Positions 1 through 64,000 of a DNA stretch of 64,000 nucleotides are shown here, piece by piece. Source of the DNA: Schizochytrium sp. TIO01 (lineage: Eukaryota; Sar; Bigyra; Thraustochytrida; Thraustochytriidae); contig SMSO01000037.1 of the NCBI GenBank assembly GCA_004764695.1, positions 1,224,247 through 1,288,246 of the forward strand, given 5' to 3'. Position numbers and translations under genes: made by a program. The notes under the pieces were generated by a model that was not told the origin of the DNA, ran no database searches, and was given only the letters and a program-made list of their open reading frames with translations. The stretch's first letter is position 1, and every line of letters begins with the position of its first letter.

Positions 1-225
1 GATGAATGAGGAGGAGTACACACCTACCTCAGGTGTGTTGAGAATGAGTGATTTGGCATCGAATGAATGAGGAATGCAAGTTGAGAACGATTGAACATGT
101 TGCATTTTGCATGTTGATCTTGAGCTGACAATCACAAACTAACAGTCTCAAATCTAACAACGGCCGCGGATCGCCAACGCTGCTGGATAGACGAAAGGGA
201 GAAGGGTCTGCTTGGTCTTGAAGCG

Positions 226-2733
226 ATGCCAAGACTGGGTTTCAGAGGCAGCAGGGCCGAGGAAGAGAGCGACAAGGAAGATAAACTCGCAGTCGCGCGT
301 CGCCGCAAGCGCTATGAAAGAGAGTTTGGAACACGCTTTCGTCGAGATGGTAATGACGATGAAGACGAAGATTATGAAGAAAAAGATATGGAAGAGGAGA
401 TAGACAATAACAATAGCAATGGGGGAAGAGACAATGATGATAGCGAAGATGAGGAAGACATGCGGGCAATATCCATTACAAAGCGCAAGGCAAACTCAGC
501 ACTTAACCTCAGGCCAGGCAGTTCGCTCGCTGCAAAGGACCTCCGATACTCAACAAAGCCACTAGATTCTCTGTCTGATCGCGAAATGGCCTCTTGGACT
601 GACTCGAACCATCGAAACATTTTACAGGTTTGCATTGCTGCAGATAACGTTGAGGCCGTGCGTATTGTACTTCGTAGGCTTATCCAACAAAAAGTGGAAA
701 GATGTCGCCGTGAGGACGAGAGACAGCTTAGAGCAGCTCGGCGAGAGCTTGCACAAATGCAATTAGGTTCGATGCCAAGCGCCCTTAGCTCATGTGAGGG
801 CCGTGTAAAAGCACGCAAGCACCAAGTGGAAAGTCTAGCACAGATTGCAGAGAATTTCTTTAAAGAGATTGCATGTCAGCCCGACAAAAACGGATGGACT
901 TCATTTCACTATGCAGCACAATCTCGAAGCTCATGTATTTCTGAGCTTTTGGAAGGTCCCCATCTTGCGAGACTTTCTGCTCTGTCTAATCCGAAAACAC
1001 AGGATCAAATGTATACAGAGCGTTCTTTGATGGTCTCAGTAAGAGACTCTACAGGCTGCACACCTCTTCATATAGCCGCTGCGAATGGAAACGCCTCTGC
1101 TATTCGCGCTCTTCTTCGCTGGAATGCAGATTTCAGCATCAAGAACCTAGACAACGATTTGCCAATCGACGTTGCAATAGATCGCGTCACTCGGCGCGCT
1201 TTACAAGCTGGTCTTCGCGCACCTACAACCATGAGCTCGACAGATAGAATTGCGAGAAGTCAAAAATTGTCTGAAGGTACCAAAATTTCCCTCCAAACAC
1301 TATGTGAATGTGGGGAAAACGTGAATGAAAGATTTGGATTGTCTTTACAGGCATCCTTGCACGAGGCAGCCCGAGCAGGTGATCTGCAGGTTGTTAAATT
1401 TCTAGTTGAAGAAAGCAAAGAAGCTGATGTAAATATTGTCGATGCAAATGGCCGCACGCCTTTGCATATGGCAGCACAGGAAAGCTCAGCTGTCCACCGG
1501 ACAATAGCTGATATCCTTTTGCGTAACGGAGCCAAAGTGAACCACGCAAGTCATGCCGGATACACCCCTCTGCATGCTGTGGCCGCAAGCTCCTGTAGCT
1601 CATCTAAAAACAAGCAGCTGATGGTAGCCTTGTTAATCCGAGCGGGAGCAAGGTTGGAAGCAAAAACTGAGAAAGGGCTCAGCCCACTGTTGCTTGCCTC
1701 GAAACATGGCCATGTAGGAGTCGTTTATGAACTTATTCTATCAGGCTGTAAGCTCAATTCGCTTGACGACAAGCTATGGAACGCTTTGCACTTTGCAACT
1801 TTCTACAAACACTTTGAGCTTGTTCATCTACTTGCTTACGCAGATGCAGAGGTTCAAGTACTGCAACACAATCGAAATTCGCATGGCAAACTACCATCAG
1901 ATCTCTGTCGAGATTCTAGATTCCGGGATGCATTAAAGTCTACCTGGGAATACGCAAGTGAAGGCTGCATTGACAAACTGAGAAGCGCACTGCGGGATGA
2001 GAATGGACAGGCCTCATGGATACTCCAGGAAGACCTGTGGAAGAGTATTACTAAGAATATCAATCAGCAGACTCTGCGACACAAATACACTATTCTGCAT
2101 ACAGCAATCTTGGGTGATCAGTTTTCGCACCGTCATATATCTCATTCTCGCGATGGAAAGTCTACAAAAAGTGTTGAGCAAACTGTACGATATATTCTTG
2201 GACTAAAGGGGATTTCTGTTAATGCCTCTGACGTTCAAGGGCGAACGCCCTTAATGCTCGCTGTTATGTTGGGTCGAAGAGAAATTGCAGAAGAGCTAGT
2301 CAAGCGGGGTGCATCATTATCGCATTTGGACCGGGCTGGGAACAATGTGCTTCACTATGCCAACGCCTATCTACAGACAGGTTTCATAGGTCGTCTCATC
2401 TCGGCCTCTGAAATGGAAGAGGATGAGTCTGCGCTTGATATTGAAAACCACCATGGACAACGGCCCTTTGATGTAGCGGGCTTAAAGAAACATATGATAG
2501 TTCCTGGAGTACAAAGTCTTTGCAAAAACAGGACTCCCAAACATGGCCAACGTAGTAGTAGGCTAGCAACCCATGCCGACGACGGCTCGAAATTCCCAAA
2601 GACAGAGGGGCATGGAGCAGAACAGGACGAGGCAGAAGAGAGCAAAGACGAAGAGGCAGAGCGATCATCAGAGTCGATTGCCGAGCGCACTCAGCGAACA
2701 CTTAAAGAAGTAGCACGAGAAATACAAGAGTAA
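226..2733 (+). CDS. Ankyrin-repeat protein, 835 aa
   Basis: Single open exon from an ATG at 226 to TAA. The first ~85 residues are charged, with a strongly acidic stretch. A basic helical segment around residues 150-185 (Q/R/E rich) may form a short coiled coil. Ankyrin repeats are recognisable by their TPLHxAA cores near residues 222 (WTSFHYAA), 276 (TPLHIAA), 377 (SLHEAAR), 407 (TPLHMAA), 444 (TPLHAVAA), 483 (SPLLLAS), 517 (NALHFAT), 670 (TPLMLAV) and 703 (NVLHYAN). A ~150-residue spacer separates the last two from the main array. The C-terminal ~80 residues are E/D/K rich and disordered-looking. Ankyrin arrays bind proteins; no enzyme domain is visible, so partner and location are unknown. 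It converges on the downstream MYG1 gene. Confidence 0.9.
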   Translation: MPRLGFRGSRAEEESDKEDKLAVARRRKRYEREFGTRFRRDGNDDEDEDYEEKDMEEEIDNNNSNGGRDNDDSEDEEDMRAISITKRKANSALNLRPGSSLAAKDLRYSTKPLDSLSDREMASWTDSNHRNILQVCIAADNVEAVRIVLRRLIQQKVERCRREDERQLRAARRELAQMQLGSMPSALSSCEGRVKARKHQVESLAQIAENFFKEIACQPDKNGWTSFHYAAQSRSSCISELLEGPHLARLSALSNPKTQDQMYTERSLMVSVRDSTGCTPLHIAAANGNASAIRALLRWNADFSIKNLDNDLPIDVAIDRVTRRALQAGLRAPTTMSSTDRIARSQKLSEGTKISLQTLCECGENVNERFGLSLQASLHEAARAGDLQVVKFLVEESKEADVNIVDANGRTPLHMAAQESSAVHRTIADILLRNGAKVNHASHAGYTPLHAVAASSCSSSKNKQLMVALLIRAGARLEAKTEKGLSPLLLASKHGHVGVVYELILSGCKLNSLDDKLWNALHFATFYKHFELVHLLAYADAEVQVLQHNRNSHGKLPSDLCRDSRFRDALKSTWEYASEGCIDKLRSALRDENGQASWILQEDLWKSITKNINQQTLRHKYTILHTAILGDQFSHRHISHSRDGKSTKSVEQTVRYILGLKGISVNASDVQGRTPLMLAVMLGRREIAEELVKRGASLSHLDRAGNNVLHYANAYLQTGFIGRLISASEMEEDESALDIENHHGQRPFDVAGLKKHMIVPGVQSLCKNRTPKHGQRSSRLATHADDGSKFPKTEGHGAEQDEAEESKDEEAERSSESIAERTQRTLKEVAREIQE

Positions 2734-3116
2734 AAATTTTAACAGCATCCAGGCCGCAGAAATTTTCTGTTCCCTAATTATATGTTTAATAAGACAGTAA
2801 AAACTGATATTAATATAGAACATCAAATGACCTTAGAGGACGTGGAGTACAACTCTGCACAACTCTCAATTTCGAAATCTTTGACCGCACCGGAAATCAT
2901 GCTAGATAACTTGATTCTGATTCTAGATATATTTTTAATCCTTAAACGGAAAATGGGGTAAAAACAGTCATAGTTTAGTTTAATTTTGTTTGGTTTATTA
3001 GGCAGATTCGATTGATCATAAAGACAGACTAGAGTGTATTGTAGGGTTTGGCAGCTGAGCTTAAAGTAAGCATAATAGGGGGCACAGCGATAGGGCAATG
3101 CGTACGAATTATGTAT
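2734..3116. other. Convergent intergenic region, ankyrin gene / MYG1
   Basis: This AT-rich 383 bp lies between two gene 3' ends and should hold both 3' UTRs. I see no ORF, RNA gene or repeat in it. Confidence 0.6.
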
Positions 3117-4190
3117 TTAGAGAGACTGCTTAGCCATCTCGAGAGCGCCCTCGTAGGTACGGTTGCCACCAATAAATCCGGACGCATGAACAAAGATGCA
3201 TCCCGGGATGCCCCAGAGGTTGCTGAGCTCGTCGTCGCGAACTCCACGGTACTTCTCCGGAAGTGACTGACGGTTTGTGAAGGAGCTCTCCTCAACCGGG
3301 ACGCACTGAACACGCCAAGCGCCGCTAGAGTCCGGGTAGAGCACGTACTTAAGGTCTCCGTCCTTAAGACCATCAACGCCCTCGGTCTCAAGAGCAAAGA
3401 GGTGGCTACGCCAGGGGCAGGATCCGTCGAGCTTGATGATGGCTCCGCTGGCATCAACCTCCTTACGCTCCTTGATAGCCTTGACGACAATTTCGCGAGC
3501 CGGGAGCCAGATGGTAAGAAGACCAACGACATGGTCCACAAACTCCGTGAGGGTCATTCGCACAGCCTTCTTGAACTGCTCCATCTCGCGAGCGGTCTCG
3601 TCCTCAACAGCGGGTGCGTTCCAAGCCGGGTTCAGGGAACCAACGCGAGAGCTGAGGTGCGTGCTCACGTTGTAGTTCTTCTCACCAGAGTAGGGGTCGA
3701 TTCCGTTGTCGATACCGTCAATGTGCTCAACAAAGTTCTTGTACACGCGCTTGTAAAGCACCTCGAGCACGTCCTCGTCGACCTGGGTCTGGGACTCCTT
3801 GGCGATCCACTGAATAATCTCCTTGCCAAAGTACTTGTACACGAGACCTGCACTGGAGAGCTTGGTCTTGAAGTCCTCGCTAAAAAAGACATCTTGGAAC
3901 TCACGCTGGTGGTGGTCGAATCTCAAAGCCTCGGGGTCGAACTTGCCACCAACGTCCACGACGATCTCGCACTGCTCGAGCGCGGCGCCGTCGCGGGTGC
4001 GCACGATGGGACGGCCCTGGAAGCGGTCCACAAGCTGGAGCATACCGCAGGCAAAAGCCTCATCACAGTGGAAGTGGCCGTTGTGCGTGCCCACGCACTT
4101 GGACAGGCCATCGGTGATCTTGGTGGGAGCGCAGATCTCAACAGCGTCCACCAATTTCTCGGCGGCAGCGCGAGCGGCGAAGGAGCTCAT
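3117..4190 (-). CDS. MYG1: MYG1-family exonuclease (UPF0160), 357 aa
   Basis: MYG1 proteins are DHH-like 3'-5' RNA exonucleases of mitochondria and nucleus/nucleolus. The family signature is clear: THNGHFHCDEAFACGML near the N-terminus (metal-binding HxGxFHxDE), then VDVGGKFDPEALRFDHHQREF with the DHH triad. The C-terminal half holds the family's CPWRSHLFALE segment and ends with a FVHASGFIGG-type motif. The start chosen is the ATG at 4190 (MSSFAARAAAEK), giving a length close to the ~375 aa usual for the family. The frame stays open upstream to an ATG at 4382; the extra 64 residues include an Arg-rich, acid-free stretch (RFRLGKTFRTGLSRLPAARS), a good mitochondrial presequence, so the longer form may be real. 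It is divergent from the glycosyltransferase gene. Confidence 0.94.
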   Translation of the reverse strand: MSSFAARAAAEKLVDAVEICAPTKITDGLSKCVGTHNGHFHCDEAFACGMLQLVDRFQGRPIVRTRDGAALEQCEIVVDVGGKFDPEALRFDHHQREFQDVFFSEDFKTKLSSAGLVYKYFGKEIIQWIAKESQTQVDEDVLEVLYKRVYKNFVEHIDGIDNGIDPYSGEKNYNVSTHLSSRVGSLNPAWNAPAVEDETAREMEQFKKAVRMTLTEFVDHVVGLLTIWLPAREIVVKAIKERKEVDASGAIIKLDGSCPWRSHLFALETEGVDGLKDGDLKYVLYPDSSGAWRVQCVPVEESSFTNRQSLPEKYRGVRDDELSNLWGIPGCIFVHASGFIGGNRTYEGALEMAKQSL

Positions 4191-4874
4191 TGCGGCAGAT
4201 CGGAGAAACGACGGAAGCAGCGGCAGCAGCGGGGATCGAGCCGCGGGAAGGCGGGAGAGACCGGTGCGGAACGTCTTGCCGAGGCGAAAGCGAAGCAGGA
4301 TGTGCGAGTTAGCACTGAGTAGTTGCGAGTTTGGTGCCAACCACCAGAGCACCAAACTCTGCGTATTATTACATGTTTCCATGGAATGAGAATATGCGTA
4401 TTAATACACAAAGATCACACGAGAAAGAGATTGAACATTTCAATAAAAAATCGTTTTTGACAGTCGAGCATTGCTAATGTTGTATGTAATTGGACCTGGA
4501 TGTTGGCTCAAAAAGCTCGCTTCTATTTCATGGAAAGATACTCAAGTTGCTGCTCAAGTTCTAAACTTCAGACTGCCCACTGCGCAGCTTCAGATAGTTT
4601 CACGTCAACTGAGTTTATTTGCTGTGGTGATCTTAGTTCCTTTATTTGGTTTCCTTTCATTTGTAACCTTTAAAAAGACTGCAATATTTACAACAATAAC
4701 GATAATAAGATAGGATTTATAATTATTATTATTTAGTCTATTTCATTCATTTCATTCATTTAAAATTAAAAATGGTCATTGAAAGTTGAATAAAATTTCA
4801 TTGACAACGAAGCAATTCTGCAATGACGTGGCCGTGGTTGCGGAGCCAGAGCAGCGGAGGTTGATTCGCTCGGT
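4191..4874. promoter_or_regulatory. Divergent intergenic region, MYG1 / GT60
   Basis: Shared upstream region of two divergent genes. The MYG1-proximal ~190 bp may instead code for a targeting extension (ATG at 4382). The centre (about 4680-4790) is AT-rich with ATT/CATT simple repeats. No TATA box can be assigned with confidence. Confidence 0.5.
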
Positions 4875-7800
4875 ATGGCTGCGCTGCCCGGTAGCGGAAT
4901 TAAGGGCAAGGGCCGTGCGCCTGGTGGTTCACAGCCGTGGTGGGCGAACCAGGGCCATAACCGCGCCATGGCTGAGCGCGCAGCGGCTGTTGCCAAGCGC
5001 CGCAAGAAATGGTCTATCGCGGGCCTTGCTACAGGTGCCATGCTCGTGTGGATGGTTATGTACATCGTTGGTGCATCCTTGTAAGTTAGATCGCATATCC
5101 TACCGATGGTCTCAGCGAAAATTGAGGTTATGCAGAATGCGTATCGATTATTAAAATAGCGTCGACCTCGGTACTGAAGAGAAAAGTCGATATGGCGGTT
5201 GGATAGCTTCCATGGTTCACGGCCAAGATCTGGCTTCAAAATTGCGTTTAGCAAGTAGGTTGCATCCGTGATGATCTCCTACACATTCGAACCTGTGGTT
5301 ATTCGCCTCTTGACTTTCTTTTCGAAGAAGAGATTGTAGGAGGTGCGAGGCATGGATACATATGTTTTTAATAAAATAGCTGACGAAATACCTTGTGTTG
5401 AATGCGATCTCTTGATGTGCTGAAACGAATATAATCGTATCTGTGGATGGAAACACTACTTCGCGTGAATTCACGCGGGAAACAATTATTTGCATAGCTT
5501 CATGCTCGGAAGTGGTGATGATGCTAGCTCTGTGCAGGCCCTGGGGACGCACCGGCACCTTGCTGGTAACTGTCAATTCTATGGACCTGCAGATGGTTTC
5601 CTGCAAGGCTGCGTGCAGGATTGCAAAGGATTTGCAAGATTAGCACCTGCTCTCCACGCATGTGCTGCCGACATTTCATGTGGCGGAGTGACCTATGTGC
5701 CTTGGGAGAACGAGAACGCACGCTTTGAATTGCGTGGTATTGTAGAAGGACAAGGCCCCCAAGCCACTCCGGATGGGCAAATCTCATTTGTGGTTGAGAT
5801 GTGTCAAGATTCACGGAAAGGATGGAATCCTGACAGCATGTGGCCAAAGAGTTCGCATACTCCACCATCGCTTTCTAATCAAGCAAAACAACGCAGAAAA
5901 CAGGGTTCTCTACGCCACCAGGCTCACCAAGCAGCACGCGAGGAGCGTCATTCCCAGGAAGAGGCTACGCGCGCAGCCGCGGCTGCTGAAGCTTCAGGCA
6001 GTGCTAATGGTGATCATTCAACCTCAGCTCTGGCGGCGCTAGAAGCTCGCTTGGAGGAAGAGTCTGGCCACCACGCCAGCAAGGGCGCTGCAAGCGCTTC
6101 CAGTGCGGCCAGTGCTAGTAATGCAGACGAGAATACAGTATCTGGTGCTAAATCTTCAATGGGCGAAGCACTTGCTCCTTCTGAAAGTAAAGAAACTACT
6201 TTTGACAATTCCGGCTTTCTTTCTTTACACGGAGACCACAAGGTCCCAACAGTGACTACAGAGCCTAAGATTGAAAAGCATATCAAGACTGTGGATGAAA
6301 TGGAGGATGACGATGATGACGACAACGACGATAATGATGGAAACTCCAATAGTGGAGGTGTAAGTGGTCCGTCAAATGAGGTTCAAAGTGTCGAGGGTGC
6401 CTTTGAGAATGCTGATGATGACGATGAAGAGGCAGATTTGGCTGAGGCAGAAGCGTTTGATGCTGCCTTGGAGCTGGATAAGAGAATCGCTGAAGAAGAG
6501 AAAGAGAAATCCTCCTCGCAAACTTCAGGGGATATAGATCCTTTTTCTGAACCAATGGGTGATAGTGTGGGACCAGAAGTTATTGCGGAACGTGATGATG
6601 ACCCCGATTTCGAGGTAAAGCTTTGGACACCCCCTGGACTCGATCTCGAAGATGAGGAAGCGGTGGATGCTGTTGGCAGCTTCGAAAATGGGCAACCTAC
6701 AATCTTTATCGGAATTGCATCGTACCGTGATTTTATGTGCTCTGATACTTTAGAAAGAGCTTTGAGCTTTGCCAAATACCCCGAGAGACTTCGCTTTGGT
6801 GTTGTCGAGCAGAATGCGCCTATTGACAAGCACTGCTTTCATGTGGAGCGTCCTTGCTCAGAAGACCCTCAGCAGCTTTTATGTAAGTACCGAGCTAACA
6901 TACGCATCCACAAAGTGAGCGCGTTGCAGGCACGCGGACCCACATACGGAAGATATCGTGCCGACAGCTTGTATCGGGGCGAATACTATGCTCTACAAAT
7001 TGACGCGCACATGTACTTTGTAAAAGACTGGGACGAAGATTTGGTCTCTCAATTTCAAAGCACCAAAAACGATTATGCAGTACTTTCCACTTATCCTAGT
7101 GATGCCAACGACAAGACCATCACACAAGAGACAGGTACATCATTAGTCTCATCTACACCAATTATTTGCAGTTCTAGTTTTGTTGGTACACGTCAAATGA
7201 CCAAGCATAACTCTGCACATGAGTTTTATCCTCCAAAAGATATTGTCACTCCCATCCTTCAAATTTGGTGGGCTGCGGGTATTTCTTTTTCTCGAGGTCA
7301 TCGAATTCTTCGTGTGCCGTATGACTGCTGTTTGCCAATGATTTTTGATGGCGAGGAGACGTCAATGGCATACCGTGCATGGACACATGGTTACGATTTC
7401 TATACTTTCCACCATAGCGCCGTGTTTCATCCTTACAGTCGCGTAAACAAGCCTCCTTTATATTGGGAGAACGAAAAGACCGACCGGAGCGCCCGTGAAG
7501 AGGACTTGGCAAAGTCTCAGCGGCGGCTCCGTAAAATTTATGGCCTGGACCCTCAGGGTGACTACTTTGAACAGGACATAGAACGTTTTGGCCTTGGTAA
7601 AAAGCGGCCACTACTTAGATTCTGGAAGCTCTTCGGTATTGACTATCGCAAGAACAAGATTAGGGATCAATGTTTCGCTTCAACAACATGCGCCCTGCAT
7701 CGCTATCTTGTTCCGCATCTGAGGGCTGACGGCAAGGGAATTGACTATACCCAGGTAAGGGATGAGGTTAATTGGGCCAAGGTAGCCAAAAAGGGTCAAA

Positions 7801-7949
7801 AGTCACAATGGGATCATGGTAAACGTTCTTCCAAGTCTAAGCTTCGTGGTGGAGATAGCTCCTCCGCAAAATCAACCCCGTCTCAGGATGGGTCCCTCGA
7901 TGACGATCTCGGAGACGAATTGAATGATGCTGTAGCTGCCATGTCCTGA
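4875..7949 (+). CDS. Golgi-type GlcNAc transferase (GT60, Skp1 GnT1-like), 885 aa, two exons
   Basis: Exons 4875..5080 and 5498..7949, joined across a 417-nt intron (donor GTAAGT at 5081, acceptor TTTGCATAG ending 5497). The join is in frame (TT+C = Phe) and the sum is 886 codons with stop. Exon 1 encodes a basic cytosolic tail ending in KRRKK and a hydrophobic anchor (residues ~46-69), making a type II membrane protein. Next comes a Cys-rich, apple/PAN-like segment (GCVQDCKGF...CAADISCGGVTYV), then a long disordered region with an acidic tract around residues 335-355. The catalytic domain starts near residue 470 (IFIGIASYRDF) and contains the DxH-type site IDAHMYFVKDWDEDL near 570. This matches the hydroxyproline-GlcNAc-transferase family known from Dictyostelium Skp1. 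The Skp1 enzyme is cytosolic, so the anchor suggests a secretory-pathway substrate. Confidence 0.88.
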
Positions 7950-8201
7950 TGATGTGATTTTGAATGAGACAATGACGCAGAACCTTGGTTTTGCAGTCTC
8001 TGATATCTAGGTTTAATTGTAAATTGATATCCATTTCAAAATGTTCCTTCTTTTGTCAAGAATTACTTTCTTTTCCTAAAGCAGATTTAGATGCAAGCTA
8101 CCACGTTATTTGTTGATGTCAGAAAAAAAAAGAAAAAAAAAAGGCATGCCATCAGAAGGTAAAATTCAAGTATTTTTTAAAGCAACAACACAAAATAACG
8201 G
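7950..8201. other. Convergent intergenic region, GT60 / PhyH
   Basis: Short 3'-3' spacer. It contains an A-rich tract at about 8123-8142 and should carry both 3' UTRs. Nothing else is seen. Confidence 0.5.
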
Positions 8202-9149
8202 TTAATAATATGGCACACCAAAGACCTCTACATCAAAGTCCTTCTTCTCCTGTGCTCTACCTCTGGACATTGTTCCACTGGCATCCTCTGCTAGGGTCAT
8301 CCGGTCATACATGGGATGAAATGGAGGCTGCATGACAGCCAACTGCTGCTCTGACATATCTTTGAGATACTCCTCTGGCCATTGACTTGTGCAGTAGCCC
8401 CTTGCAAACGCATGGGTAGGGGGGGCAAACCTGAAGAGAGCAATCCGGCGCTGACGTTCTTCTGGCGTCCATGGCAGACATCCATGTACAGTCGCTTCGC
8501 TAAAGAGTACAACGTCTCCAGCTTGCGTCACAGGTTGCTCCACACAGCTCTCTAGGAAATCAGCATCGTCTCCTTGAAGCATGGAGTTGCTGATAGGGAA
8601 GTTCATTTTGTGTGACCCGCGCACCACACAGAACCCGCCATCACCTGCGTTGTGGTCACTGAGCTGGAATGACACCCCAAGAAGCGTGTTGTAGATTTGT
8701 CCTTGCATGCAGCGATACTGCAGCTGAGGCACAAAACGGCCATTTGCATCAAGTGGGCCTCCGTGAAGGCTGAATCCCTCGCTGCCTTTGTTCTGCCCGA
8801 TCACAAGCGGCGAATGGTCCAGACGATATCCCTCGCCCACAAGCTCGTGTAGATACGGCACCAGACCAGGATGAGCGAGCATTTTCCGGAAAATGTCCCT
8901 GTGAGGGGCTTCCCAACCAAGCATTCCAGCCATGTCCAGCCTGCCATTTCTCATATCACCAGCAAATTTAGTGTCATCTTTACTATTCCGTACAGGACGT
9001 TGGCGCTCGTGCCACGAGTGGGCGTCGATAGCTGCGTTTGCCGCTGCGACTTCCTCTGATGACAAAACACCTCGCAGCACCACAAACCCTTGAAGGTCAA
9101 AAAGAAACTTCGCTCTCTCGAGCGCTTGTTGCAAGTTCTTGCCGCTCAT
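8202..9149 (-). CDS. Phytanoyl-CoA dioxygenase (PhyH) family protein, 315 aa
   Basis: Fe(II)/2-oxoglutarate dioxygenase of the PhyH superfamily. Visible family features, numbered from the ATG at 9149, are: an N-terminal LQGFVVLRGVLSSEEV, a core GDGGFCVVRGSHK (~169-181), AGDVVLFSEATVHGCLPW with the distal iron His at 222, and an Arg-rich RRIALFRF for the 2OG carboxylate. The proximal metal motif reads LHGGP (His129-Gly-Gly131) where classical PhyH enzymes have HxD. The carboxylate ligand is therefore absent, although Asp134 lies nearby. Natural substrate is unknown; no peroxisomal PTS1 is present (the protein ends PYY). Convergent with the GT60 gene and divergent from CFAP418. Confidence 0.9.
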   Translation of the reverse strand: MSGKNLQQALERAKFLFDLQGFVVLRGVLSSEEVAAANAAIDAHSWHERQRPVRNSKDDTKFAGDMRNGRLDMAGMLGWEAPHRDIFRKMLAHPGLVPYLHELVGEGYRLDHSPLVIGQNKGSEGFSLHGGPLDANGRFVPQLQYRCMQGQIYNTLLGVSFQLSDHNAGDGGFCVVRGSHKMNFPISNSMLQGDDADFLESCVEQPVTQAGDVVLFSEATVHGCLPWTPEERQRRIALFRFAPPTHAFARGYCTSQWPEEYLKDMSEQQLAVMQPPFHPMYDRMTLAEDASGTMSRGRAQEKKDFDVEVFGVPYY

Positions 9150-10080
9150 TGTCAACAGAATCTTATCTCTCTTGTTTGGGATTTGCTGTAATATGCTGGT
9201 CTTCTTCTCCCTTCGCGGCTACCTTGCGAGGGGTTCACCATTTTGACGCCACAGCGCTGTTCTCCGAACCTGCTTCCGCCACAACTTCAGACTCTTCTTC
9301 TACGCCAAACTCAGTACAATACTCATCTCCTTCTTGGGGCTGGGGCCTGCCCTGAACTCAGGCTCCCAAATATCCTCGCCATCTTTGCAAAACGTGAAGA
9401 ATTAAATCCTCTCGGAGTGCAAATGTCTCAGCATTTATCATGTTGTGGACTCTCTTACTGCATAGCTATATTAGTAGTCATCGTCGATCAATTCTATTTA
9501 ACAAAACAAAATAACATGAAAAGTTGAAATTTAGGATAAAATCGAAGACACCCTTTCCTAGGAAATCACTCAGCAGAATGTTGTGAAGTCTACCCCAGCA
9601 TTAGAAAATCAAAAGTATGAACTTGGCAGGACTTCAAGCACCAATGGTAGACATCCTCCCACGACTTATCTATCCCCCCGGAACTCTAACAATAAATTTC
9701 AACTGCGCGTGGATCAGCTTTTAAAAGAGGACTGCCATATTGCATTCCTATGGTAAACTATAGTAGTCAGAGTGAGCAAGGAAAAATAATACTTTCAATA
9801 GTAATTGAAATGACTCATAACGGCTAGTTTGAATGACTTGGGAGCTGTGATTGAAGTTAGTTGGAGATAGCTTGGGAGCAAGGTTCATTCAGGATGGTTT
9901 CTGCGAAGTCTGGGCTGGAAAATCCATTGCCAAACTAGGTTTAGACCTCAGTGTCGCCAAAGAAAAGCAGGCAAGCGCAACGGGACGTACCTGCTGGGGC
10001 TTGGCCTCGATTTGATCACTTACTTCTCAAAGAAGAAAAACAGTGCTAGGTATTAGGAATTGCATGCGCTTGGAAACGCC
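9150..10080. promoter_or_regulatory. Divergent intergenic region, PhyH / CFAP418
   Basis: These 931 bp separate two divergent genes. No convincing ORF, RNA or repeat is seen; short frames here lack similarity to anything I recognise. Promoters of both genes must lie within it. Confidence 0.45.
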
Positions 10081-11155
10081 ATGGACTCTGGCTTAGATGA
10101 TTTACTTTCAGACGAAGGCTTTTCGTGTGGCGACGATAGGTTAAAGAATAACTCCAGGGCAGACACCTGGGCGTCAAAGCGACACGGCCAGGACAAACAC
10201 CAACCGAAACAAGACCGGTGGAAGGCTTGTGAGGTTGCTCGTGAAGAGTCCAGCAGCTATCGCCAGGTGTTTCGAAGTAGTGTCGAAAGCAAGGCATCTA
10301 GCTCACGAGACCGCAATGATGCTGATGACGTAGACTCACTTCTTCGTGATTTGCAACTCGACGATGATGATCATGATGCTCAAGCGGTTTCACGTGGAAC
10401 GGGGCGGTTTATGAAAAACAGCTCTCAGCGCCACAGGGAACTTTCTCCTGCAGATGATGATAATGATTGTGATGACGTATTCTCAAGCACCTCTGTGTAA
10501 GTTTAGCTAGGTTGTTAAATGATCTGTAAGACTTCGAATGTATTGTCTAACTATGGCTGGTGTCTATTTTTGGATTTTTATTCTTTAACGTGGTTGATTG
10601 GTCTCAACAGTTTCACTGTTCTAGGAGGTGAAGATGCGCGTACTGGAAAGCAGGGCTCTTTGGCTCGGAAGATTGCAACCTCAGATCTTCACTGTGTTCA
10701 ATGCGATATGGCAGTGAATCGTTGGACTGGTAAAGCTTGGGCCAGCGATGCTGACTATATGTTCTTTCGTAATACAGCGCCTGATAGAGTACGTTAATAT
10801 TGTCAAAACAATTATACTCTCTCGTTGTAGGGAGATAAAGATGTACAGTACTAACTGAGAAAGAGTTGAGCTTGTGCAGTATAAAATGGCCTCTATGCTT
10901 GTGCCTCGGAAAGGTAGTTCTGCGTATGCATGTCAGTGCTCCTGGATTGCTGTTAATGATTTTGTCCAAATTCGTATCGGTAAGTTTCCTTATCCTCAAA
11001 GGATTTTTGTCCATGTATTCTAATTTACTTTCTGAACGCACTTGCTTACTTACGATTCTCCTCCCTGCACCACTATTTGGTGATTTATTTTGTATAATAC
11101 TAAATGTAAAGGCCAGCGTGTAAAGGGCAAAACCCTTAAATGGACACCTGCTTGA
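10081..11155 (+). CDS. CFAP418: CFAP418 / C8orf37 orthologue, 245 aa, four exons
   Basis: Exons 10081..10496, 10611..10788, 10880..10979 and 11112..11155 give 246 codons with stop, in frame at all three joins. Donors are GTAAGT, GTACGT and GTAAGT; acceptors are CAACAG, GTGCAG and TGTAAAG; introns are 114, 91 and 132 nt. The N-terminal half is acidic and disordered, starting MDSGLDDLLSDEGF. The conserved C-terminal domain is diagnostic: HCVQCDMAVNRWTGKAW, then DYMFFRNTAPD, then KGSSAYACQCSWIAVND, ending near LKW. These match the human retinal-ciliopathy protein (about 207 aa; CxxC, DYLFFRN, RAYACQCSW). The family acts at ciliary bases and photoreceptor discs, which suggests a flagellated stage. 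Exon 4 is the least certain piece. Confidence 0.9.
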
Positions 11156-11673
11156 TCTTTACTAGGCTTGCGGGTCCTTCACTAAGGTCTGAGCAACTTT
11201 GCAGTGGTTTAGACACGAGTTTTTTGCTGGTGAAATCAACCCGACGAGAGTATGCCCATGCTTACAAACCCAATAAATCGCATTGATAAACCTACACATT
11301 TGCAATCTTCTATTAGGCATACAAGGCAACCCCGTTTCAGTCATTCTTAAATTGTAAGAAGTATTTTATCTATACTCTCTTTTTGCTTCTTGGAGAGAGG
11401 ATGTCAAAGATGCTATCGTCAGCCTTTGTTCTAAAATTATTATTTTCTCACATGGCCAGTAGACAAAGTAGCGAGTTAAATGAATGAAGAATAATTATCT
11501 TTTAATTATCTAGATGCTTGCACAACAGAATGCGCATGGTATTAGAACTTAATAAGCACTATGCGAAACAAGGTGTCTTATTTCGCTACCTGTTCTGGTC
11601 TATAATTGTAACTTTCGAGCCAGCAATATCTTCGTGAATGGCTGATTCGGTCTGAAACCGCCTTGTTTTCTAT
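11156..11673. other. Convergent intergenic region, CFAP418 / MAPEG
   Basis: AT-rich 3'-3' spacer of 518 bp. A minus-strand frame at 11162-11344 contains WVCKHGH, which resembles the C-terminus of CFAP418 proteins, but it is on the wrong strand and is taken as chance. Confidence 0.5.
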
Positions 11674-12129
11674 TTACAGATGAGGGTAACAGATGTTGTA
11701 GGCGAAGGTGAGCATTCCACCAACAGCCGTGAACCACGCGAGCGAGCGGAAGGGCTGGAGGCCCCAGATGTAGCAAGGGGTGTAGAGTGTGCGACCAGCC
11801 ACAAAGGCGGTGACTGCGGTGGCATGAATCTTCGGGTCGTAGCCGACCAAAAGCGAGAGGGCCATGAGTGCAAGTCCGAGAGGGAGTGTCTCGAAATCGT
11901 TGCGCAGGGCGTTGCTCCAGCGCGTCCAAGACTCAGTGGTTTCATTTGAAAGCGTCTGCTCCTTCTTTGAGATAGCGCTGCTAATATTGCGATCCTCCGC
12001 AGGGTGACCACCACGTTCAAGGTTCGAAAGGAGCGAACCGAAGGTCACGCCAACGTAGCGCAGCGTCAACACGCCAAGGCCAAGGGCCGTGCTCCGGAGA
12101 GCAGCCGCATCCACGATCACTTGAAGCAT
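11674..12129 (-). CDS. MAPEG-family membrane protein, 151 aa
   Basis: MAPEG proteins (microsomal GST, leukotriene-C4 synthase, FLAP and bacterial relatives) are small four-helix membrane proteins. Length fits exactly. The signature region RWSNALRNDFETLPLGLAL contains the Asn/Glu pair following the first loop. It is followed by hydrophobic helix 2, AGRTLYTPCYIWGLQPFRS with the family's R-x-(L/Y)-Y and helix 3-4 turn, and a last helix ending at CYPHL. The N-terminal helix (residues ~8-35) is hydrophobic. The start is the ATG at 12129. Glutathione transferase or peroxidase activity is plausible but cannot be decided from sequence. Confidence 0.85.
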   Translation of the reverse strand: MLQVIVDAAALRSTALGLGVLTLRYVGVTFGSLLSNLERGGHPAEDRNISSAISKKEQTLSNETTESWTRWSNALRNDFETLPLGLALMALSLLVGYDPKIHATAVTAFVAGRTLYTPCYIWGLQPFRSLAWFTAVGGMLTFAYNICYPHL

Positions 12130-13905
12130 TTTATTCTCTGTACCTCTACTTTATACTATTGCAACCTTCTTCTCCTTGTCGGGCTCAAAGAGTACTATGT
12201 CTTTTCGCCAGATATCGAGTTATGGATTTGCCTTGCCTTGCAATCAAGACCTTCTCTAGCGCCTCAGAGCTATCGGACAACCAGGACTCGCTCCCGACAC
12301 ATTAGCCTGTAGTAGTGAAAACCCGAGACCATATTCCTGGTACGCGCACAGCTAGGAACCCTCCTGCGCCTCAGCGGCGGAGAGTCCCAGACCTTTGGAT
12401 CTCTTCGAGTTCGCGGGGTCCCAAACGCCTATTCCTCCTGGTTTCTCCGAGTTCGCATCTCAGGTCCAACAGGGATTCGCCGCTGTCCAAGCAAGCTCCG
12501 TATTCTTCAAGTCTGCGAGCAGCACCGAAACGTTCGATGATCGATCATCCCCGCGACCTCGAGAAGCAGCTCCAGCTGCCTCGCTTACAGGCAGCCGGCT
12601 GGCTTGCTGTCCTTGGCGGTCGCCGCCGCCAGCTTGATGCTCGTGATGCCCTCACGCTCTTGAGCCTCGGATGGCGCTCGCTCTAAAATGGTATGTACGA
12701 AGGAAGATCTCAGAGGATCTCGAGGATCTCGAGGTCGACCTTGACCTCGAACTTGCCGACTGATAAAACAATAAATAATTCACTCTTCTATAGAAGGCAC
12801 GAAATGGAGCTCCAATGAAGTGGCTGCCTGTATCGTGCAGTGCTTGTTTGCTTGCGTGCTGGAGCAGAGCAGAGCTGCAGCTTTGCACACGGGGTTCGAA
12901 GAGGGCGCTCTCAGGCGAGTTTTCTTTGGCGAACTTCGACAGTTCCTGCGGATTCTGCAATTCTCATTGTGCCTCAAAACCACTTTTATACGGCATTTGC
13001 AATGAGATTAAATTAAAAACAAATTTTAAAAAAATAAAAATAAAAATAAAAGAATTACTCGAATTACATTTCTTTTAGCCAATTAGTTGGAAAGTAGTAT
13101 ATGATAGAACTTGAAAGTGAAAGCTCAACTTAGTTTTCTTTCCTTTCTAACAAAGATTAAATAAATGATTCCTTTTGGTAGTACCCTAAGTACCAGAAAT
13201 TTTACACAGCTTGAGAAACAGATTTTATTTACTAGATCCGCTTTCTTTTCATTGCTGATTTGGTATCTATCTCTGTCAAGGTTTGGGCTCAATTCGGTTG
13301 GGGTGCTCACTCTGAGGCGAACGCTTCGTGTGTAAGCTGCAAGGATTGTCATGCCAATCATGGCTTTGCTCCCGAGTTTTCCCAGCTTCTTATGGGCAAG
13401 AACGTGTAAGAAGATTTGTTTTGACTTCTTTAAAGTAGTTTCAATATTGAAACACATTATTATTATTTTACTTTTTACTTTTTTACTTTTTTCGCTCCAT
13501 CTTCAACTTTCGAAGGCTGAAGCTTTGGACACCTCGAGGCTCTGGCAGAGCTCGCCCAAGCAGAACTTGACGGCACGGCCTCAAAACCCCAACTCCAAGC
13601 AGCCATGTCCACGCTGCCATGCCGGCGCGTGAAGCCCTTCGAAGAGGGTTTTCGATGAACCCGCCTAGAAGCTAGCTAGCTAGCTAGGTGCTTATAACTT
13701 CGAAGATGGTAGAGAGAAGAGATTGACAGGAGCATTCTGCAGATCAGCTCGGCGGAACGCGACGCCAAAGAAGACCTGCACAAGATCGAAAGACCTTTGG
13801 AAGGTCTCTTGACGCGTGCAGAAACGCTGTAACTATTCAAAGCTGCTACAGAAGAAGTGCAATTTAGCGGTTCTACTGTGATTTGGGCCGCGTTCCTTCT
13901 CTCCC
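12130..13905. other. Intergenic region, MAPEG / DUF1697
   Basis: 1.8 kb with no gene I can support. It holds a short GAGGATCTC-type direct repeat at about 12710-12740 running into a GACCTCGA/TCGAGGTC inverted pair, an A-rich stretch near 13010-13060, and four tandem TAGC units at about 13671-13687. A 12315-12686 frame is R/S rich, matches no family I know, and overlaps another frame of equal quality, so none is called. Confidence 0.5.
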
Positions 13906-14817
13906 ATGGCACGAACAAGGTCCCAAAAGGCTAACGAAGGTGGAGCTGCCGCTGACGCCGCTGCTGCAGCTGCTGCAGCGAAGGAGATTAGCGAGAAGGG
14001 TGCCAAAAGACCAGCTCGAGAGTCTACTTCGTCATCAAAGAGAAAATCTCAGAAAACTGGTATTGAAAAGGATGCACAAGAAGGCACTCTGAGCAAGAAA
14101 CAAGAAACTGCTGAAGCCCAACCAAAAAGCTCGACTGCATCGAGCAAGGGCCGTGCATCTTCAAAGGTAGGAAAAGAGAATCCCCAGCCTTCGATTGAAG
14201 AACCTGCGTCTTCAAAAGACACCCTTGACTCGCAAGCTTCTTCAATCAGCGAGAGTGCTGATTTGAAGAAGATGCAGGTTCCACGCGATTACGTTGCGTT
14301 TCTGAGAGGGATCAATGTAAGCGGCGCGAGACCTGTGCCAATGGCCAAGCTGAGACAAGTTCTTGAGGAGGTGCCGGGTCTAAGCAAGATCTCAACGTTG
14401 TTGCAAACTGGAAATGTCAAGTTTACCACAGATCAAGACCCCATCCAGATCCAGCAAACTCTTGTTGATGTGATTGAGGAGAATTTCGGATTTGAGGTCC
14501 CAGTTATGGTGCGCAGTGTTACAGACTTGAAAAAGTGTTACGAGAAGAACCCCTTTTTAAAAGAGGCTGAACAGGACTATCGAAAAGTTCATTTTGCTCT
14601 GTGCCAAGATACCCCCAATGCCGAGCTTGTCGCCGCTGTCAAGGCGCTCGCCCCCTACCCGCAGGATGAGCAGTTATGCTTTGCTGGAGACTGCATTTAT
14701 CTGCACACACCGAATGGATATGGGCGCGCCAAGGTGAACAACAATTATTTAGAAAAAAAGCTGGATGTAGAGATCACCTGCCGCAATTCTAAAACAATAG
14801 CGAGCTTAATCTCTTGA
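13906..14817 (+). CDS. DUF1697 domain protein with disordered N-terminus, 303 aa
   Basis: ATG at 13906 (MARTRSQKANEG). The first ~125 residues are low-complexity (poly-Ala at 15-25, then K/S/E rich), possibly a nuclear or DNA-binding tail since it is rich in basic SSKRKSQK-like motifs. Residues ~127-303 match the DUF1697 family, otherwise mostly bacterial: DYVAFLRGINVSGARPVPM, then LLQTGNVKF, VPVMVRSVTDL and a C-terminal YGRAKVNNNYLEKKL followed by TCRNSKTIASLI. Bacterial DUF1697 proteins are ~180 aa, so the eukaryotic N-terminal tail is extra. Molecular function of the family is unknown; a bacterial origin is possible but not tested. Confidence 0.88.
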   Translation: MARTRSQKANEGGAAADAAAAAAAAKEISEKGAKRPARESTSSSKRKSQKTGIEKDAQEGTLSKKQETAEAQPKSSTASSKGRASSKVGKENPQPSIEEPASSKDTLDSQASSISESADLKKMQVPRDYVAFLRGINVSGARPVPMAKLRQVLEEVPGLSKISTLLQTGNVKFTTDQDPIQIQQTLVDVIEENFGFEVPVMVRSVTDLKKCYEKNPFLKEAEQDYRKVHFALCQDTPNAELVAAVKALAPYPQDEQLCFAGDCIYLHTPNGYGRAKVNNNYLEKKLDVEITCRNSKTIASLIS

Positions 14818-16983
14818 CAACCTAAGTCAACAGAAGATCATTTCATTACCTGGGCCTTGAAACAATTACATTTCAACATCTACCTATATCTATGTTTTAT
14901 TTCTAGGCTCGGCGTATCTTAGCTTCGCCGCATGGTCTCTCGCGGTCGCTAAATAGAGTTCTTTAAGAATTTATCGTAAGTAGGTTATTTTTTGTTTTGT
15001 TTACTGGGCGGAGGGATTTAGGATATAGCTAGAAAATGTTGTTGGGTGTGATTTTACTATTCCTGCCTCGTTTAAGCTGCGAATGGGCACATTATAGTTT
15101 TTGATAAATTTCCGGAAAATGTCTAAATGCAAATTATGAGAAGGTTCAGTTTCACATCCTGTTGTCCAACAGCAAATATGAGTCAATCTATGCAGATTTT
15201 TTTTGTTGAGCTCTAAAGCCGTGCCCGGAAAACCATCTGTGTTGACCGTCGAATTGTTTCGTTTACTTTCACAAGTAAAGCTTGCCTCGAAGTCAGACCT
15301 TGAGTTCTTCATGAGCTGCGCATTTCCCTCTCTAAGACTATGACTAGGCTGCAAACAGCAAGCCATAGAGCTTGCTTAAGAGCTTAATAGCACGACTATA
15401 ATCGTGAACTACGGCTTCGCTCAGGCGTTGTCATACTGGGCAAACTCTCGCATAGAAACTAGAACAGTCCAGGAATGAGCAGCAATATTCTTCATTTCCT
15501 AGCAGCATGTGGGTTGATATCATAAGGATTTTCAAGAACACAACAGCATCGAGTCTGTCTTTGCGTGCCTTCGATGCTGCCTGTGTTAATTTAGAAAACA
15601 GCCTCGAGGAAGACTTTAAGAATGCTCTTATAGCACACAGAAAATGTCCGACATTTGTTGCGCAGCACGAGGACATTCCGGTGGAAATTTGTATTTTGTA
15701 AACCCGCTGCGTATACTCTATCCCACTTGAGACACAGCAGCGGCTGTGGCGAACGACTCAAGCATGGACAAAGGAGCCAAAATTCTAAAAGTCTTTAAAC
15801 AAACGGGCTAGAATAATAGAGGTTTCTCCAATTAGTGCAGGCATCTTTGCAGTACTCGCTAATGAGCAACCATTTACAAATAGCTTAGGTAGACCAAATA
15901 TGTCGCGTGTGCTCCCGCCAGCCCGAAGAAGAGTTCTGTGATAGCAGAACCCAAGCGTCCTGACCCAGTCAACCAAATCAACGCTTTGCTACCGCTCTTG
16001 ATGTTATAAAAGCTAGACCTGCCTGAATTCCTGTAAAAGAATTAAACTGAAACCTGCAATTGATAAAAATATTAATATGTTTTTGGCAAAGCCTTGCTTT
16101 AGAACAGGATCTAGCTGCACCACTTCGAAGTCGCTGGAAAAGGTCAAACCAAATCCAGAGAACTCTCCAAGGCCTAGGTTCCGCTTGACATGAGTTCTCA
16201 ACGTCTCAATTTCCTCTTGACAGAACGAGCTGCTAAGCCAATCTAGCAACCTGAGGGGCTCGGAGGAAATCAGCCCTGCAAATAAATGGTTTCCTTTCGT
16301 TCCATCAATCACCTCCTCATTATGTAGAGCTGCACATGCTACCTATAGCATGCTACCTAGAACACTAGGAGTGCCTGTAGGTGCCTGTTTTCATCTTTTC
16401 TGTTGCTTCATGAATATGGGTTCATTTCTGCTTATTCTCTTTGGAGAGTTGGAAAAGGGCACAAAAGAAACGGCATCCTTCTCTTCGTCCCTTTCTATTC
16501 AGCATTAGCTTCAACTCCAACTTCAACTCCAACTTCGACTCGGACTTACAAATTCATTCTACAAATGAATCCTAAAGATGATGAAAGATCACTTAAATGA
16601 AAAAGAACAACAATAACACAGTAACATAATGGTCATCGTTATCGTCATAACAATAAATAAAAAGACTTTTCATTCATTTCCTTTGAGTTCTTCTCTCTCA
16701 TTGAACAAAAAGCACAGCAGCAGCAGCTCTGCTAGAAGGTACCTATGCGACCGTAGGGACAGAAACCAATAGTTCAGGCATCCAATCCGAAGGCATTATT
16801 CCGAAGCGAATTTGGCGACGCCTCTTTGAGATGAAAGTGACTCGTTCTCGTTGCGATGCCGATGCTGCTGTTGAAGTTGAAGTTGCTGAAGAAGTCGAAG
16901 AATTTGTCGGCGGTGGTGGTCTTCAACTTCAAGTTATTTTATTTATTCAGGATTTTCCAATTCGCTTTGCTTTGCTTTGCTTT

Positions 16984-17006
16984 GGGTTGGGTTCGGTTGG
17001 GTTGGG
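16984..17006 (+). other. G-quadruplex-type sequence
   Basis: Four GGG runs separated by TT, TTCGGTT and TT within 23 nt fit the usual G3N1-7 pattern on the plus strand. It lies about 750 bp upstream of the DinB-like gene. It is not a telomere repeat (TTAGGG is expected in stramenopiles). Confidence 0.5.
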
Positions 17007-17312
17007 ACAGTGGAGCAGTTTCGAGATGGGCTCTCTCAATGGCGCTCGAGGTAAGCTGGCAGAAGACAACTGAGGCGGGTGAAAAGCTGAAGAAACACGC
17101 AGCAACGCCAACGCTGAGGACACCATAGACGCGCAGTGCTTACTCGCTTGCCTGCCAACTAGGCCGTTCTGGCGAGGAAATAGCAGGAGACTGAAGCGGT
17201 AAGTGCTGTGAGTGAAATTGATTCATCGTTTGTTTGTTTGTTTGTTTATTTAGTGCAAGTAAGAGGTCTCTAGCTAGGACTAAGGGAGGTAGCTTGGTAC
17301 TTACTGCACATG

Positions 17313-17346
<34 letters not shown>

Positions 17347-17406
17347 TGTATGTATGTATGTATGTATGTATGTATGTATGTATGTATGTATGTATGTATG
17401 TATGTG
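17313..17406 (+). repeat. (TATG)n microsatellite
   Basis: About 22 nearly perfect tandem TATG units, preceded by TGTATATATG and decaying into TGTGTGAG. A shorter (TTTG) run lies upstream at 17229-17249. It is non-coding. Confidence 0.97.
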
Positions 17407-17753
17407 TGAGTGGATGTATGCGATATTGAGATTGAGGTTGAGGTTAGCTTTGTGGTTTTCGTGATGGGGTTGGTGGGGGTGGTAGGTTTTGCTTCTTCGA
17501 TGGGCTGTTTGCGAACGCGTGGGCTTTATTTATTTTTGCTTCCCGATGCCATGATGTGATATTGGATATGGAATGGAAACAGTAATGATTTTTAATGATT
17601 TTTATTTTTAATAAAAATGATAACTTTTCACTTTAAATAGATTACTGTTTCTTTTTAGAGGTATCTGACAGTGCGAATGCGAGTGAACATGAAGTCGGGT
17701 TTGCTGCATGCAGATTAGAATCGCCTGAGTGAGTGGGGCCGCGTTGGTGCAAG

Positions 17754-18314
17754 ATGAGTCTTGTGGAGGCGTCGAGGCGCGTGCTGCTGCAGAAGCAGCT
17801 CCTGCTGAGCACAATGGAGAAGCTGGGCTGCTATGAGGCGTACACGCATAAATGCTCCGTGGTAGGCGCCTCGATTGGAGGACATGTGCGCCACGCACTG
17901 GACCACTACGACAGGGCTCTCGACGGAATTCTGGAGAAACGAGCGGCCACGAGTGTTGTAGACTACGACACAAGAATTCGTGGTGGGGATGTAGAAACTG
18001 ATTTGAGTGCTGCTATTGAGGCCATCATGGAGTGCAGCTTTAAGCATGGCCAGATTACGGAGGAGATGCTGACCAAGCCGCTCAAGGTCCAATTTAACCT
18101 TTCCGGATCCGACGAATCGAAGCATACTTTTGAGACAAACGCAGCACGGGAATTATGGTTCGCGGCGCACCATAGCATTCATCACCAGGCAATGATCAAG
18201 CTCATCATTCGCTGCCACGTCGAGAACGATATGCTTAAACAGGCGCTCCCTAAGGATTTTGGCATGGCGCCTTCCACTATCATTCACGCCAGTCACGCCA
18301 ACTTGGATAAGTAA
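17754..18314 (+). CDS. DinB-like (DinB/YfiT superfamily) protein, 186 aa
   Basis: ATG at 17754 (MSLVEASRR). The protein is an all-helical four-helix-bundle candidate. GASIGGHVRHALDHYDRAL (residues ~38-56) supplies the first histidine, and ARELWFAAHHSIHHQAMIKL (~131-150) supplies the HxxxH pair, together the typical three-His metal site of the DinB superfamily. The final PKDFGMAPSTI is also typical of the eukaryotic and bacterial members. Many DinB-fold enzymes are metal-dependent thiol transferases (mycothiol, bacillithiol), but the substrate here is unknown. Convergent with the OSCA-type channel gene. Confidence 0.82.
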   Translation: MSLVEASRRVLLQKQLLLSTMEKLGCYEAYTHKCSVVGASIGGHVRHALDHYDRALDGILEKRAATSVVDYDTRIRGGDVETDLSAAIEAIMECSFKHGQITEEMLTKPLKVQFNLSGSDESKHTFETNAARELWFAAHHSIHHQAMIKLIIRCHVENDMLKQALPKDFGMAPSTIIHASHANLDK

Positions 18315-18829
18315 ACGCTTCTTGACACTGGGTTCTTGAAGAATCGATGCTCGCATCCAACCGTCTTACCTGGAAGGCAGCGCGCCTGCCTCTCAGAAAA
18401 TAAAATATATTTTGTACGATGCCTTACTAGTCTGTTATCATTCAACTTCTCCTCAGTTCCTCTCTTGACCTTATTAGGTGTCTATCAATTTGATGTCTCT
18501 GCACAATGGCTTCGACGTTCTATATCACAGCTCTTTTGAATGTTCCTGGTGCCCTGGTGCGATTCTTGTCGAGAAATGGGCATCACTAGAAAATACTTTG
18601 TTTTCAGCATACTCGTCAAATGCAGAACAGTAAAATCTTCGGAACCGGAAGCTTGCAAAAAGCGCAGTCTTGATTTGCAGTCCCCATGTTGCAAGCGAAT
18701 CATAAAAGTTAAAACTTCGTTCTTCTCTTTTCTTTTTAAATTTTAGAATAAGCGTTCTAAACCTAAAGATACTGCTATCATTTCATTCACGCAGTTGAAT
18801 CATATTTTAAACATTTCAGATTGCACAGC
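18315..18829. other. Convergent intergenic region, DinB-like / OSCA
   Basis: 515 bp of 3'-3' spacer. Short frames on both strands have no recognisable content. Presumed 3' UTRs. Confidence 0.5.
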
Positions 18830-21800
18830 TTAAAAAGCAAATGAATCGTTCAGAGTTGGAGTAGTGTCACCCCATGCAGAAAGCGAACCATGACGCATCA
18901 ACCGATAGCTATCAGCATCACTTGATTCTGGTAGAAGCTTTGCAGGGGCTTTCAAGGAAGGGTGTTGAAACTCCACAGTAGATTTGGGCTTGCCATGAAT
19001 AATGTCGAGCTCAGACGCATCGCCAAGGGGAAGGAATCGGGACGGTCGTTCATACGCATTTTCGCAAAACAGCATAAACGATAACGTCAGAAAGACTAGG
19101 GGTATCATCATCGAGACCGATGTAGGAGACCCCTGGACACTGAAAATGCCAAGCATTACCAATTGGAAAATCACCACTGAAGTAATCAACGCCCGGAACA
19201 CATATGGAAACATAAGTCCTCCGCCTTCTCGCTCATGGGTATATACATACAAGAGCTGATTGCGGTAAACGAGGGTAGCCACGAGGAAAAAAATTAATGC
19301 CACAAAGGTCATAGGTGGACATATGACTGAGTAGCAAAGGCCAATAGAGAAACAAAGAGTAATATTCGAAATTGTGCGCTCAATATTGCCGCCTGGAGGA
19401 TGATCGATAGTAGACCAGCCACAGCAAGGTGTGCGACGGTCACGTGCAGTACGAGAACTGACAAACATACCGCGAAATACTGCTATACTGATGTCTGCAA
19501 CTCGCAAAAGCTCCAGCGTAAGCAGAAAAGTTCTTGTGACAAAGTATTGTAGAAAAAAAAGCTGGTTTGATGGTAGCGCGCGACCCATGAGACTTAGAAA
19601 CTCAATGGGCCGGTTAACAATAGAACTGAAATGCTGCGTCAGCCCACCGGCCACTGTATAAAACAAGAATACCTGGATCAATAAGAAGTAATAGTAAACC
19701 TGAAAAAACTCGATCTGAACCTCCGACATGAAGCGACGACGCTGGAGTGAAAGTACAAAGTTGATAATTGGAGGGACCAGCGTGTATAGGACCACCATCA
19801 TCATCGGGGTCAATTCTTGAAAAAGCATGATCCACTGACCGTGAATCGCAAGCCATTCCCGCAGACCAGGAATTACCTTTTGCAAATAGGTCAGATTTGT
19901 CAACGCAGCCAAAGAGGCTGTAATCGTACCGAACACGACCACGACAGCCGCAAGAATAGTTCTAATAAGCCAGGTGAAAAGTGCAAGAACAGGCAGGGGT
20001 AAACCAAGGTTTTCCCATAGCACATCCCGAACATCTGGTGCAACGGAAATGCTCATTTTCAGAGGGCGATCAATGGTAGATTGAGCCGCTGCCATTGCAG
20101 CCGTGAGAGATGAGAAAGTAATGAAGGCAGAAGTGCGCTCATTCTGATCTACTGCATACCGCAAGATATCATCAAGGCCAGCGTGTTCAAAAAGGTTTAC
20201 CTGACCATCATCCGACGTTGCATAACCACTAAAGCCATCATCATCATCAAGCATGTATTCACTTTCATCATCTCCTTCAGATGTAGCAGATGACAGACCC
20301 ATTTCAGAGTGTTTACGCTCAGCGAGAAGGGAGCGTAAAAGGGCATTCTGACCATCATCCCAAGGCACAGCTAGCGGAGTGACTGCGGCAGAGTGGCTAC
20401 TTCGACCTGACGAGCTTCGCGTCGCTGTTTCAATATCTGACAGAGGCGGGGGTCTACTTTCAACGCTTCGCCGGCGACGGAAATCAGGCTCGCCCGACGC
20501 CGCTACTTGTTGTTGCTGTTGCTGTTGCTGTTGCTGCATTGCGCGATTGGGCTGCTGAAAACCAGTCGCCCCCGAATACCCAACGTCTTGTACACCAGGT
20601 GAAGAGGCAGTCTCAGCGAATGCATTCTCCGAGCCTGCTGACGAGCGCTGACGCAGTTCGTTTAGGCCTGAGCTACTGTGACGCCGTGTGTAGTTATTGC
20701 TACGACGACTTTTTCGTTCTTGCTTCAAACGCAAACGAAACTGGTCTTGGACTACCTGCTGTGAAGGAATTACTACATTATTAATTGCATCCTCTTCAAT
20801 TCGTCGGCGTCGACGCTCTGCACGTTGCTGTAAGCGTTTGACACGCCGATTCCAAACCTTTAGTTCACGCTTGTAGGATTTGATGGAATCAATGTACATG
20901 CAAATATTAAAGTGGGCCATCAGCCAGAGGCAGTAGCTTCGCCTGCGTCCACGGCGCCCTGCCCGTGTTGCCGGTTGAGAAGATCGTGCACCTCCTTGAA
21001 GACTTCTACCATTGTTACGGTTAAAGGCATTCGAGTTGACTTGAGCACCAGAGTGCTCGTTCATATAACCTCCAGCCTGAAGGTCACGTTGCCAGTTTTC
21101 GAGGTACGCTCGCTCTTCATCAATGCTGTCGTGCAGACTAGCATTCGGAATAGTGCTAGGCTCTGAGCCTGTGGCGTTGCCGAAATTTTCTATGCCAACT
21201 GAGGTGACCGTATCAAGCTGCACAAAACTCTGGTCCTCCTCATCGTCATCTTCGTCATCTTCGTCATCATTGTCTTCGTCATCATGGTCTTCGTCATCAT
21301 CTTCTTCGTCTCCAGCCCGTCTATGATTTCTTCGCTCTTGGTTTTGTTGTTGAAAGCGATCCCTGCCTGAAGTATTACTCTCGTGGCCTGAATCGCTAGT
21401 TGCCTGTGTTGGCGTTTCATCAAAGGTCTGACCAGATCCTTCGGCATTGCCATCTTCCAATAAGGGATCTCCGTCTTCAAGCAATGCCTGGTCCAGAGCA
21501 ACCTCAACTGTGTCCTCACGTTCAAATACCTGGTAAAAGACACCTAAGGGTGCCATGCGCTGGCGAATCTGACCGCACATCCACGGAAAGTACAAGCGCC
21601 AAGGGCGCTTGCCAGTGTTGTCATAAGTGTAAAGAGCACGTTCAAGGTTCGCAACAGCGTCCAAGCGTTTGCGAATTGCGTAATTGAGCATTGGATCGCT
21701 CTCCACAACATTCGCGGTGAGCACACGATTACCAAAGATTTTTCGGAAGTAGTGTAAAAGCGCTGGGCGACTACAAAGTGCCTTAGGGATACGTTCCACA

Positions 21801-22912
21801 AGAACAGTATAACTTGATGGGGAAAGCCTTCTCAAAAATTCATGGCGATGTCGGATATACTGTTTGTATTCATCATGTAAAAAGTAGAGGACAATTACCG
21901 AGTTCACATAGGTCATCACAACGGCGGCCCAAATTCGTCCATCATTCGAGTGACTCTCCAGCAGCGAGTCAATCGTATACTTCTTATACCCTGATGCCTC
22001 AGGACTCGCTTCAGTTGCGTATAGTGGAACCAGCACAAACAGACAACACGGAGTCATGTATAGGAACGTTTTACAGCAGAGCACTAAGAGTCTATTCATC
22101 ATAAAAGCATCAAGGCCTACCTCATCCAAAACTCTTCTCGAGGCCGTTCGGCCAGAAAGGCTCCTGATCCATGTAAATATCCCTTTTGGAGGATTTTTGG
22201 GTGGGATTCTTGCAGTAAGTAGCCTTGGGGCAAATATTTTTCTGGCCCATCCTCCTTTGGATGAATTGTACCTTAACACTGCAAAAACTACAAAGAAGAC
22301 AAAAAAACCTACAGTTGCAGACTGGCATGACCTCAAAAGTGTATCTACGGGAATATCCGGCTTGATAGCAGGGGTAGGTTCCTCTGTAGGTTCAAAGGTT
22401 GGAACTCCGGTTGGTGGATCCACAGTCGGCACAAAGGTTGGAACTCCAGTTGGTGTATACGTGGGGTTAAAAGTTGGGATAGTAGAAGGCACTTGAGGGT
22501 CAGTAGGTTTTAGAGTTGGCACGAATGATGGCGTTGAAGTTGGCCTCACAGTTGGCCGCAAGGTTGGAGTTGAAGTAGGTTCCAAAGTTGGCTTTGAAGT
22601 AGGGACTGGGGTCGGATCCATTGTTGGATCTGAGATTGGAGGAGTGGGCAATAATGTCGGATAAAAGGTTGGTTCTAAAGTCGGCAATGAAGTAGGCTGC
22701 GACGTTGGCTTCGAGGTGGGCTCCAACGTCGGCTTCGAGGTGGGTTTAGAAGTTGGCATCATCGTCGGTGTCAAAGTTGAAGTGGGCTTTGCTGTCGGTT
22801 GAAAAGTCGGATCCCATGTTGGCGTTCCCGTCATCTCAGAAGGTGCATCTGACGGTGCTGATGAATCTTCGAGGCTCTCCCATGACGCCCGAGGCTCCCA
22901 CTCGGCCGGCAT
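18830..22912 (-). CDS. OSCA/CSC1/TMEM63-type mechanosensitive cation channel, 1360 aa
   Basis: Start ATG at 22912. Residues ~31-181 are a Pro-Thr repeat (units such as KPTSKPTLEPTS), a feature of many stramenopile surface proteins. There is no signal peptide before it, so the first helix (~196-214, VGFFVFFVVFAVL) would set the N-terminus outside, as in OSCA channels. The family N-terminal module is followed by the first cytosolic RNA-binding-like fold, beginning SSYTVLVERIPKALCS. Its loop is enlarged by about 400 residues containing an acidic D/E tract (~530-562), many Arg/Ser segments and a poly-Gln run (~792-802). It closes with AFITFSSLTAAMAAAQ. The 7-TM pore region (RSN1_7TM) then runs from LWENLGLPLP to the C-terminus, with the PPIINFVLS and PLVFL helices. 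The family are stretch/osmosensing Ca2+-permeable channels. Confidence 0.92.
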   Translation of the reverse strand: MPAEWEPRASWESLEDSSAPSDAPSEMTGTPTWDPTFQPTAKPTSTLTPTMMPTSKPTSKPTLEPTSKPTSQPTSLPTLEPTFYPTLLPTPPISDPTMDPTPVPTSKPTLEPTSTPTLRPTVRPTSTPSFVPTLKPTDPQVPSTIPTFNPTYTPTGVPTFVPTVDPPTGVPTFEPTEEPTPAIKPDIPVDTLLRSCQSATVGFFVFFVVFAVLRYNSSKGGWARKIFAPRLLTARIPPKNPPKGIFTWIRSLSGRTASRRVLDEVGLDAFMMNRLLVLCCKTFLYMTPCCLFVLVPLYATEASPEASGYKKYTIDSLLESHSNDGRIWAAVVMTYVNSVIVLYFLHDEYKQYIRHRHEFLRRLSPSSYTVLVERIPKALCSRPALLHYFRKIFGNRVLTANVVESDPMLNYAIRKRLDAVANLERALYTYDNTGKRPWRLYFPWMCGQIRQRMAPLGVFYQVFEREDTVEVALDQALLEDGDPLLEDGNAEGSGQTFDETPTQATSDSGHESNTSGRDRFQQQNQERRNHRRAGDEEDDDEDHDDEDNDDEDDEDDDEEDQSFVQLDTVTSVGIENFGNATGSEPSTIPNASLHDSIDEERAYLENWQRDLQAGGYMNEHSGAQVNSNAFNRNNGRSLQGGARSSQPATRAGRRGRRRSYCLWLMAHFNICMYIDSIKSYKRELKVWNRRVKRLQQRAERRRRRIEEDAINNVVIPSQQVVQDQFRLRLKQERKSRRSNNYTRRHSSSGLNELRQRSSAGSENAFAETASSPGVQDVGYSGATGFQQPNRAMQQQQQQQQQQVAASGEPDFRRRRSVESRPPPLSDIETATRSSSGRSSHSAAVTPLAVPWDDGQNALLRSLLAERKHSEMGLSSATSEGDDESEYMLDDDDGFSGYATSDDGQVNLFEHAGLDDILRYAVDQNERTSAFITFSSLTAAMAAAQSTIDRPLKMSISVAPDVRDVLWENLGLPLPVLALFTWLIRTILAAVVVVFGTITASLAALTNLTYLQKVIPGLREWLAIHGQWIMLFQELTPMMMVVLYTLVPPIINFVLSLQRRRFMSEVQIEFFQVYYYFLLIQVFLFYTVAGGLTQHFSSIVNRPIEFLSLMGRALPSNQLFFLQYFVTRTFLLTLELLRVADISIAVFRGMFVSSRTARDRRTPCCGWSTIDHPPGGNIERTISNITLCFSIGLCYSVICPPMTFVALIFFLVATLVYRNQLLYVYTHEREGGGLMFPYVFRALITSVVIFQLVMLGIFSVQGSPTSVSMMIPLVFLTLSFMLFCENAYERPSRFLPLGDASELDIIHGKPKSTVEFQHPSLKAPAKLLPESSDADSYRLMRHGSLSAWGDTTPTLNDSFAF

Positions 22913-23518
22913 GACGACGTGACGTTCCTACTTAATTCAACGTGACAACCGCCAGCCGTGCCAGAGCCACGCCACTATGGCAGTGCCTGGGGAAGACTCC
23001 GCTCCAGGGCTGCTGGCGCCCAGTCGCCAACAGTCCAGATGCTCAAACTGGCAATAAGAGCCTGATCTTTCTTGTCATGCATTCAGAATTGCATCGATGT
23101 TTCCAAGAAAAGCAATTTATCTCTAGTATGTTTCCGCTGCCGGTATAGTGTTGTATGTGCATGATCATCATGGCCTTCATGATTGTAGTTACCTACCTAG
23201 TAGTAGCTACTGCACACTAATGAGAGTGGTGAAACTACGCATATTAGTATGCTTTTATCAATATGTGTAATAGTATGCTACTTTAATCATATCTCTGAGT
23301 CTGCTCGAGTTTAGATTTTGTTGAAAAGTGAGGACGTAGGTAAACCTGATTGATCTTGCCGACCTGGAGCTCGAGGCCCGGCCCTTGCGAGCGGCAAGTG
23401 TAGGCTTGAAGGTGTTGCTGGGTAGGAGGCTGGTACTTGGCTCTTGAAAGAGGTTTAGTGAAAGTTGAAGTAGCCATGCCTGCACCAGCTAATACAGGTG
23501 GCACACGGAGTGACAGTG
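22913..23518. promoter_or_regulatory. Divergent intergenic region, OSCA / VPS52
   Basis: 606 bp between divergent start codons. It contains an ACCTACCTAGTAGTAGCTAC motif near 23190, one of several TAGGTAC/TACCTA-like elements scattered in intergenic DNA here. No gene is seen. Confidence 0.5.
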
Positions 23519-23538
23519 ATGCCGGCGCGGAATGGTGA
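23476..23538 (+). promoter_or_regulatory. Upstream ORF overlapping the VPS52 start
   Basis: An ATG at 23476 opens a 20-codon frame that ends in TGA at 23538, past the VPS52 ATG at 23519 and in a different frame. If it lies in the mRNA it would reduce VPS52 initiation. Transcript ends are unknown. Confidence 0.4.
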
Positions 23539-25735
23539 GGGTCGCGCTCAAAAGAATAATGTCGAGCGTAGCAGCAGTAGTAGCAGCATGAATAGTCGAA
23601 GTAATGGATACTCGAACAAAAACGAAGAAAGGGACCAAGAAATTCCTGGATTTGATCTGGAGTTTGACTTGACTACTATTGAGGAGGATCTTGCGAGATT
23701 TCAGGAGGATGAGGTTGTGCGAGACGCCTTGGCACGTGGGGTAGACCTCCGATCATACTCGAGGCAGATTGATGGCGACTTGAGGGCGCTTCAGGCAAGT
23801 TCAATTCCTGAATTTGTGCTGGAGGCTCCGGTTACTGCGGAATTGTATCGCGAACTGACTGCCTGTGACGAAGTGTTAGCATCCATGGAAACGGTACTAC
23901 TTGGATTTCAGGCGGATCTTGGTGGAATTAGTGACGAAATTCGACACCTCCAGGATGAGTCGCTTCTGATGAGTGTGAAGTTAAAGAATCGTCGCGCGGC
24001 AGAAGAGGAATTTTGCAATGTGCTAGAGAACCTAATTGTCCCTGAAACGCTAATTCTTGGACTGTGTCAAGGCGAGGTAAACGAGGACTATGTGCTATAT
24101 GTGCAGGAACTTGACCGCAAAATGAAGTTTGTTCGTAACAAAGATGCTGTTTCAGATACCTGCTCTGTAGCACCTAGTGATATGCAAGCTGTACAGGAAG
24201 TAGAGCCTCAGTTGGAGAAACTGCGCCTGAAGGCGGTGGCCAAGGTGCGGCAATTCTTACTGGACCAAATCAATGCGCTCAAAAAACCCAAAACAAATGT
24301 TCAGGTTATGCAACAAAATGTCCTTCTCAAGTACAAAATATTCATGACGTTTCTCTCCGGTCACGCTCCGGCTGTTGCAGAAGAAATTCGCGGTACTTAT
24401 GTGGACGCTATGACGCGCATTCTTTACACTCTCTTCAAGAGCTATATTAACAGCCTGCTCAAGTTGCAGATTCCAGGCCCTGTTAAAGAAGATATGATTG
24501 GCGCTGAGGAAAATGTAGTGGCTGCGCAAAAGACTAATCCTGCTTCAGCATTTGGGCCTACAAGCCTTGGCGAGCGCGAATCCGATCTCGGTGAGCCAGA
24601 ATCGCCACCGATTATTTTCCACCTTGCAAAATCCAAGGGCACGCAGTTTCATTTTGAATCTATCTTTCGCTCGATGCAAAAGCATCTCATGGATTCTGCT
24701 ACATCAGAGTATCTGTTTGTTCTTGAATTTTTTGACGCTCGTTCCCCAGACCTCTTCAACCAAATTTTCGCCAAAACACTGTCACTCTGTCTGGAACATG
24801 TGGAAAACTACCTGTATTCGTGCAATGATCCTATCGCCCTCTTGCTTATGATTCGCACTACACAATCGCACCGTTTGCAAATGGAGCGCCGCCGAGTGCC
24901 TGTACTAGATGGTTATTTTGACCATGTTGGCATGATGCTCTGGCCTCAATTCAAAAAAGTTTTTGATGCCAACTTACGCAGCCTCCGTACTACCGCGTTA
25001 GATAAACTTGGAGTACAACGACTCTCCCTGCAACCACATTATGTTTCACAACGCTATGCTCGTTTTACGTCTTCAGTCTACGCCATCAGTACCTCTCTGA
25101 GTACCTCTGACGACATGCTTCCACACCACCTTGCGACATTGAGGCAAGCTTACTTGGACCTTCTTGATCAGCTTGTAAAGACAGCTCTTCAGTCTCGTCA
25201 GCACCACCGTGCACTGGAGACACCTCGTGGCAAGCTTGTATTTAGGATTAACAATCTTGATGCGGTGATCAGCTACTTTTCCCGTGCTTCCCATTCTAGC
25301 AATCCGGAAGATTACCGTACCTTAGAAGAATCCTTGCTTTACGACGTGGAAATGTATATCGAGGAGGAGTTAAAACAGGTTCTTGGTCCTATGGTGGACT
25401 TTGTGAAAGAGTTTGGTCATAGTGATGAAGGTGCAGATCAGCATGCAGGTCTTTCTAGAAAGTCTCCAGATGAAGCAAGGTTGCGCAGCCTAGCTCAGGA
25501 CATTTCTTCACGATGGCGCGCAAGCCTCGAACAGCTCCATACTGATGTACAAAGTCATTTTGCGGCTTCACCTAAAACTGCGCGCGATGTTCTGCAGCGG
25601 ATGTTTGCACAATACTGCATTTACTATTCGAGTTTCCGGCAGATTGCTTCCAGAGCCCCTGGGGGTTCTGCTGCCGCAAAGCTTGTTGATGCGCAAGTTG
25701 TTATGGATGAAATGAAACGTTTCGGATCGCGATAG
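23519..25735 (+). CDS. VPS52: VPS52, GARP/EARP tethering complex subunit, 738 aa
   Basis: VPS52 is a core subunit of the GARP tether, which receives endosome-derived vesicles at the trans-Golgi. Ser/Asn-rich N-terminus, then the conserved start of the family, PGFDLEFDLTTIEEDLARFQ. A long helical/coiled-coil region follows (LMSVKLKNRRAAEEEFCNVL, NLIVPETLI). The middle LLKYKIFMTFLSGHAPAVAE and the FRSMQKHLMDSATSEYLFVL segment are characteristic. The C-terminal helical bundle ends at MKRFGSR. Length fits the family (~640-730 aa). The start is the first in-frame ATG (23519); an overlapping upstream ORF precedes it. Single exon. Confidence 0.93.
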   Translation: MPARNGEGRAQKNNVERSSSSSSMNSRSNGYSNKNEERDQEIPGFDLEFDLTTIEEDLARFQEDEVVRDALARGVDLRSYSRQIDGDLRALQASSIPEFVLEAPVTAELYRELTACDEVLASMETVLLGFQADLGGISDEIRHLQDESLLMSVKLKNRRAAEEEFCNVLENLIVPETLILGLCQGEVNEDYVLYVQELDRKMKFVRNKDAVSDTCSVAPSDMQAVQEVEPQLEKLRLKAVAKVRQFLLDQINALKKPKTNVQVMQQNVLLKYKIFMTFLSGHAPAVAEEIRGTYVDAMTRILYTLFKSYINSLLKLQIPGPVKEDMIGAEENVVAAQKTNPASAFGPTSLGERESDLGEPESPPIIFHLAKSKGTQFHFESIFRSMQKHLMDSATSEYLFVLEFFDARSPDLFNQIFAKTLSLCLEHVENYLYSCNDPIALLLMIRTTQSHRLQMERRRVPVLDGYFDHVGMMLWPQFKKVFDANLRSLRTTALDKLGVQRLSLQPHYVSQRYARFTSSVYAISTSLSTSDDMLPHHLATLRQAYLDLLDQLVKTALQSRQHHRALETPRGKLVFRINNLDAVISYFSRASHSSNPEDYRTLEESLLYDVEMYIEEELKQVLGPMVDFVKEFGHSDEGADQHAGLSRKSPDEARLRSLAQDISSRWRASLEQLHTDVQSHFAASPKTARDVLQRMFAQYCIYYSSFRQIASRAPGGSAAAKLVDAQVVMDEMKRFGSR

Positions 25736-26265
25736 TCAATACACCATTAAATTATCTCACAACCCTGTGTAAATCAACAACAAAAATAGTGCTTTTAATT
25801 TACCAAATATGATTTACTCTCTCTTTGAAGGAAGGTTCATAGTTTCATGAGTATTTTGTTGCCAACCATTTCTTTGCTCTTTCTGGTGACACAAAATGTT
25901 TCTTGAAAGTAGCCAAGTGCAGTCTGCATGACTAATTGACTTTAAAAAATAATAATAATTAAAAAAACTAAGGTGCATTTCTGTACAAGTCAAGGTTTAC
26001 TCCTTAAAGATAGGTATGTCAGAATGACTCTGTGTTAAGGTAGCACAGAAGCGCGAATACCTAACCTAAGAATGGCTATTCTCCTCCGAAGAAATGATTA
26101 GGAAACAAAACAAAAAAGGGAGAACATTCTTCATTGAACAAAGTAAAACATAGAAGCACGGCGCGAAGCCAGAGACATGATCAAGAGCTCATTACAGGAC
26201 CAACATTGGTCTTAAAGTCAGCACAGAGAGATCAGCGTAATAAAACAAATTAGTAACTCGCTTGC
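25736..26265. other. Convergent intergenic region, VPS52 / PI4K
   Basis: AT-rich 530 bp between 3' ends. Nothing recognisable apart from A/T homopolymer runs. Confidence 0.5.
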
Positions 26266-28575
26266 TCAAAAAATAGGATGAATGCCATTGGTGCGTTGCT
26301 GGAATCGTTCATAAAAAACTGTGCCGGGATGTTGTTTTGCCTTGAGAATCAGTTCGTCAAGCTTGGCTTCAACCTGCTCATCACTGAGGCCTAGCATCAA
26401 GCGCTGACGCAATTCCCTGATTACGCGCATGACTCCGCCACCTGGTTGGTTGAAAGCAGGTAGATTCGACTTGTACCCTGTAATTCCGATAAGATTTTCT
26501 AGCGTGTCCGAGCATTTTCGCGCAGAGAGAAAACCGCGCAAGCACAACTCTTTAAAGTAAGCCCAGTTTTGATGGCTCGTACCTCCCATTACCTCAACCA
26601 TTTCATTGGTCAACTTAAATGCAGCACGTTCGGGTGAAAAATTCGTGCGGCCAACCTTATCCTTACCAGGCGCCATCGCAAAGATAAAACCGTAGTCAAT
26701 GTGAACGACCCGCCCATCTTCACGCAGCATGATGTTGCCATTATGGCGATCGTGGATCCCAAAAATATAACATAGCATGGAATACCCTGCCATAGACTCT
26801 ACAAAGCACTTTCGCGCAGATGCCATTTCCTGCGGGGTCTTGTAAGTTCGTTCAAAGTGTTCTTGCAGAGTAACATTTCGCTTCTCCTGTTCAGCATACT
26901 TGCTCTTGATGCCATCGATCGAGTCTGAGTCCTCGACAACCTCAATGAGTCCTGTGGACTTGCTTGTAGAGAGAATACGGTACGGAAATAGCCAAAGGTT
27001 GAGACCTTCAGACGTCCATACATCGTTAATAAAGTAAATAAGCTGCATCATGAACATTTCTTGACGCAAATCATCATTACTTTTTGCTATGACGTGCTGC
27101 CACCTCGTCTCCACAGGGGTAGCATGACGCGATATGTTAGAGGCTTCACGCGAAAGCTGATTCTCCTCGGCCCAAATTGATGATGGTGAGCGCTGCAATG
27201 TACTTTTGAAGACGGACGCAATCCGCTTCCCAAGAGAGACTTCTTCCCCGTCTGTAGAGTTCTGTTCTCCATAATGAGCGTGAAGAGTTGTAGCAATATC
27301 TGCCCCAGACGCTCCAACTTTAAACGTAAGAAGCACTGGCACCCGTTCCTTAGTAGAAAAAGCATGACCACCGTTGGAGTCAATGTCAACAACACCTTCA
27401 AACTCTGCCGTTGACTGTTTCAAAGGAATGTAAACACCAACCGAAGGATGTATGTGCTTCCCAAGGCGTAAACACTGTCTTTTGAGAGCACCGGCACGAT
27501 CTGTTTTATCAAATCCTCTCAAGCTTTCAGAAATCTCAGTCAACTCACGAACAAACTTGAGCTCCTCTGTGAAAAATTTATAGCGAGCAACTTGAGCAAC
27601 ACTAGTTTCTGCATCAATAAGATCTGACGCGCGAATGACAGGGGGCTGCTCAGCGGCCTTTTTTAAACTTTTGATCCATTTCTGGCGAGTGGCCTCGTTC
27701 GGAGCCGCAAGTTTAAATACCCGGCCTGTACTCTTATCGTGCAGCTCGAAATAGAACTGATAGGTATGGTGCGGGCATTCTACAACCTCTGTGGCAAATA
27801 GAGGTACCGCACGTTTGAGGGCATTATCCCGAATACGAAAGCACATTAGCAGTCGGTCTTTAATGACAAAACGGCGCTGCTTCCAACCCTTAGGAGCAAA
27901 CATATTCGAGCGCGTCGAGCGTTTGAACATAAGCTCGCCTTCCAGGGAGGCCTCCTCAGAGTGGCCATATGCTACAAGTCGCCGAGCATGGGCAAGCCGT
28001 AACTGACGCAGCTGCCCATCAAGGTTAATTTTGTCAATCTCACCTTGTTGGAATTGTTCTTCAAGATCTACAACCTCGCCATTATCGCCGTAAACCACGG
28101 CTCTTTCAAGAGAATAAATGAGAGACGCACAACGAAGATATAGTTCGGGGTTTGCTTGAGGATTCTTTTTCCCATTTTCAAGCTCCGGCTGTGAGTCTTC
28201 AAGGTAACCTGAAAGCTGCCAGAAGGTTAGGAAGGCAAAATGCATAGAAACTTGGCACACCATAAGCATAAATTCCTGCAAAACGTCCTCTGAAACGTAG
28301 TCTAGATGCACAAGCATATGTACGAGCTGTGGAAGGTAGAACTCTACTCCATCAAGGAGTACCTTACTTGAGTGGCGCTCCTCCAACATACGTACAACGG
28401 TGTTGAGTAGCTCCGGCCGATCACGGGCTTTCCACATGAGTGACGTAATTGTACCCATATCCATGGTTTCTTCATCCTTTAGGTCGTCCACTTCAGAACT
28501 TAGATGTTTCTCGCCTGAGTTATGGGAGTATGTCTGGTCGCCGTGCTCAACCTTGAGCTTCGTGATCGATGCCAT
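26266..28575 (-). CDS. Type III phosphatidylinositol 4-kinase with PH domain, 769 aa
   Basis: It phosphorylates phosphatidylinositol at the 4-position, usually at Golgi or plasma membrane. Residues ~45-130 look like a short PIK-type helical region (ELLNTVVRMLEER...). A PH domain covers ~211-308 (GELMFKRSTRS...WIKSLKKA with the conserved terminal Trp300). The lipid-kinase domain runs from ~370 to the end: DDLRQEMFMMQLIYFIND (501-518), catalytic loop HDRHNGN (608-614), IDYGF (626-630, metal-binding Asp627), AAFKLTNEMVEVMGG (651-665) and a C-terminal YERFQQRTNGI. This pattern is closest to PI4KIII-beta. PI4KB proteins do not normally carry a PH domain, whereas plant PI4KIII-alpha does, so the exact orthology is open. 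Confidence 0.9.
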   Translation of the reverse strand: MASITKLKVEHGDQTYSHNSGEKHLSSEVDDLKDEETMDMGTITSLMWKARDRPELLNTVVRMLEERHSSKVLLDGVEFYLPQLVHMLVHLDYVSEDVLQEFMLMVCQVSMHFAFLTFWQLSGYLEDSQPELENGKKNPQANPELYLRCASLIYSLERAVVYGDNGEVVDLEEQFQQGEIDKINLDGQLRQLRLAHARRLVAYGHSEEASLEGELMFKRSTRSNMFAPKGWKQRRFVIKDRLLMCFRIRDNALKRAVPLFATEVVECPHHTYQFYFELHDKSTGRVFKLAAPNEATRQKWIKSLKKAAEQPPVIRASDLIDAETSVAQVARYKFFTEELKFVRELTEISESLRGFDKTDRAGALKRQCLRLGKHIHPSVGVYIPLKQSTAEFEGVVDIDSNGGHAFSTKERVPVLLTFKVGASGADIATTLHAHYGEQNSTDGEEVSLGKRIASVFKSTLQRSPSSIWAEENQLSREASNISRHATPVETRWQHVIAKSNDDLRQEMFMMQLIYFINDVWTSEGLNLWLFPYRILSTSKSTGLIEVVEDSDSIDGIKSKYAEQEKRNVTLQEHFERTYKTPQEMASARKCFVESMAGYSMLCYIFGIHDRHNGNIMLREDGRVVHIDYGFIFAMAPGKDKVGRTNFSPERAAFKLTNEMVEVMGGTSHQNWAYFKELCLRGFLSARKCSDTLENLIGITGYKSNLPAFNQPGGGVMRVIRELRQRLMLGLSDEQVEAKLDELILKAKQHPGTVFYERFQQRTNGIHPIF

Positions 28576-31481
28576 TTTAATTCTTTGCAGTGAAACCTAT
28601 TCACTCTTCCTTGTTCTCCGCCGTGACAACTAGAACCTAAGGTTGGGCTTCTGCACGAAAAGGGATTGTAAGCCCGTTGGCGTTGCCTACGAGCCTTTGT
28701 TGATGACAAATTGCTGAGTGAAAAAGGTAGGTACGCCAAATTCAGCACTTTTCGTAGGATTCTTGGCTATTCTCCCTTTTAAACTGTTTACTGTCTAATG
28801 TACGCGAGCTTTCACGTGTCTCTATCACAAGTCAAAATTATCCTATATTGTCAACAGCAGCCGCCAGCAAGATGATGTTCTAGGTATGCTCGAGTGACTG
28901 ACCAAGCCGTAGATCAGTCACCACTGCTATTAAGTACCTGTACTCTTAAGCAGAAATAGTAGCACAGTAGGTAGGTACCTGACCCAGCAAGAGTTTTGAG
29001 CTGCCAAACCAGCGTGTACCTCCGTTCTATGAAGCAGCGCTCACCGAGCTTCCTTGACTTGGCAGAAAGGCTCTGTAAAGACAGCAACGCTCAGCAAGTA
29101 TGGTGCCAAAGTATTGTCGTCAAGAGACTCCACGTTTGAGCAAAAAGGCCTGCCGGTATCGCGCAGATGTTTGTCTGTTTGATCGATTGATCAGATGGGT
29201 GCAGTAAAACTAATCAGGTGTAATGCGGAAACTGATCTAGTGGTATTTCCAAGTTCTACTGTTTGGCAGCTGTCCACGAAACAAACAATCCTTGGCCAGT
29301 TTCACGGACCTTGCGGCCATGAAACTTGTCTGCAAGCTACTTCTCCTAATATTGGGCTTTCTGCTTTGCTCCGGACAGCTCTTTCATTCTCTACACTCTA
29401 CACTTTCAAAGGAAGTAGGTACTAGGTCACACAGAGTGCACGCGTTCATTCAATCTCATTCTCATTTAAGCTACTCTCACAAAACCTTTCGCTCACCTTA
29501 CTAGTAGGTCGCCGTCAGCTAACTTGCAGGCAGATTGGTCATGGGAACTGGACTAGAAGGCCCATGACTTCCCGAGAAACTTTACTTAGTGGGGCTCAGC
29601 AGCTGCACCTCAGCAACACGAGAGTCTGCGCTTTCATGGTAGTAGTATTAATATGCTCGTAGCGTCATCCTAGATAAAAGTCGTAGCACACAATGCGCCT
29701 GCACGTGCTGCGAGGCGAAGCGAACTCTATACACGTGAGGGTAAAAAATTGGAGCTTGCAACTCAAGAGCTAGAAGGCTTGAACGCGCCTATTACTTAAG
29801 TACTTCATAGGAAGCAGTCGAATGGTGTAGAGCTGGATTTGACGTTGAGCTTTTCCTGTGGATAATCAGAGTTCCTAACTTAAAGGCATTTCCGACAGAT
29901 TCATTGAACGGAACTTGAGTCCAGCTCGCTACAACTTAGCTCGCTAGGGTCCGGATGAATGTACAGAGCTGAGTATTAAAAACACGGCGGGGGAAGGGGG
30001 AACATTGAAATGTAAGCAAGACATCCACGCGCGGGTTATAGAACTTTTTTGTTGTTTGTATTTTTGGGGAATAGCAGAAATGGAAACTATGAGTGAGACT
30101 ATCTCCTTATATCTAAAAGCGCACCTAAACTTGAATTTATTGAAACCCAGACATATTTACTGTAATCTACAAAGAAAAAAGAATCGCTAACTATCTTTAC
30201 TAATTCTGTGGAATACTGAAAACATAATGGTACCTATGCCTGCCTACCATGCAAGCTAATCTGCTAGCTGTAGTATGCTTTAAGGCACACCGCATAATAA
30301 TGAACAAAGTTATCTCATAAAATTCTTTAATCAAAAGGATGTTGTTTGTAAAGAAGCTTCTCAATACTTGTCATGCACAAGCCAGGGGTCATATCCGTTA
30401 ATCTAGATAGTTTTCGTAGTGAACTAATATTATATTATAAGAGCCATCTTCCTTAACTACTTTACGACTGTCTTAAGTCAAAGAAAAAGTAGGGAGACGA
30501 CGGCATCAATGTAAATAATCAAATAACTTTCCCTCGATCCCTTGCTTTAAAAAAGTTAAGGACCATGTAAGAGGTTAGTAGCATATTGTTGAACAGCCGT
30601 GTTGGGTGCGTCTCTACTCTAGTAAGTCTTTGAGATAAAATAAATGATTTATTTTTGTAATGAATTTGACATTTTGACCCTTCTCAACACGAACAAAGGC
30701 GACCACAATCCTCCTTCCTTTTGTATCTGGTATTTTGCAAGTAATTGTATTTCTTCTTTGTGTCTAGTTGGACTACTATGAGCGTTTAAAAGAAAGGTCC
30801 CAGGATGGAAAATCCTATTCTGCAGAACTAGCAATTTGGGTTGAGTCTTCCCCTTTCGCACATTAGAAGCTTTGTGTGGCTCGGCCAATCGCGATGTTTA
30901 TCCACGTGTCCCAGAATCCTAGAATATGCATAGATATAGCGCGCAGAATAAAGAAAGACCGAGGTCAAGTCAATTTAGTCATCGTAAATCTATTGTACCT
31001 CAACCAACTTTATGCATAACTAGCTAGCATCAGTTCTCTTCTCTTTGATGAATTTGGAATCTTTCAAATAGGTTTCTTTCTGCCAAGAAGAATGTGAATC
31101 AACTTTTCGTCTTGACTCTCTAGATCGATTTTTCACGAAGTATCTGAAAGGGCCTTCCAAACTAGTTTTGCTGGCTTCCATTCTGATGCAGAGTCTTCAG
31201 GTCTTCGCTCTCCTAGATTAGTATCACTCCCAAAATCAAAATATCCCAAATATACAGAATAGATGCAAAGTCCTATGACTACTACTAGCAGATACATAGC
31301 GTTAGTCTAACGGCAGCTCCATTCTATTTTCTTTTCAGGACTCGATCCAAACTATAATTGCTTGTAGCTTCGACGGTTCGTTGCCTCGGGTGCCTGCGAG
31401 CTAAACTTTGTCGCCAATCATCTTTTCGTAATACCTAGCATTGGTTTGCGTAGCAAAAATAATCAGTCATAAACAGCCGAT
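28576..31481. promoter_or_regulatory. Long divergent intergenic region, PI4K / CAP-Gly protein
   Basis: 2.9 kb with no ORF above ~85 codons and no RNA gene found by eye. It contains several TAGGTAC-family motifs (about 28733, 28966, 29417, 30227). It is AT-rich after 30000. It could carry regulatory DNA or unrecognised non-coding RNA; the sequence alone gives no reason to choose. Confidence 0.5.
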
Positions 31482-33503
31482 ATGGCGCTCGAGATCGGCA
31501 GCCGCGTGAAGCTTCCTCATCTTGGCGATGCCATGGGCACGGTGCGGTATGTAGGCCCAGTGCACTACAGCAAAGGTGACGACTGGGTGGGTGTGGAAAT
31601 GGACGACCCTGTCGGCAAAAACAACGGCACTGTCAAAGGAACGGCCTACTTTGTTTGTGACGATAAATTTGGTGTTTTCACTCGCGCTGCAAGCGTGCAA
31701 GTCCAGAACAAGCAACAGAAACAAAATATCTCTTCACAGGCGGCATTAGGTCAAGAGAACAGATCTGTGGACGAAATTAAACGAGCTGGAAATGAGCGTT
31801 TTGTGGCCAAAGACTTTGAAGGAGCTATGCTGCTTTACTCAGAAGCCTTGCAGCAAGATCCTTGCAATTCAATCCTTCGAGGCAATCGCGCAGCTTGCTT
31901 TTTGGAGCTTGATGACCCTGACAATGCCTTGACTGATGCAGATACTGCAATCCGCGAGCAGCCATCGTGGTGGAAGGCCCATATGCGTCGTGGCAAAGCT
32001 CTAAAGATGCTCATGGACTTTGAGGGGGCTGCGCAGAGTTTGTCTAAAGCCGCTGAACTAGTCACGGACATGCAGCACCGCAACGAACTTCTGAAGCTCG
32101 CTCAAGAGTGCCTCCAAGAGGCCATGCAGGAGAGCACCATGACAGATATGATGCCCGCGGAAGAACCAGCATGGTTCGATGCCCTCCCACCTGAAATTGC
32201 GCAGCAAGCCCGATCAGACCCCCAGTTTATGCAGCTATTAATGGAGGAGATGCAGAACGCCGAAATGGAAATGGGCATGGATATGGGCATGAACTTTGGA
32301 GGAGAAATGGGCATGCCACCCATGGTACCTGGTATGGAAGGAATGCCAGGTATGCCAGGTATGGCTGACATGGATGACATGGGCGCTATGATGGGAATGA
32401 GCATGATGGGTGGAAGCCCAGGTGGCATTGAAAAGCAACGTCTGAAGCGGCCTATTCTGTTGATTTTGCCTCTTCACGAAGCTGCGAAGGAAGGTAATGT
32501 CGAGGAGCTCCAAAAGGCTTTGCAGGAGGGCGCTGAGGTTGCAGAACTTGACTCTCACGGAAGGTCAGCTCTTGCATGGGCATGCCTTGGTGGGCATCTT
32601 GATGCTGCGCGTGTCTTGATCGATGCTGGGGCACCAGTGGACCCACCTATCAAAGAAAAGACCAAGGCGGAGGTAAAGGCGAGCGATGATGATGAAGACG
32701 ATGAAGATATTGCCATTCCTCTGCATTTTGCTGTTCGCTCTGGCTCTAAGGATGTTGTTGACCTCTTGCTTGAAAGAGGGGCTCGGCCATTGTTGCAAGA
32801 ACCAATCCTCGGACACAATGCTTTACACCAGGCTGTGAAGTCTGGACAGACTGAGCTTGTTTTGCACTTACTTGACCGCTATGGTGCGGAATTAGGGGAC
32901 CAAGAGGATTTACGAGGGATCTCTCCGCTTTGCTTAGCTTGTACGGTGAAGTACTCCGGAGATCGCATAGAACTTTTGCGCGAAATGCTTGCTCGGAACG
33001 CCTCCGTTACAGCTGGTGTGCTGTACTCTGTTTTAACTCGTGTAGATGACGAAAAAGTACTTGCATTGCTTCAATCCCACACACCGAATGCTCGTATTGA
33101 TGCCAGCCCAGCTTTGCGCAATGAATCAGGTGCGAACCTACTGCACCTTGCTGCAAAAGCTACTCCTGAGACCGAGGCTGTAAACCAGCTGAAAACCTTT
33201 CTCGAAGGTGGTATGGCTCCTTTTGTGAATGACGTTGATGATCATGGTTTTTCTCCACTTGGTGTTGCTTGCCAGCGCAAAGGTTACCCTGGTGTCTTAC
33301 GCGTTCTTGTCGAAGCTGGCGCAGACGTGAATGCGGCCCAGGGCCCCTCAGGCGATCGTCCATTGCACATGGTTGGCTCGGAGTCCAACGAACAGGCATG
33401 GCAAACACTTTTGAAATTTGGGGCAGATGAAAATGCTCTGAATAATGATGGTAACCCACCAAAGCTGCGCCCTAATCTCGCTGACAAGTGTTCAATCATG
33501 TAA
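31482..33503 (+). CDS. CAP-Gly / TPR / ankyrin protein with C-terminal CaaX box, 673 aa
   Basis: Residues 1-72 form a CAP-Gly domain with the GKNNG motif at 45-49 (canonical GKNDG), implying binding to EEY/F ends of tubulin or EB proteins. A three-repeat TPR of the co-chaperone type follows (~95-205; AGNERFVAKDFEGAMLLYSE, GNRAACFLELDD, WKAHMRRGKAL). Next is a STI1-like PxIAQQARSDPQFMQLL helix and a Met/Gly-rich stretch (~250-320). Ankyrin repeats occupy ~330-645 (SALAWACLGGHLDAAR, NALHQAVKSGQ, NLLHLAAKA, SPLGVACQRKG). The protein ends KCSIM, a CaaX box whose final Met favours farnesylation. Single exon; start ATG 31482. I infer a membrane-anchored microtubule-linked chaperone adaptor. Confidence 0.9.
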   Translation: MALEIGSRVKLPHLGDAMGTVRYVGPVHYSKGDDWVGVEMDDPVGKNNGTVKGTAYFVCDDKFGVFTRAASVQVQNKQQKQNISSQAALGQENRSVDEIKRAGNERFVAKDFEGAMLLYSEALQQDPCNSILRGNRAACFLELDDPDNALTDADTAIREQPSWWKAHMRRGKALKMLMDFEGAAQSLSKAAELVTDMQHRNELLKLAQECLQEAMQESTMTDMMPAEEPAWFDALPPEIAQQARSDPQFMQLLMEEMQNAEMEMGMDMGMNFGGEMGMPPMVPGMEGMPGMPGMADMDDMGAMMGMSMMGGSPGGIEKQRLKRPILLILPLHEAAKEGNVEELQKALQEGAEVAELDSHGRSALAWACLGGHLDAARVLIDAGAPVDPPIKEKTKAEVKASDDDEDDEDIAIPLHFAVRSGSKDVVDLLLERGARPLLQEPILGHNALHQAVKSGQTELVLHLLDRYGAELGDQEDLRGISPLCLACTVKYSGDRIELLREMLARNASVTAGVLYSVLTRVDDEKVLALLQSHTPNARIDASPALRNESGANLLHLAAKATPETEAVNQLKTFLEGGMAPFVNDVDDHGFSPLGVACQRKGYPGVLRVLVEAGADVNAAQGPSGDRPLHMVGSESNEQAWQTLLKFGADENALNNDGNPPKLRPNLADKCSIM

Positions 33504-34147
33504 AATTTCTCTCAAATTCCCAAGTTTAAACAGATCGAGGTTAGTCTCACGTGGCTGCTGCTTGATTGCAATTCTTAGTATATCAGATATCATCATTCCA
33601 GCTGATTGGCACGGATATCTCTCTCTGCTCTATACAGGGATAAACGCAATTCTAAATTAAAAGTAACAATTCTCAAGTGAGGACTTGGCTTTTCACTTAC
33701 ATCGTTACTTGCGTATATGCGATTGCCTCCGGGGAAGCACTCGAAGGGCCCTTGCCGAGACGCCAAAATTCTCGTTGAAGTACTTTGCTGGCTTGAGTTG
33801 TAGATTTGCTTCACTTGCAGTGTTTGGAGCTTGGTGGTTCCATGGCCGTGCCAATTCCTTACCAGACGCTTCTTAACAAAGACCTAAATAATGAGAATAT
33901 ATTATTTACATCGAATATTAACCATTTTTGGAGGTTATATAAATTCCAACATTCTCATAGATACAACAAGAAAGCAAAGCTGCTTAGGTGATGATAAGTG
34001 CCTAGCTTATTATGTTTGGAAATGATTATTTCAATTTTAATTTTATTTTTTTAAATTGAAAAAGTTAAAATGTGCACATCAAGATGATCTTGTGTTACAT
34101 TATCTTATTTAATTTGATTTTAGGAAAAAAAAAAAATAGTAAAAAAT
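33504..34147. other. Intergenic region, CAP-Gly protein / tRNA-Tyr
   Basis: 640 bp, very AT-rich towards the tRNA. The first ~350 bp has short open frames on both strands with no known similarity. Presumed 3' UTR plus spacer. Confidence 0.5.
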
Positions 34148-34154
34148 AAAAAAA
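34148..34154 (-). terminator. RNA polymerase III terminator of tRNA-Tyr
   Basis: Seven consecutive T on the minus strand lie 2 nt after the discriminator base of the tRNA. A second T run follows. Confidence 0.85.
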
Positions 34155-34156
34155 GA

Positions 34157-34244
34157 TCTCGCCGACAGGAATCGAACCAGTGACCAATGGAAATTTGAAA
34201 TGTAACGCTACAATCCATCGCTCTACCAACTGAGCTACAGCGAG
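34157..34244 (-). tRNA. tRNA-Tyr (GUA) with a 15-nt intron
   Basis: 88 nt, folding as a full cloverleaf. The acceptor stem is CTCGCTG/CGGCGAG (one T-G wobble, discriminator A). The D stem is GCTC/GAGC with loop AGTTGGTA. The anticodon stem is ATGGA/TCCAT, and the loop starts TTGTAG, so the anticodon is GTA (34-36). A 15-nt intron (34193..34207) sits after position 37, the canonical place for nuclear tRNA-Tyr introns. The T arm is ACTGG-TTCGATT-CCTGT, with a T-T mismatch in the middle of the stem. Mature length is 73 nt before CCA. The B box GGTTCGATTCC is intact. Confidence 0.95.
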
Positions 34245-34417
34245 TCGAGATGTTGGGGGAGGGAGACATGAACTATATATATTTATGGAATCTTCATTTA
34301 TGTCGACATCAAAGGAACTTGATGTAGGTTCCAATGTGAATTTGATGTGATACCAGGCAACTTTAAGATGGAAATTATCTGAAAATAGTTTACTTACATA
34401 GGGAACTTGTGACTATC
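34245..34417. other. Spacer, tRNA-Tyr / EDRF1-like
   Basis: 173 bp spacer, AT-rich near the tRNA 5' end, holding the 3' UTR of the EDRF1-like gene. Nothing else is seen. Confidence 0.4.
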
Positions 34418-37400
34418 TCAGCACGGGCGAAGGATTTCGGTTAACTCCGAAAGCATTTTTGCAGGCTCATCAGTTTCTAGCGAGCGGCGATAGGCCTGCT
34501 TCAAGCTTGCATCATCCTTGCGCATTCGAAGTCCTTGTTGACATGTGCGCTGCAACAGCTTCTTGATAACTGCCCAGTGGTAGTCTTCTCCATCTTTTTC
34601 TTGCTCTTCAGCCTTAGCGGTTTGATCAGCAAGTTGTTCAAGAAGTGGAGCACAGTCCAGAAGATAATCAAGCGCGGCACGGCAAAGTCGAAACATGTGG
34701 TTGTTTGATTCGAAGATGAAAAGATGCAAGCGTGCAAGCTCGCAACGAGTCACCAGAGCATCAACTACAGCTTTTTCATGCACTTCCGGGCTGGCGTCTA
34801 TTTGGGAAGCAAACGTCTCGAAACACTCCAAAGAGGTCTGGAATTCGGACACAACTGCCTTCAGAACACGCTCAGAAGCATTGTCGAGAGCAATTGCCTT
34901 TGGCGCACCAGCGGGTCCCTTGTTCAGACGCTGTGCTGTACCAAGTGCATATGCCAGACGGCATCGCGCTGTGAGATACACATCATGAGTTTCTGCAAGC
35001 TGAATTGCAAGCAATAAAGCCTTTTTGCCCTCGTCCTGAGAATTCTGTTTAAATGCCTCGACACCATAGCGTGCCGCGGCAATAGCGCAGTAAATTGTAG
35101 CCTTAGGGCTAAGAGTTAGATTGGATGCAGATGCAGAGTCTATAAGGTTCTGTGCGGCGGCCCATGCGCGACGGTAAGCTTCAAGATCATGAGAACACAA
35201 AGCCTGGCGATTTATTTGCAATCCAAATTTATCATATCGGTCTTGGGCGCGAGCCTGTGCCTCAGCATCGGATACGACACTAAGTAGGGTCTCTGCACTT
35301 ATAAGATCTGCTGCTTCACGCAAGTCAATGCCGCAAAAACTCTCCCACGATAGGCACAAGAGTTCTAGTTGCAGGGTTTCCACACGGTCAATACTTTGCA
35401 AGCTACGGAACATTTGTACACCTTGCTGAAGGTGACGAAAGGCCTTTGTAAAGCGGCCGTGTGCTGCGTAATACTTGGCAAGAGCTAGGTATACCTCAAA
35501 GAGAAGGTCTTTACTGCAGTCGCGGCGGGGTCGTTTTGACACAGATCGCCATAAAAGTTGAGTAACCTGATTCAAGGCCAATTCCATGTCAACATTTCCG
35601 GATGCAATAAGATACACCAGACCAGGCAAAACCGCCAGTGCTTGCGGGATAGGGTGAATGACATCTCGCATAACTTCTTCAAAATATTTTGCCTCGTCTG
35701 CCGAAGTTGATGGCTGCTCCTGTGCCTCTGCTACGTGACCAGAACCCAAACTTGCTCGAACAAACAAGAAAGATACCCAAAACAGCAACACATCCATGTG
35801 ACGTTCTACAGAGGTGGGATCTGCAATGCGACAAGCAAGAAGCGCATATTTGGCTGCTGCAACTGGAGTTTCCAAGTTTGCTAGTCCAAGACGCAAAAGC
35901 GTAGCTGTCATCTCCTCGCGGATTTTGAACTCTGTAAGCGTAAGTGAGTCGCCTTCAACTTGGAAAAGACTTTGACTCTGGTCCTCGTCCTCCTCAATAA
36001 TAGTTTGGCCCTCCGAGGCTGAAGCTCCCCTTTGACGACGAGCTGCCGCAGCGAGAGCGTGAACATCGTGAAGGGCACTCAGGAGGTATTTCATTGCGCT
36101 GGCTAGACATTCTTGTGGAACCTGCATGAACTGTCCGTCGTTATCTGTTGAGGGCTGCAAATACACGTGTGTAGGCAAGGGCAAACGCATGCTAGACGTT
36201 TGCGAGTAGGCCGTAGCGAGCAAGCGTTTCGAAACGACCGATGCAGCAAGGCAGGTGAAGTCTGCCTTTCCAGCAAGGTCGAGAATCTGAATGCTCTGCT
36301 TGAGAAGTCTTATGGCACGGCCCCTATTAGCTTCAGTGCCTTCACCCAGCAATCGGCTAGCAAGACGTTGATAAAGGTTAGCAACAGGGGCTGCAAAGCG
36401 TCGACGAAGGCCTGTTGAAGCCTTAGAACTCGCTTCAGGGGACATCAACTCGAAGAGGCAAACTTCGCTTGAATCCCCTGGACGCTTGAAAAGGTAATAA
36501 GTAGCTCCGTCCTCAGAGCAATTTTCCTTAAGAAAACTAAGAATGCTGCAGGCTCCAGATGCAACCGCTGTAGGAACAAATCCTGTTTCAAAGAGGCCTT
36601 CTCCGGGCTCGCTCGATTGACAGGCACCAGGAAGGCCTTCCTCTAGTACGAGACTTGGTAATGCCTCCGTATCGACAAGTTTATAGCCTTGCACCAGGCC
36701 TTCTTTGTGGATGCATATAGCTGTGCGCTGAGCTCCATTGATTTTGTTATCAAGCCAAAAGTCAAGGCAGACTTGGGACGTCACCTTGTCTGTAGCATCG
36801 TGAAGCTGCAATGTAACATCGCAAGAGTTTTCTTGATCTCTCGCAATCACCAAGTTACTTCCAAGGAGCAGGTTAAAGTCGCCAACACGCCATCGAACAA
36901 CGCGAGCAAACGGAACATCACATTGAGCATTCCCTAATAGAGAGTGATCATCCTCACTCGATGATCGCGTACTTGTAGTGGATGCGACCTCATCATTTAC
37001 ATCGCTCAGAGAGTGTTCGAACTCGTCAACTTTTACAGGCGTAGAGGTTTCTCTAGCGACTGCCACTGCTGCACGAGTGCGTTTTTTCTTTTTCTTGCTG
37101 CTTAACTTAGTGGCAGAGCCTCCTTGCTGTCCGTTTTGCTCATCCTGCGGACTTTCTGCGCGTTTCACAGAGTAAAATAAGAATTTGGATGTGAGCGCAT
37201 CAAGTTGACCCCGCGAAGCACCTGATGGATCATCAACAGTAAGGCCTGCTCCACCAAAGGACCCATCGAGTACGAGGGCATTCCCAACCCTCTGCACAAC
37301 GAGGCTGCATGTCGTACCCACTGGGTCTAAAGACAATTGAAAGACCTTTTTGATATCTTCATCAGAGGCTACCACATCAATCTCAGACTCTTCTCGTAAA

Positions 37401-37873
37401 GACCCACTTTCGCGTTGAAAAGGCCCAAGCAATTCACCTGCTGCAAAATGAAGCTGTTCCTGGATGTCTTTTAGTTCCTGTTGCGTTTGCTGTGCGCTCG
37501 TGGCGTCATGGGGTCGAAAGACAACCATTTCATTCAAATTCTGGTCTGGGTGAAGGCGGGTCAGGTCCTGAAGCTTTGGTCCTCGAAGAATCGAAAGCAG
37601 GGAGGTTGAAGATTTGTCAAACTTGGCTTCCTCGTCTTCGCCATCTTCTGTTATATTCTCGTTTGCCAAAGGTGCTTCATCTATAGCAAAACCCTTGAGC
37701 AAACTAGAAGACGATGCTGAAGTTGATGCTACCGAATGAGATTCTTCTGTTTCTGTTTCACCTCCATTTTCTTTGTCTATGCATTTGCCCTGGTCAGACT
37801 CTGCTTGAGACTCAGCTGTGATTGAGGGTCCAAACCTTGCCAAAGGTTCAAGTTCTGGTGCTCCCGCAAGCAT
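34418..37873 (-). CDS. EDRF1: EDRF1-family TPR protein, 1151 aa
   Basis: The animal/plant EDRF1 family (erythroid differentiation-related factor 1) are ~1200-aa TPR proteins. The diagnostic block lies near residues 369-460: DFWLDNKINGAQRTAICIH, then EGLVQGYKLVDTEALPSL, then ACSILSFLKENCSEDGATYY and LFKRPGD. These parallel the human YWLDN..., VQKYEMIKTEEIPNL and NILSFLKSNCTKEGHTYWLFK segments. A first conserved patch is MVVFRPHDATS (~115-125). Between them is a disordered K/S/T-rich stretch with KKKKKR. The C-terminal ~650 residues are helical and TPR-like. Molecular role of the family is poorly known (reported links to transcription). Divergent from the AFG2A gene, with 437 bp between start codons. 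Confidence 0.87.
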   Translation of the reverse strand: MLAGAPELEPLARFGPSITAESQAESDQGKCIDKENGGETETEESHSVASTSASSSSLLKGFAIDEAPLANENITEDGEDEEAKFDKSSTSLLSILRGPKLQDLTRLHPDQNLNEMVVFRPHDATSAQQTQQELKDIQEQLHFAAGELLGPFQRESGSLREESEIDVVASDEDIKKVFQLSLDPVGTTCSLVVQRVGNALVLDGSFGGAGLTVDDPSGASRGQLDALTSKFLFYSVKRAESPQDEQNGQQGGSATKLSSKKKKKRTRAAVAVARETSTPVKVDEFEHSLSDVNDEVASTTSTRSSSEDDHSLLGNAQCDVPFARVVRWRVGDFNLLLGSNLVIARDQENSCDVTLQLHDATDKVTSQVCLDFWLDNKINGAQRTAICIHKEGLVQGYKLVDTEALPSLVLEEGLPGACQSSEPGEGLFETGFVPTAVASGACSILSFLKENCSEDGATYYLFKRPGDSSEVCLFELMSPEASSKASTGLRRRFAAPVANLYQRLASRLLGEGTEANRGRAIRLLKQSIQILDLAGKADFTCLAASVVSKRLLATAYSQTSSMRLPLPTHVYLQPSTDNDGQFMQVPQECLASAMKYLLSALHDVHALAAAARRQRGASASEGQTIIEEDEDQSQSLFQVEGDSLTLTEFKIREEMTATLLRLGLANLETPVAAAKYALLACRIADPTSVERHMDVLLFWVSFLFVRASLGSGHVAEAQEQPSTSADEAKYFEEVMRDVIHPIPQALAVLPGLVYLIASGNVDMELALNQVTQLLWRSVSKRPRRDCSKDLLFEVYLALAKYYAAHGRFTKAFRHLQQGVQMFRSLQSIDRVETLQLELLCLSWESFCGIDLREAADLISAETLLSVVSDAEAQARAQDRYDKFGLQINRQALCSHDLEAYRRAWAAAQNLIDSASASNLTLSPKATIYCAIAAARYGVEAFKQNSQDEGKKALLLAIQLAETHDVYLTARCRLAYALGTAQRLNKGPAGAPKAIALDNASERVLKAVVSEFQTSLECFETFASQIDASPEVHEKAVVDALVTRCELARLHLFIFESNNHMFRLCRAALDYLLDCAPLLEQLADQTAKAEEQEKDGEDYHWAVIKKLLQRTCQQGLRMRKDDASLKQAYRRSLETDEPAKMLSELTEILRPC

Positions 37874-38310
37874 CTTTTTCTCGTTTCCCGTTGTCTTCGT
37901 GCTTCTGTGGGCGAAGACAAATCTGCTGTCTCAAGAGACACGTTTGTTTCTTGAACTTTTGAGCAACCCCACTCCCTAAACCTCTCCAAGGTCGCTCTTA
38001 GAGTCTCAATTTGCGTTTCAAGTATGCAATCCCTTCGCGCCTCAAGTCTTTTCCATCGACGTTCTCGAAGCCATCACTCTCAAATATTCGTCTGATTTTA
38101 TCCAACGCAACCCACTTTTAAATGGTGTTTTTCGTTGGATTTTTCATTGGAAATTTTGTTGGAATATTTGTTTGAATCTGAGCTTGGCAAACGATGGTCC
38201 TGAAGAGGCTTGGTAAAGCTCAGGCTGTCTTGGTCTGCGGTGGTGGTGCATGTGCGTTGTGACGGACAGACACACAACCAGACATCCTCTGAGGCAACAA
38301 TTTAGGCAAG
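37874..38310. promoter_or_regulatory. Bidirectional promoter, EDRF1-like / AFG2A
   Basis: 437 bp between two divergent ATGs, with alternating TTTTxxTTGGA-like tracts at about 38097-38170. Promoters of both genes must lie here; no core element is certain. Confidence 0.5.
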
Positions 38311-40977
38311 ATGGCAGGCTCTGCTTCTTCGGATAAGAAGCGTCGCAAGAAGAAGCGGCAGCAGCTGCTGATGGCTGCTGCCGCTGGTCTCGACGATAGC
38401 GACGATGACAATGTCGCTGCAGCTGAGAACGATCTTGCGGCATGGGCTGCGAGATATGATGAAGGCGCACTTTCTGACTTGACAGCACATGTTGCGAAAT
38501 TATCGGTGGAGGAATCCTGCCAGGGCGATGCTGATGTCGATCAAAATAGCAGCGTTTCTGAAGAACCAGCGGCTGCTCTGGAGCCGCAGTGTTGGGTGCT
38601 TCGAGGACTCAGAATTCATGCATCGCAGGCTGCAACGAAACGTGATCATGTGCTTAGAAATCGTGTACTACTTCGTGCTGACGCTATGGCTCAGCTTGCG
38701 ATTTCCCCCGGGGCGCTAGTGACGGTGTACAAGGATCTCGAAATGGGGGCCGGCCAGCAAGAACATATGGACAACGAAAGCTCTGGAAATGTGGTTGCGA
38801 GGAACCAGGAGCGACCAGTAAAAACTCTAGCAGCGGCCTGGCCACTTGCATCTCTTAAACCTGGAGAGATTCAGCTTAGCAAGAGTTTGTGGTCGCTCTT
38901 TGGAGGAGCAAAGACGTGCTCCGTGGAGAGACTTGCCACGGGCGCTGCGCAGTCGTGCACATCCGCTACATTGCGCATGCACACCGCAGACCCCCGAGCC
39001 GCTGCCTCTGTTAAGCAGAGTCTTTATGAACCTTTGGTAAAAGACTATGTGCTTGAGTCGCTTCGAGGAGAATATCTTTCAAAGTACTCAACCTGCGGTT
39101 TGCTTCTAAATGGATACTTTGTGAATCTTACTGTGGAGGCTGTGTACCCCCCTGATTCAGTTGCAGCCTTAGTGACTGAGCACACAAAACTGATTTTAAC
39201 GACGGACAACACCGAAGGAGAAACATCGGAGGTGCTCGTAGATAGTGAGGGAGGTAAACCCGAACTAGAAGATACAAATCAACTGCCTTCAGCTGATAAG
39301 AATGAAGAACATTCTGGCAAAGGTATCAAGACCTTAGTTGGAGGCCTCCAACAACAAGTTGATCAAGTTCTCGAGGTACTTAGTTTGGCTCTCGGTCCTT
39401 CAAGAGCCTCCCTTGATATTCAGGTTCCCCGTGGTGTCTTGCTTCATGGGCCTCCAGGCACAGGTAAAACCCTTATTGCAAGGAGCGCTGCTCATGAGTT
39501 CAATGCCTCGATTCATGTGATCCACGGTGCTGAAGTCATGAGCAATTTCGTTGGTCAAGCAGAGGCGCGCATCAGTGCTATATTTGAGGCCGCTTTCGCC
39601 CAAGCGCCCGCAATTGTTTTCCTCGACGAAATTGATGCACTGTGTCCAGCACGCGGAGAGAACGCTGGAGCCGAGAGTGGCATGGCTGCTGTCCATAATC
39701 GGGTTGTTGGCGTTTTAATGCAACAACTCGACCGTCTTGCATCAGTCGAGGGCGTGGCAGTGATTGCAGCGAGCAACAGACCATCTGTGGTGGATCCTGC
39801 GCTCCGTCGCCCAGGCCGGCTTGACCGAGAAGTAGAAGTTGGTGTTCCAGCCTCAACGGATCGTGCTGACATATTGCGTGTTCACCTGCGCAATTTCCCT
39901 CATGATCTGACTACTGAGGATATGGAGCGTATTGCTGAAGATATGCATGGTTATGTAGGAGCTGATATCATGATGGTATGTCGTGAGGCTGGCTGGCAAG
40001 CATTGCTTCGACATGTCAAGCTCGACGAGCTTGACGCGACCGCAAATGTAGATTCACTCATGCAGGATGTTAAGCTTGAGTATGATGATCTCATGAGTGC
40101 ACGTGCAAAAGTCAAACCCAGTGCTCTTCGCGAGTTTGCTGTGGAGGTGCCAAAGGTCTACTGGACTGATGTTGGTGGTCAAGAGGACGTGAAAATGCTT
40201 CTACGCGAGGCTGTTGAGCCTGAGTTCCATGCCGCATTTGCACGCATGGGAATTCGCCCTCCACAGGGTGTGCTTCTGTATGGACCGCCTGGCTGCTCTA
40301 AAACTCTCTTGGCCAAAGCCATCGCCACTGAATGTAAGATGAACTTCATTGCAATCAAGGGGCCTGAATTATTCAACAAATGGGTTGGTGAGTCTGAACG
40401 TGCTGTTCATGAGGTGTTTCGAAAGGCAAGACTTGCGGAACCAACAGTTGTATTCTTTGATGAAATTGATGCTTTGGCCGGCTCACGTGGAGCTGGTGCT
40501 GATTCTGGATCTGGGGGTGGTGTTGCAGATCGCGTGCTGAGCCAACTTTTAACAGAGATGGACGGTATTGAAGCGCGTAAGCGTGTAATTGTTGTTGCAG
40601 CAACGAATCGACCTGACCTGGTTGATGCGGCACTTCTACGCCCTGGGCGTCTCGATCGTCTTATTCTTGTCCGACCCCCTGACGCTGTGGCTCGTGAGTC
40701 AATCTTACGAATTCACACACGCAAGATGCCGCTGGATGCCGATGTTGATCTCAAAGCGATGGCAGACACACTTACTGATCGATTCACTGGTGCAGAAATT
40801 GGTTCTTTATGCCGTGAAGCTGCTATGCACGCGCTTGAAAGAGATGAGAATGTGCAAACTGTATCGCAAGCTGACTTTGAGGCAGCCGCAGATTTAATTA
40901 CTCCTCAGGTCACCGATGGTATGATTGAATTTTACCTGGATCTTGATCGTCAGCTTAATCGCGGAGTTCCCCAATAA
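38311..40977 (+). CDS. AFG2A: AFG2A/SPATA5-type AAA+ ATPase, 888 aa
   Basis: A tandem AAA+ protein of the Drg1/AFG2 group, which extracts shuttling factors (Rlp24) from pre-60S ribosomal particles. The basic N-terminus KKRRKKKRQQ is followed by a helical and double-psi-barrel-like N domain (to ~345). D1 has GPPGTGKT at 380-387, FLDEIDAL and a typical NRPSVVDPALRRPGRLD. D2 has GPPGCSKT at 658-665, the Cys-Ser form of Walker A diagnostic for AFG2/SPATA5, then GPELFNKWVGESERAVHEVF, FFDEIDALAGSRGA and NRPDLVDAALLRPGRLD. All catalytic residues are intact. Length fits the family (~780-890). Single exon. Start ATG 38311. Confidence 0.95.
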   Translation: MAGSASSDKKRRKKKRQQLLMAAAAGLDDSDDDNVAAAENDLAAWAARYDEGALSDLTAHVAKLSVEESCQGDADVDQNSSVSEEPAAALEPQCWVLRGLRIHASQAATKRDHVLRNRVLLRADAMAQLAISPGALVTVYKDLEMGAGQQEHMDNESSGNVVARNQERPVKTLAAAWPLASLKPGEIQLSKSLWSLFGGAKTCSVERLATGAAQSCTSATLRMHTADPRAAASVKQSLYEPLVKDYVLESLRGEYLSKYSTCGLLLNGYFVNLTVEAVYPPDSVAALVTEHTKLILTTDNTEGETSEVLVDSEGGKPELEDTNQLPSADKNEEHSGKGIKTLVGGLQQQVDQVLEVLSLALGPSRASLDIQVPRGVLLHGPPGTGKTLIARSAAHEFNASIHVIHGAEVMSNFVGQAEARISAIFEAAFAQAPAIVFLDEIDALCPARGENAGAESGMAAVHNRVVGVLMQQLDRLASVEGVAVIAASNRPSVVDPALRRPGRLDREVEVGVPASTDRADILRVHLRNFPHDLTTEDMERIAEDMHGYVGADIMMVCREAGWQALLRHVKLDELDATANVDSLMQDVKLEYDDLMSARAKVKPSALREFAVEVPKVYWTDVGGQEDVKMLLREAVEPEFHAAFARMGIRPPQGVLLYGPPGCSKTLLAKAIATECKMNFIAIKGPELFNKWVGESERAVHEVFRKARLAEPTVVFFDEIDALAGSRGAGADSGSGGGVADRVLSQLLTEMDGIEARKRVIVVAATNRPDLVDAALLRPGRLDRLILVRPPDAVARESILRIHTRKMPLDADVDLKAMADTLTDRFTGAEIGSLCREAAMHALERDENVQTVSQADFEAAADLITPQVTDGMIEFYLDLDRQLNRGVPQ

Positions 40978-41824
40978 AGCTAAACCGGTGGTATCAACGA
41001 ATGCTTGTTGGAAACCATATTTTTATGTTAGATAGTATATACAATATCCATCTCATTTCACTTCATATCATAGCATAACATAACATTTTTTTATTCATTT
41101 TCTCTCTAAAAGTGCTTGATCCAATTTATATTGCGCTCTTGTACCTTCCTCCTTTGGCTTGATCAATCGATTTACAGGTATAACGATATGCTTATAACGT
41201 GGCAGTGCTTTATTTTCAATCATGTGTGGGCAATCAACTTCACATAGCCTCTGACTAGTGAGAGCGACAATCCAAAAAAATTAGGGGAGACGAAGTAGAG
41301 TAGGTACCAGTATCAATAAGAATATACATATTTTATTTCCAAACGCTTTGTTTGGAAAAGTCATATTAGTGACTCAGATGCCCTTCCTTTCAGTACCGCA
41401 CAAGTTATCTCCATGATCAATTTTTTATTTTGCCAAAAACCCTCTTTAAAGTCTACTATATTGAGTCTACTAGCTAATCCTTGAATCCAATGAACGGTTC
41501 AAGGAATTAAGTTTTATGTTCCCCGCATTACCTTGTATATTAGACGAATCGTAACGGCATTTTCTTTATCTCTTTCTTTTTTTTCTTTTTTTCTTTTCCC
41601 TTATCGATTATATGTTATGCAACATTGTTGTTCAAGTAGCCCAATGGAGAGACTTCGGGACAGTTCTGATCGCGCTATAGAGATAGCCAAACTCATATTC
41701 TGCAGAACCGGTTGGCAGCGTGCTGCCTACGTTGACTCAGTCTGCCTAATAAAACTCGATTGTCGTGCAACACGTTCAACTTTGCAGAAAACCAGGAGAG
41801 AAGAGACCTTGGGTCTGCGTCAAT
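40978..41824. other. Intergenic region, AFG2A / EGF protein
   Basis: 847 bp, AT-rich, ending in a strong pyrimidine tract (about 41560-41602). The tract could be a promoter element, a 5' UTR feature or an intron acceptor, so an upstream exon of the EGF gene is not excluded. A motif near 41300 (GTAGGTACC) belongs to the dispersed TAGGTAC set. Confidence 0.5.
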
Positions 41825-44098
41825 ATGTGGAAAGGCGGGCTTCGCACACGGAGTCGCGCGCTCGCAGGAGGCTCTATCGCAGCTTTAGTGTTCTTGACAG
41901 TTATTGACACAACTTTGGCATGCTGTGCCAATAGCTGCTCCGATCATGGATACTGCCAGACCGGCACATGTACATGCAGTTGCTACTCACAGTGGACAGG
42001 CGCAGATTGCTCCCTTCGCCAATGTCCATCAGGTCGACAATGGGTTGGAGACGCAACTGCTACGGATAGCCTACACGAGACGTTAGCTATCTGTTCGAAT
42101 GCTGGATCGTGCAACACTGGAGATGGCACCTGTGATTGTCAAGCAGGTTTTGAGGGTTTGGCCTGCGAACGTATGGCATGTCCTAACAACTGCAACAACC
42201 ATGGACAATGTATGTCTCTTAAGGATGCTGCCAAGACGAAGGATGATTTAAACTTCTTCCGGGAGGTCACGTATGCAACTTCGTGGGAGGCAACACGCAT
42301 TTATGGATGCATGTGTGAACCAGGTTGGTCGGGTTATGACTGTAGCCTCAAAATGTGTCCGAGCGGTGATGATCCAATGACCACTGGTCAGGATGATGAA
42401 GTCCAAGTTATTGAATGCACATGTGAGGACACTTGCTCGGGCGAGTTTTACCTTTCATTCAAAGGCGAAGTGACAGGTCCTATCAGCTTTGATGCCTCGG
42501 AATCTGATATTGAAGCAGCTTTGGGAGAACTTAATCAAATTTATGGTGTTTCGGCGAGTTTTACAGGGGGTACGGCTGTGTGTGATAATGATGGTGTCAG
42601 TACAGAGATTACGTTTACGCACAATCCAGGCGATGTGCCACAGCTTCGCGTCGTACAAAATGACCTCGCCACTACTTCATCAATCGCAACCATTGAAATC
42701 ATACACTCAGGCCAAACAAGTACACAAGGCGTCGTATCTGTGATCGGCACCAAGGAGGATCTCCCATGCAACGGTCGTGGCTCCTGCGACACCTCGTCAG
42801 GTACTTGCACTTGCTACAGCGGATTTAGCTCTTCTGACCGTGCAGGCGCAGCCGGTACAACCGGAGACTGTGGTTACAGCGACGGAACAGTCAGCACTTG
42901 TCCTGGTACAACGTCATGCACAGGTCATGGCACTTGCAGCGGCTTGAGCGAGTATACTTGTACATGTCATGAGGGTTATACTGGTGCCAATTGCGCTTCT
43001 AAAATTTGTCCTAAGGGAAAGGCATGGTTTGCGGAAGCTGGTGTAAGCTTGCCTGGATATGTTACTGTTGCGAATGCCGCGACAGCTGTAACAACAACAG
43101 ATGACGTTCGTGATTACCTAATGCGAGGAGATACGTTGGTGATTAATGGTGAAATTTTAACGGTGTCTACATCAACGAGTGATACATTCGATGGGACAAC
43201 AATACCATTGGCAAGCGCATATGGGGGGTCAAGTGTAACATATGCAGAAGCCTATGCAAGGCCTGAGACAGTGCATCATCGTAACACAGAATGCTCATCT
43301 CGTGGTATTTGCGACACCACTTTGGGTACATGTTCATGCCAGGACGGTTTTACAGGTAGCGCTTGTCAACATACCGTTTGTCCCAACTCCTGTTCTGGTT
43401 ACGGTATATGCATATCAAATGCTCGATTTGCTGAAGAGACTTTAGATAATGGCGATGATACATCTTACACGTATGGAACCGACCCTAGTAATCTTGATGC
43501 CTGGGATGCTGACATGATCTTTGGATGCAAGTGTGATAAAGCTTTATTGTATGACTATGGTATGTATGATGCAGGTGGACATGATTGCTCAGATCTCTAT
43601 TGCCCTACCGGCGACGACCCTTCTACCTCAGGTGAATCTGAAGAACAAACGGTCACATGCGATGCCACTGGTGGATCCTTTACATTGACCTTTCGACGTG
43701 AAACAACAGGTGATATTGATTATGATGCAACTGAAGAGGAGGTTAAAAGTGCTCTAGAGGCTCTTTCGACGATTGGTGCTGTATCAGTCGAGTTTAGTAG
43801 TGGGTCTGCTGCCTGTGCAAGTGGAGGTATTGATATTGTGATAACCTTTCTTACCGAATTAGGGGACTTACCACTTCTTACAGCAACGAGTTCATTAACT
43901 GGAGGTGCAGCTACTGTTGTCCCTGATGAGACTACTGCGGGTACTCGAGAGAATGTAGAGTGCTCTGCACATGGCTTATGTGACAGAAGCTCGGGAGCTT
44001 GCGACTGCTTCACAGGTTATGTATCTTCTGATGGTTTAGGGAATGCTGGAGATCGCTCTGATTGTGGAGCTCGCGATGCACTGTATGTTAAAAGCTAA
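41825..44098 (+). CDS. Secreted EGF-repeat protein, stramenopile tenascin-like, 757 aa
   Basis: Start ATG 41825 (MWKGGLRTRSR) opens a signal peptide (basic n-region, then ALAGGSIAALVFLTVIDTTLA, cleavage before the first CC). The mature protein has EGF-like units (C-x-C-x5-G-x2-C patterns: GTCTCSCYSQWTGADC, GTCDCQAGFEGLAC, STCTCYSGFSSSDR, YTCTCHEGYTGANC and others). Twice there is a module CPSGDDPMTTGQDDEVQ / CPTGDDPSTSGESEEQ, followed by a beta-rich stretch that reads FYLSFKGEVTGPISFDA and FTLTFRRETTGDIDYDA and ends in a GDVPQLRV / GDLPLLTA line. This EGF-CPxGDDP-beta combination is common in predicted stramenopile surface proteins. No C-terminal transmembrane helix or obvious GPI signal is seen, so secretion is likely. 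It is probably a cell-wall or adhesive protein. Confidence 0.85.
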   Translation: MWKGGLRTRSRALAGGSIAALVFLTVIDTTLACCANSCSDHGYCQTGTCTCSCYSQWTGADCSLRQCPSGRQWVGDATATDSLHETLAICSNAGSCNTGDGTCDCQAGFEGLACERMACPNNCNNHGQCMSLKDAAKTKDDLNFFREVTYATSWEATRIYGCMCEPGWSGYDCSLKMCPSGDDPMTTGQDDEVQVIECTCEDTCSGEFYLSFKGEVTGPISFDASESDIEAALGELNQIYGVSASFTGGTAVCDNDGVSTEITFTHNPGDVPQLRVVQNDLATTSSIATIEIIHSGQTSTQGVVSVIGTKEDLPCNGRGSCDTSSGTCTCYSGFSSSDRAGAAGTTGDCGYSDGTVSTCPGTTSCTGHGTCSGLSEYTCTCHEGYTGANCASKICPKGKAWFAEAGVSLPGYVTVANAATAVTTTDDVRDYLMRGDTLVINGEILTVSTSTSDTFDGTTIPLASAYGGSSVTYAEAYARPETVHHRNTECSSRGICDTTLGTCSCQDGFTGSACQHTVCPNSCSGYGICISNARFAEETLDNGDDTSYTYGTDPSNLDAWDADMIFGCKCDKALLYDYGMYDAGGHDCSDLYCPTGDDPSTSGESEEQTVTCDATGGSFTLTFRRETTGDIDYDATEEEVKSALEALSTIGAVSVEFSSGSAACASGGIDIVITFLTELGDLPLLTATSSLTGGAATVVPDETTAGTRENVECSAHGLCDRSSGACDCFTGYVSSDGLGNAGDRSDCGARDALYVKS

Positions 44099-46073
44099 AT
44101 TAGCCTGAAAAAAAATAGTGTATCTCTCCCAGTTAGCTCATATCCAGCTTTCGTGCGTAACATTCTATTCAATAAAGTAGTACTATATCTAATTTTCTAT
44201 GTTTTAAAACTGTACGTTGATATGAGTATACCACTATCCAATGAGTGATTGTCTGGGCTTGAGGTTATTATCTAAGTAGAAAGATTTTATCTTATTACCT
44301 CTGACTAATAAGAGTGACTATCAAATACGCTTCAGACGTTTTGCAGAGCTCTCACCATGAATTTGTTTCGGTTCCGTCTGACTACTTGACCACACGATTT
44401 GAGCTAAATTGCTTTGATTCGAGGTTTACCCCAAGGAAAAGTATTGATCACGAGTGGGAATATTTTTCATATTTGATGTGTTGTACTACTGGTTGCAAGC
44501 AACTTAAATATTCCGAAGATTGAACCAGTTCGCTCTTATTCCGAGTTTACCATACAAAGGCAAATCAACAACAGAACATCATCTTAAAATGAAAGATACT
44601 GTGATTATTAACTCTTTCTTCTTCACAACATGTGCTGCTAACCTTTATATGAACATACAAATGAGCTACAAACCTATATACTTTCTGTTAATACAGGATC
44701 TTGCGCGCATCCAGAGCCCAGCTCAAGCTTTCCTCAGTCTTGTGTACCTTCTTCTACTAGGAGACCGCTTCTACCTATTTTGAACAAAAAACAGAAAATA
44801 CTTTTTTCTCAACACATCCGAGTCCTCGTATACAAAGAAGACGGCTTTGACTTGAAAGAAAATAATGATCAATAAACGAAGCTGCACATGAAGAGAAAAC
44901 GTCGATGCGCAACGCCCACATAGGTAATTTTTTCCACCTTCGCAGGACTTCTATAGCAATCCTCGCTCTATTCATCCACTGATATTTATTGTTAAGCCCT
45001 CCGATGGATGTGCATTCTTGCTCACAGACACAAGAAGGCGGTGCGGCAATAAACGTTCATACTACACCCTTTAGACATAAAGAGAGGTGTGTATAGAAGG
45101 GTAGCATGGGCGGCCCTGTGCACTAGTTAGACTGATGGGAAAAGTGCAAATGTACATAAATGCAAATAGGAGTTCTTACTAAAGTCTTACTAACACTGAA
45201 AAGTTAAGAAACAGTAGTTGTCTATTTACTTTTGAAGGCAGTGCACCAATTCTCTCATAATCCGCAAGCCAAAAGCTCTCGAGCCTCTAGAAAGCTGTGC
45301 CTAACCTGTGCAAATCTAAGTCCCTTGAGAAGTTGCTGCTGCCTCTGCGCCTAGGTGCAGCCTTTCGCCTCTCTGGCTTTGAGGACCCTTTCAGTCCTCA
45401 GTGTTTCACAAAGTAGACACAGTGGACCGAACAATCGATCTTTTATCGATCAATCAATCAATCAAACAAACAAACAATCCACCGGAATCCATCTGCGAGA
45501 CCTCGAGCGCCAGAGACTGAAAGCTTTAACAGCGGACTGAAGGCAGGTCTCCTGCAAAGCAATTTAAAGCTAGTGGTGGGGATTTCTCGGTCCTCAGGAT
45601 ATCTCGCACGCGTGTATCTTGAGAGGCCCAAGTCACCTTCACGTGCCAATCCGTCTATTTCTTAATCAAATCGATTTCAATCCACTGGTGGGCACGTGCG
45701 AGCGAGGGAGTCTGGACAAGGCCGGAGCCAGCTCACGCGAGGCTAAAGTGGCCATAAGAAACTTCAGAGAAAGGTCCACTGTGTTGTGGTGGCCAAACTG
45801 CTGTAACAATCCCTCAAACTTGCTAGACCTTGGTCTTCATTTGTCAAGGTCTTGGTTGTTGGACCTCGGCACGTGCAGTTTGTCGTTGCTATTTTCTTGA
45901 GTCTCTGAGACTAAAGAACCAGCGCTACTACAGAGCTGGTTTGTAGACCTCGAGAAACTTAGTGGAACGAGGCAGCAACAAAGCAACGAAAGGGCTTTGT
46001 TCAAACATATTGCTTTGGTGGAGTGTTTCGGGGAAATCGAAGCTCACGCCAAGAGTATTGATTGCAAGGAGCC
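44099..46073. other. Long intergenic region, EGF protein / CCCH-repeat protein
   Basis: 1975 bp, mostly without coding signal. It holds a (CAAT)3-4(CAAA)3 simple repeat at about 45451-45479. Short frames at 45355-45900 match no family I recognise. Confidence 0.5.
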
Positions 46074-46778
46074 ATGAGACGAGCAACTCGGTATCAGCAA
46101 GCGTGTGAAGACTTCGATGCTTCAGAGCGGGCGTTTGGACAATGCAAACGATGTGGATTTTCATTGGCAGACCATCTGCGGCGAAATGAACCTGAGGAGG
46201 ACGGAGAGCACGACGATTTGAACACAGATACAGAAGAAGCCGCACCAGCTGAAGAGGAGGCAGCTGAGGAGGTTAATGAGCCCAAGGCTTGTGGAAACTT
46301 CACATTTGCTAAAGGAAGCTATGGTCTTTGTGTATGTGGTTTTCCAATGGAGGAACACAAAGCCGATGACCAGAAATCATCCACTTTTCGTCGATCCTTG
46401 AGACATCTTGCCAAGCGGATCAGTAAACGTGTCAGTAGCAAACGTGAGCCTTGCGAAAACTTTGCCATCGACTTGAATAGTGATCAATATGGTCAATGCA
46501 GTTGCGGGTTCACCAAACCTGAGCATGACAAAGCGGCAAAGCGACGAGCGGAGAAAGAGGCCCGCGCCCTTGCACGAACGAGAAGCACTCCAATTATGTC
46601 AGCTTCCGGAAAGATCGTGGGCCCATGTACTCACTTCGAGTTGGACATGAAGAGCGAGGGCGGGTATGGCGTTTGTGTCTGTGGCTTTCCTCGTGAAAGG
46701 CATCAAAATTTCACGATGCGCCCATCCGAGTGGGAGTCCGTGAAGAGTGCTCTGACGAAACCAAAGCCTTTTGAGTAA
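46074..46778 (+). CDS. Small protein with four C-x2-F...C-x(1,2)-C-G-F-x4-H micro-repeats, 234 aa
   Basis: ATG at 46074 (MRRATRYQQACEDF). The whole protein is built from four copies of a ~25-residue unit: C11-x2-F14, F21-G-x-C24-x2-C27-G-F-x4-H34; C73-x2-F76, Y83-G-x-C86-x-C88-G-F-x4-H95; C127-x2-F130, Y139-G-x-C142-x-C144-G-F-x4-H151; C185-x2-F188, Y198-G-x-C201-x-C203-G-F-x4-H210. Each unit offers three Cys and one His in fixed order, a plausible small zinc-binding knuckle. Linkers are an acidic run (41-70, poly-E/A) and two basic helical segments (105-122 RRSLRHLAKRISKR; 155-172 AKRRAEKEARALAR). No enzyme domain is visible. The function is unknown; protein or nucleic-acid binding is a guess. 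Confidence 0.88.
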   Translation: MRRATRYQQACEDFDASERAFGQCKRCGFSLADHLRRNEPEEDGEHDDLNTDTEEAAPAEEEAAEEVNEPKACGNFTFAKGSYGLCVCGFPMEEHKADDQKSSTFRRSLRHLAKRISKRVSSKREPCENFAIDLNSDQYGQCSCGFTKPEHDKAAKRRAEKEARALARTRSTPIMSASGKIVGPCTHFELDMKSEGGYGVCVCGFPRERHQNFTMRPSEWESVKSALTKPKPFE

Positions 46779-47571
46779 TGACAGAGTTTATATATCTCTT
46801 GAAACTCATTGCCAAATGAGAAGCGGTGGTTTTATCTGTTCACGAAGAACCTTTCGCCATGACAATTATCTTGCAGACCTAGTCTTGCCAAAAGCTTACC
46901 TATGCTCCGGGGATTGCTCTATGAAACGAAGTTTTCTACGGTTTTATTGATCTTCATCTTTCGTAGATCGATCTGAAGACGAGTACCTTCTGTACTAGGA
47001 GTTGTAAAGATCTAAACTTTCCTCTCCATAGGTTTGTACAAGTGAATTGTTTTTGCTTTTCTTGAGCGCCTTCACTCAAGCCAAAACGAACTTGCCATAG
47101 TATAGGACTAGAGGTGAAGTATTAGCAACCCTGTTGACCCAATTATTAGAGTGGTCGTTCAGCAATTATTTCTCTCACGATTAAAACACAGGAAAAACTA
47201 TTGATGTTGGTCCTACAGTTTGGTTCAACTGTTAGACTATCTTGGAACGATCCTTCACTGGTACGATTTTTACTAGGAATTTTTGAACAAATACAAACTT
47301 AAAAAAATTGTTTTCTATTTTCTTTCTAAGATCTATTCTTGTAGTTCCTAATTTACTAGAATGTTCGCTCAAATAGATATGCCATCTAATCATTGTACGT
47401 TACGCATGTTCCATATATGATGAAAGAAATCTTCGTACCCTGCGGGTGAGAGTATGCAGTGTCATGCAGATTGCTCTGCGTTTGTAAACTGAACGCGTAC
47501 CCGAGGAATTATCTTCACCCGTTCCTTTCCAGCAAAAGCTCTAAAACGGGAAAAAATACAGATGGAAATAT
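46779..47571. other. Convergent intergenic region, CCCH-repeat protein / TyrRS
   Basis: 793 bp, AT-rich, no gene seen. Contains 3' UTRs. Confidence 0.5.
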
Positions 47572-48954
47572 TTAAGCCTCAATAGACACTACCGTATACT
47601 TCTGCTTACCTGACCGAATGAGAATAACCCGGCCTTCAGTAGCATGTTCCGCAAGGTCAATGATCAAGTTAGCATCAGTGATGCGTTTGTTCTGAACATA
47701 TAGACCACCACTAGAAGCAAGACGACGCGCTTCACCCTTTGACTTGACCGCTTTTGCAGCCACGAAAAGGTCAACAACAGAGCGACCCTGGACCTGATCT
47801 CCTTGCAGTGTGACACGCGGCATGTCGATGCTCAAGAGATCATCTGCAGTAAGCGCGCCCAGATCTCCACCAAAAAGTGCCTGAGTTGCAACCTCAGCGC
47901 GGTGTACACTAGCCTTACCGCGAACCATTTCCGTAACGCTTTGGGCAAGACGACGCTGAGCGTCTCGTTTTTCAGGAGCTGCGTTATGAGCCTCTACGAT
48001 TCCAGAGATATCCTCTACAGGGAGTTCAGTGAGCTTGTACAAAAGTTCCTCGACCATTTCGTCCTCCACACGAAGGAAGAACTGGTAAAACTCAAAGTCA
48101 CTGGTCTTATCCGGGTTGAGCCACACCGCGTTACCAGCACTCTTACCAAACTTCTCTCCCGCACGGTTAGTCAGGAGCGGGACTGTAACCCCAATGGCAT
48201 CTGAGACAGTGTCTTTAGGTGTCATACGACGAATCAGATCCAGCCCAGATGCAATGTTACCCCATTGGTCGCTGCCTCCAAGTTGGACGCAGCAGCCCTT
48301 GCTTTGGTATAGGTGCCAGAAGTCGTAACCTTGGAAGATCTGGTACGCAAACTCTGTAAAGCTCAAACCCTCATGTGCCGAGTCCGTGCCATCTCCAAGT
48401 CGAGCTTTGACGCTCTCGCGAGACATCATTGCGCTCACTCGAAAGTTGTGACCGACCTCTGCAAAGAAGTCAAACACTGACATAGGTGCGTACCAGTCAA
48501 GATTGTTCACAAGGATGGCCGAATTAGGTTCGCCTGCCTTGAAGTCCAAAAGACGCTCAATATCTAGCAAAAGACCCATTGCATTTGCATGAGCTGCCTC
48601 GCGGTCAAGCATTGGCCTTTCTGTAGAGCGGCCACTCGGATCGCCGATCATTCCTGTAGCGCCTCCCAGAAGTGCAATAGGTCTGAAGCCTTCTTTCTGA
48701 AAAGCCCGCAGTGCCATGAGACCAACAAGATGGCCAACGTGGAGACCATCTGCAGTGGGATCGAATCCAAGATAGACGCTGCAGACCTCGCCAGAGTCCA
48801 GTCGCACAAGACCGTCCTTTTCGGGCTCACGCTGCCACCATTTGGCTGGTGCTGATGCCGCTACCGCTTCTGGAGCATTCTTTAGGGACTCCAGTGAACC
48901 TGTAGATGCTGCCAAAAGTCTGCGGCTACGCAGACGAGTAAGGACGCGCTGCAT
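47572..48954 (-). CDS. YARS2: Mitochondrial (bacterial-type) tyrosyl-tRNA synthetase, 460 aa
   Basis: Class Ic aminoacyl-tRNA synthetase of the bacterial/mitochondrial type. The N-terminus is Arg-rich and nearly acid-free (MQRVLTRLRSRRLL), a typical mitochondrial presequence. HIGH-like motif HVGH at 72-75 within GFDPTADGLHVGHLVGL; QLGGSDQWGNI (~218-228) contacts tyrosine and tRNA; KMSKS-like motif KFGKS (~265-270) matches the KFGKT/S of bacterial TyrRS. The C-terminal ~80 residues form an S4-like RNA-binding domain. No cytosolic-type TyrRS features are present. Its gene lies 13 kb from the nuclear tRNA-Tyr gene, with no sign this is more than chance. Confidence 0.94.
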   Translation of the reverse strand: MQRVLTRLRSRRLLAASTGSLESLKNAPEAVAASAPAKWWQREPEKDGLVRLDSGEVCSVYLGFDPTADGLHVGHLVGLMALRAFQKEGFRPIALLGGATGMIGDPSGRSTERPMLDREAAHANAMGLLLDIERLLDFKAGEPNSAILVNNLDWYAPMSVFDFFAEVGHNFRVSAMMSRESVKARLGDGTDSAHEGLSFTEFAYQIFQGYDFWHLYQSKGCCVQLGGSDQWGNIASGLDLIRRMTPKDTVSDAIGVTVPLLTNRAGEKFGKSAGNAVWLNPDKTSDFEFYQFFLRVEDEMVEELLYKLTELPVEDISGIVEAHNAAPEKRDAQRRLAQSVTEMVRGKASVHRAEVATQALFGGDLGALTADDLLSIDMPRVTLQGDQVQGRSVVDLFVAAKAVKSKGEARRLASSGGLYVQNKRITDANLIIDLAEHATEGRVILIRSGKQKYTVVSIEA

Positions 48955-49520
48955 CGCTTGAATATAGAGGCGCGGAACGTCACACGTGCTTCAATGAATT
49001 TTACTTGCAGTGCTTTCCTTTTGCTTTTCATTACATTTTTTTTGCAAATGAAGGGACTAAGATGGCCCTAGTGAGGTATAGCTATCCCTTATAATAGAAT
49101 GTATCACTAAGGCAGACTAGTAATTGTTGGACAAGGGATCTCGGGGGAGGACATGAGACACATCAGGTGACAATAGAAATATGGCTCTGTTTTCAATATA
49201 ACTTAGACCAACTTGCAATTCTTTTTAATTTAGCAGAACTCTGTATCAGTGAGATTTAAAAGTTCTTGTACCGTAATACACTTATAAAGGGTAAAGTGTA
49301 ACAGAATGTGTAAAAGTCACAGATATCAAACGTCCACGACCGGCTTTGGTTGCTTGCCAAATGTGCGATATAAAGTTGAATGTGTGAAATTGCAGGTATA
49401 CTTGAGTAGTATTTATGGAGAATCAAGGATAGTTTGTTGCTAAGTTCAGAATCAGTAACCAGGCCACCGCGAGTAAATCAGAAGTATTGAAGTCTGTAAA
49501 ATTGAATTATTTTGCATTTA
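48955..49520. other. Intergenic region, TyrRS / dynamin-like
   Basis: 566 bp on the minus-strand reading direction, between the TyrRS start and the dynamin 3' end. AT-rich; no gene. Confidence 0.5.
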
Positions 49521-52500
49521 TCAAAATAACGACGAGCTGTTTTTAGCTTTCTGGAATAAAGAAGTGCCAGTCAGCTTTGAACTGGGTGGCAGTTTCTCTT
49601 TGACGCTTCGAATCTCATCCTTTAGTTTGTCAATCTGTCTCAGATAATCGTTCGCAAGTTCTACCCCACCTCGAAGACTCGCCACGTCGACTTGAAGAGC
49701 GAATAGGTCGTTTGTTTGCTTTTCAATGCGCATGCTTAAGGTTTTTTGATCTTGAGCGAGACTGTTGCAATGTACTTCAATTTTCTTCTGTAAATCAGTA
49801 CCTGCCTTTTCCATCTTCTTTTCAATAAGGGAGGTTGTGGTTGCCTGAATTTGTGTAATTGTTTTGCCCTGCTTTTCAACATTCTCTACTCTAGCGTTCA
49901 AGCCTTTCAGGTTGGTCATCTTTCTTTCAATGGCCTTTAATCTGCTTACTACATCTGCATCAGTTTGGTCTGAGCGTTCAATTAACAAAGATGCAGGTGA
50001 AGAGTTAGGAAATGGTGCCTTCTGCTCCTCGAGAAATTTGACTTTGGCACAGAGAGTCGCAAGAGCCGCATCTTGTTTCACAGCATTAAGACTCTTAGCT
50101 TGTAGCTCAGCAATGATTTTATTCTGTTTTTGAAGCTGCTCTTCGAGTCTTCGTACTGCCGCATCTTGAGGCGGTGCAGCTTCGGGTGCCTCTTGAGGAA
50201 CAGGTACCTCCGAAGGAATTGTATCATTCTGCCCCTCAACTGGATTCATCATCATCTTCCTTTTTATCTCATTTACTCGCCGCTGTTGTGTGAGAGGAAG
50301 CTTGTCAAATACAGCGCTATCAGTCTCTTCAACAAACGCGATAAGGAATGGGTCCATGCGCACTTTATCGGTAGCTCGTAAGTAGCAATCAGCAAGCTTC
50401 CATTCAACAGCTTCATAAATAAGACTTGAGTTTGTACAGCGAATATCATGTCTTGTTAAAGACGATGGATGGCAACCTAACTTCTTCACCAAACACATTA
50501 AGGAGTTCAGCTGAGCTGGCGCGAGAGACCAGTCAAAGTCCTCATCGTCAATGAGAGTAACTAATGCACTCGTAGGCCCACCGTGCTCTAACGTTCTTGC
50601 TGCAAAGAAATTGACCCATTCTGCTTCGCTAGAGTACGCTTGACTCGAGCTATCCTTGTATTGGGAATCTGATTCAGAATCTTCGCTATGATCTGCTCCA
50701 CTCTCTTCATATCTTAGTTCAAGATCTCGGAGAGCTTCGACAGCTCTATATGTCAAGTTGATAGACTCAAGTAGTTGTTTACGTCTTGCTTGAACCTGGG
50801 CATCTTCTACAAGCAGCAAATAGAAATCTTCATCCTTCATACCATCCATTTCATTGCAAAACTCCTCAATAATAGACGCATTGCCCCACATTTGGTAAAT
50901 AACCTCTGAAATCGCAGCTTGTTTCGCCATTGTCCACATGCCTTCGTTATCGATTTTATCAGAATCGCCCTCCAAAATGATCTGAAATCTAACCTTTAGA
51001 AGTGCTGCTAGGTTTGCAGAGCTAGTTGCTAGACGCTGTTCAAAAGATTTGTCCAGTAAAGTACTAATCCTGGAGGCGATGGCTGGAAAGCGTCGAAGCT
51101 TTATGGGGAGATCCTCATCAAGCACCTCGTTCAGGACCAGGGTCTTGATAGAAGACCAAACCGTTGAAACAAGGGTTGGTACGATATCAGACTCGACTCT
51201 TGCAATGAGGTCACGAGAGAGCTGAACTCGTCTGAGAAATGTAGCAAAACCGGGTACCTCAGGCATAACTCGGTTCCACTGCGCAAAACAGATGCATAAC
51301 CACTCGTTTAGAGAGAACTCGAGTAAGTCATCGCATCTAGCTGATAACGCAGAAGCAATGTCTGCCTTTCTTAGGATAGTTGGATCTGTACCTAATTTCC
51401 ATACTTCTGTAAACAGGCGTTGCAGTTCATCCTTGCAGCGTTCGCGCTCCGCATAGACCCACTTCTCGCGCATGTACTTCTGGATCATCCCATTCAAACC
51501 TACCAGAACACCTCGCATGCCATGTTTAGTCGGGTCAAACTCGACACCCTCTGTCTCCAGGATATCTCTCAGAACTGCATCTTCGTTTTGGAACGACAAT
51601 CGAAGCTTATCAAGATTATCGTCTACTGATGTAATTCGATTAACCACAGGTATAACTGCATGGATATCTGCATCCCGAGGCATCACCATTGGGGACAGTT
51701 CGAGTCTTTCTTTCAGATCTAGGCTGCCACCGGCAACATCTACCTTTGATAAGACAATCACAGCAGGCTTTCCTGATTCTTTTAAAAGTCCCCAGATACT
51801 GCTGTTACGAAGGCTTTCATTACGAGCAGAAATGACTGCAATGACAAGAGCATGAGTTTTGCTAAGCATCTTGCGAGTGAGCTCAACAGTTCGCTGCCGA
51901 GCCTCCTCTGGAGCAGCAACAACTCCAGGAAGATCAATCAAATCTATTGTGGGTACGTTTGGTGCACGAATCTCGACTTGGATCTCGCGATCGGCGATAA
52001 CATTCGTTCCATCGTCATCGGGATGCTCAGCGAGAATGAACTCGCGAACGAGCTCGGCTACCTGCGACGAGAAGGGCTCACTGTTCTGATCACCAGTAGT
52101 GCATATCTGTGGTTCCATTTCTCTGACGATCTCACCACTCTCTGCGTCTTTGACGCGAAGTTGAACTTGGTTCTGGTGCAAGTGGCATCGCAGCATCAGG
52201 CGAATCGGCATTCGCGTGCAAAACATCTTGTCTCGTGGAAAAATATCACGCATTGCAATGCGTTCAAGAGTGGAGGACTTTCCTTGGTTTTCTTCACCGC
52301 AAACGATAATTTCGGGTAATTCAAGCTCAAAACTTCCTCGGACTCGAAGTGCCGCAGCAATAAGTCTACCATAAGGAGCGTCGGAGGCGCAAAGCATCTG
52401 GGAAATTCCGCCATGTTGTTCATTTGGGTCATTGAAGGCTCCTGACAGAGATCCCTCGAGAGAGTTCCATTCTTTCATAGTATGAAGGGCAGCTTTGTAG

Positions 52501-52742
52501 CCTTCCCGCCTACTCGCGGTAGCCAGCGTATCAAAAGCTTCTCGAATACTCTTCAGTTTATCTGTGTCTCGAGCGAACATAGGCACCTTCAATGCAGCGG
52601 CATAGGCAGCATTGACGACGTCATCAGTGATGTTTTCTTCGTCAGTACTAAGGTTTAGGAGGCCAAATGCTGACAGGTCAACCGAAGTCCAATCATCGAG
52701 GCTTCCACTCCGATCTCTATCCTCAATTTCGATTTCTGACAT
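49521..52742 (-). CDS. Dynamin-family GTPase with J-like N-terminus, 1073 aa
   Basis: The GTPase core is intact: G1 GEENQGKSS (149-157), switch-I Thr176 in CTRMP, G3 DLPGV (270-274), G4 SKVD (332-335). EIIVCGEENQGKSS, IDLIDLPGVV and AVIVLSKVDVAGG follow the dynamin pattern. A long helical stalk (~400-760) follows, then a Gln/Lys-rich coiled coil (~850-1060, KQNKIIAELQAKSL, IEKQTNDLFALQ). No PH domain is seen. Residues ~25-87 (FGLLNLS...VVNAAYAAALKV...IREAFDTLATASRREGYKA) resemble a J-domain in helix pattern, but the HPD loop is replaced by VPMFAR, so DnaK stimulation is unlikely. Membrane remodelling or host-defence Mx-like roles are possible. The gene has a broken copy immediately upstream (54.4-57.7 kb). 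Confidence 0.88.
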   Translation of the reverse strand: MSEIEIEDRDRSGSLDDWTSVDLSAFGLLNLSTDEENITDDVVNAAYAAALKVPMFARDTDKLKSIREAFDTLATASRREGYKAALHTMKEWNSLEGSLSGAFNDPNEQHGGISQMLCASDAPYGRLIAAALRVRGSFELELPEIIVCGEENQGKSSTLERIAMRDIFPRDKMFCTRMPIRLMLRCHLHQNQVQLRVKDAESGEIVREMEPQICTTGDQNSEPFSSQVAELVREFILAEHPDDDGTNVIADREIQVEIRAPNVPTIDLIDLPGVVAAPEEARQRTVELTRKMLSKTHALVIAVISARNESLRNSSIWGLLKESGKPAVIVLSKVDVAGGSLDLKERLELSPMVMPRDADIHAVIPVVNRITSVDDNLDKLRLSFQNEDAVLRDILETEGVEFDPTKHGMRGVLVGLNGMIQKYMREKWVYAERERCKDELQRLFTEVWKLGTDPTILRKADIASALSARCDDLLEFSLNEWLCICFAQWNRVMPEVPGFATFLRRVQLSRDLIARVESDIVPTLVSTVWSSIKTLVLNEVLDEDLPIKLRRFPAIASRISTLLDKSFEQRLATSSANLAALLKVRFQIILEGDSDKIDNEGMWTMAKQAAISEVIYQMWGNASIIEEFCNEMDGMKDEDFYLLLVEDAQVQARRKQLLESINLTYRAVEALRDLELRYEESGADHSEDSESDSQYKDSSSQAYSSEAEWVNFFAARTLEHGGPTSALVTLIDDEDFDWSLAPAQLNSLMCLVKKLGCHPSSLTRHDIRCTNSSLIYEAVEWKLADCYLRATDKVRMDPFLIAFVEETDSAVFDKLPLTQQRRVNEIKRKMMMNPVEGQNDTIPSEVPVPQEAPEAAPPQDAAVRRLEEQLQKQNKIIAELQAKSLNAVKQDAALATLCAKVKFLEEQKAPFPNSSPASLLIERSDQTDADVVSRLKAIERKMTNLKGLNARVENVEKQGKTITQIQATTTSLIEKKMEKAGTDLQKKIEVHCNSLAQDQKTLSMRIEKQTNDLFALQVDVASLRGGVELANDYLRQIDKLKDEIRSVKEKLPPSSKLTGTSLFQKAKNSSSLF

Positions 52743-54394
52743 TCCCCTTGCTCTGTTGTAAAGGTAGACTCTAGGTTATCTGGATTGGTATTTGGTTTTT
52801 ACATTAAGTCCAATTCAGTCGCCTTGCATTGGGTATTTACGAACTTGCAGATCTCCTTTTTAATGATCGAGGTTTTCCTTCTAGTTCAAGTATCATATAT
52901 TCTAGCTTGACCTATCCTTTACTTCTCAATCCCCCAATGTAATTTATATTTCTAAAAAGCACTTTAGTTAGAATCCGAAAAATCCGCTCTTGAGTTAAAA
53001 ACAAACAAGCAAATAAACAAACAAGGTAGAAGGAGTGGGTACTAGGACGTATTATGTACCTAACTACCCACAGTGTATAGGGGTAAGTTTTGGAGCTGCC
53101 ATGCCGGTGCACATATGTGTGTCCTTAATATTTGCAGTTTGTAGAGCAGTAGTCCAGCTGATCTTTTACTACTACCTAGTCGGCCGTGATTAGCATTCGA
53201 GCCAGGCTGCAAAAGAATTTTCGAAGACCTATCTACATGCGTACCACTCGATTAAAGATGCTAAACACCACCTGCTACAGGCTAAAGCCGCTGAGTTCTA
53301 TAGGAGCTTATAAAAGAGCACCGCGTTGATGAGTAAATAGCAGGCTTGACATATGATTAAATTTTAATTAACCAGCACGATATTCGTAGGCCATGCTGTT
53401 TTTCGCTGTTAAAGTCTTTCGTTTGAAAAAGAAGTAGAACTTAGTTTTTATGGCTCTGTGAATTCGACGTACCAATTGGCTAAATGGGAGAATATGCAGT
53501 CAGGCAGGTAGGTAAGTACCTACCTACTACATATCCCTTCGTTGGGCTTTTGACAATTTTATCGTTCAACTAACTTAGCCTTTGGAGTAACTCAAGCAGC
53601 TACTACCTAGAGGTACGAGTGCACGTGCATAGTTGTTTTATATTATATTATATTTTAATTTTATTTTTTTTAATTGAGGAGAAAGTGCCGCAAATGAGTT
53701 CTTGGCCCATTTTCCAAAAGCGAACAGACATGGCAGACACTGAACTCGTACCTTCAATTTGTAATAGTTTGAGCAGTAGTGCACACTATCCTCGAAAGTT
53801 TGATCTTTAATTTAAAAAAAATACATGCACTTTGCATCATTATATCTTCAAAAATCAATTCAGAGTGATGATTCTCTTCCATGAAAACATTGTCGTTGCA
53901 CGTGACGGCGACTTTCTAAACTGAACATGATTTTCCAAAAATAATGATAATAATAAATACGAGAAGAGAAGAGAAAAGAGCGCTTAGAAATCAAAAGCAG
54001 ACACCGATGGGCATCTTCTCTCACTTCGAAGCAGATACGCGGTATTCATGATGGCCAGCACATTATCGAATTGGTTATCACTAGGCCAAAAATGAAAAGA
54101 TGCTCTAAAAAAGTAAACTAAAAATGTTCATGTTCGTCAATAGTTGTGGCGAGCCAGCGTGCTAGTCGCTTCATCATACAATGCTGTTTGTGTGAGAAAT
54201 CACATAAGTTATGTATGTTTTATTTGCCCTTTTTAATTAAAAAATAAATAAAAATATTAATATATATGTATATAAATACTAATACGAACAGCTTCGACAA
54301 ACTCTCCTAAACATAGTTTCAATAGAAAGGCCAAGGCCTAAGGAACAAATAATGTATAATCTTTATATGGCGTTTCAATTCGACTATAGCCTAT
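52743..54394. other. Upstream region of the dynamin-like gene (parent arm of a duplication)
   Basis: 1.65 kb upstream of the GTPase gene. It contains an 18-bp inverted repeat, GGTAGGTA-AG-TACCTACC (53507-53524), an AAACAAACAAGC-type repeat (52998-53026) and AT-rich runs. Parts resemble 57.7-58.6 kb: for example 53745-53800 (CGTACCTTCAAT...GCACACTATC) resembles 58498-58550. I read this as the parent's promoter side of a segmental duplication. Confidence 0.55.
53507..53524. repeat. 18-bp palindrome GGTAGGTA-AG-TACCTACC
   Basis: Perfect 8-bp arms around a 2-nt centre in non-coding DNA upstream of the dynamin-like gene. It is the best example of the TAGGTAC/TACCTA motif family scattered through intergenic DNA in this window. 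Confidence 0.8.
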
Positions 54395-54920
54395 GCAGAC
54401 AAAGGGCCTTTCTTCAAACTATGAAATAGAGGAGTGTCAGTAAGCTTTGGACCGGGTGGCAGTTTCTCTTTGCTAATTTTTATTCTCGTCCATTAGTTTG
54501 TCGATATGTACCAGATGGTCGTTCGCAAGTTCGACCCACCTTGGAGACGCGCCGCGCCAAGTTAGAGAACTGAAAATCGCTATCTTACCTTCTAGGCGCG
54601 TGCTTAATTCACTTTAATCCTGAGCGAAAGTACTCCAATGTTTTATATATTTATTTGTCGATTCATTTATTTATGTATTTTTTCTTTTTTTTAATGAGTA
54701 CTGTCTTTCCACCATCTTCTCAAAAAGGCAATTTGATTGGCCTTGCATAATTAATTGTTTCGCCTTGCTTTTCAGCATGCCCTTTTCAAGTCTAAACATT
54801 TTCCAGCTTAGTTATTTTCCCCGCGACGACCTTTAATTTGCTGCAGGTGAAGAGTCACGAAATGATGTGTTATGTTCCTCAAGAAATCTGACTTTGGTAC
54901 AGAGAATCACAACAGCCACA
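54395..54920 (-). pseudogene. Dynamin-like pseudogene, left arm (C-terminal coding part)
   Basis: Aligns by eye with 49550-50090, same orientation as the parent gene. Examples are GGTGGCAGTTTCTCTTTG, TTAGTTTGTCGATATG and TGACTTTGGTACAGAGAATC. It covers roughly parent residues 885-1073 (coiled coil). Divergence is high, about one base in four, with frameshifts and a T-rich insertion near 54640-54690. No open frame survives. Confidence 0.85.
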
Positions 54921-55707
54921 TGCCGCTGCATTGATGTTCGCTCGTAACAAAGATAAATAGAGAAGTGCCCAAGAAGATTTAGGTACGCTAGCTCATGCGA
55001 GTAGGTGGGAAGGCTGCAAAGATGCTCTTTCTGCCATGCAAGAATGGAACTCACTCGATCAGGAGCCTTCAAATGAGCACCATGGCGGAATTTCTCAGAT
55101 GCTTTGCGCCTCCGACGCTCCTTATGGTAAACTTATTGCTGCTGCACTTCGAGTCCGAGGAAGTTTTGAGCTTGAGTTACCCGAAATTATCGTTTGTGGT
55201 GAAGAGACCCGCGGAAAGTCCTCCACTCTGGAACGCCTTGCAATGCGTGGTATTTTTTTTCAGATTATTTTGGAGGGCGATTCCGATAAAATCGATAACG
55301 AAGGCATGTGGACAATGGCGAAACAAGCTGTGGTTTCAGAGGTTATCTACTAATTGTGGGGCAATGCATCTATTGTTGAGGAGTTTTGCAATGAAATGGA
55401 TGGTATGGAGGATGAAGATTTCTATTTGCTGCTTGTAGAAGATGTTCAGGTTAAAGCAAGACGTAAACAACTACTTGAGTCTATCAACTTGACGTACAGA
55501 GCTGTTAAAGCTCTCCGAGATCTTGAACTAAGACTTGAAGAAAATGTAGCAGACCATAACGAAGATTTTGAATCAGACTCCCAATACGAGGATAGCTCTA
55601 GCGAAAGAGAATGGTTCAATTTCTTTGCAGCAAGAACGTTAGAGCACGGTGGGCCTACGAGTGCATTAGTTACTCTCATTGACGATGAGGACTTTGATTG
55701 GTCTTGG
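54921..55707 (+). pseudogene. Dynamin-like pseudogene, inverted core, part 1
   Basis: Copy of parent residues ~48-167 joined directly to ~585-736, read on the plus strand, so inverted relative to the arms. The J-like end (ASRWEGCKDALSAMQEWNSL) and the P-loop region GEETRGKSSTLERLAM are kept. The join at the run of T near 55250-55260 skips ~1.25 kb of parent that codes for G3, G4 and most of the stalk. There are in-frame stops at 54960 and 55351. Identity to the parent is clearly higher here (above 90% in 55070-55700) than in the arms. Two frames (55036-55353, 55354-55740) stay open, but the protein would lack a GTPase fold. Confidence 0.88.
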
Positions 55708-57060
55708 GAGTCCACGACAAGGGCCCCGGAACTGGACTAATTGTAAGGTTCTCATCCACTTTCTTCCGACATGATCGCAACCGCAACCAGAACAACAATA
55801 TAAAGATAGTATTTATGCAGCGCGAGGAATCCTTGGTTGTAAATGCAGAACTGTGGCTTCTTCTTCCTTTTCCTCTTTCTCTTCTACATGAACACTCACA
55901 ACTTGATGTAAGGGATTCGCCCTTGTCCTCTTGTCGTCGTTCGAAGTATGGTCCATATTGTGGGTATGGCGCTTTGCCTCGAGTTTCGCCTTGACGCGTC
56001 TTGCAAACTTTTGACCGAAACTCCGCTTCGCCACGTCCTCTATTTGACCCAGTAAAAACAGTGCAGCATCTTCACGATCATTTCTCACATCTTCATCGTA
56101 GAAAGCAACCCAACGAATGATGAGGTCTGCATCCAGATTGCATCGGAAGATGCTCTCTGTATCAAATATGCCATGTGCTACGGTCGCCATCTCTGCCAGC
56201 GAGCACAGCGCGGTCATGATGTAGCCGACGACTTTGTAAGCACCCTCGGCCAGCATGATGATGGTCACTATCGCCAACAGCACACCACTAAAGAGGAACA
56301 CGGATCCCAGACCAGGAGGGGGGTCGTCGCTAGAGCGATAAGCAGGAACGTAAAAAAAAATGGTCAGGAAGGCCATTCCCATGAGGAAAAAGATGACGGC
56401 AAATATCTCCCCGACCAGTGCTCCGACATTCGTCTGATTCCAATTCACTGAAGAGAGACCTACAAATGCATGGAGGACACTTTGCTTCAGGCGGTTGACC
56501 AAACGCATTCGAGGATCACGGGAAGCAAGTCTGTCAAAGTAAAAAAAAGCCAAAATGATCTCGAAGGAAAGGAAACAGATGCCGATGTCAAACAAAAACA
56601 ATTCAAGAGTTTCGGAAGACTCGGAGGTGTTTTTAAGAAGTACTGCAATAAATACATACGTCGTGAACTCACTTACAGTGGTCGTGACAGGAATTCGTCT
56701 ATAAAAAAAGGAGGACGCGTAAATAATGCAAGGAAGAAAAAACCAAAGGTAGTCTAGCCGCTCAGTTCCTAGTGCTGCCGTGACAGTGAGGCCGATCATG
56801 CATATGTTTCTCGTCCAAAAAATGATCCTCGCACCTTTTTCATCGTTAAAGGTCGGGATTGTCCCCCATTCACTTGCATACAGGATATCGCTCTTTAAAC
56901 CCTGCAGCACCTCCTCGTTGTCACACATCCTTTACCTCCACCCTACCAGTTAGGGATTTGGTGCGCTGCACTGCGCGGCACGTTCTGCCGCCCGATCCTT
57001 CACCCGAGGAACCCCTTGGTGAAAATGTGGAGGTGAGAGCCTTTTGTAATGGGCCTGTCT
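55708..57060. other. 1.35-kb insertion within the dynamin pseudogene
   Basis: Homology to the parent stops after TTGGTCT at ~55707 and resumes at TCTCTCGCC, ~57061, although these bases are adjacent in the parent (near 50535). The inserted segment carries one complete gene (55813-56928, minus) and by eye is richer in G+C than its flanks. I find no clear terminal inverted repeats and at most a TCT target duplication, so a DNA-transposon origin is not supported; capture during break repair is an alternative. Confidence 0.7.
55813..56928 (-). CDS. Unrecognised polytopic membrane protein, 371 aa
   Basis: ATG at 56928 (MCDNEEVLQGLKSD) to a stop at 55813. At least six or seven hydrophobic helices are visible (IICMIGLTVTAAL-like at ~35-50, LWFFLPCIIYASSFF, FTTYVFIAVLL, LFLFDIGICFLSFEIILAFF, VGEIFAVIFFLMGMAFLTIFF, VFLFSGVLLAIVTIIML, VVGYIMTALCSLA). 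They are followed by a cytosolic-looking tail with D/N, basic and E/K-rich stretches (residues ~275-371). I do not recognise the family. It lies entirely inside the insertion and is the only intact frame there. Its codons and base composition look different from the surrounding AT-rich DNA, but this is by eye only. Confidence 0.72.
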   Translation of the reverse strand: MCDNEEVLQGLKSDILYASEWGTIPTFNDEKGARIIFWTRNICMIGLTVTAALGTERLDYLWFFLPCIIYASSFFYRRIPVTTTVSEFTTYVFIAVLLKNTSESSETLELFLFDIGICFLSFEIILAFFYFDRLASRDPRMRLVNRLKQSVLHAFVGLSSVNWNQTNVGALVGEIFAVIFFLMGMAFLTIFFYVPAYRSSDDPPPGLGSVFLFSGVLLAIVTIIMLAEGAYKVVGYIMTALCSLAEMATVAHGIFDTESIFRCNLDADLIIRWVAFYDEDVRNDREDAALFLLGQIEDVAKRSFGQKFARRVKAKLEAKRHTHNMDHTSNDDKRTRANPLHQVVSVHVEEKEEKEEEATVLHLQPRIPRAA

Positions 57061-57545
57061 AATTCTCTCTCGCCCGCACAGCTGAACTCCTTTATGGGTT
57101 TGGTGAAGAAATTGGGTTGCTATCCATTGTCTTTAACAAATGGACATGATATTAGCTGTGCAAACTTAAGCCTTACTTGCGAAGCTGTTGAATGGAAGCT
57201 TGCTGATTGTTACCTACGAGCTACTGATATAGTATTGTGCATGGACCCATTTCTTATCGCGTTGCTGAACAGATTGATGGCACTCTATTTGACAAGCTTC
57301 CTCTCACACAACAAAAGACAGGTGAATGAAATAAAAAGGAAGATGATGATGAATCCAGTTGAGGGGCAGAACAATACAATTTCTTCGTCTTCTTCTTCTT
57401 CTTTTTAAGATACATGTTCCCCTAGAGGCACTCAGAGTTACACTGTCTTTAGATGCGAAAGTACCAAGACTTGAAGAGCAGCTTCAGAAACAGAGTAAAA
57501 CAATTGCTGAGCTACAAAGTAAGCTTTTTATAATTTTGTGAGACA
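57061..57545 (+). pseudogene. Dynamin-like pseudogene, inverted core, part 2
   Basis: Continues the inverted core after the insertion, matching parent residues ~738-883: SPAQLNSFMGLVKKLGCYP, EAVEWKLADCYLRATD, MDPFLI, VNEIKRKMMMNPVEGQN and EEQLQKQSKTIAELQSK. Small frameshifts and a TCTTCTTCTTC expansion replace the parent EVPVPQEAPEAAPP segment. Similarity is intermediate (about 85%). Confidence 0.85.
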
Positions 57546-57695
57546 ATAACGCAGCATTGACAACAGCATCAGGGATGTTTTCTTCGCCGGTACTAAGGTT
57601 AAAGAATTCAAATACGGACACTTCACGACGAGTTTAATCGCCTAAATTTTCACTCCCATTTCGACTCTTTATTTTGTTTTCTGAAATTGTTCTTT
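57546..57695 (-). pseudogene. Dynamin-like pseudogene, right arm (N-terminal coding part)
   Basis: Matches parent 52595-52742 (residues 1-47) in the parent's orientation: GCAGCATTGAC, GATGTTTTCTTCGCCGGTACTAAGGTTAAAG, AATCGCCTAAATTTTCACTCC. The breakpoint with the inverted core lies in GCAGCATTGAC (~57553), and the reciprocal one at ~54921 (ATGCCGCTGCATTG). Together with the left arm it frames the inversion. Confidence 0.8.
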
Positions 57696-60600
57696 CATGG
57701 TCCTAACCTTAGATGCACTTATAATGTCCTGAGTCGCCAAATACGTATATGAGTTTCTGATGAAAATACTATATCAGATAAACGCCCCCTTTACAAAGCA
57801 AAACGATGAACACACCAAAAAAGATAAAAATATCAGTAGTAGTGGGGAATAAATGGTGCCTCATGTTTTTACAGATATAATCTTTCAAACTGCTAAATGT
57901 TATGATATATGGAAATACTATAATGGATAAAAGTTTGTATCTTAGTAAGCGTGATTTTGCTTTATTCAGAACTGCCTAGGCGTAATCAGCACTCGTGGCT
58001 TCTTCCTAAGTCCTACTAGGTAGGTACTCGTTTAGAGTCTAAAGTTTATTTTACAAAATAGGCAAAGACACACTAAAGTCAAATTTAGTACCCCAGAAGT
58101 CTACGGGCTAGCATGCCATCGACTAAGGGTGACATAAAAGTACTTAGTCCTATCTCTTTGCTGCGCAAGTCTTTTATTTAAGGAATTGACACATTATATC
58201 TATGGTTTTGTGAACCCCCAAAAATAGAATAATTTGGAGAATACAGAATCTGTAATTAGACAAGTACTATCTACCGTTTCTCTCAGAATAAAGTTGACAG
58301 TTTGAGTCTTGTCTGGACCTTTTTACACATTCTGTCATTTAGCTACACGTCTAGAGTTTTGACCCCTGAAGTGGCGAAGTAACTAGGTACTAGAGCGGTG
58401 CCTGCTACATGCAATTGTTGCTCAATTTAGAGAATCAAGTGCTAACAAAAATCATGGCCTCCTTTTTAAAACAAAGAGTCGCGGTGAAGACTCGTTAACG
58501 TACCTTCAATCCACTAGCTTAAATAGTATCGCACACTATCTCATTCGAACTTGCATGCTCAAAGACGAAGTGTAAGCTGGTACCTGCTTTCCTTTTTTGT
58601 TCATTAGCATTTCAAGCTAGTGAAGTTAGAATACTAAAACTAGCTTTTTTTTTTGCTTTTTTAAATTACTTTTTTAAATCTAACTTTTTAACTTTTTTCT
58701 TTTTTCTTTTTTCTTTTTTCTTTTTCTTTTTTTTTTTTTTCTATAAAGTTTTTCTCTAGCAAGATAATAGCTTAACTAATACACCATACACGTGTGTATA
58801 CATGCTGCTCATATGACCCAAGCACTCAAAAACGTATATGCGTGGACACCTCCTCTTACTTCCGAACATATTCGCAGGTGTCGAAAAAGTTAGTGAATCA
58901 GTTTACGACTTGGCAAGAAATTAATACGCTCTCTTGACTAATAGAAAAAGAAAAAAGTGCCTGTAAAAGCCATCGCAATTCTATACTGAGCTGTTCATAA
59001 ACTCCATTAAATATATATAGTTTAACTTGAGCTTTGCCCAAGCAAGCGAATTTTACGAATAGCCTGTAGCCGATAAGAGTGGGCGAATTCTACTATACAC
59101 TTATTATTAATATAGAGAAACGTTCAAGGTTACGCTTTTTTTCAAAATTAAATATTGTCTCCGGAAGCTAACTTGCACGCATTGACTGTCTAGTAGTTTC
59201 CTTCAAAGTTGCGCAGTTTGTAGCATTATACTTTCGTGTTACTAAATGAAGGTTCCCGTATGCAACACTATAAAGCCATTGTTTACCACTTCTGAATGAT
59301 GGGACGGACTTTGGGTAAGCACAACTAAAGTAGAATCGAAGAAGTAAACAACTTGCAGATTATTCTGCTAGATTAAACAATCATGCTTATTAGCTGATCT
59401 TGGCGTTGCATTCCTTTGGCAAGATATTTAAGAAGTTATGAAAAGTCTTGATCTATGCTATCTTCTCCCCTGGTCCAAACATCGATGGTTGCCTCACTAT
59501 ATACACGGGACTGACTTTATCTGCTTGCGGGCTTAATATTTTGCAACTGTGTTGATACCCATTGAACTCCCGAATGAACCTGCTAATACAGTACCAGATT
59601 AGCTAAGAATGATACCTACATAAAGTTTGAAGGCTGTCCTCATTCTGCCGGAGGCTTTCATATCAAAACAGTCCTCAAATAGCTCAAGCTTTTAGATCAA
59701 GTAAACATTTGATTCGTCCTTCGCAGAAAAGAGGTCAAATGCAACTTTGAATCATTTTAAGTTTTCGTTTTGAGTGAGTTTAGCAAGCCAAGCATGTTCA
59801 ACTTAAACTTAATATTTTCAGTCTCAAAACAAATGCGAGCGGCACTTGGCGCGTAATGCAAGCCATAAGTCCTGAGGAACAGCTTCGGATCGTGCTTGAA
59901 CGCACAATTTGCTTAGCAACGATTTGCTGTACGTATTGAGCGAAATGAATTGAGTATGCGAGAATGCTCTTACCACAAGAAATTCCGTTGATGTTACTAC
60001 TAGTAATCAGACGCTGTCGGCCAAACGACTCAAGTACTACATCAATCTTGCCTTTTAGTAAATCAAGTTAGTCTGTGGGTGGGAGATCGATTCCCTCATC
60101 AACCATTTTCCATATACAATTTGCAGATGGAGTTGCAGCAAACTTATGGACCTTGCTGCATACGATATCGCAACATGAGTGGACATCTTGCTGGACTCTT
60201 GGACTCCTGATGTGTTTTGTAAAGCTAGAAGCACAACTGGCCTACCAGGGACTCTTACAACTGACCTTGGGGGAGGGGGTATATTGTAAGTGCCCGCAAA
60301 AGATCTCGTGCCGGAACAATGAATGCATCGATTGGCATCCGAACAAAGGCCACAATCAGTGATGAAATGTATCGAATGAGATGACGCATTGCGTACGAAC
60401 TGATTACCATGCTTGAGCGAATGAAGCAATCTTTGAGGACGAATGAGGAGCCGATGTATCCAGGTCTGTTACGAAACTACAAGAAATCTTATCACAAAAA
60501 CAATTAGCTTACTGCCTAGACGCTACTATCTATTGTACTAGAGGTCGGTATCATTTCTCAACTTTCTCAAGTTCGCCTTCTGCTCTTTCTGCATCACCCG

Positions 60601-61159
60601 CCAATATACTCTCTTCTCTCAGCTCCTCTGTGTGCTGCCTCTAATCTGCTCTGTTGAACTGCTCTGTCGCTGAAGACCTCGTGAGGGCCAGCTCGAGAAC
60701 ACGAGCTTGCAAACAGGTAAAACACAAGAAAAAGAGAAGAACTCAGAAAAGTAGAAAACACTAATATTTGTTTGTTATGGACTCACAAGTTGTAATGCAG
60801 AGCTTCGCAGAAATAACTTCAGCGTCAGCGTCGCGCAAAGCCTGAACGCCAACAAGCGTATGCAAACGATAGGCGCGGGTGTCGAGGACTATAAGTGGGC
60901 GTCGAAAGAGGTTTTGCGAGCTCGATAGTTTGTTGGAGCAGTAGCAACAGAGCCGAATCCCTTGCTTTGCGAAAAGAAGCCTGTTCTTGCAAAGCTTAAA
61001 GCCAACTAGGGACGTAGACATTGGTTCTGCAAGACTTCAACGGCATCATAGAAAGCACTGGAATCGCTGTGCGCTGTATCGAAAACGCGTGAGGATTTGC
61101 GCTCAGAATTGTGTTTGACGTAAAGGTTGAGAAACACAAGTCAACGAATTTTGAAAGGA
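57696..61159. other. Long intergenic region between dynamin pseudogene and uridine phosphorylase
   Basis: 3.46 kb with no supportable gene. The first ~900 bp (to about 58560) resembles the parent's upstream region in patches, so the duplication extends beyond the gene. A T/CT-rich tract covers 58644-58745. Overlapping frames of ~95-125 codons on opposite strands at 60055-60429 match nothing I know and are not called. The last few hundred bases should hold the uridine phosphorylase promoter. Confidence 0.5.
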
Positions 61160-62368
61160 ATGAGTGAGCATAACCATAGTACAGATACGGACCCAATCGA
61201 TCGTTCGCGATCGCCGGTAATTCTGAGATGTCACCGAGATACTACGGGCGACATGTGTGCAGATTATCACCAAATTTGCCAGCAGCACCAAGTCGGTGCG
61301 AGTCCAGCCCCGCCCCCAATTGCGATTAAAGGGGTCACGCCAGCAGAGGCAGACTGCAATGCCGATAGCAATGGGGAAGACCCAGTCGCTCGCAAGGCAT
61401 CGCCGGTAATTCTTCAAAGGCACCACGATACTACAGGCGACATGTGCACGGATTACCACAACATCCTCAAGCACAATCAGGTTGGAGCAAGCCCCAAACC
61501 CTCCCAGGTGCAGAAGAAGGTGCTCGATGCTGATGACCCTCATTGCAAGGAGGTCAAGTATGCTCCTGTGCTATATCACATTGGTCTGACCGATGACCAC
61601 GCAAAAAATGTATTTGCTGATGTTCGCTTCATTTGTGTTGGTGGAACAGAAGAGCGCATGGGACGCTTCGCAAAAATGCTTGAGGAGGCGCTCGAGATAA
61701 AGGCTGAGCGCGTCAGTGCAACCTCTCGGTTCACCACCTACAAAGTAGGTCCAGTTATCATAGCAAACCATGGAATGGGTGCTCCGTCTGTGAGTATTTT
61801 GCTCAATGAACTGGTCATGGCTCTTCGTATTGCCAAGGTACCGTGTCACGAAGTCCAGGCATTCCGCATTGGAACCAGCGGTGGTATTGGTGTTGAACCT
61901 GGCACGATTGTAGTTAGCTCCGAGGTTCTGAATGAAAAGCTCGAACCTTACCATGAAGTAATCGTGATGGGAAAAGAGCGCCGTTTTCCAACATTTGTGT
62001 GCCCAGACCTGGTAGACAAATTTAACAATCGTTATGAAGACGTTGTAGTAGGGAAAACCATGTCTGCCAACTGTTTTTACAACAATCAAGGACGCCTTGA
62101 CGGAGCATTTGTTGATTATACCTACGAAGACAAAATCAGCTTTTTGAAAAATCTTGATGCCCATGGTGTAAAGAATATCGAGATGGAAGGCGTGTGCTTC
62201 TCAGCTCTTCTTCATCGTGCAGGCATTAAGCCGTGTATTGTTTGTATGCCCCTTGTCAATAGACTCGACGGTGAAGTGCCCGCTCAAGTAGACAACCCCA
62301 ACCGTGGTATGGAGCTTGTTATAGAGTATCTTGCTGAGGAAATCAGTGCTAGAGGTCTTGCAAAATAG
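61160..62368 (+). CDS. UPP1: Uridine phosphorylase with duplicated N-terminal segment, 402 aa
   Basis: Catalyses reversible phosphorolysis of uridine to uracil and ribose-1-phosphate (pyrimidine salvage). The phosphorylase domain (~130-402) matches human UPP1 (310 aa): RFICVGGTEERMGRF, VGPVIIANHGMGAPSVSILL (phosphate/ribose site), RIGTSGGIGVEPGTIV, NIEMEGVCFSALLHRAG (the EME-like ribose-binding element) and an LVNRLDGE. The start is the ATG at 61160 (MSEHNHSTDTD). The N-terminal extension has two copies of a ~30-residue unit: SPVILRCHRDTTGDMCADYH (18-37) and SPVILQRHHDTTGDMCTDYH (81-100), each followed by a NQVGASP-like end. Same strand as, and just upstream of, a nucleoside transporter. Confidence 0.95.
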   Translation: MSEHNHSTDTDPIDRSRSPVILRCHRDTTGDMCADYHQICQQHQVGASPAPPPIAIKGVTPAEADCNADSNGEDPVARKASPVILQRHHDTTGDMCTDYHNILKHNQVGASPKPSQVQKKVLDADDPHCKEVKYAPVLYHIGLTDDHAKNVFADVRFICVGGTEERMGRFAKMLEEALEIKAERVSATSRFTTYKVGPVIIANHGMGAPSVSILLNELVMALRIAKVPCHEVQAFRIGTSGGIGVEPGTIVVSSEVLNEKLEPYHEVIVMGKERRFPTFVCPDLVDKFNNRYEDVVVGKTMSANCFYNNQGRLDGAFVDYTYEDKISFLKNLDAHGVKNIEMEGVCFSALLHRAGIKPCIVCMPLVNRLDGEVPAQVDNPNRGMELVIEYLAEEISARGLAK

Positions 62369-62890
62369 GTTATAACATCCTCTTACATAGAAGGTTGTTC
62401 TCTGGAGCTTGATAGAAATAGAAAACGGCATGCAAGCTTAAAGCCACAGTGCATAAACACGTTGATACGACTCTTTTTAGTTTAAAAAATCATTTAGAGG
62501 TACGGTTGCACGTATTGTCCTTTCATAAATTATGCCTTTTACCTGCATTGGGATGGAGAGATCGGCGTCTATTTAAGACACGCAATCCTCAGTTCCTGGT
62601 GATTTTGTGAAACTATTATCAAATAGATCAAATCCCAAATATCTTTTTTCTCCCGAATTGCCGTCCCATCTTTAACGCTTGTGCGTCATGTTTGTATCCC
62701 AGCAAGTCTCAGGGATAAAAAAATTATATTCTCTTGGAAAATTTTGGTTCTCTTTATGAGTACTTGTTTTGACTTAACTCCCAAGTAAAAGGTCAGTAGG
62801 AGTAATACCAATCAGAGTGGGTTCTCTTCTTTCTTGCTCTCGAGTATTACTTGGTGCTTGCAAACCAGTTTCTCACTGTCGTTCTCCATC
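62369..62890. other. Intergenic region, uridine phosphorylase / ENT
   Basis: 522 bp of AT-rich spacer between two same-strand genes. Probably the 3' UTR of the first gene and the promoter of the second. No gene or repeat is seen. Confidence 0.5.
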
Positions 62891-64000
62891 ATGGGAGCAA
62901 CAACGCGGGGTACTGGCACCATGCTGGTTGTGGGCATGGCAATGTTGCTTCCCTGGAACTCCTTCCTGAATGTGTTGGGACTGCTGAGTCCAGCCTTTGC
63001 CGCATCGAAGTGGTCATCAACTTTTGCGGGCGCCTTTTCAACCACCTTTCTGGTCTTCAACTTCATAGTGCTCGCAGTAGAGACCGTAAAAGAACGATAT
63101 GGATACGTCCTTGGTGATGCTACGTTTGGAACTCTTCTAGGAGCATCTCTCACTGCTTCTGTGACCTTTTGTCTTGGATTCGTCGTGGCTGCATTTTACG
63201 ACAAAACTGCGACTTTGTACTATCTCATCATATTTTGCATGTTTGCTCTCGGTTGCTTTACAGCATGGCTTCAAGGAAGTGCATTTCGCTATGCAGCTGC
63301 AAAAGACGACTCGGGTAAGCTGACACAAGCTATCATGGCTGGCCAGGCGGTGGCGGGAGTTGGATCTTCACTAGTCATGTTTGTTCTCGTTTCAGGCGCG
63401 TTTCAACCAGCACGAACAACACTGATTTACCTTATTATCACAGCTTGCTTTGTGGGAAGCTCTGTCGCTATCTTCGCATATAGTAACCGCAGCACTTCGC
63501 GGTATGGACAAGTTATACAAGAAGACACCCCAGTCGAGACTCCACGCGTTGAACAGCTAGAACCAGTCCAAACATCTATTGCTGATGCTACTGCACCTGA
63601 GCCCTTCGAGATTGATCAGATCAGCCTAGACATGCATACTCAAGATCAAGAGAACACAATCAAAGCGCACGCTTCATTCCGAAACGGCTTCTATTGTGCC
63701 GTCTCTGTGTTTCTGTGCTTCACTTGCAGTCTTGGCATCTTTCCTGGTTTAACAATTCATCTTCTGCCAAAGCACTTTTCTGCAAATTATTTCCAACCAA
63801 TGCTGGTCTTTGCCTTTAATGTAGGCGACCTTCTGGGAAGACTTTTGAAGCCGTCGAGATGTGTGCAAAACCCTTTTCTGCAGTGCATCTATGGTATGTC
63901 TCGTTTTCTTATTTTCCCGGTTATTTTAACTTGTGGAATGGATGACGCTTCTAAAATGCCTCACTTTTTTGTCGGCGATGGTTGGCCAATACTGTGGATT
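62891..64000 (+). CDS. Equilibrative nucleoside transporter (SLC29/ENT), 3' end cut off by the window
   Basis: An open frame of 370 codons runs from ATG 62891 (MGATTRGTGTMLVVG) to the last base of the window. ENT signatures: MLLPWNSFLN in the first helix, LQGSAFRYAA (TM4-5 region) and FNVGDLLGRLLKPSR (the ENT GDxxGR signature of TM8). At least seven hydrophobic helices are visible, with a hydrophilic loop at ~195-245 that fits the large TM6-7 loop of the family. ENTs move nucleosides (and nucleobases) down their gradient, usually at the plasma membrane. The neighbouring uridine phosphorylase would trap the imported nucleoside by phosphorolysis. About 50-100 residues are missing at the 3' end. 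Confidence 0.9.
   Translation, partial: MGATTRGTGTMLVVGMAMLLPWNSFLNVLGLLSPAFAASKWSSTFAGAFSTTFLVFNFIVLAVETVKERYGYVLGDATFGTLLGASLTASVTFCLGFVVAAFYDKTATLYYLIIFCMFALGCFTAWLQGSAFRYAAAKDDSGKLTQAIMAGQAVAGVGSSLVMFVLVSGAFQPARTTLIYLIITACFVGSSVAIFAYSNRSTSRYGQVIQEDTPVETPRVEQLEPVQTSIADATAPEPFEIDQISLDMHTQDQENTIKAHASFRNGFYCAVSVFLCFTCSLGIFPGLTIHLLPKHFSANYFQPMLVFAFNVGDLLGRLLKPSRCVQNPFLQCIYGMSRFLIFPVILTCGMDDASKMPHFFVGDGWPILWI

Follow-up and report, generated by a model that had tools for sequence, protein, structure and literature searches.

The window analyzed here is a 64-kb stretch of DNA (45.7% GC, 0 N) from a 64-Mb genome held in 37 contigs. It contains an intact dynamin-like gene on the minus strand (49521-52742), hereafter the parent, and a partner copy that adjoins it at 54422-57688. 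The features of the locus are collected in Table 1. The parent is a 3222-bp reading frame without an intron. Its Dynamin_N domain, at residues 145-333, is matched with E 2e-18 and 67.3 bits against a Pfam cut-off of 27, and its nearest PDB relatives are the GTPase domains of dynamin-1-like protein (E 1e-14) and Vps1 (E 1e-13). In these respects the protein is a member of the dynamin superfamily of the DRP/Vps1 type, from which it differs by a poorly conserved N-terminal stretch of 120 residues and a C-terminal part suggestive of a coiled coil. The latter resemblance is by eye, and the Pfam search returned no match above cut-off for this part. A J-domain at the N-terminus was considered and rejected; the parent has no DnaJ match, and that of its paralogue is sub-threshold (E 0.035). 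This paralogue, a long frame of 1068 aa on contig C30, is 48% identical to the parent over residues 104-824. The two proteins are colinear, and their frames can be aligned end to end, best at residues 104-824, with the first 120 residues of the parent barely conserved (32-38%). The paralogue served as the outgroup for polarizing changes between parent and copy. Because the parent is intact and colinear with the paralogue, the neighboring copy is the derived one.

Table 1. Features of the dynamin-like locus, in window coordinates.
Feature	Position	Strand	Description
Parent gene	49521-52742	-	Intact dynamin-like large GTPase, 1073 aa
C-terminal arm of copy	54422-54921	-	Direct; parent 49552-50071; decayed
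Inversion junction 1	54920-54921		Parent 50071 joined to 52603; BLAST blocks overlap by 2 bp (AT)
Core part 3	54920-55257	+	Inverted; parent 52603-52239, aa about 47-168
Deletion junction	55257-55258		Parent 50988-52238 missing; joined in a T run
Core part 2	55258-55704	+	Inverted; parent 50987-50526; best conserved block
Insert	55705-57063		About 1359 bp; no clear terminal inverted repeats
Orphan ORF in insert	55813-56928	-	371 aa; candidate membrane protein with four hydrophobic stretches
Core part 1	57064-57546	+	Inverted; parent 50528-50073
Inversion junction 2	57547-57550		Parent 50073 joined to 52606; 4-base gap
N-terminal arm of copy	57551-57688	-	Direct; parent 52606-52743; decayed
Two upstream patches	58157-58540		58157-58274 matches 53402-53527; 58452-58540 matches 53700-53790

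The original prediction held that a dynamin-like gene had been tandemly duplicated, that its copy lay at 54.4-57.7 kb, and that the core of the copy had been inverted. Alignment of 49-59.5 kb against the whole window by blastn confirms this arrangement in both orientations, with two direct arms, an inverted core, and breakpoints at the places named. Along the window, the copy consists of a direct C-terminal arm, three inverted core blocks, and a direct N-terminal arm, and the E-values of its diagonals with the parent range from 3e-5, for one piece of the C-terminal arm, to 0. The C-terminal arm aligns in three direct pieces: 54422-54641 with parent 49552-49773 (73%, E 6e-26), 54680-54842 with 49781-49946 (69%, E 3e-5), and 54842-54921 with 49992-50071 (82.5%, E 1e-16). 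The N-terminal arm aligns at 73% identity (E 4e-15). For the N-terminal arm and two of the three C-terminal pieces, 0/100 Markov shuffles reach the observed score. The core blocks are matched more strongly by blastn, at 81% (E 9e-100) for part 3, 90% (E 0) for part 2, and 80% (E 4e-123) for part 1; over aligned bases their identities are 87, 93, and 85%, respectively, and each carries one stop in the parental frame. The longest perfect run in part 2 is 82 bp, and part 1 carries indels that are not divisible by three. The inverted core had been predicted to span parent residues ~48-883, which is approximately right; the corrected range is about 47-890. Outside the window's own pieces, a search of the genome gave just one DNA match to 49521-54400, of 48 bp.

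Near-inverted repeats are a known source of assembly flips, and the parent and its copy are near-inverted repeats, which raises the question of whether the inversion is a joining artifact. Such a misassembly is very unlikely. Between 7 and 25% of aligned bases differ, depending on the segment, 52 of 59 60-bp windows fall below 95% identity, and the window is free of N. Moreover, the junctions lack long homology, and an assembly flip cannot create the insert and the deletion.

The positions of the junctions define the kind of inversion. In parental coordinates, the left arm ends at 50071, the core covers 50073-52603, and the right arm starts at 52606. The same two parental positions thus recur at both junctions with almost no gain or loss of bases, the two arms and the three core blocks abutting to within 0-4 bases, and this near absence of loss or doubling is the mark of a balanced inversion. 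The AT at junction 1 occurs both in the left parental sequence and in the right one when reversed. The four bases at junction 2 are unassignable because the copy has drifted. Breakpoints predicted at ~54921 and ~57550 agree with blastn block ends at about 54921 and at 57547-57550. The accompanying proposal that they lie in GCAGCAT-like matches was not supported, as no homology usable in the inversion orientation was seen beyond the 2-bp AT at a single junction. Such a sequence does occur near the breakpoints, but the two occurrences of the shared CAGCATT have the same orientation, one inside its breakpoint and one outside, an arrangement unusable for inversion, and its mediation was rejected.

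Within the core, the deletion removes 1251 bp, or exactly 417 codons (parent residues 169-585), and is in frame, as expected 1 in 3 times by chance. The copy has therefore lost most of the GTPase domain (residues 145-333) together with a long stretch beyond it, which sets it apart from the dynamin superfamily. A 1.25-kb deletion of the GTPase center had been anticipated; the size is correct, but the loss extends well past that domain.

The predicted insertion was also found, as about 1359 bp between 55704 and 57064, where the flanking core blocks overlap by 3 bp (TCT). No second copy of the insert was found genome-wide by DNA or protein search. The frame within it is unlikely to be a product of chance, because 1000 Markov shuffles of the insert produced no ORF longer than 218 aa, as compared to the 371 aa observed. 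The window contains 13 other ATG ORFs that reach 350 aa, and 12 of them exceed the orphan in codon score, which was trained on those same 13 ORFs and so favors them. Searches of Pfam, NCBIfam, PHROGs, and PDB sequences gave no match to the orphan, and single-protein searches of viral_contigs and genome_contigs, which are sensitive to close relatives only, returned none. An alignment-free structure prediction of the ORF has a mean pLDDT of 43. A viral or prokaryotic origin of the ORF was rejected, with relatives confirmed in none of viral_contigs, genome_contigs, PHROGs, and NCBIfam. A DNA transposon was likewise rejected as the source of the insert, given the lack of a second copy, of a Pfam transposase match, and of clear terminal repeats; among the best 25 of 35 inverted pairs, none bridges both insert ends. 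The ends do share a gapped subterminal match of 22 bases, reached by 17/500 shuffles, which leaves a small door open for a transposon.

To account for the blastn diagonals, a duplication, a balanced inversion, a deletion, and an insertion are all needed to derive the copy. The original prediction had condensed these into a single-gene history, and its tandem duplication, internal inversion, 1.25-kb deletion, and insertion are each required; the role it gave to GCAGCAT is not supported. It had further placed duplicated DNA, in patches, upstream of the gene. Two weak patches are present, with 62 and 67% identity and 34 bits each, on one diagonal with an offset of about 4750. Under relaxed scoring, two hits of at least 30 bits on one diagonal occur in 0/400 shuffles and two of at least 25 bits in 1/400, by a pair criterion chosen after the hits were seen; a single hit of at least 34 bits occurs in 3/400. 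With the stricter +2/-3 scheme, 8/100 shuffles reach the best upstream score, which is not significant, and 12/100 reach that of the inverted control. The shared diagonal suggests that upstream DNA was duplicated along with the gene, which would be expected of an unprocessed copy but not of a retrocopy. No downstream duplication was found (89/100 shuffles reach the score), and no Rfam family was detected at 47-61 kb at gathering scores.

The copy bears the lesions of a pseudogene. The seven aligned copy segments together contain eight stops in the parent's frame, and many indels are not divisible by three. When amino acid changes were polarized with the paralogue, 42 fell to the copy and 9 to the parent over all segments (p 3e-6), a tally that includes the stop codons of the copy. 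Restricted to the core, the counts are 25 and 5 (p 3e-4); polarized sites in the C-terminal arm are weak because the paralogue aligns there at just 5-19% identity. For all segments together, pS is 0.21 and pN is 0.13, giving a Jukes-Cantor-corrected dN/dS of 0.55, close to the value of 0.5 predicted if one lineage evolves freely while the other stays under constraint. The stops, the non-triplet indels, and the excess of changes identify the copy as a pseudogene. It is homologous to most of its intact neighbor's length (1251 bp of 3222 are missing), carries disabling lesions, and changes faster at conserved sites. From its sequence, it is an apparently dead and probably unprocessed tandem pseudogene that would make no dynamin, a task apparently left to the parent. 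Like other members of that class, it sits beside an intact parent, has arms on the same strand, carries stops, frameshifts, a deletion, and an insertion, and probably shares duplicated upstream DNA; it differs by its cleanly inverted core. In plants, one study reports that tandem and proximal duplicates are in excess among pseudogenes (PMC7935947).

These data are very probably best explained by a head-to-tail duplicate that underwent a balanced inversion of its core, a deletion, and a capture of DNA, and became a dead, unprocessed pseudogene. From the observed anatomy, the decay of the copy, and the intact frame of the parent, we infer both a repair pathway and an absence of function. Head-to-tail duplication of the dynamin-like gene, probably taking upstream DNA along, would have come first. 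Before, between, or after the rearrangements that followed, the duplicate would have lost its function. Two double-strand breaks, at parent-equivalent positions of about 50072 and 52605, would have released a 2.5-kb core that was rejoined in reverse, likely by end-joining at the 2-bp AT overlap. A stretch of 1251 bp would have been lost at the T-run microhomology, and a 1.36-kb piece with the orphan ORF would have been captured at the 3-bp overlap; no order relative to the inversion, or to one another, is implied for either.

The same junctions bear on a single complex event, in which template switching (MMBIR/FoSTeS) built the duplicate with its core already inverted. The MMBIR model (PMC2621351) involves 2-5 bp of microhomology and accounts for complex duplications that include deletions and inverted duplications. 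The junction overlaps of about 2-4 bp lie within that range, and the copy resembles such products in combining duplication, inversion, and deletion. It differs from them in its age, with 7-25% divergence from the parent, and in an inversion that is balanced almost to the base, with a few bases of uncertainty. Arms and core share two parental positions almost without loss, an outcome that comes free with cut-and-flip but not with switching. Template switching is therefore unlikely, and stepwise rearrangement of a tandem duplicate is preferred.

Divergence between parent and copy is uneven. Identity in 60-bp windows ranges from 65 to 98%, peaks in the middle of the core, and drops on both sides before the inversion breakpoints are reached. 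The segments are heterogeneous overall (p 7e-9) and within the core (p 6e-4), but not significantly so within the arms (p 0.58). An evenly neutral copy would diverge uniformly, unlike the observed profile. A portion of the copy may thus have been subject to some constraint or to gene conversion. At paralogue-conserved sites, 3/48 are changed in core part 2, as compared to 12/63 and 10/38 in the other core parts (p 0.04). Protein constraint is a poor, partial answer because core part 2 is just 27-33% conserved between paralogues, and this poor conservation favors conversion. Conversion from the parent that renewed the central portion of the inverted core (parent 50529-50987 and 52239-52470) is a possibility that we hold only tentatively, and it would supplement rather than replace the rearranged-duplicate history. 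Consistent with it, divergence is 7% in the mid-core block and 21-25% at the two gene ends (limits chosen post hoc), both the core as a whole (p 0.015) and core part 2 (p 0.011) have fewer NG86 synonymous differences than the arms, and the longest perfect run falls in core part 2 (p 0.047). However, synonymous sites do not differ between core part 2 and the remaining core (p 0.30), and fourfold sites, with low power, contain no significant segment (25/176 differ; permutation p 0.40). In addition, the tract ends are not sharp, and the block extends across the deletion junction, a boundary likely to be erased by any conversion postdating the deletion.

The well-kept inverted core could instead serve as a regulatory pseudogene whose antisense or hairpin RNA targets the messenger of the parent. 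Sequence identity would permit this: 206 inverted-core positions start 21-mers that also occur in the parent, and 11 inverted, gap-free perfect runs of 21 nt or more, the longest of 82 nt, are found in the core and none in the arms. The conserved block, however, is also expected from conversion or constraint. Exon-wise searches of the organism's own genome gave 0 matches to RNase III (Dicer; PF00636) and Piwi (Argonaute; PF02171), which speaks against siRNA use but is no proof of absence, because the searches were exon-wise and the controls prokaryotic (8/14 detected for RNase III and 1/14 for Piwi). We consider an RNA-based role very unlikely. A broader proposal, that the flipped copy was kept either for antisense transcription against the parent or as the birthplace of a novel orphan gene for a membrane protein, is also quite doubtful. 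In the latter case, the decayed copy would serve the 371-aa gene as a promoter and terminator region; were the copy kept at all, the well-kept block near the insert would reflect selection or ongoing conversion from the parent.

The copy is thus a clear yet ordinary rearranged tandem pseudogene that is well preserved in structure. The locus by itself opens no long-standing question; it documents, in compact and readable form, the decay of a tandem duplicate, with a balanced inversion, a microhomology deletion, and a capture of unique DNA inside one gene. In the genome, a single 2172-aa frame carries ten ACP-type domains, in keeping with a thraustochytrid. Tandem ACPs mark PUFA synthases.

No relatives of the orphan ORF carried by the insert in the dynamin-like pseudogene were found in Pfam, NCBIfam, PHROGs or PDB sequences, nor any close ones in the viral and genome contig libraries, and a search of the 64-Mb source assembly for a second copy found none. 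The full-length dynamin-like paralogue elsewhere in that assembly has a C-terminal part in which numerous degenerate repeats resembling NPGPQV occur together with an acidic run; its N-terminus gives a sub-threshold match to DnaJ (E 0.035).

Features discussed here
Feature	Length	Location	Strand	Remark
Orphan ORF	371 aa	window 55813-56928	-	candidate membrane protein; inside pseudogene
Dynamin-like gene		L021 (paralogue locus) 2080-5286, contig C30	-	full-length paralogue
High-GC3 ORF	421 aa	window 3117-4382	-	

Exon-wise searches of the same genome afforded no matches to RNase III (PF00636) or Piwi (PF02171), a hint that the genome may lack canonical RNAi.

Ten consecutive ACP (PP-binding) domains lie in one 2172-aa frame on contig C4 (G000 C4 611495-614707); ACP domains in a row are a trait of thraustochytrid PUFA synthases. 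Within the window, the high-GC3 ORF has a negative codon score and a GC3 of 0.72, far above the 0.37-0.51 of the other long ORFs.
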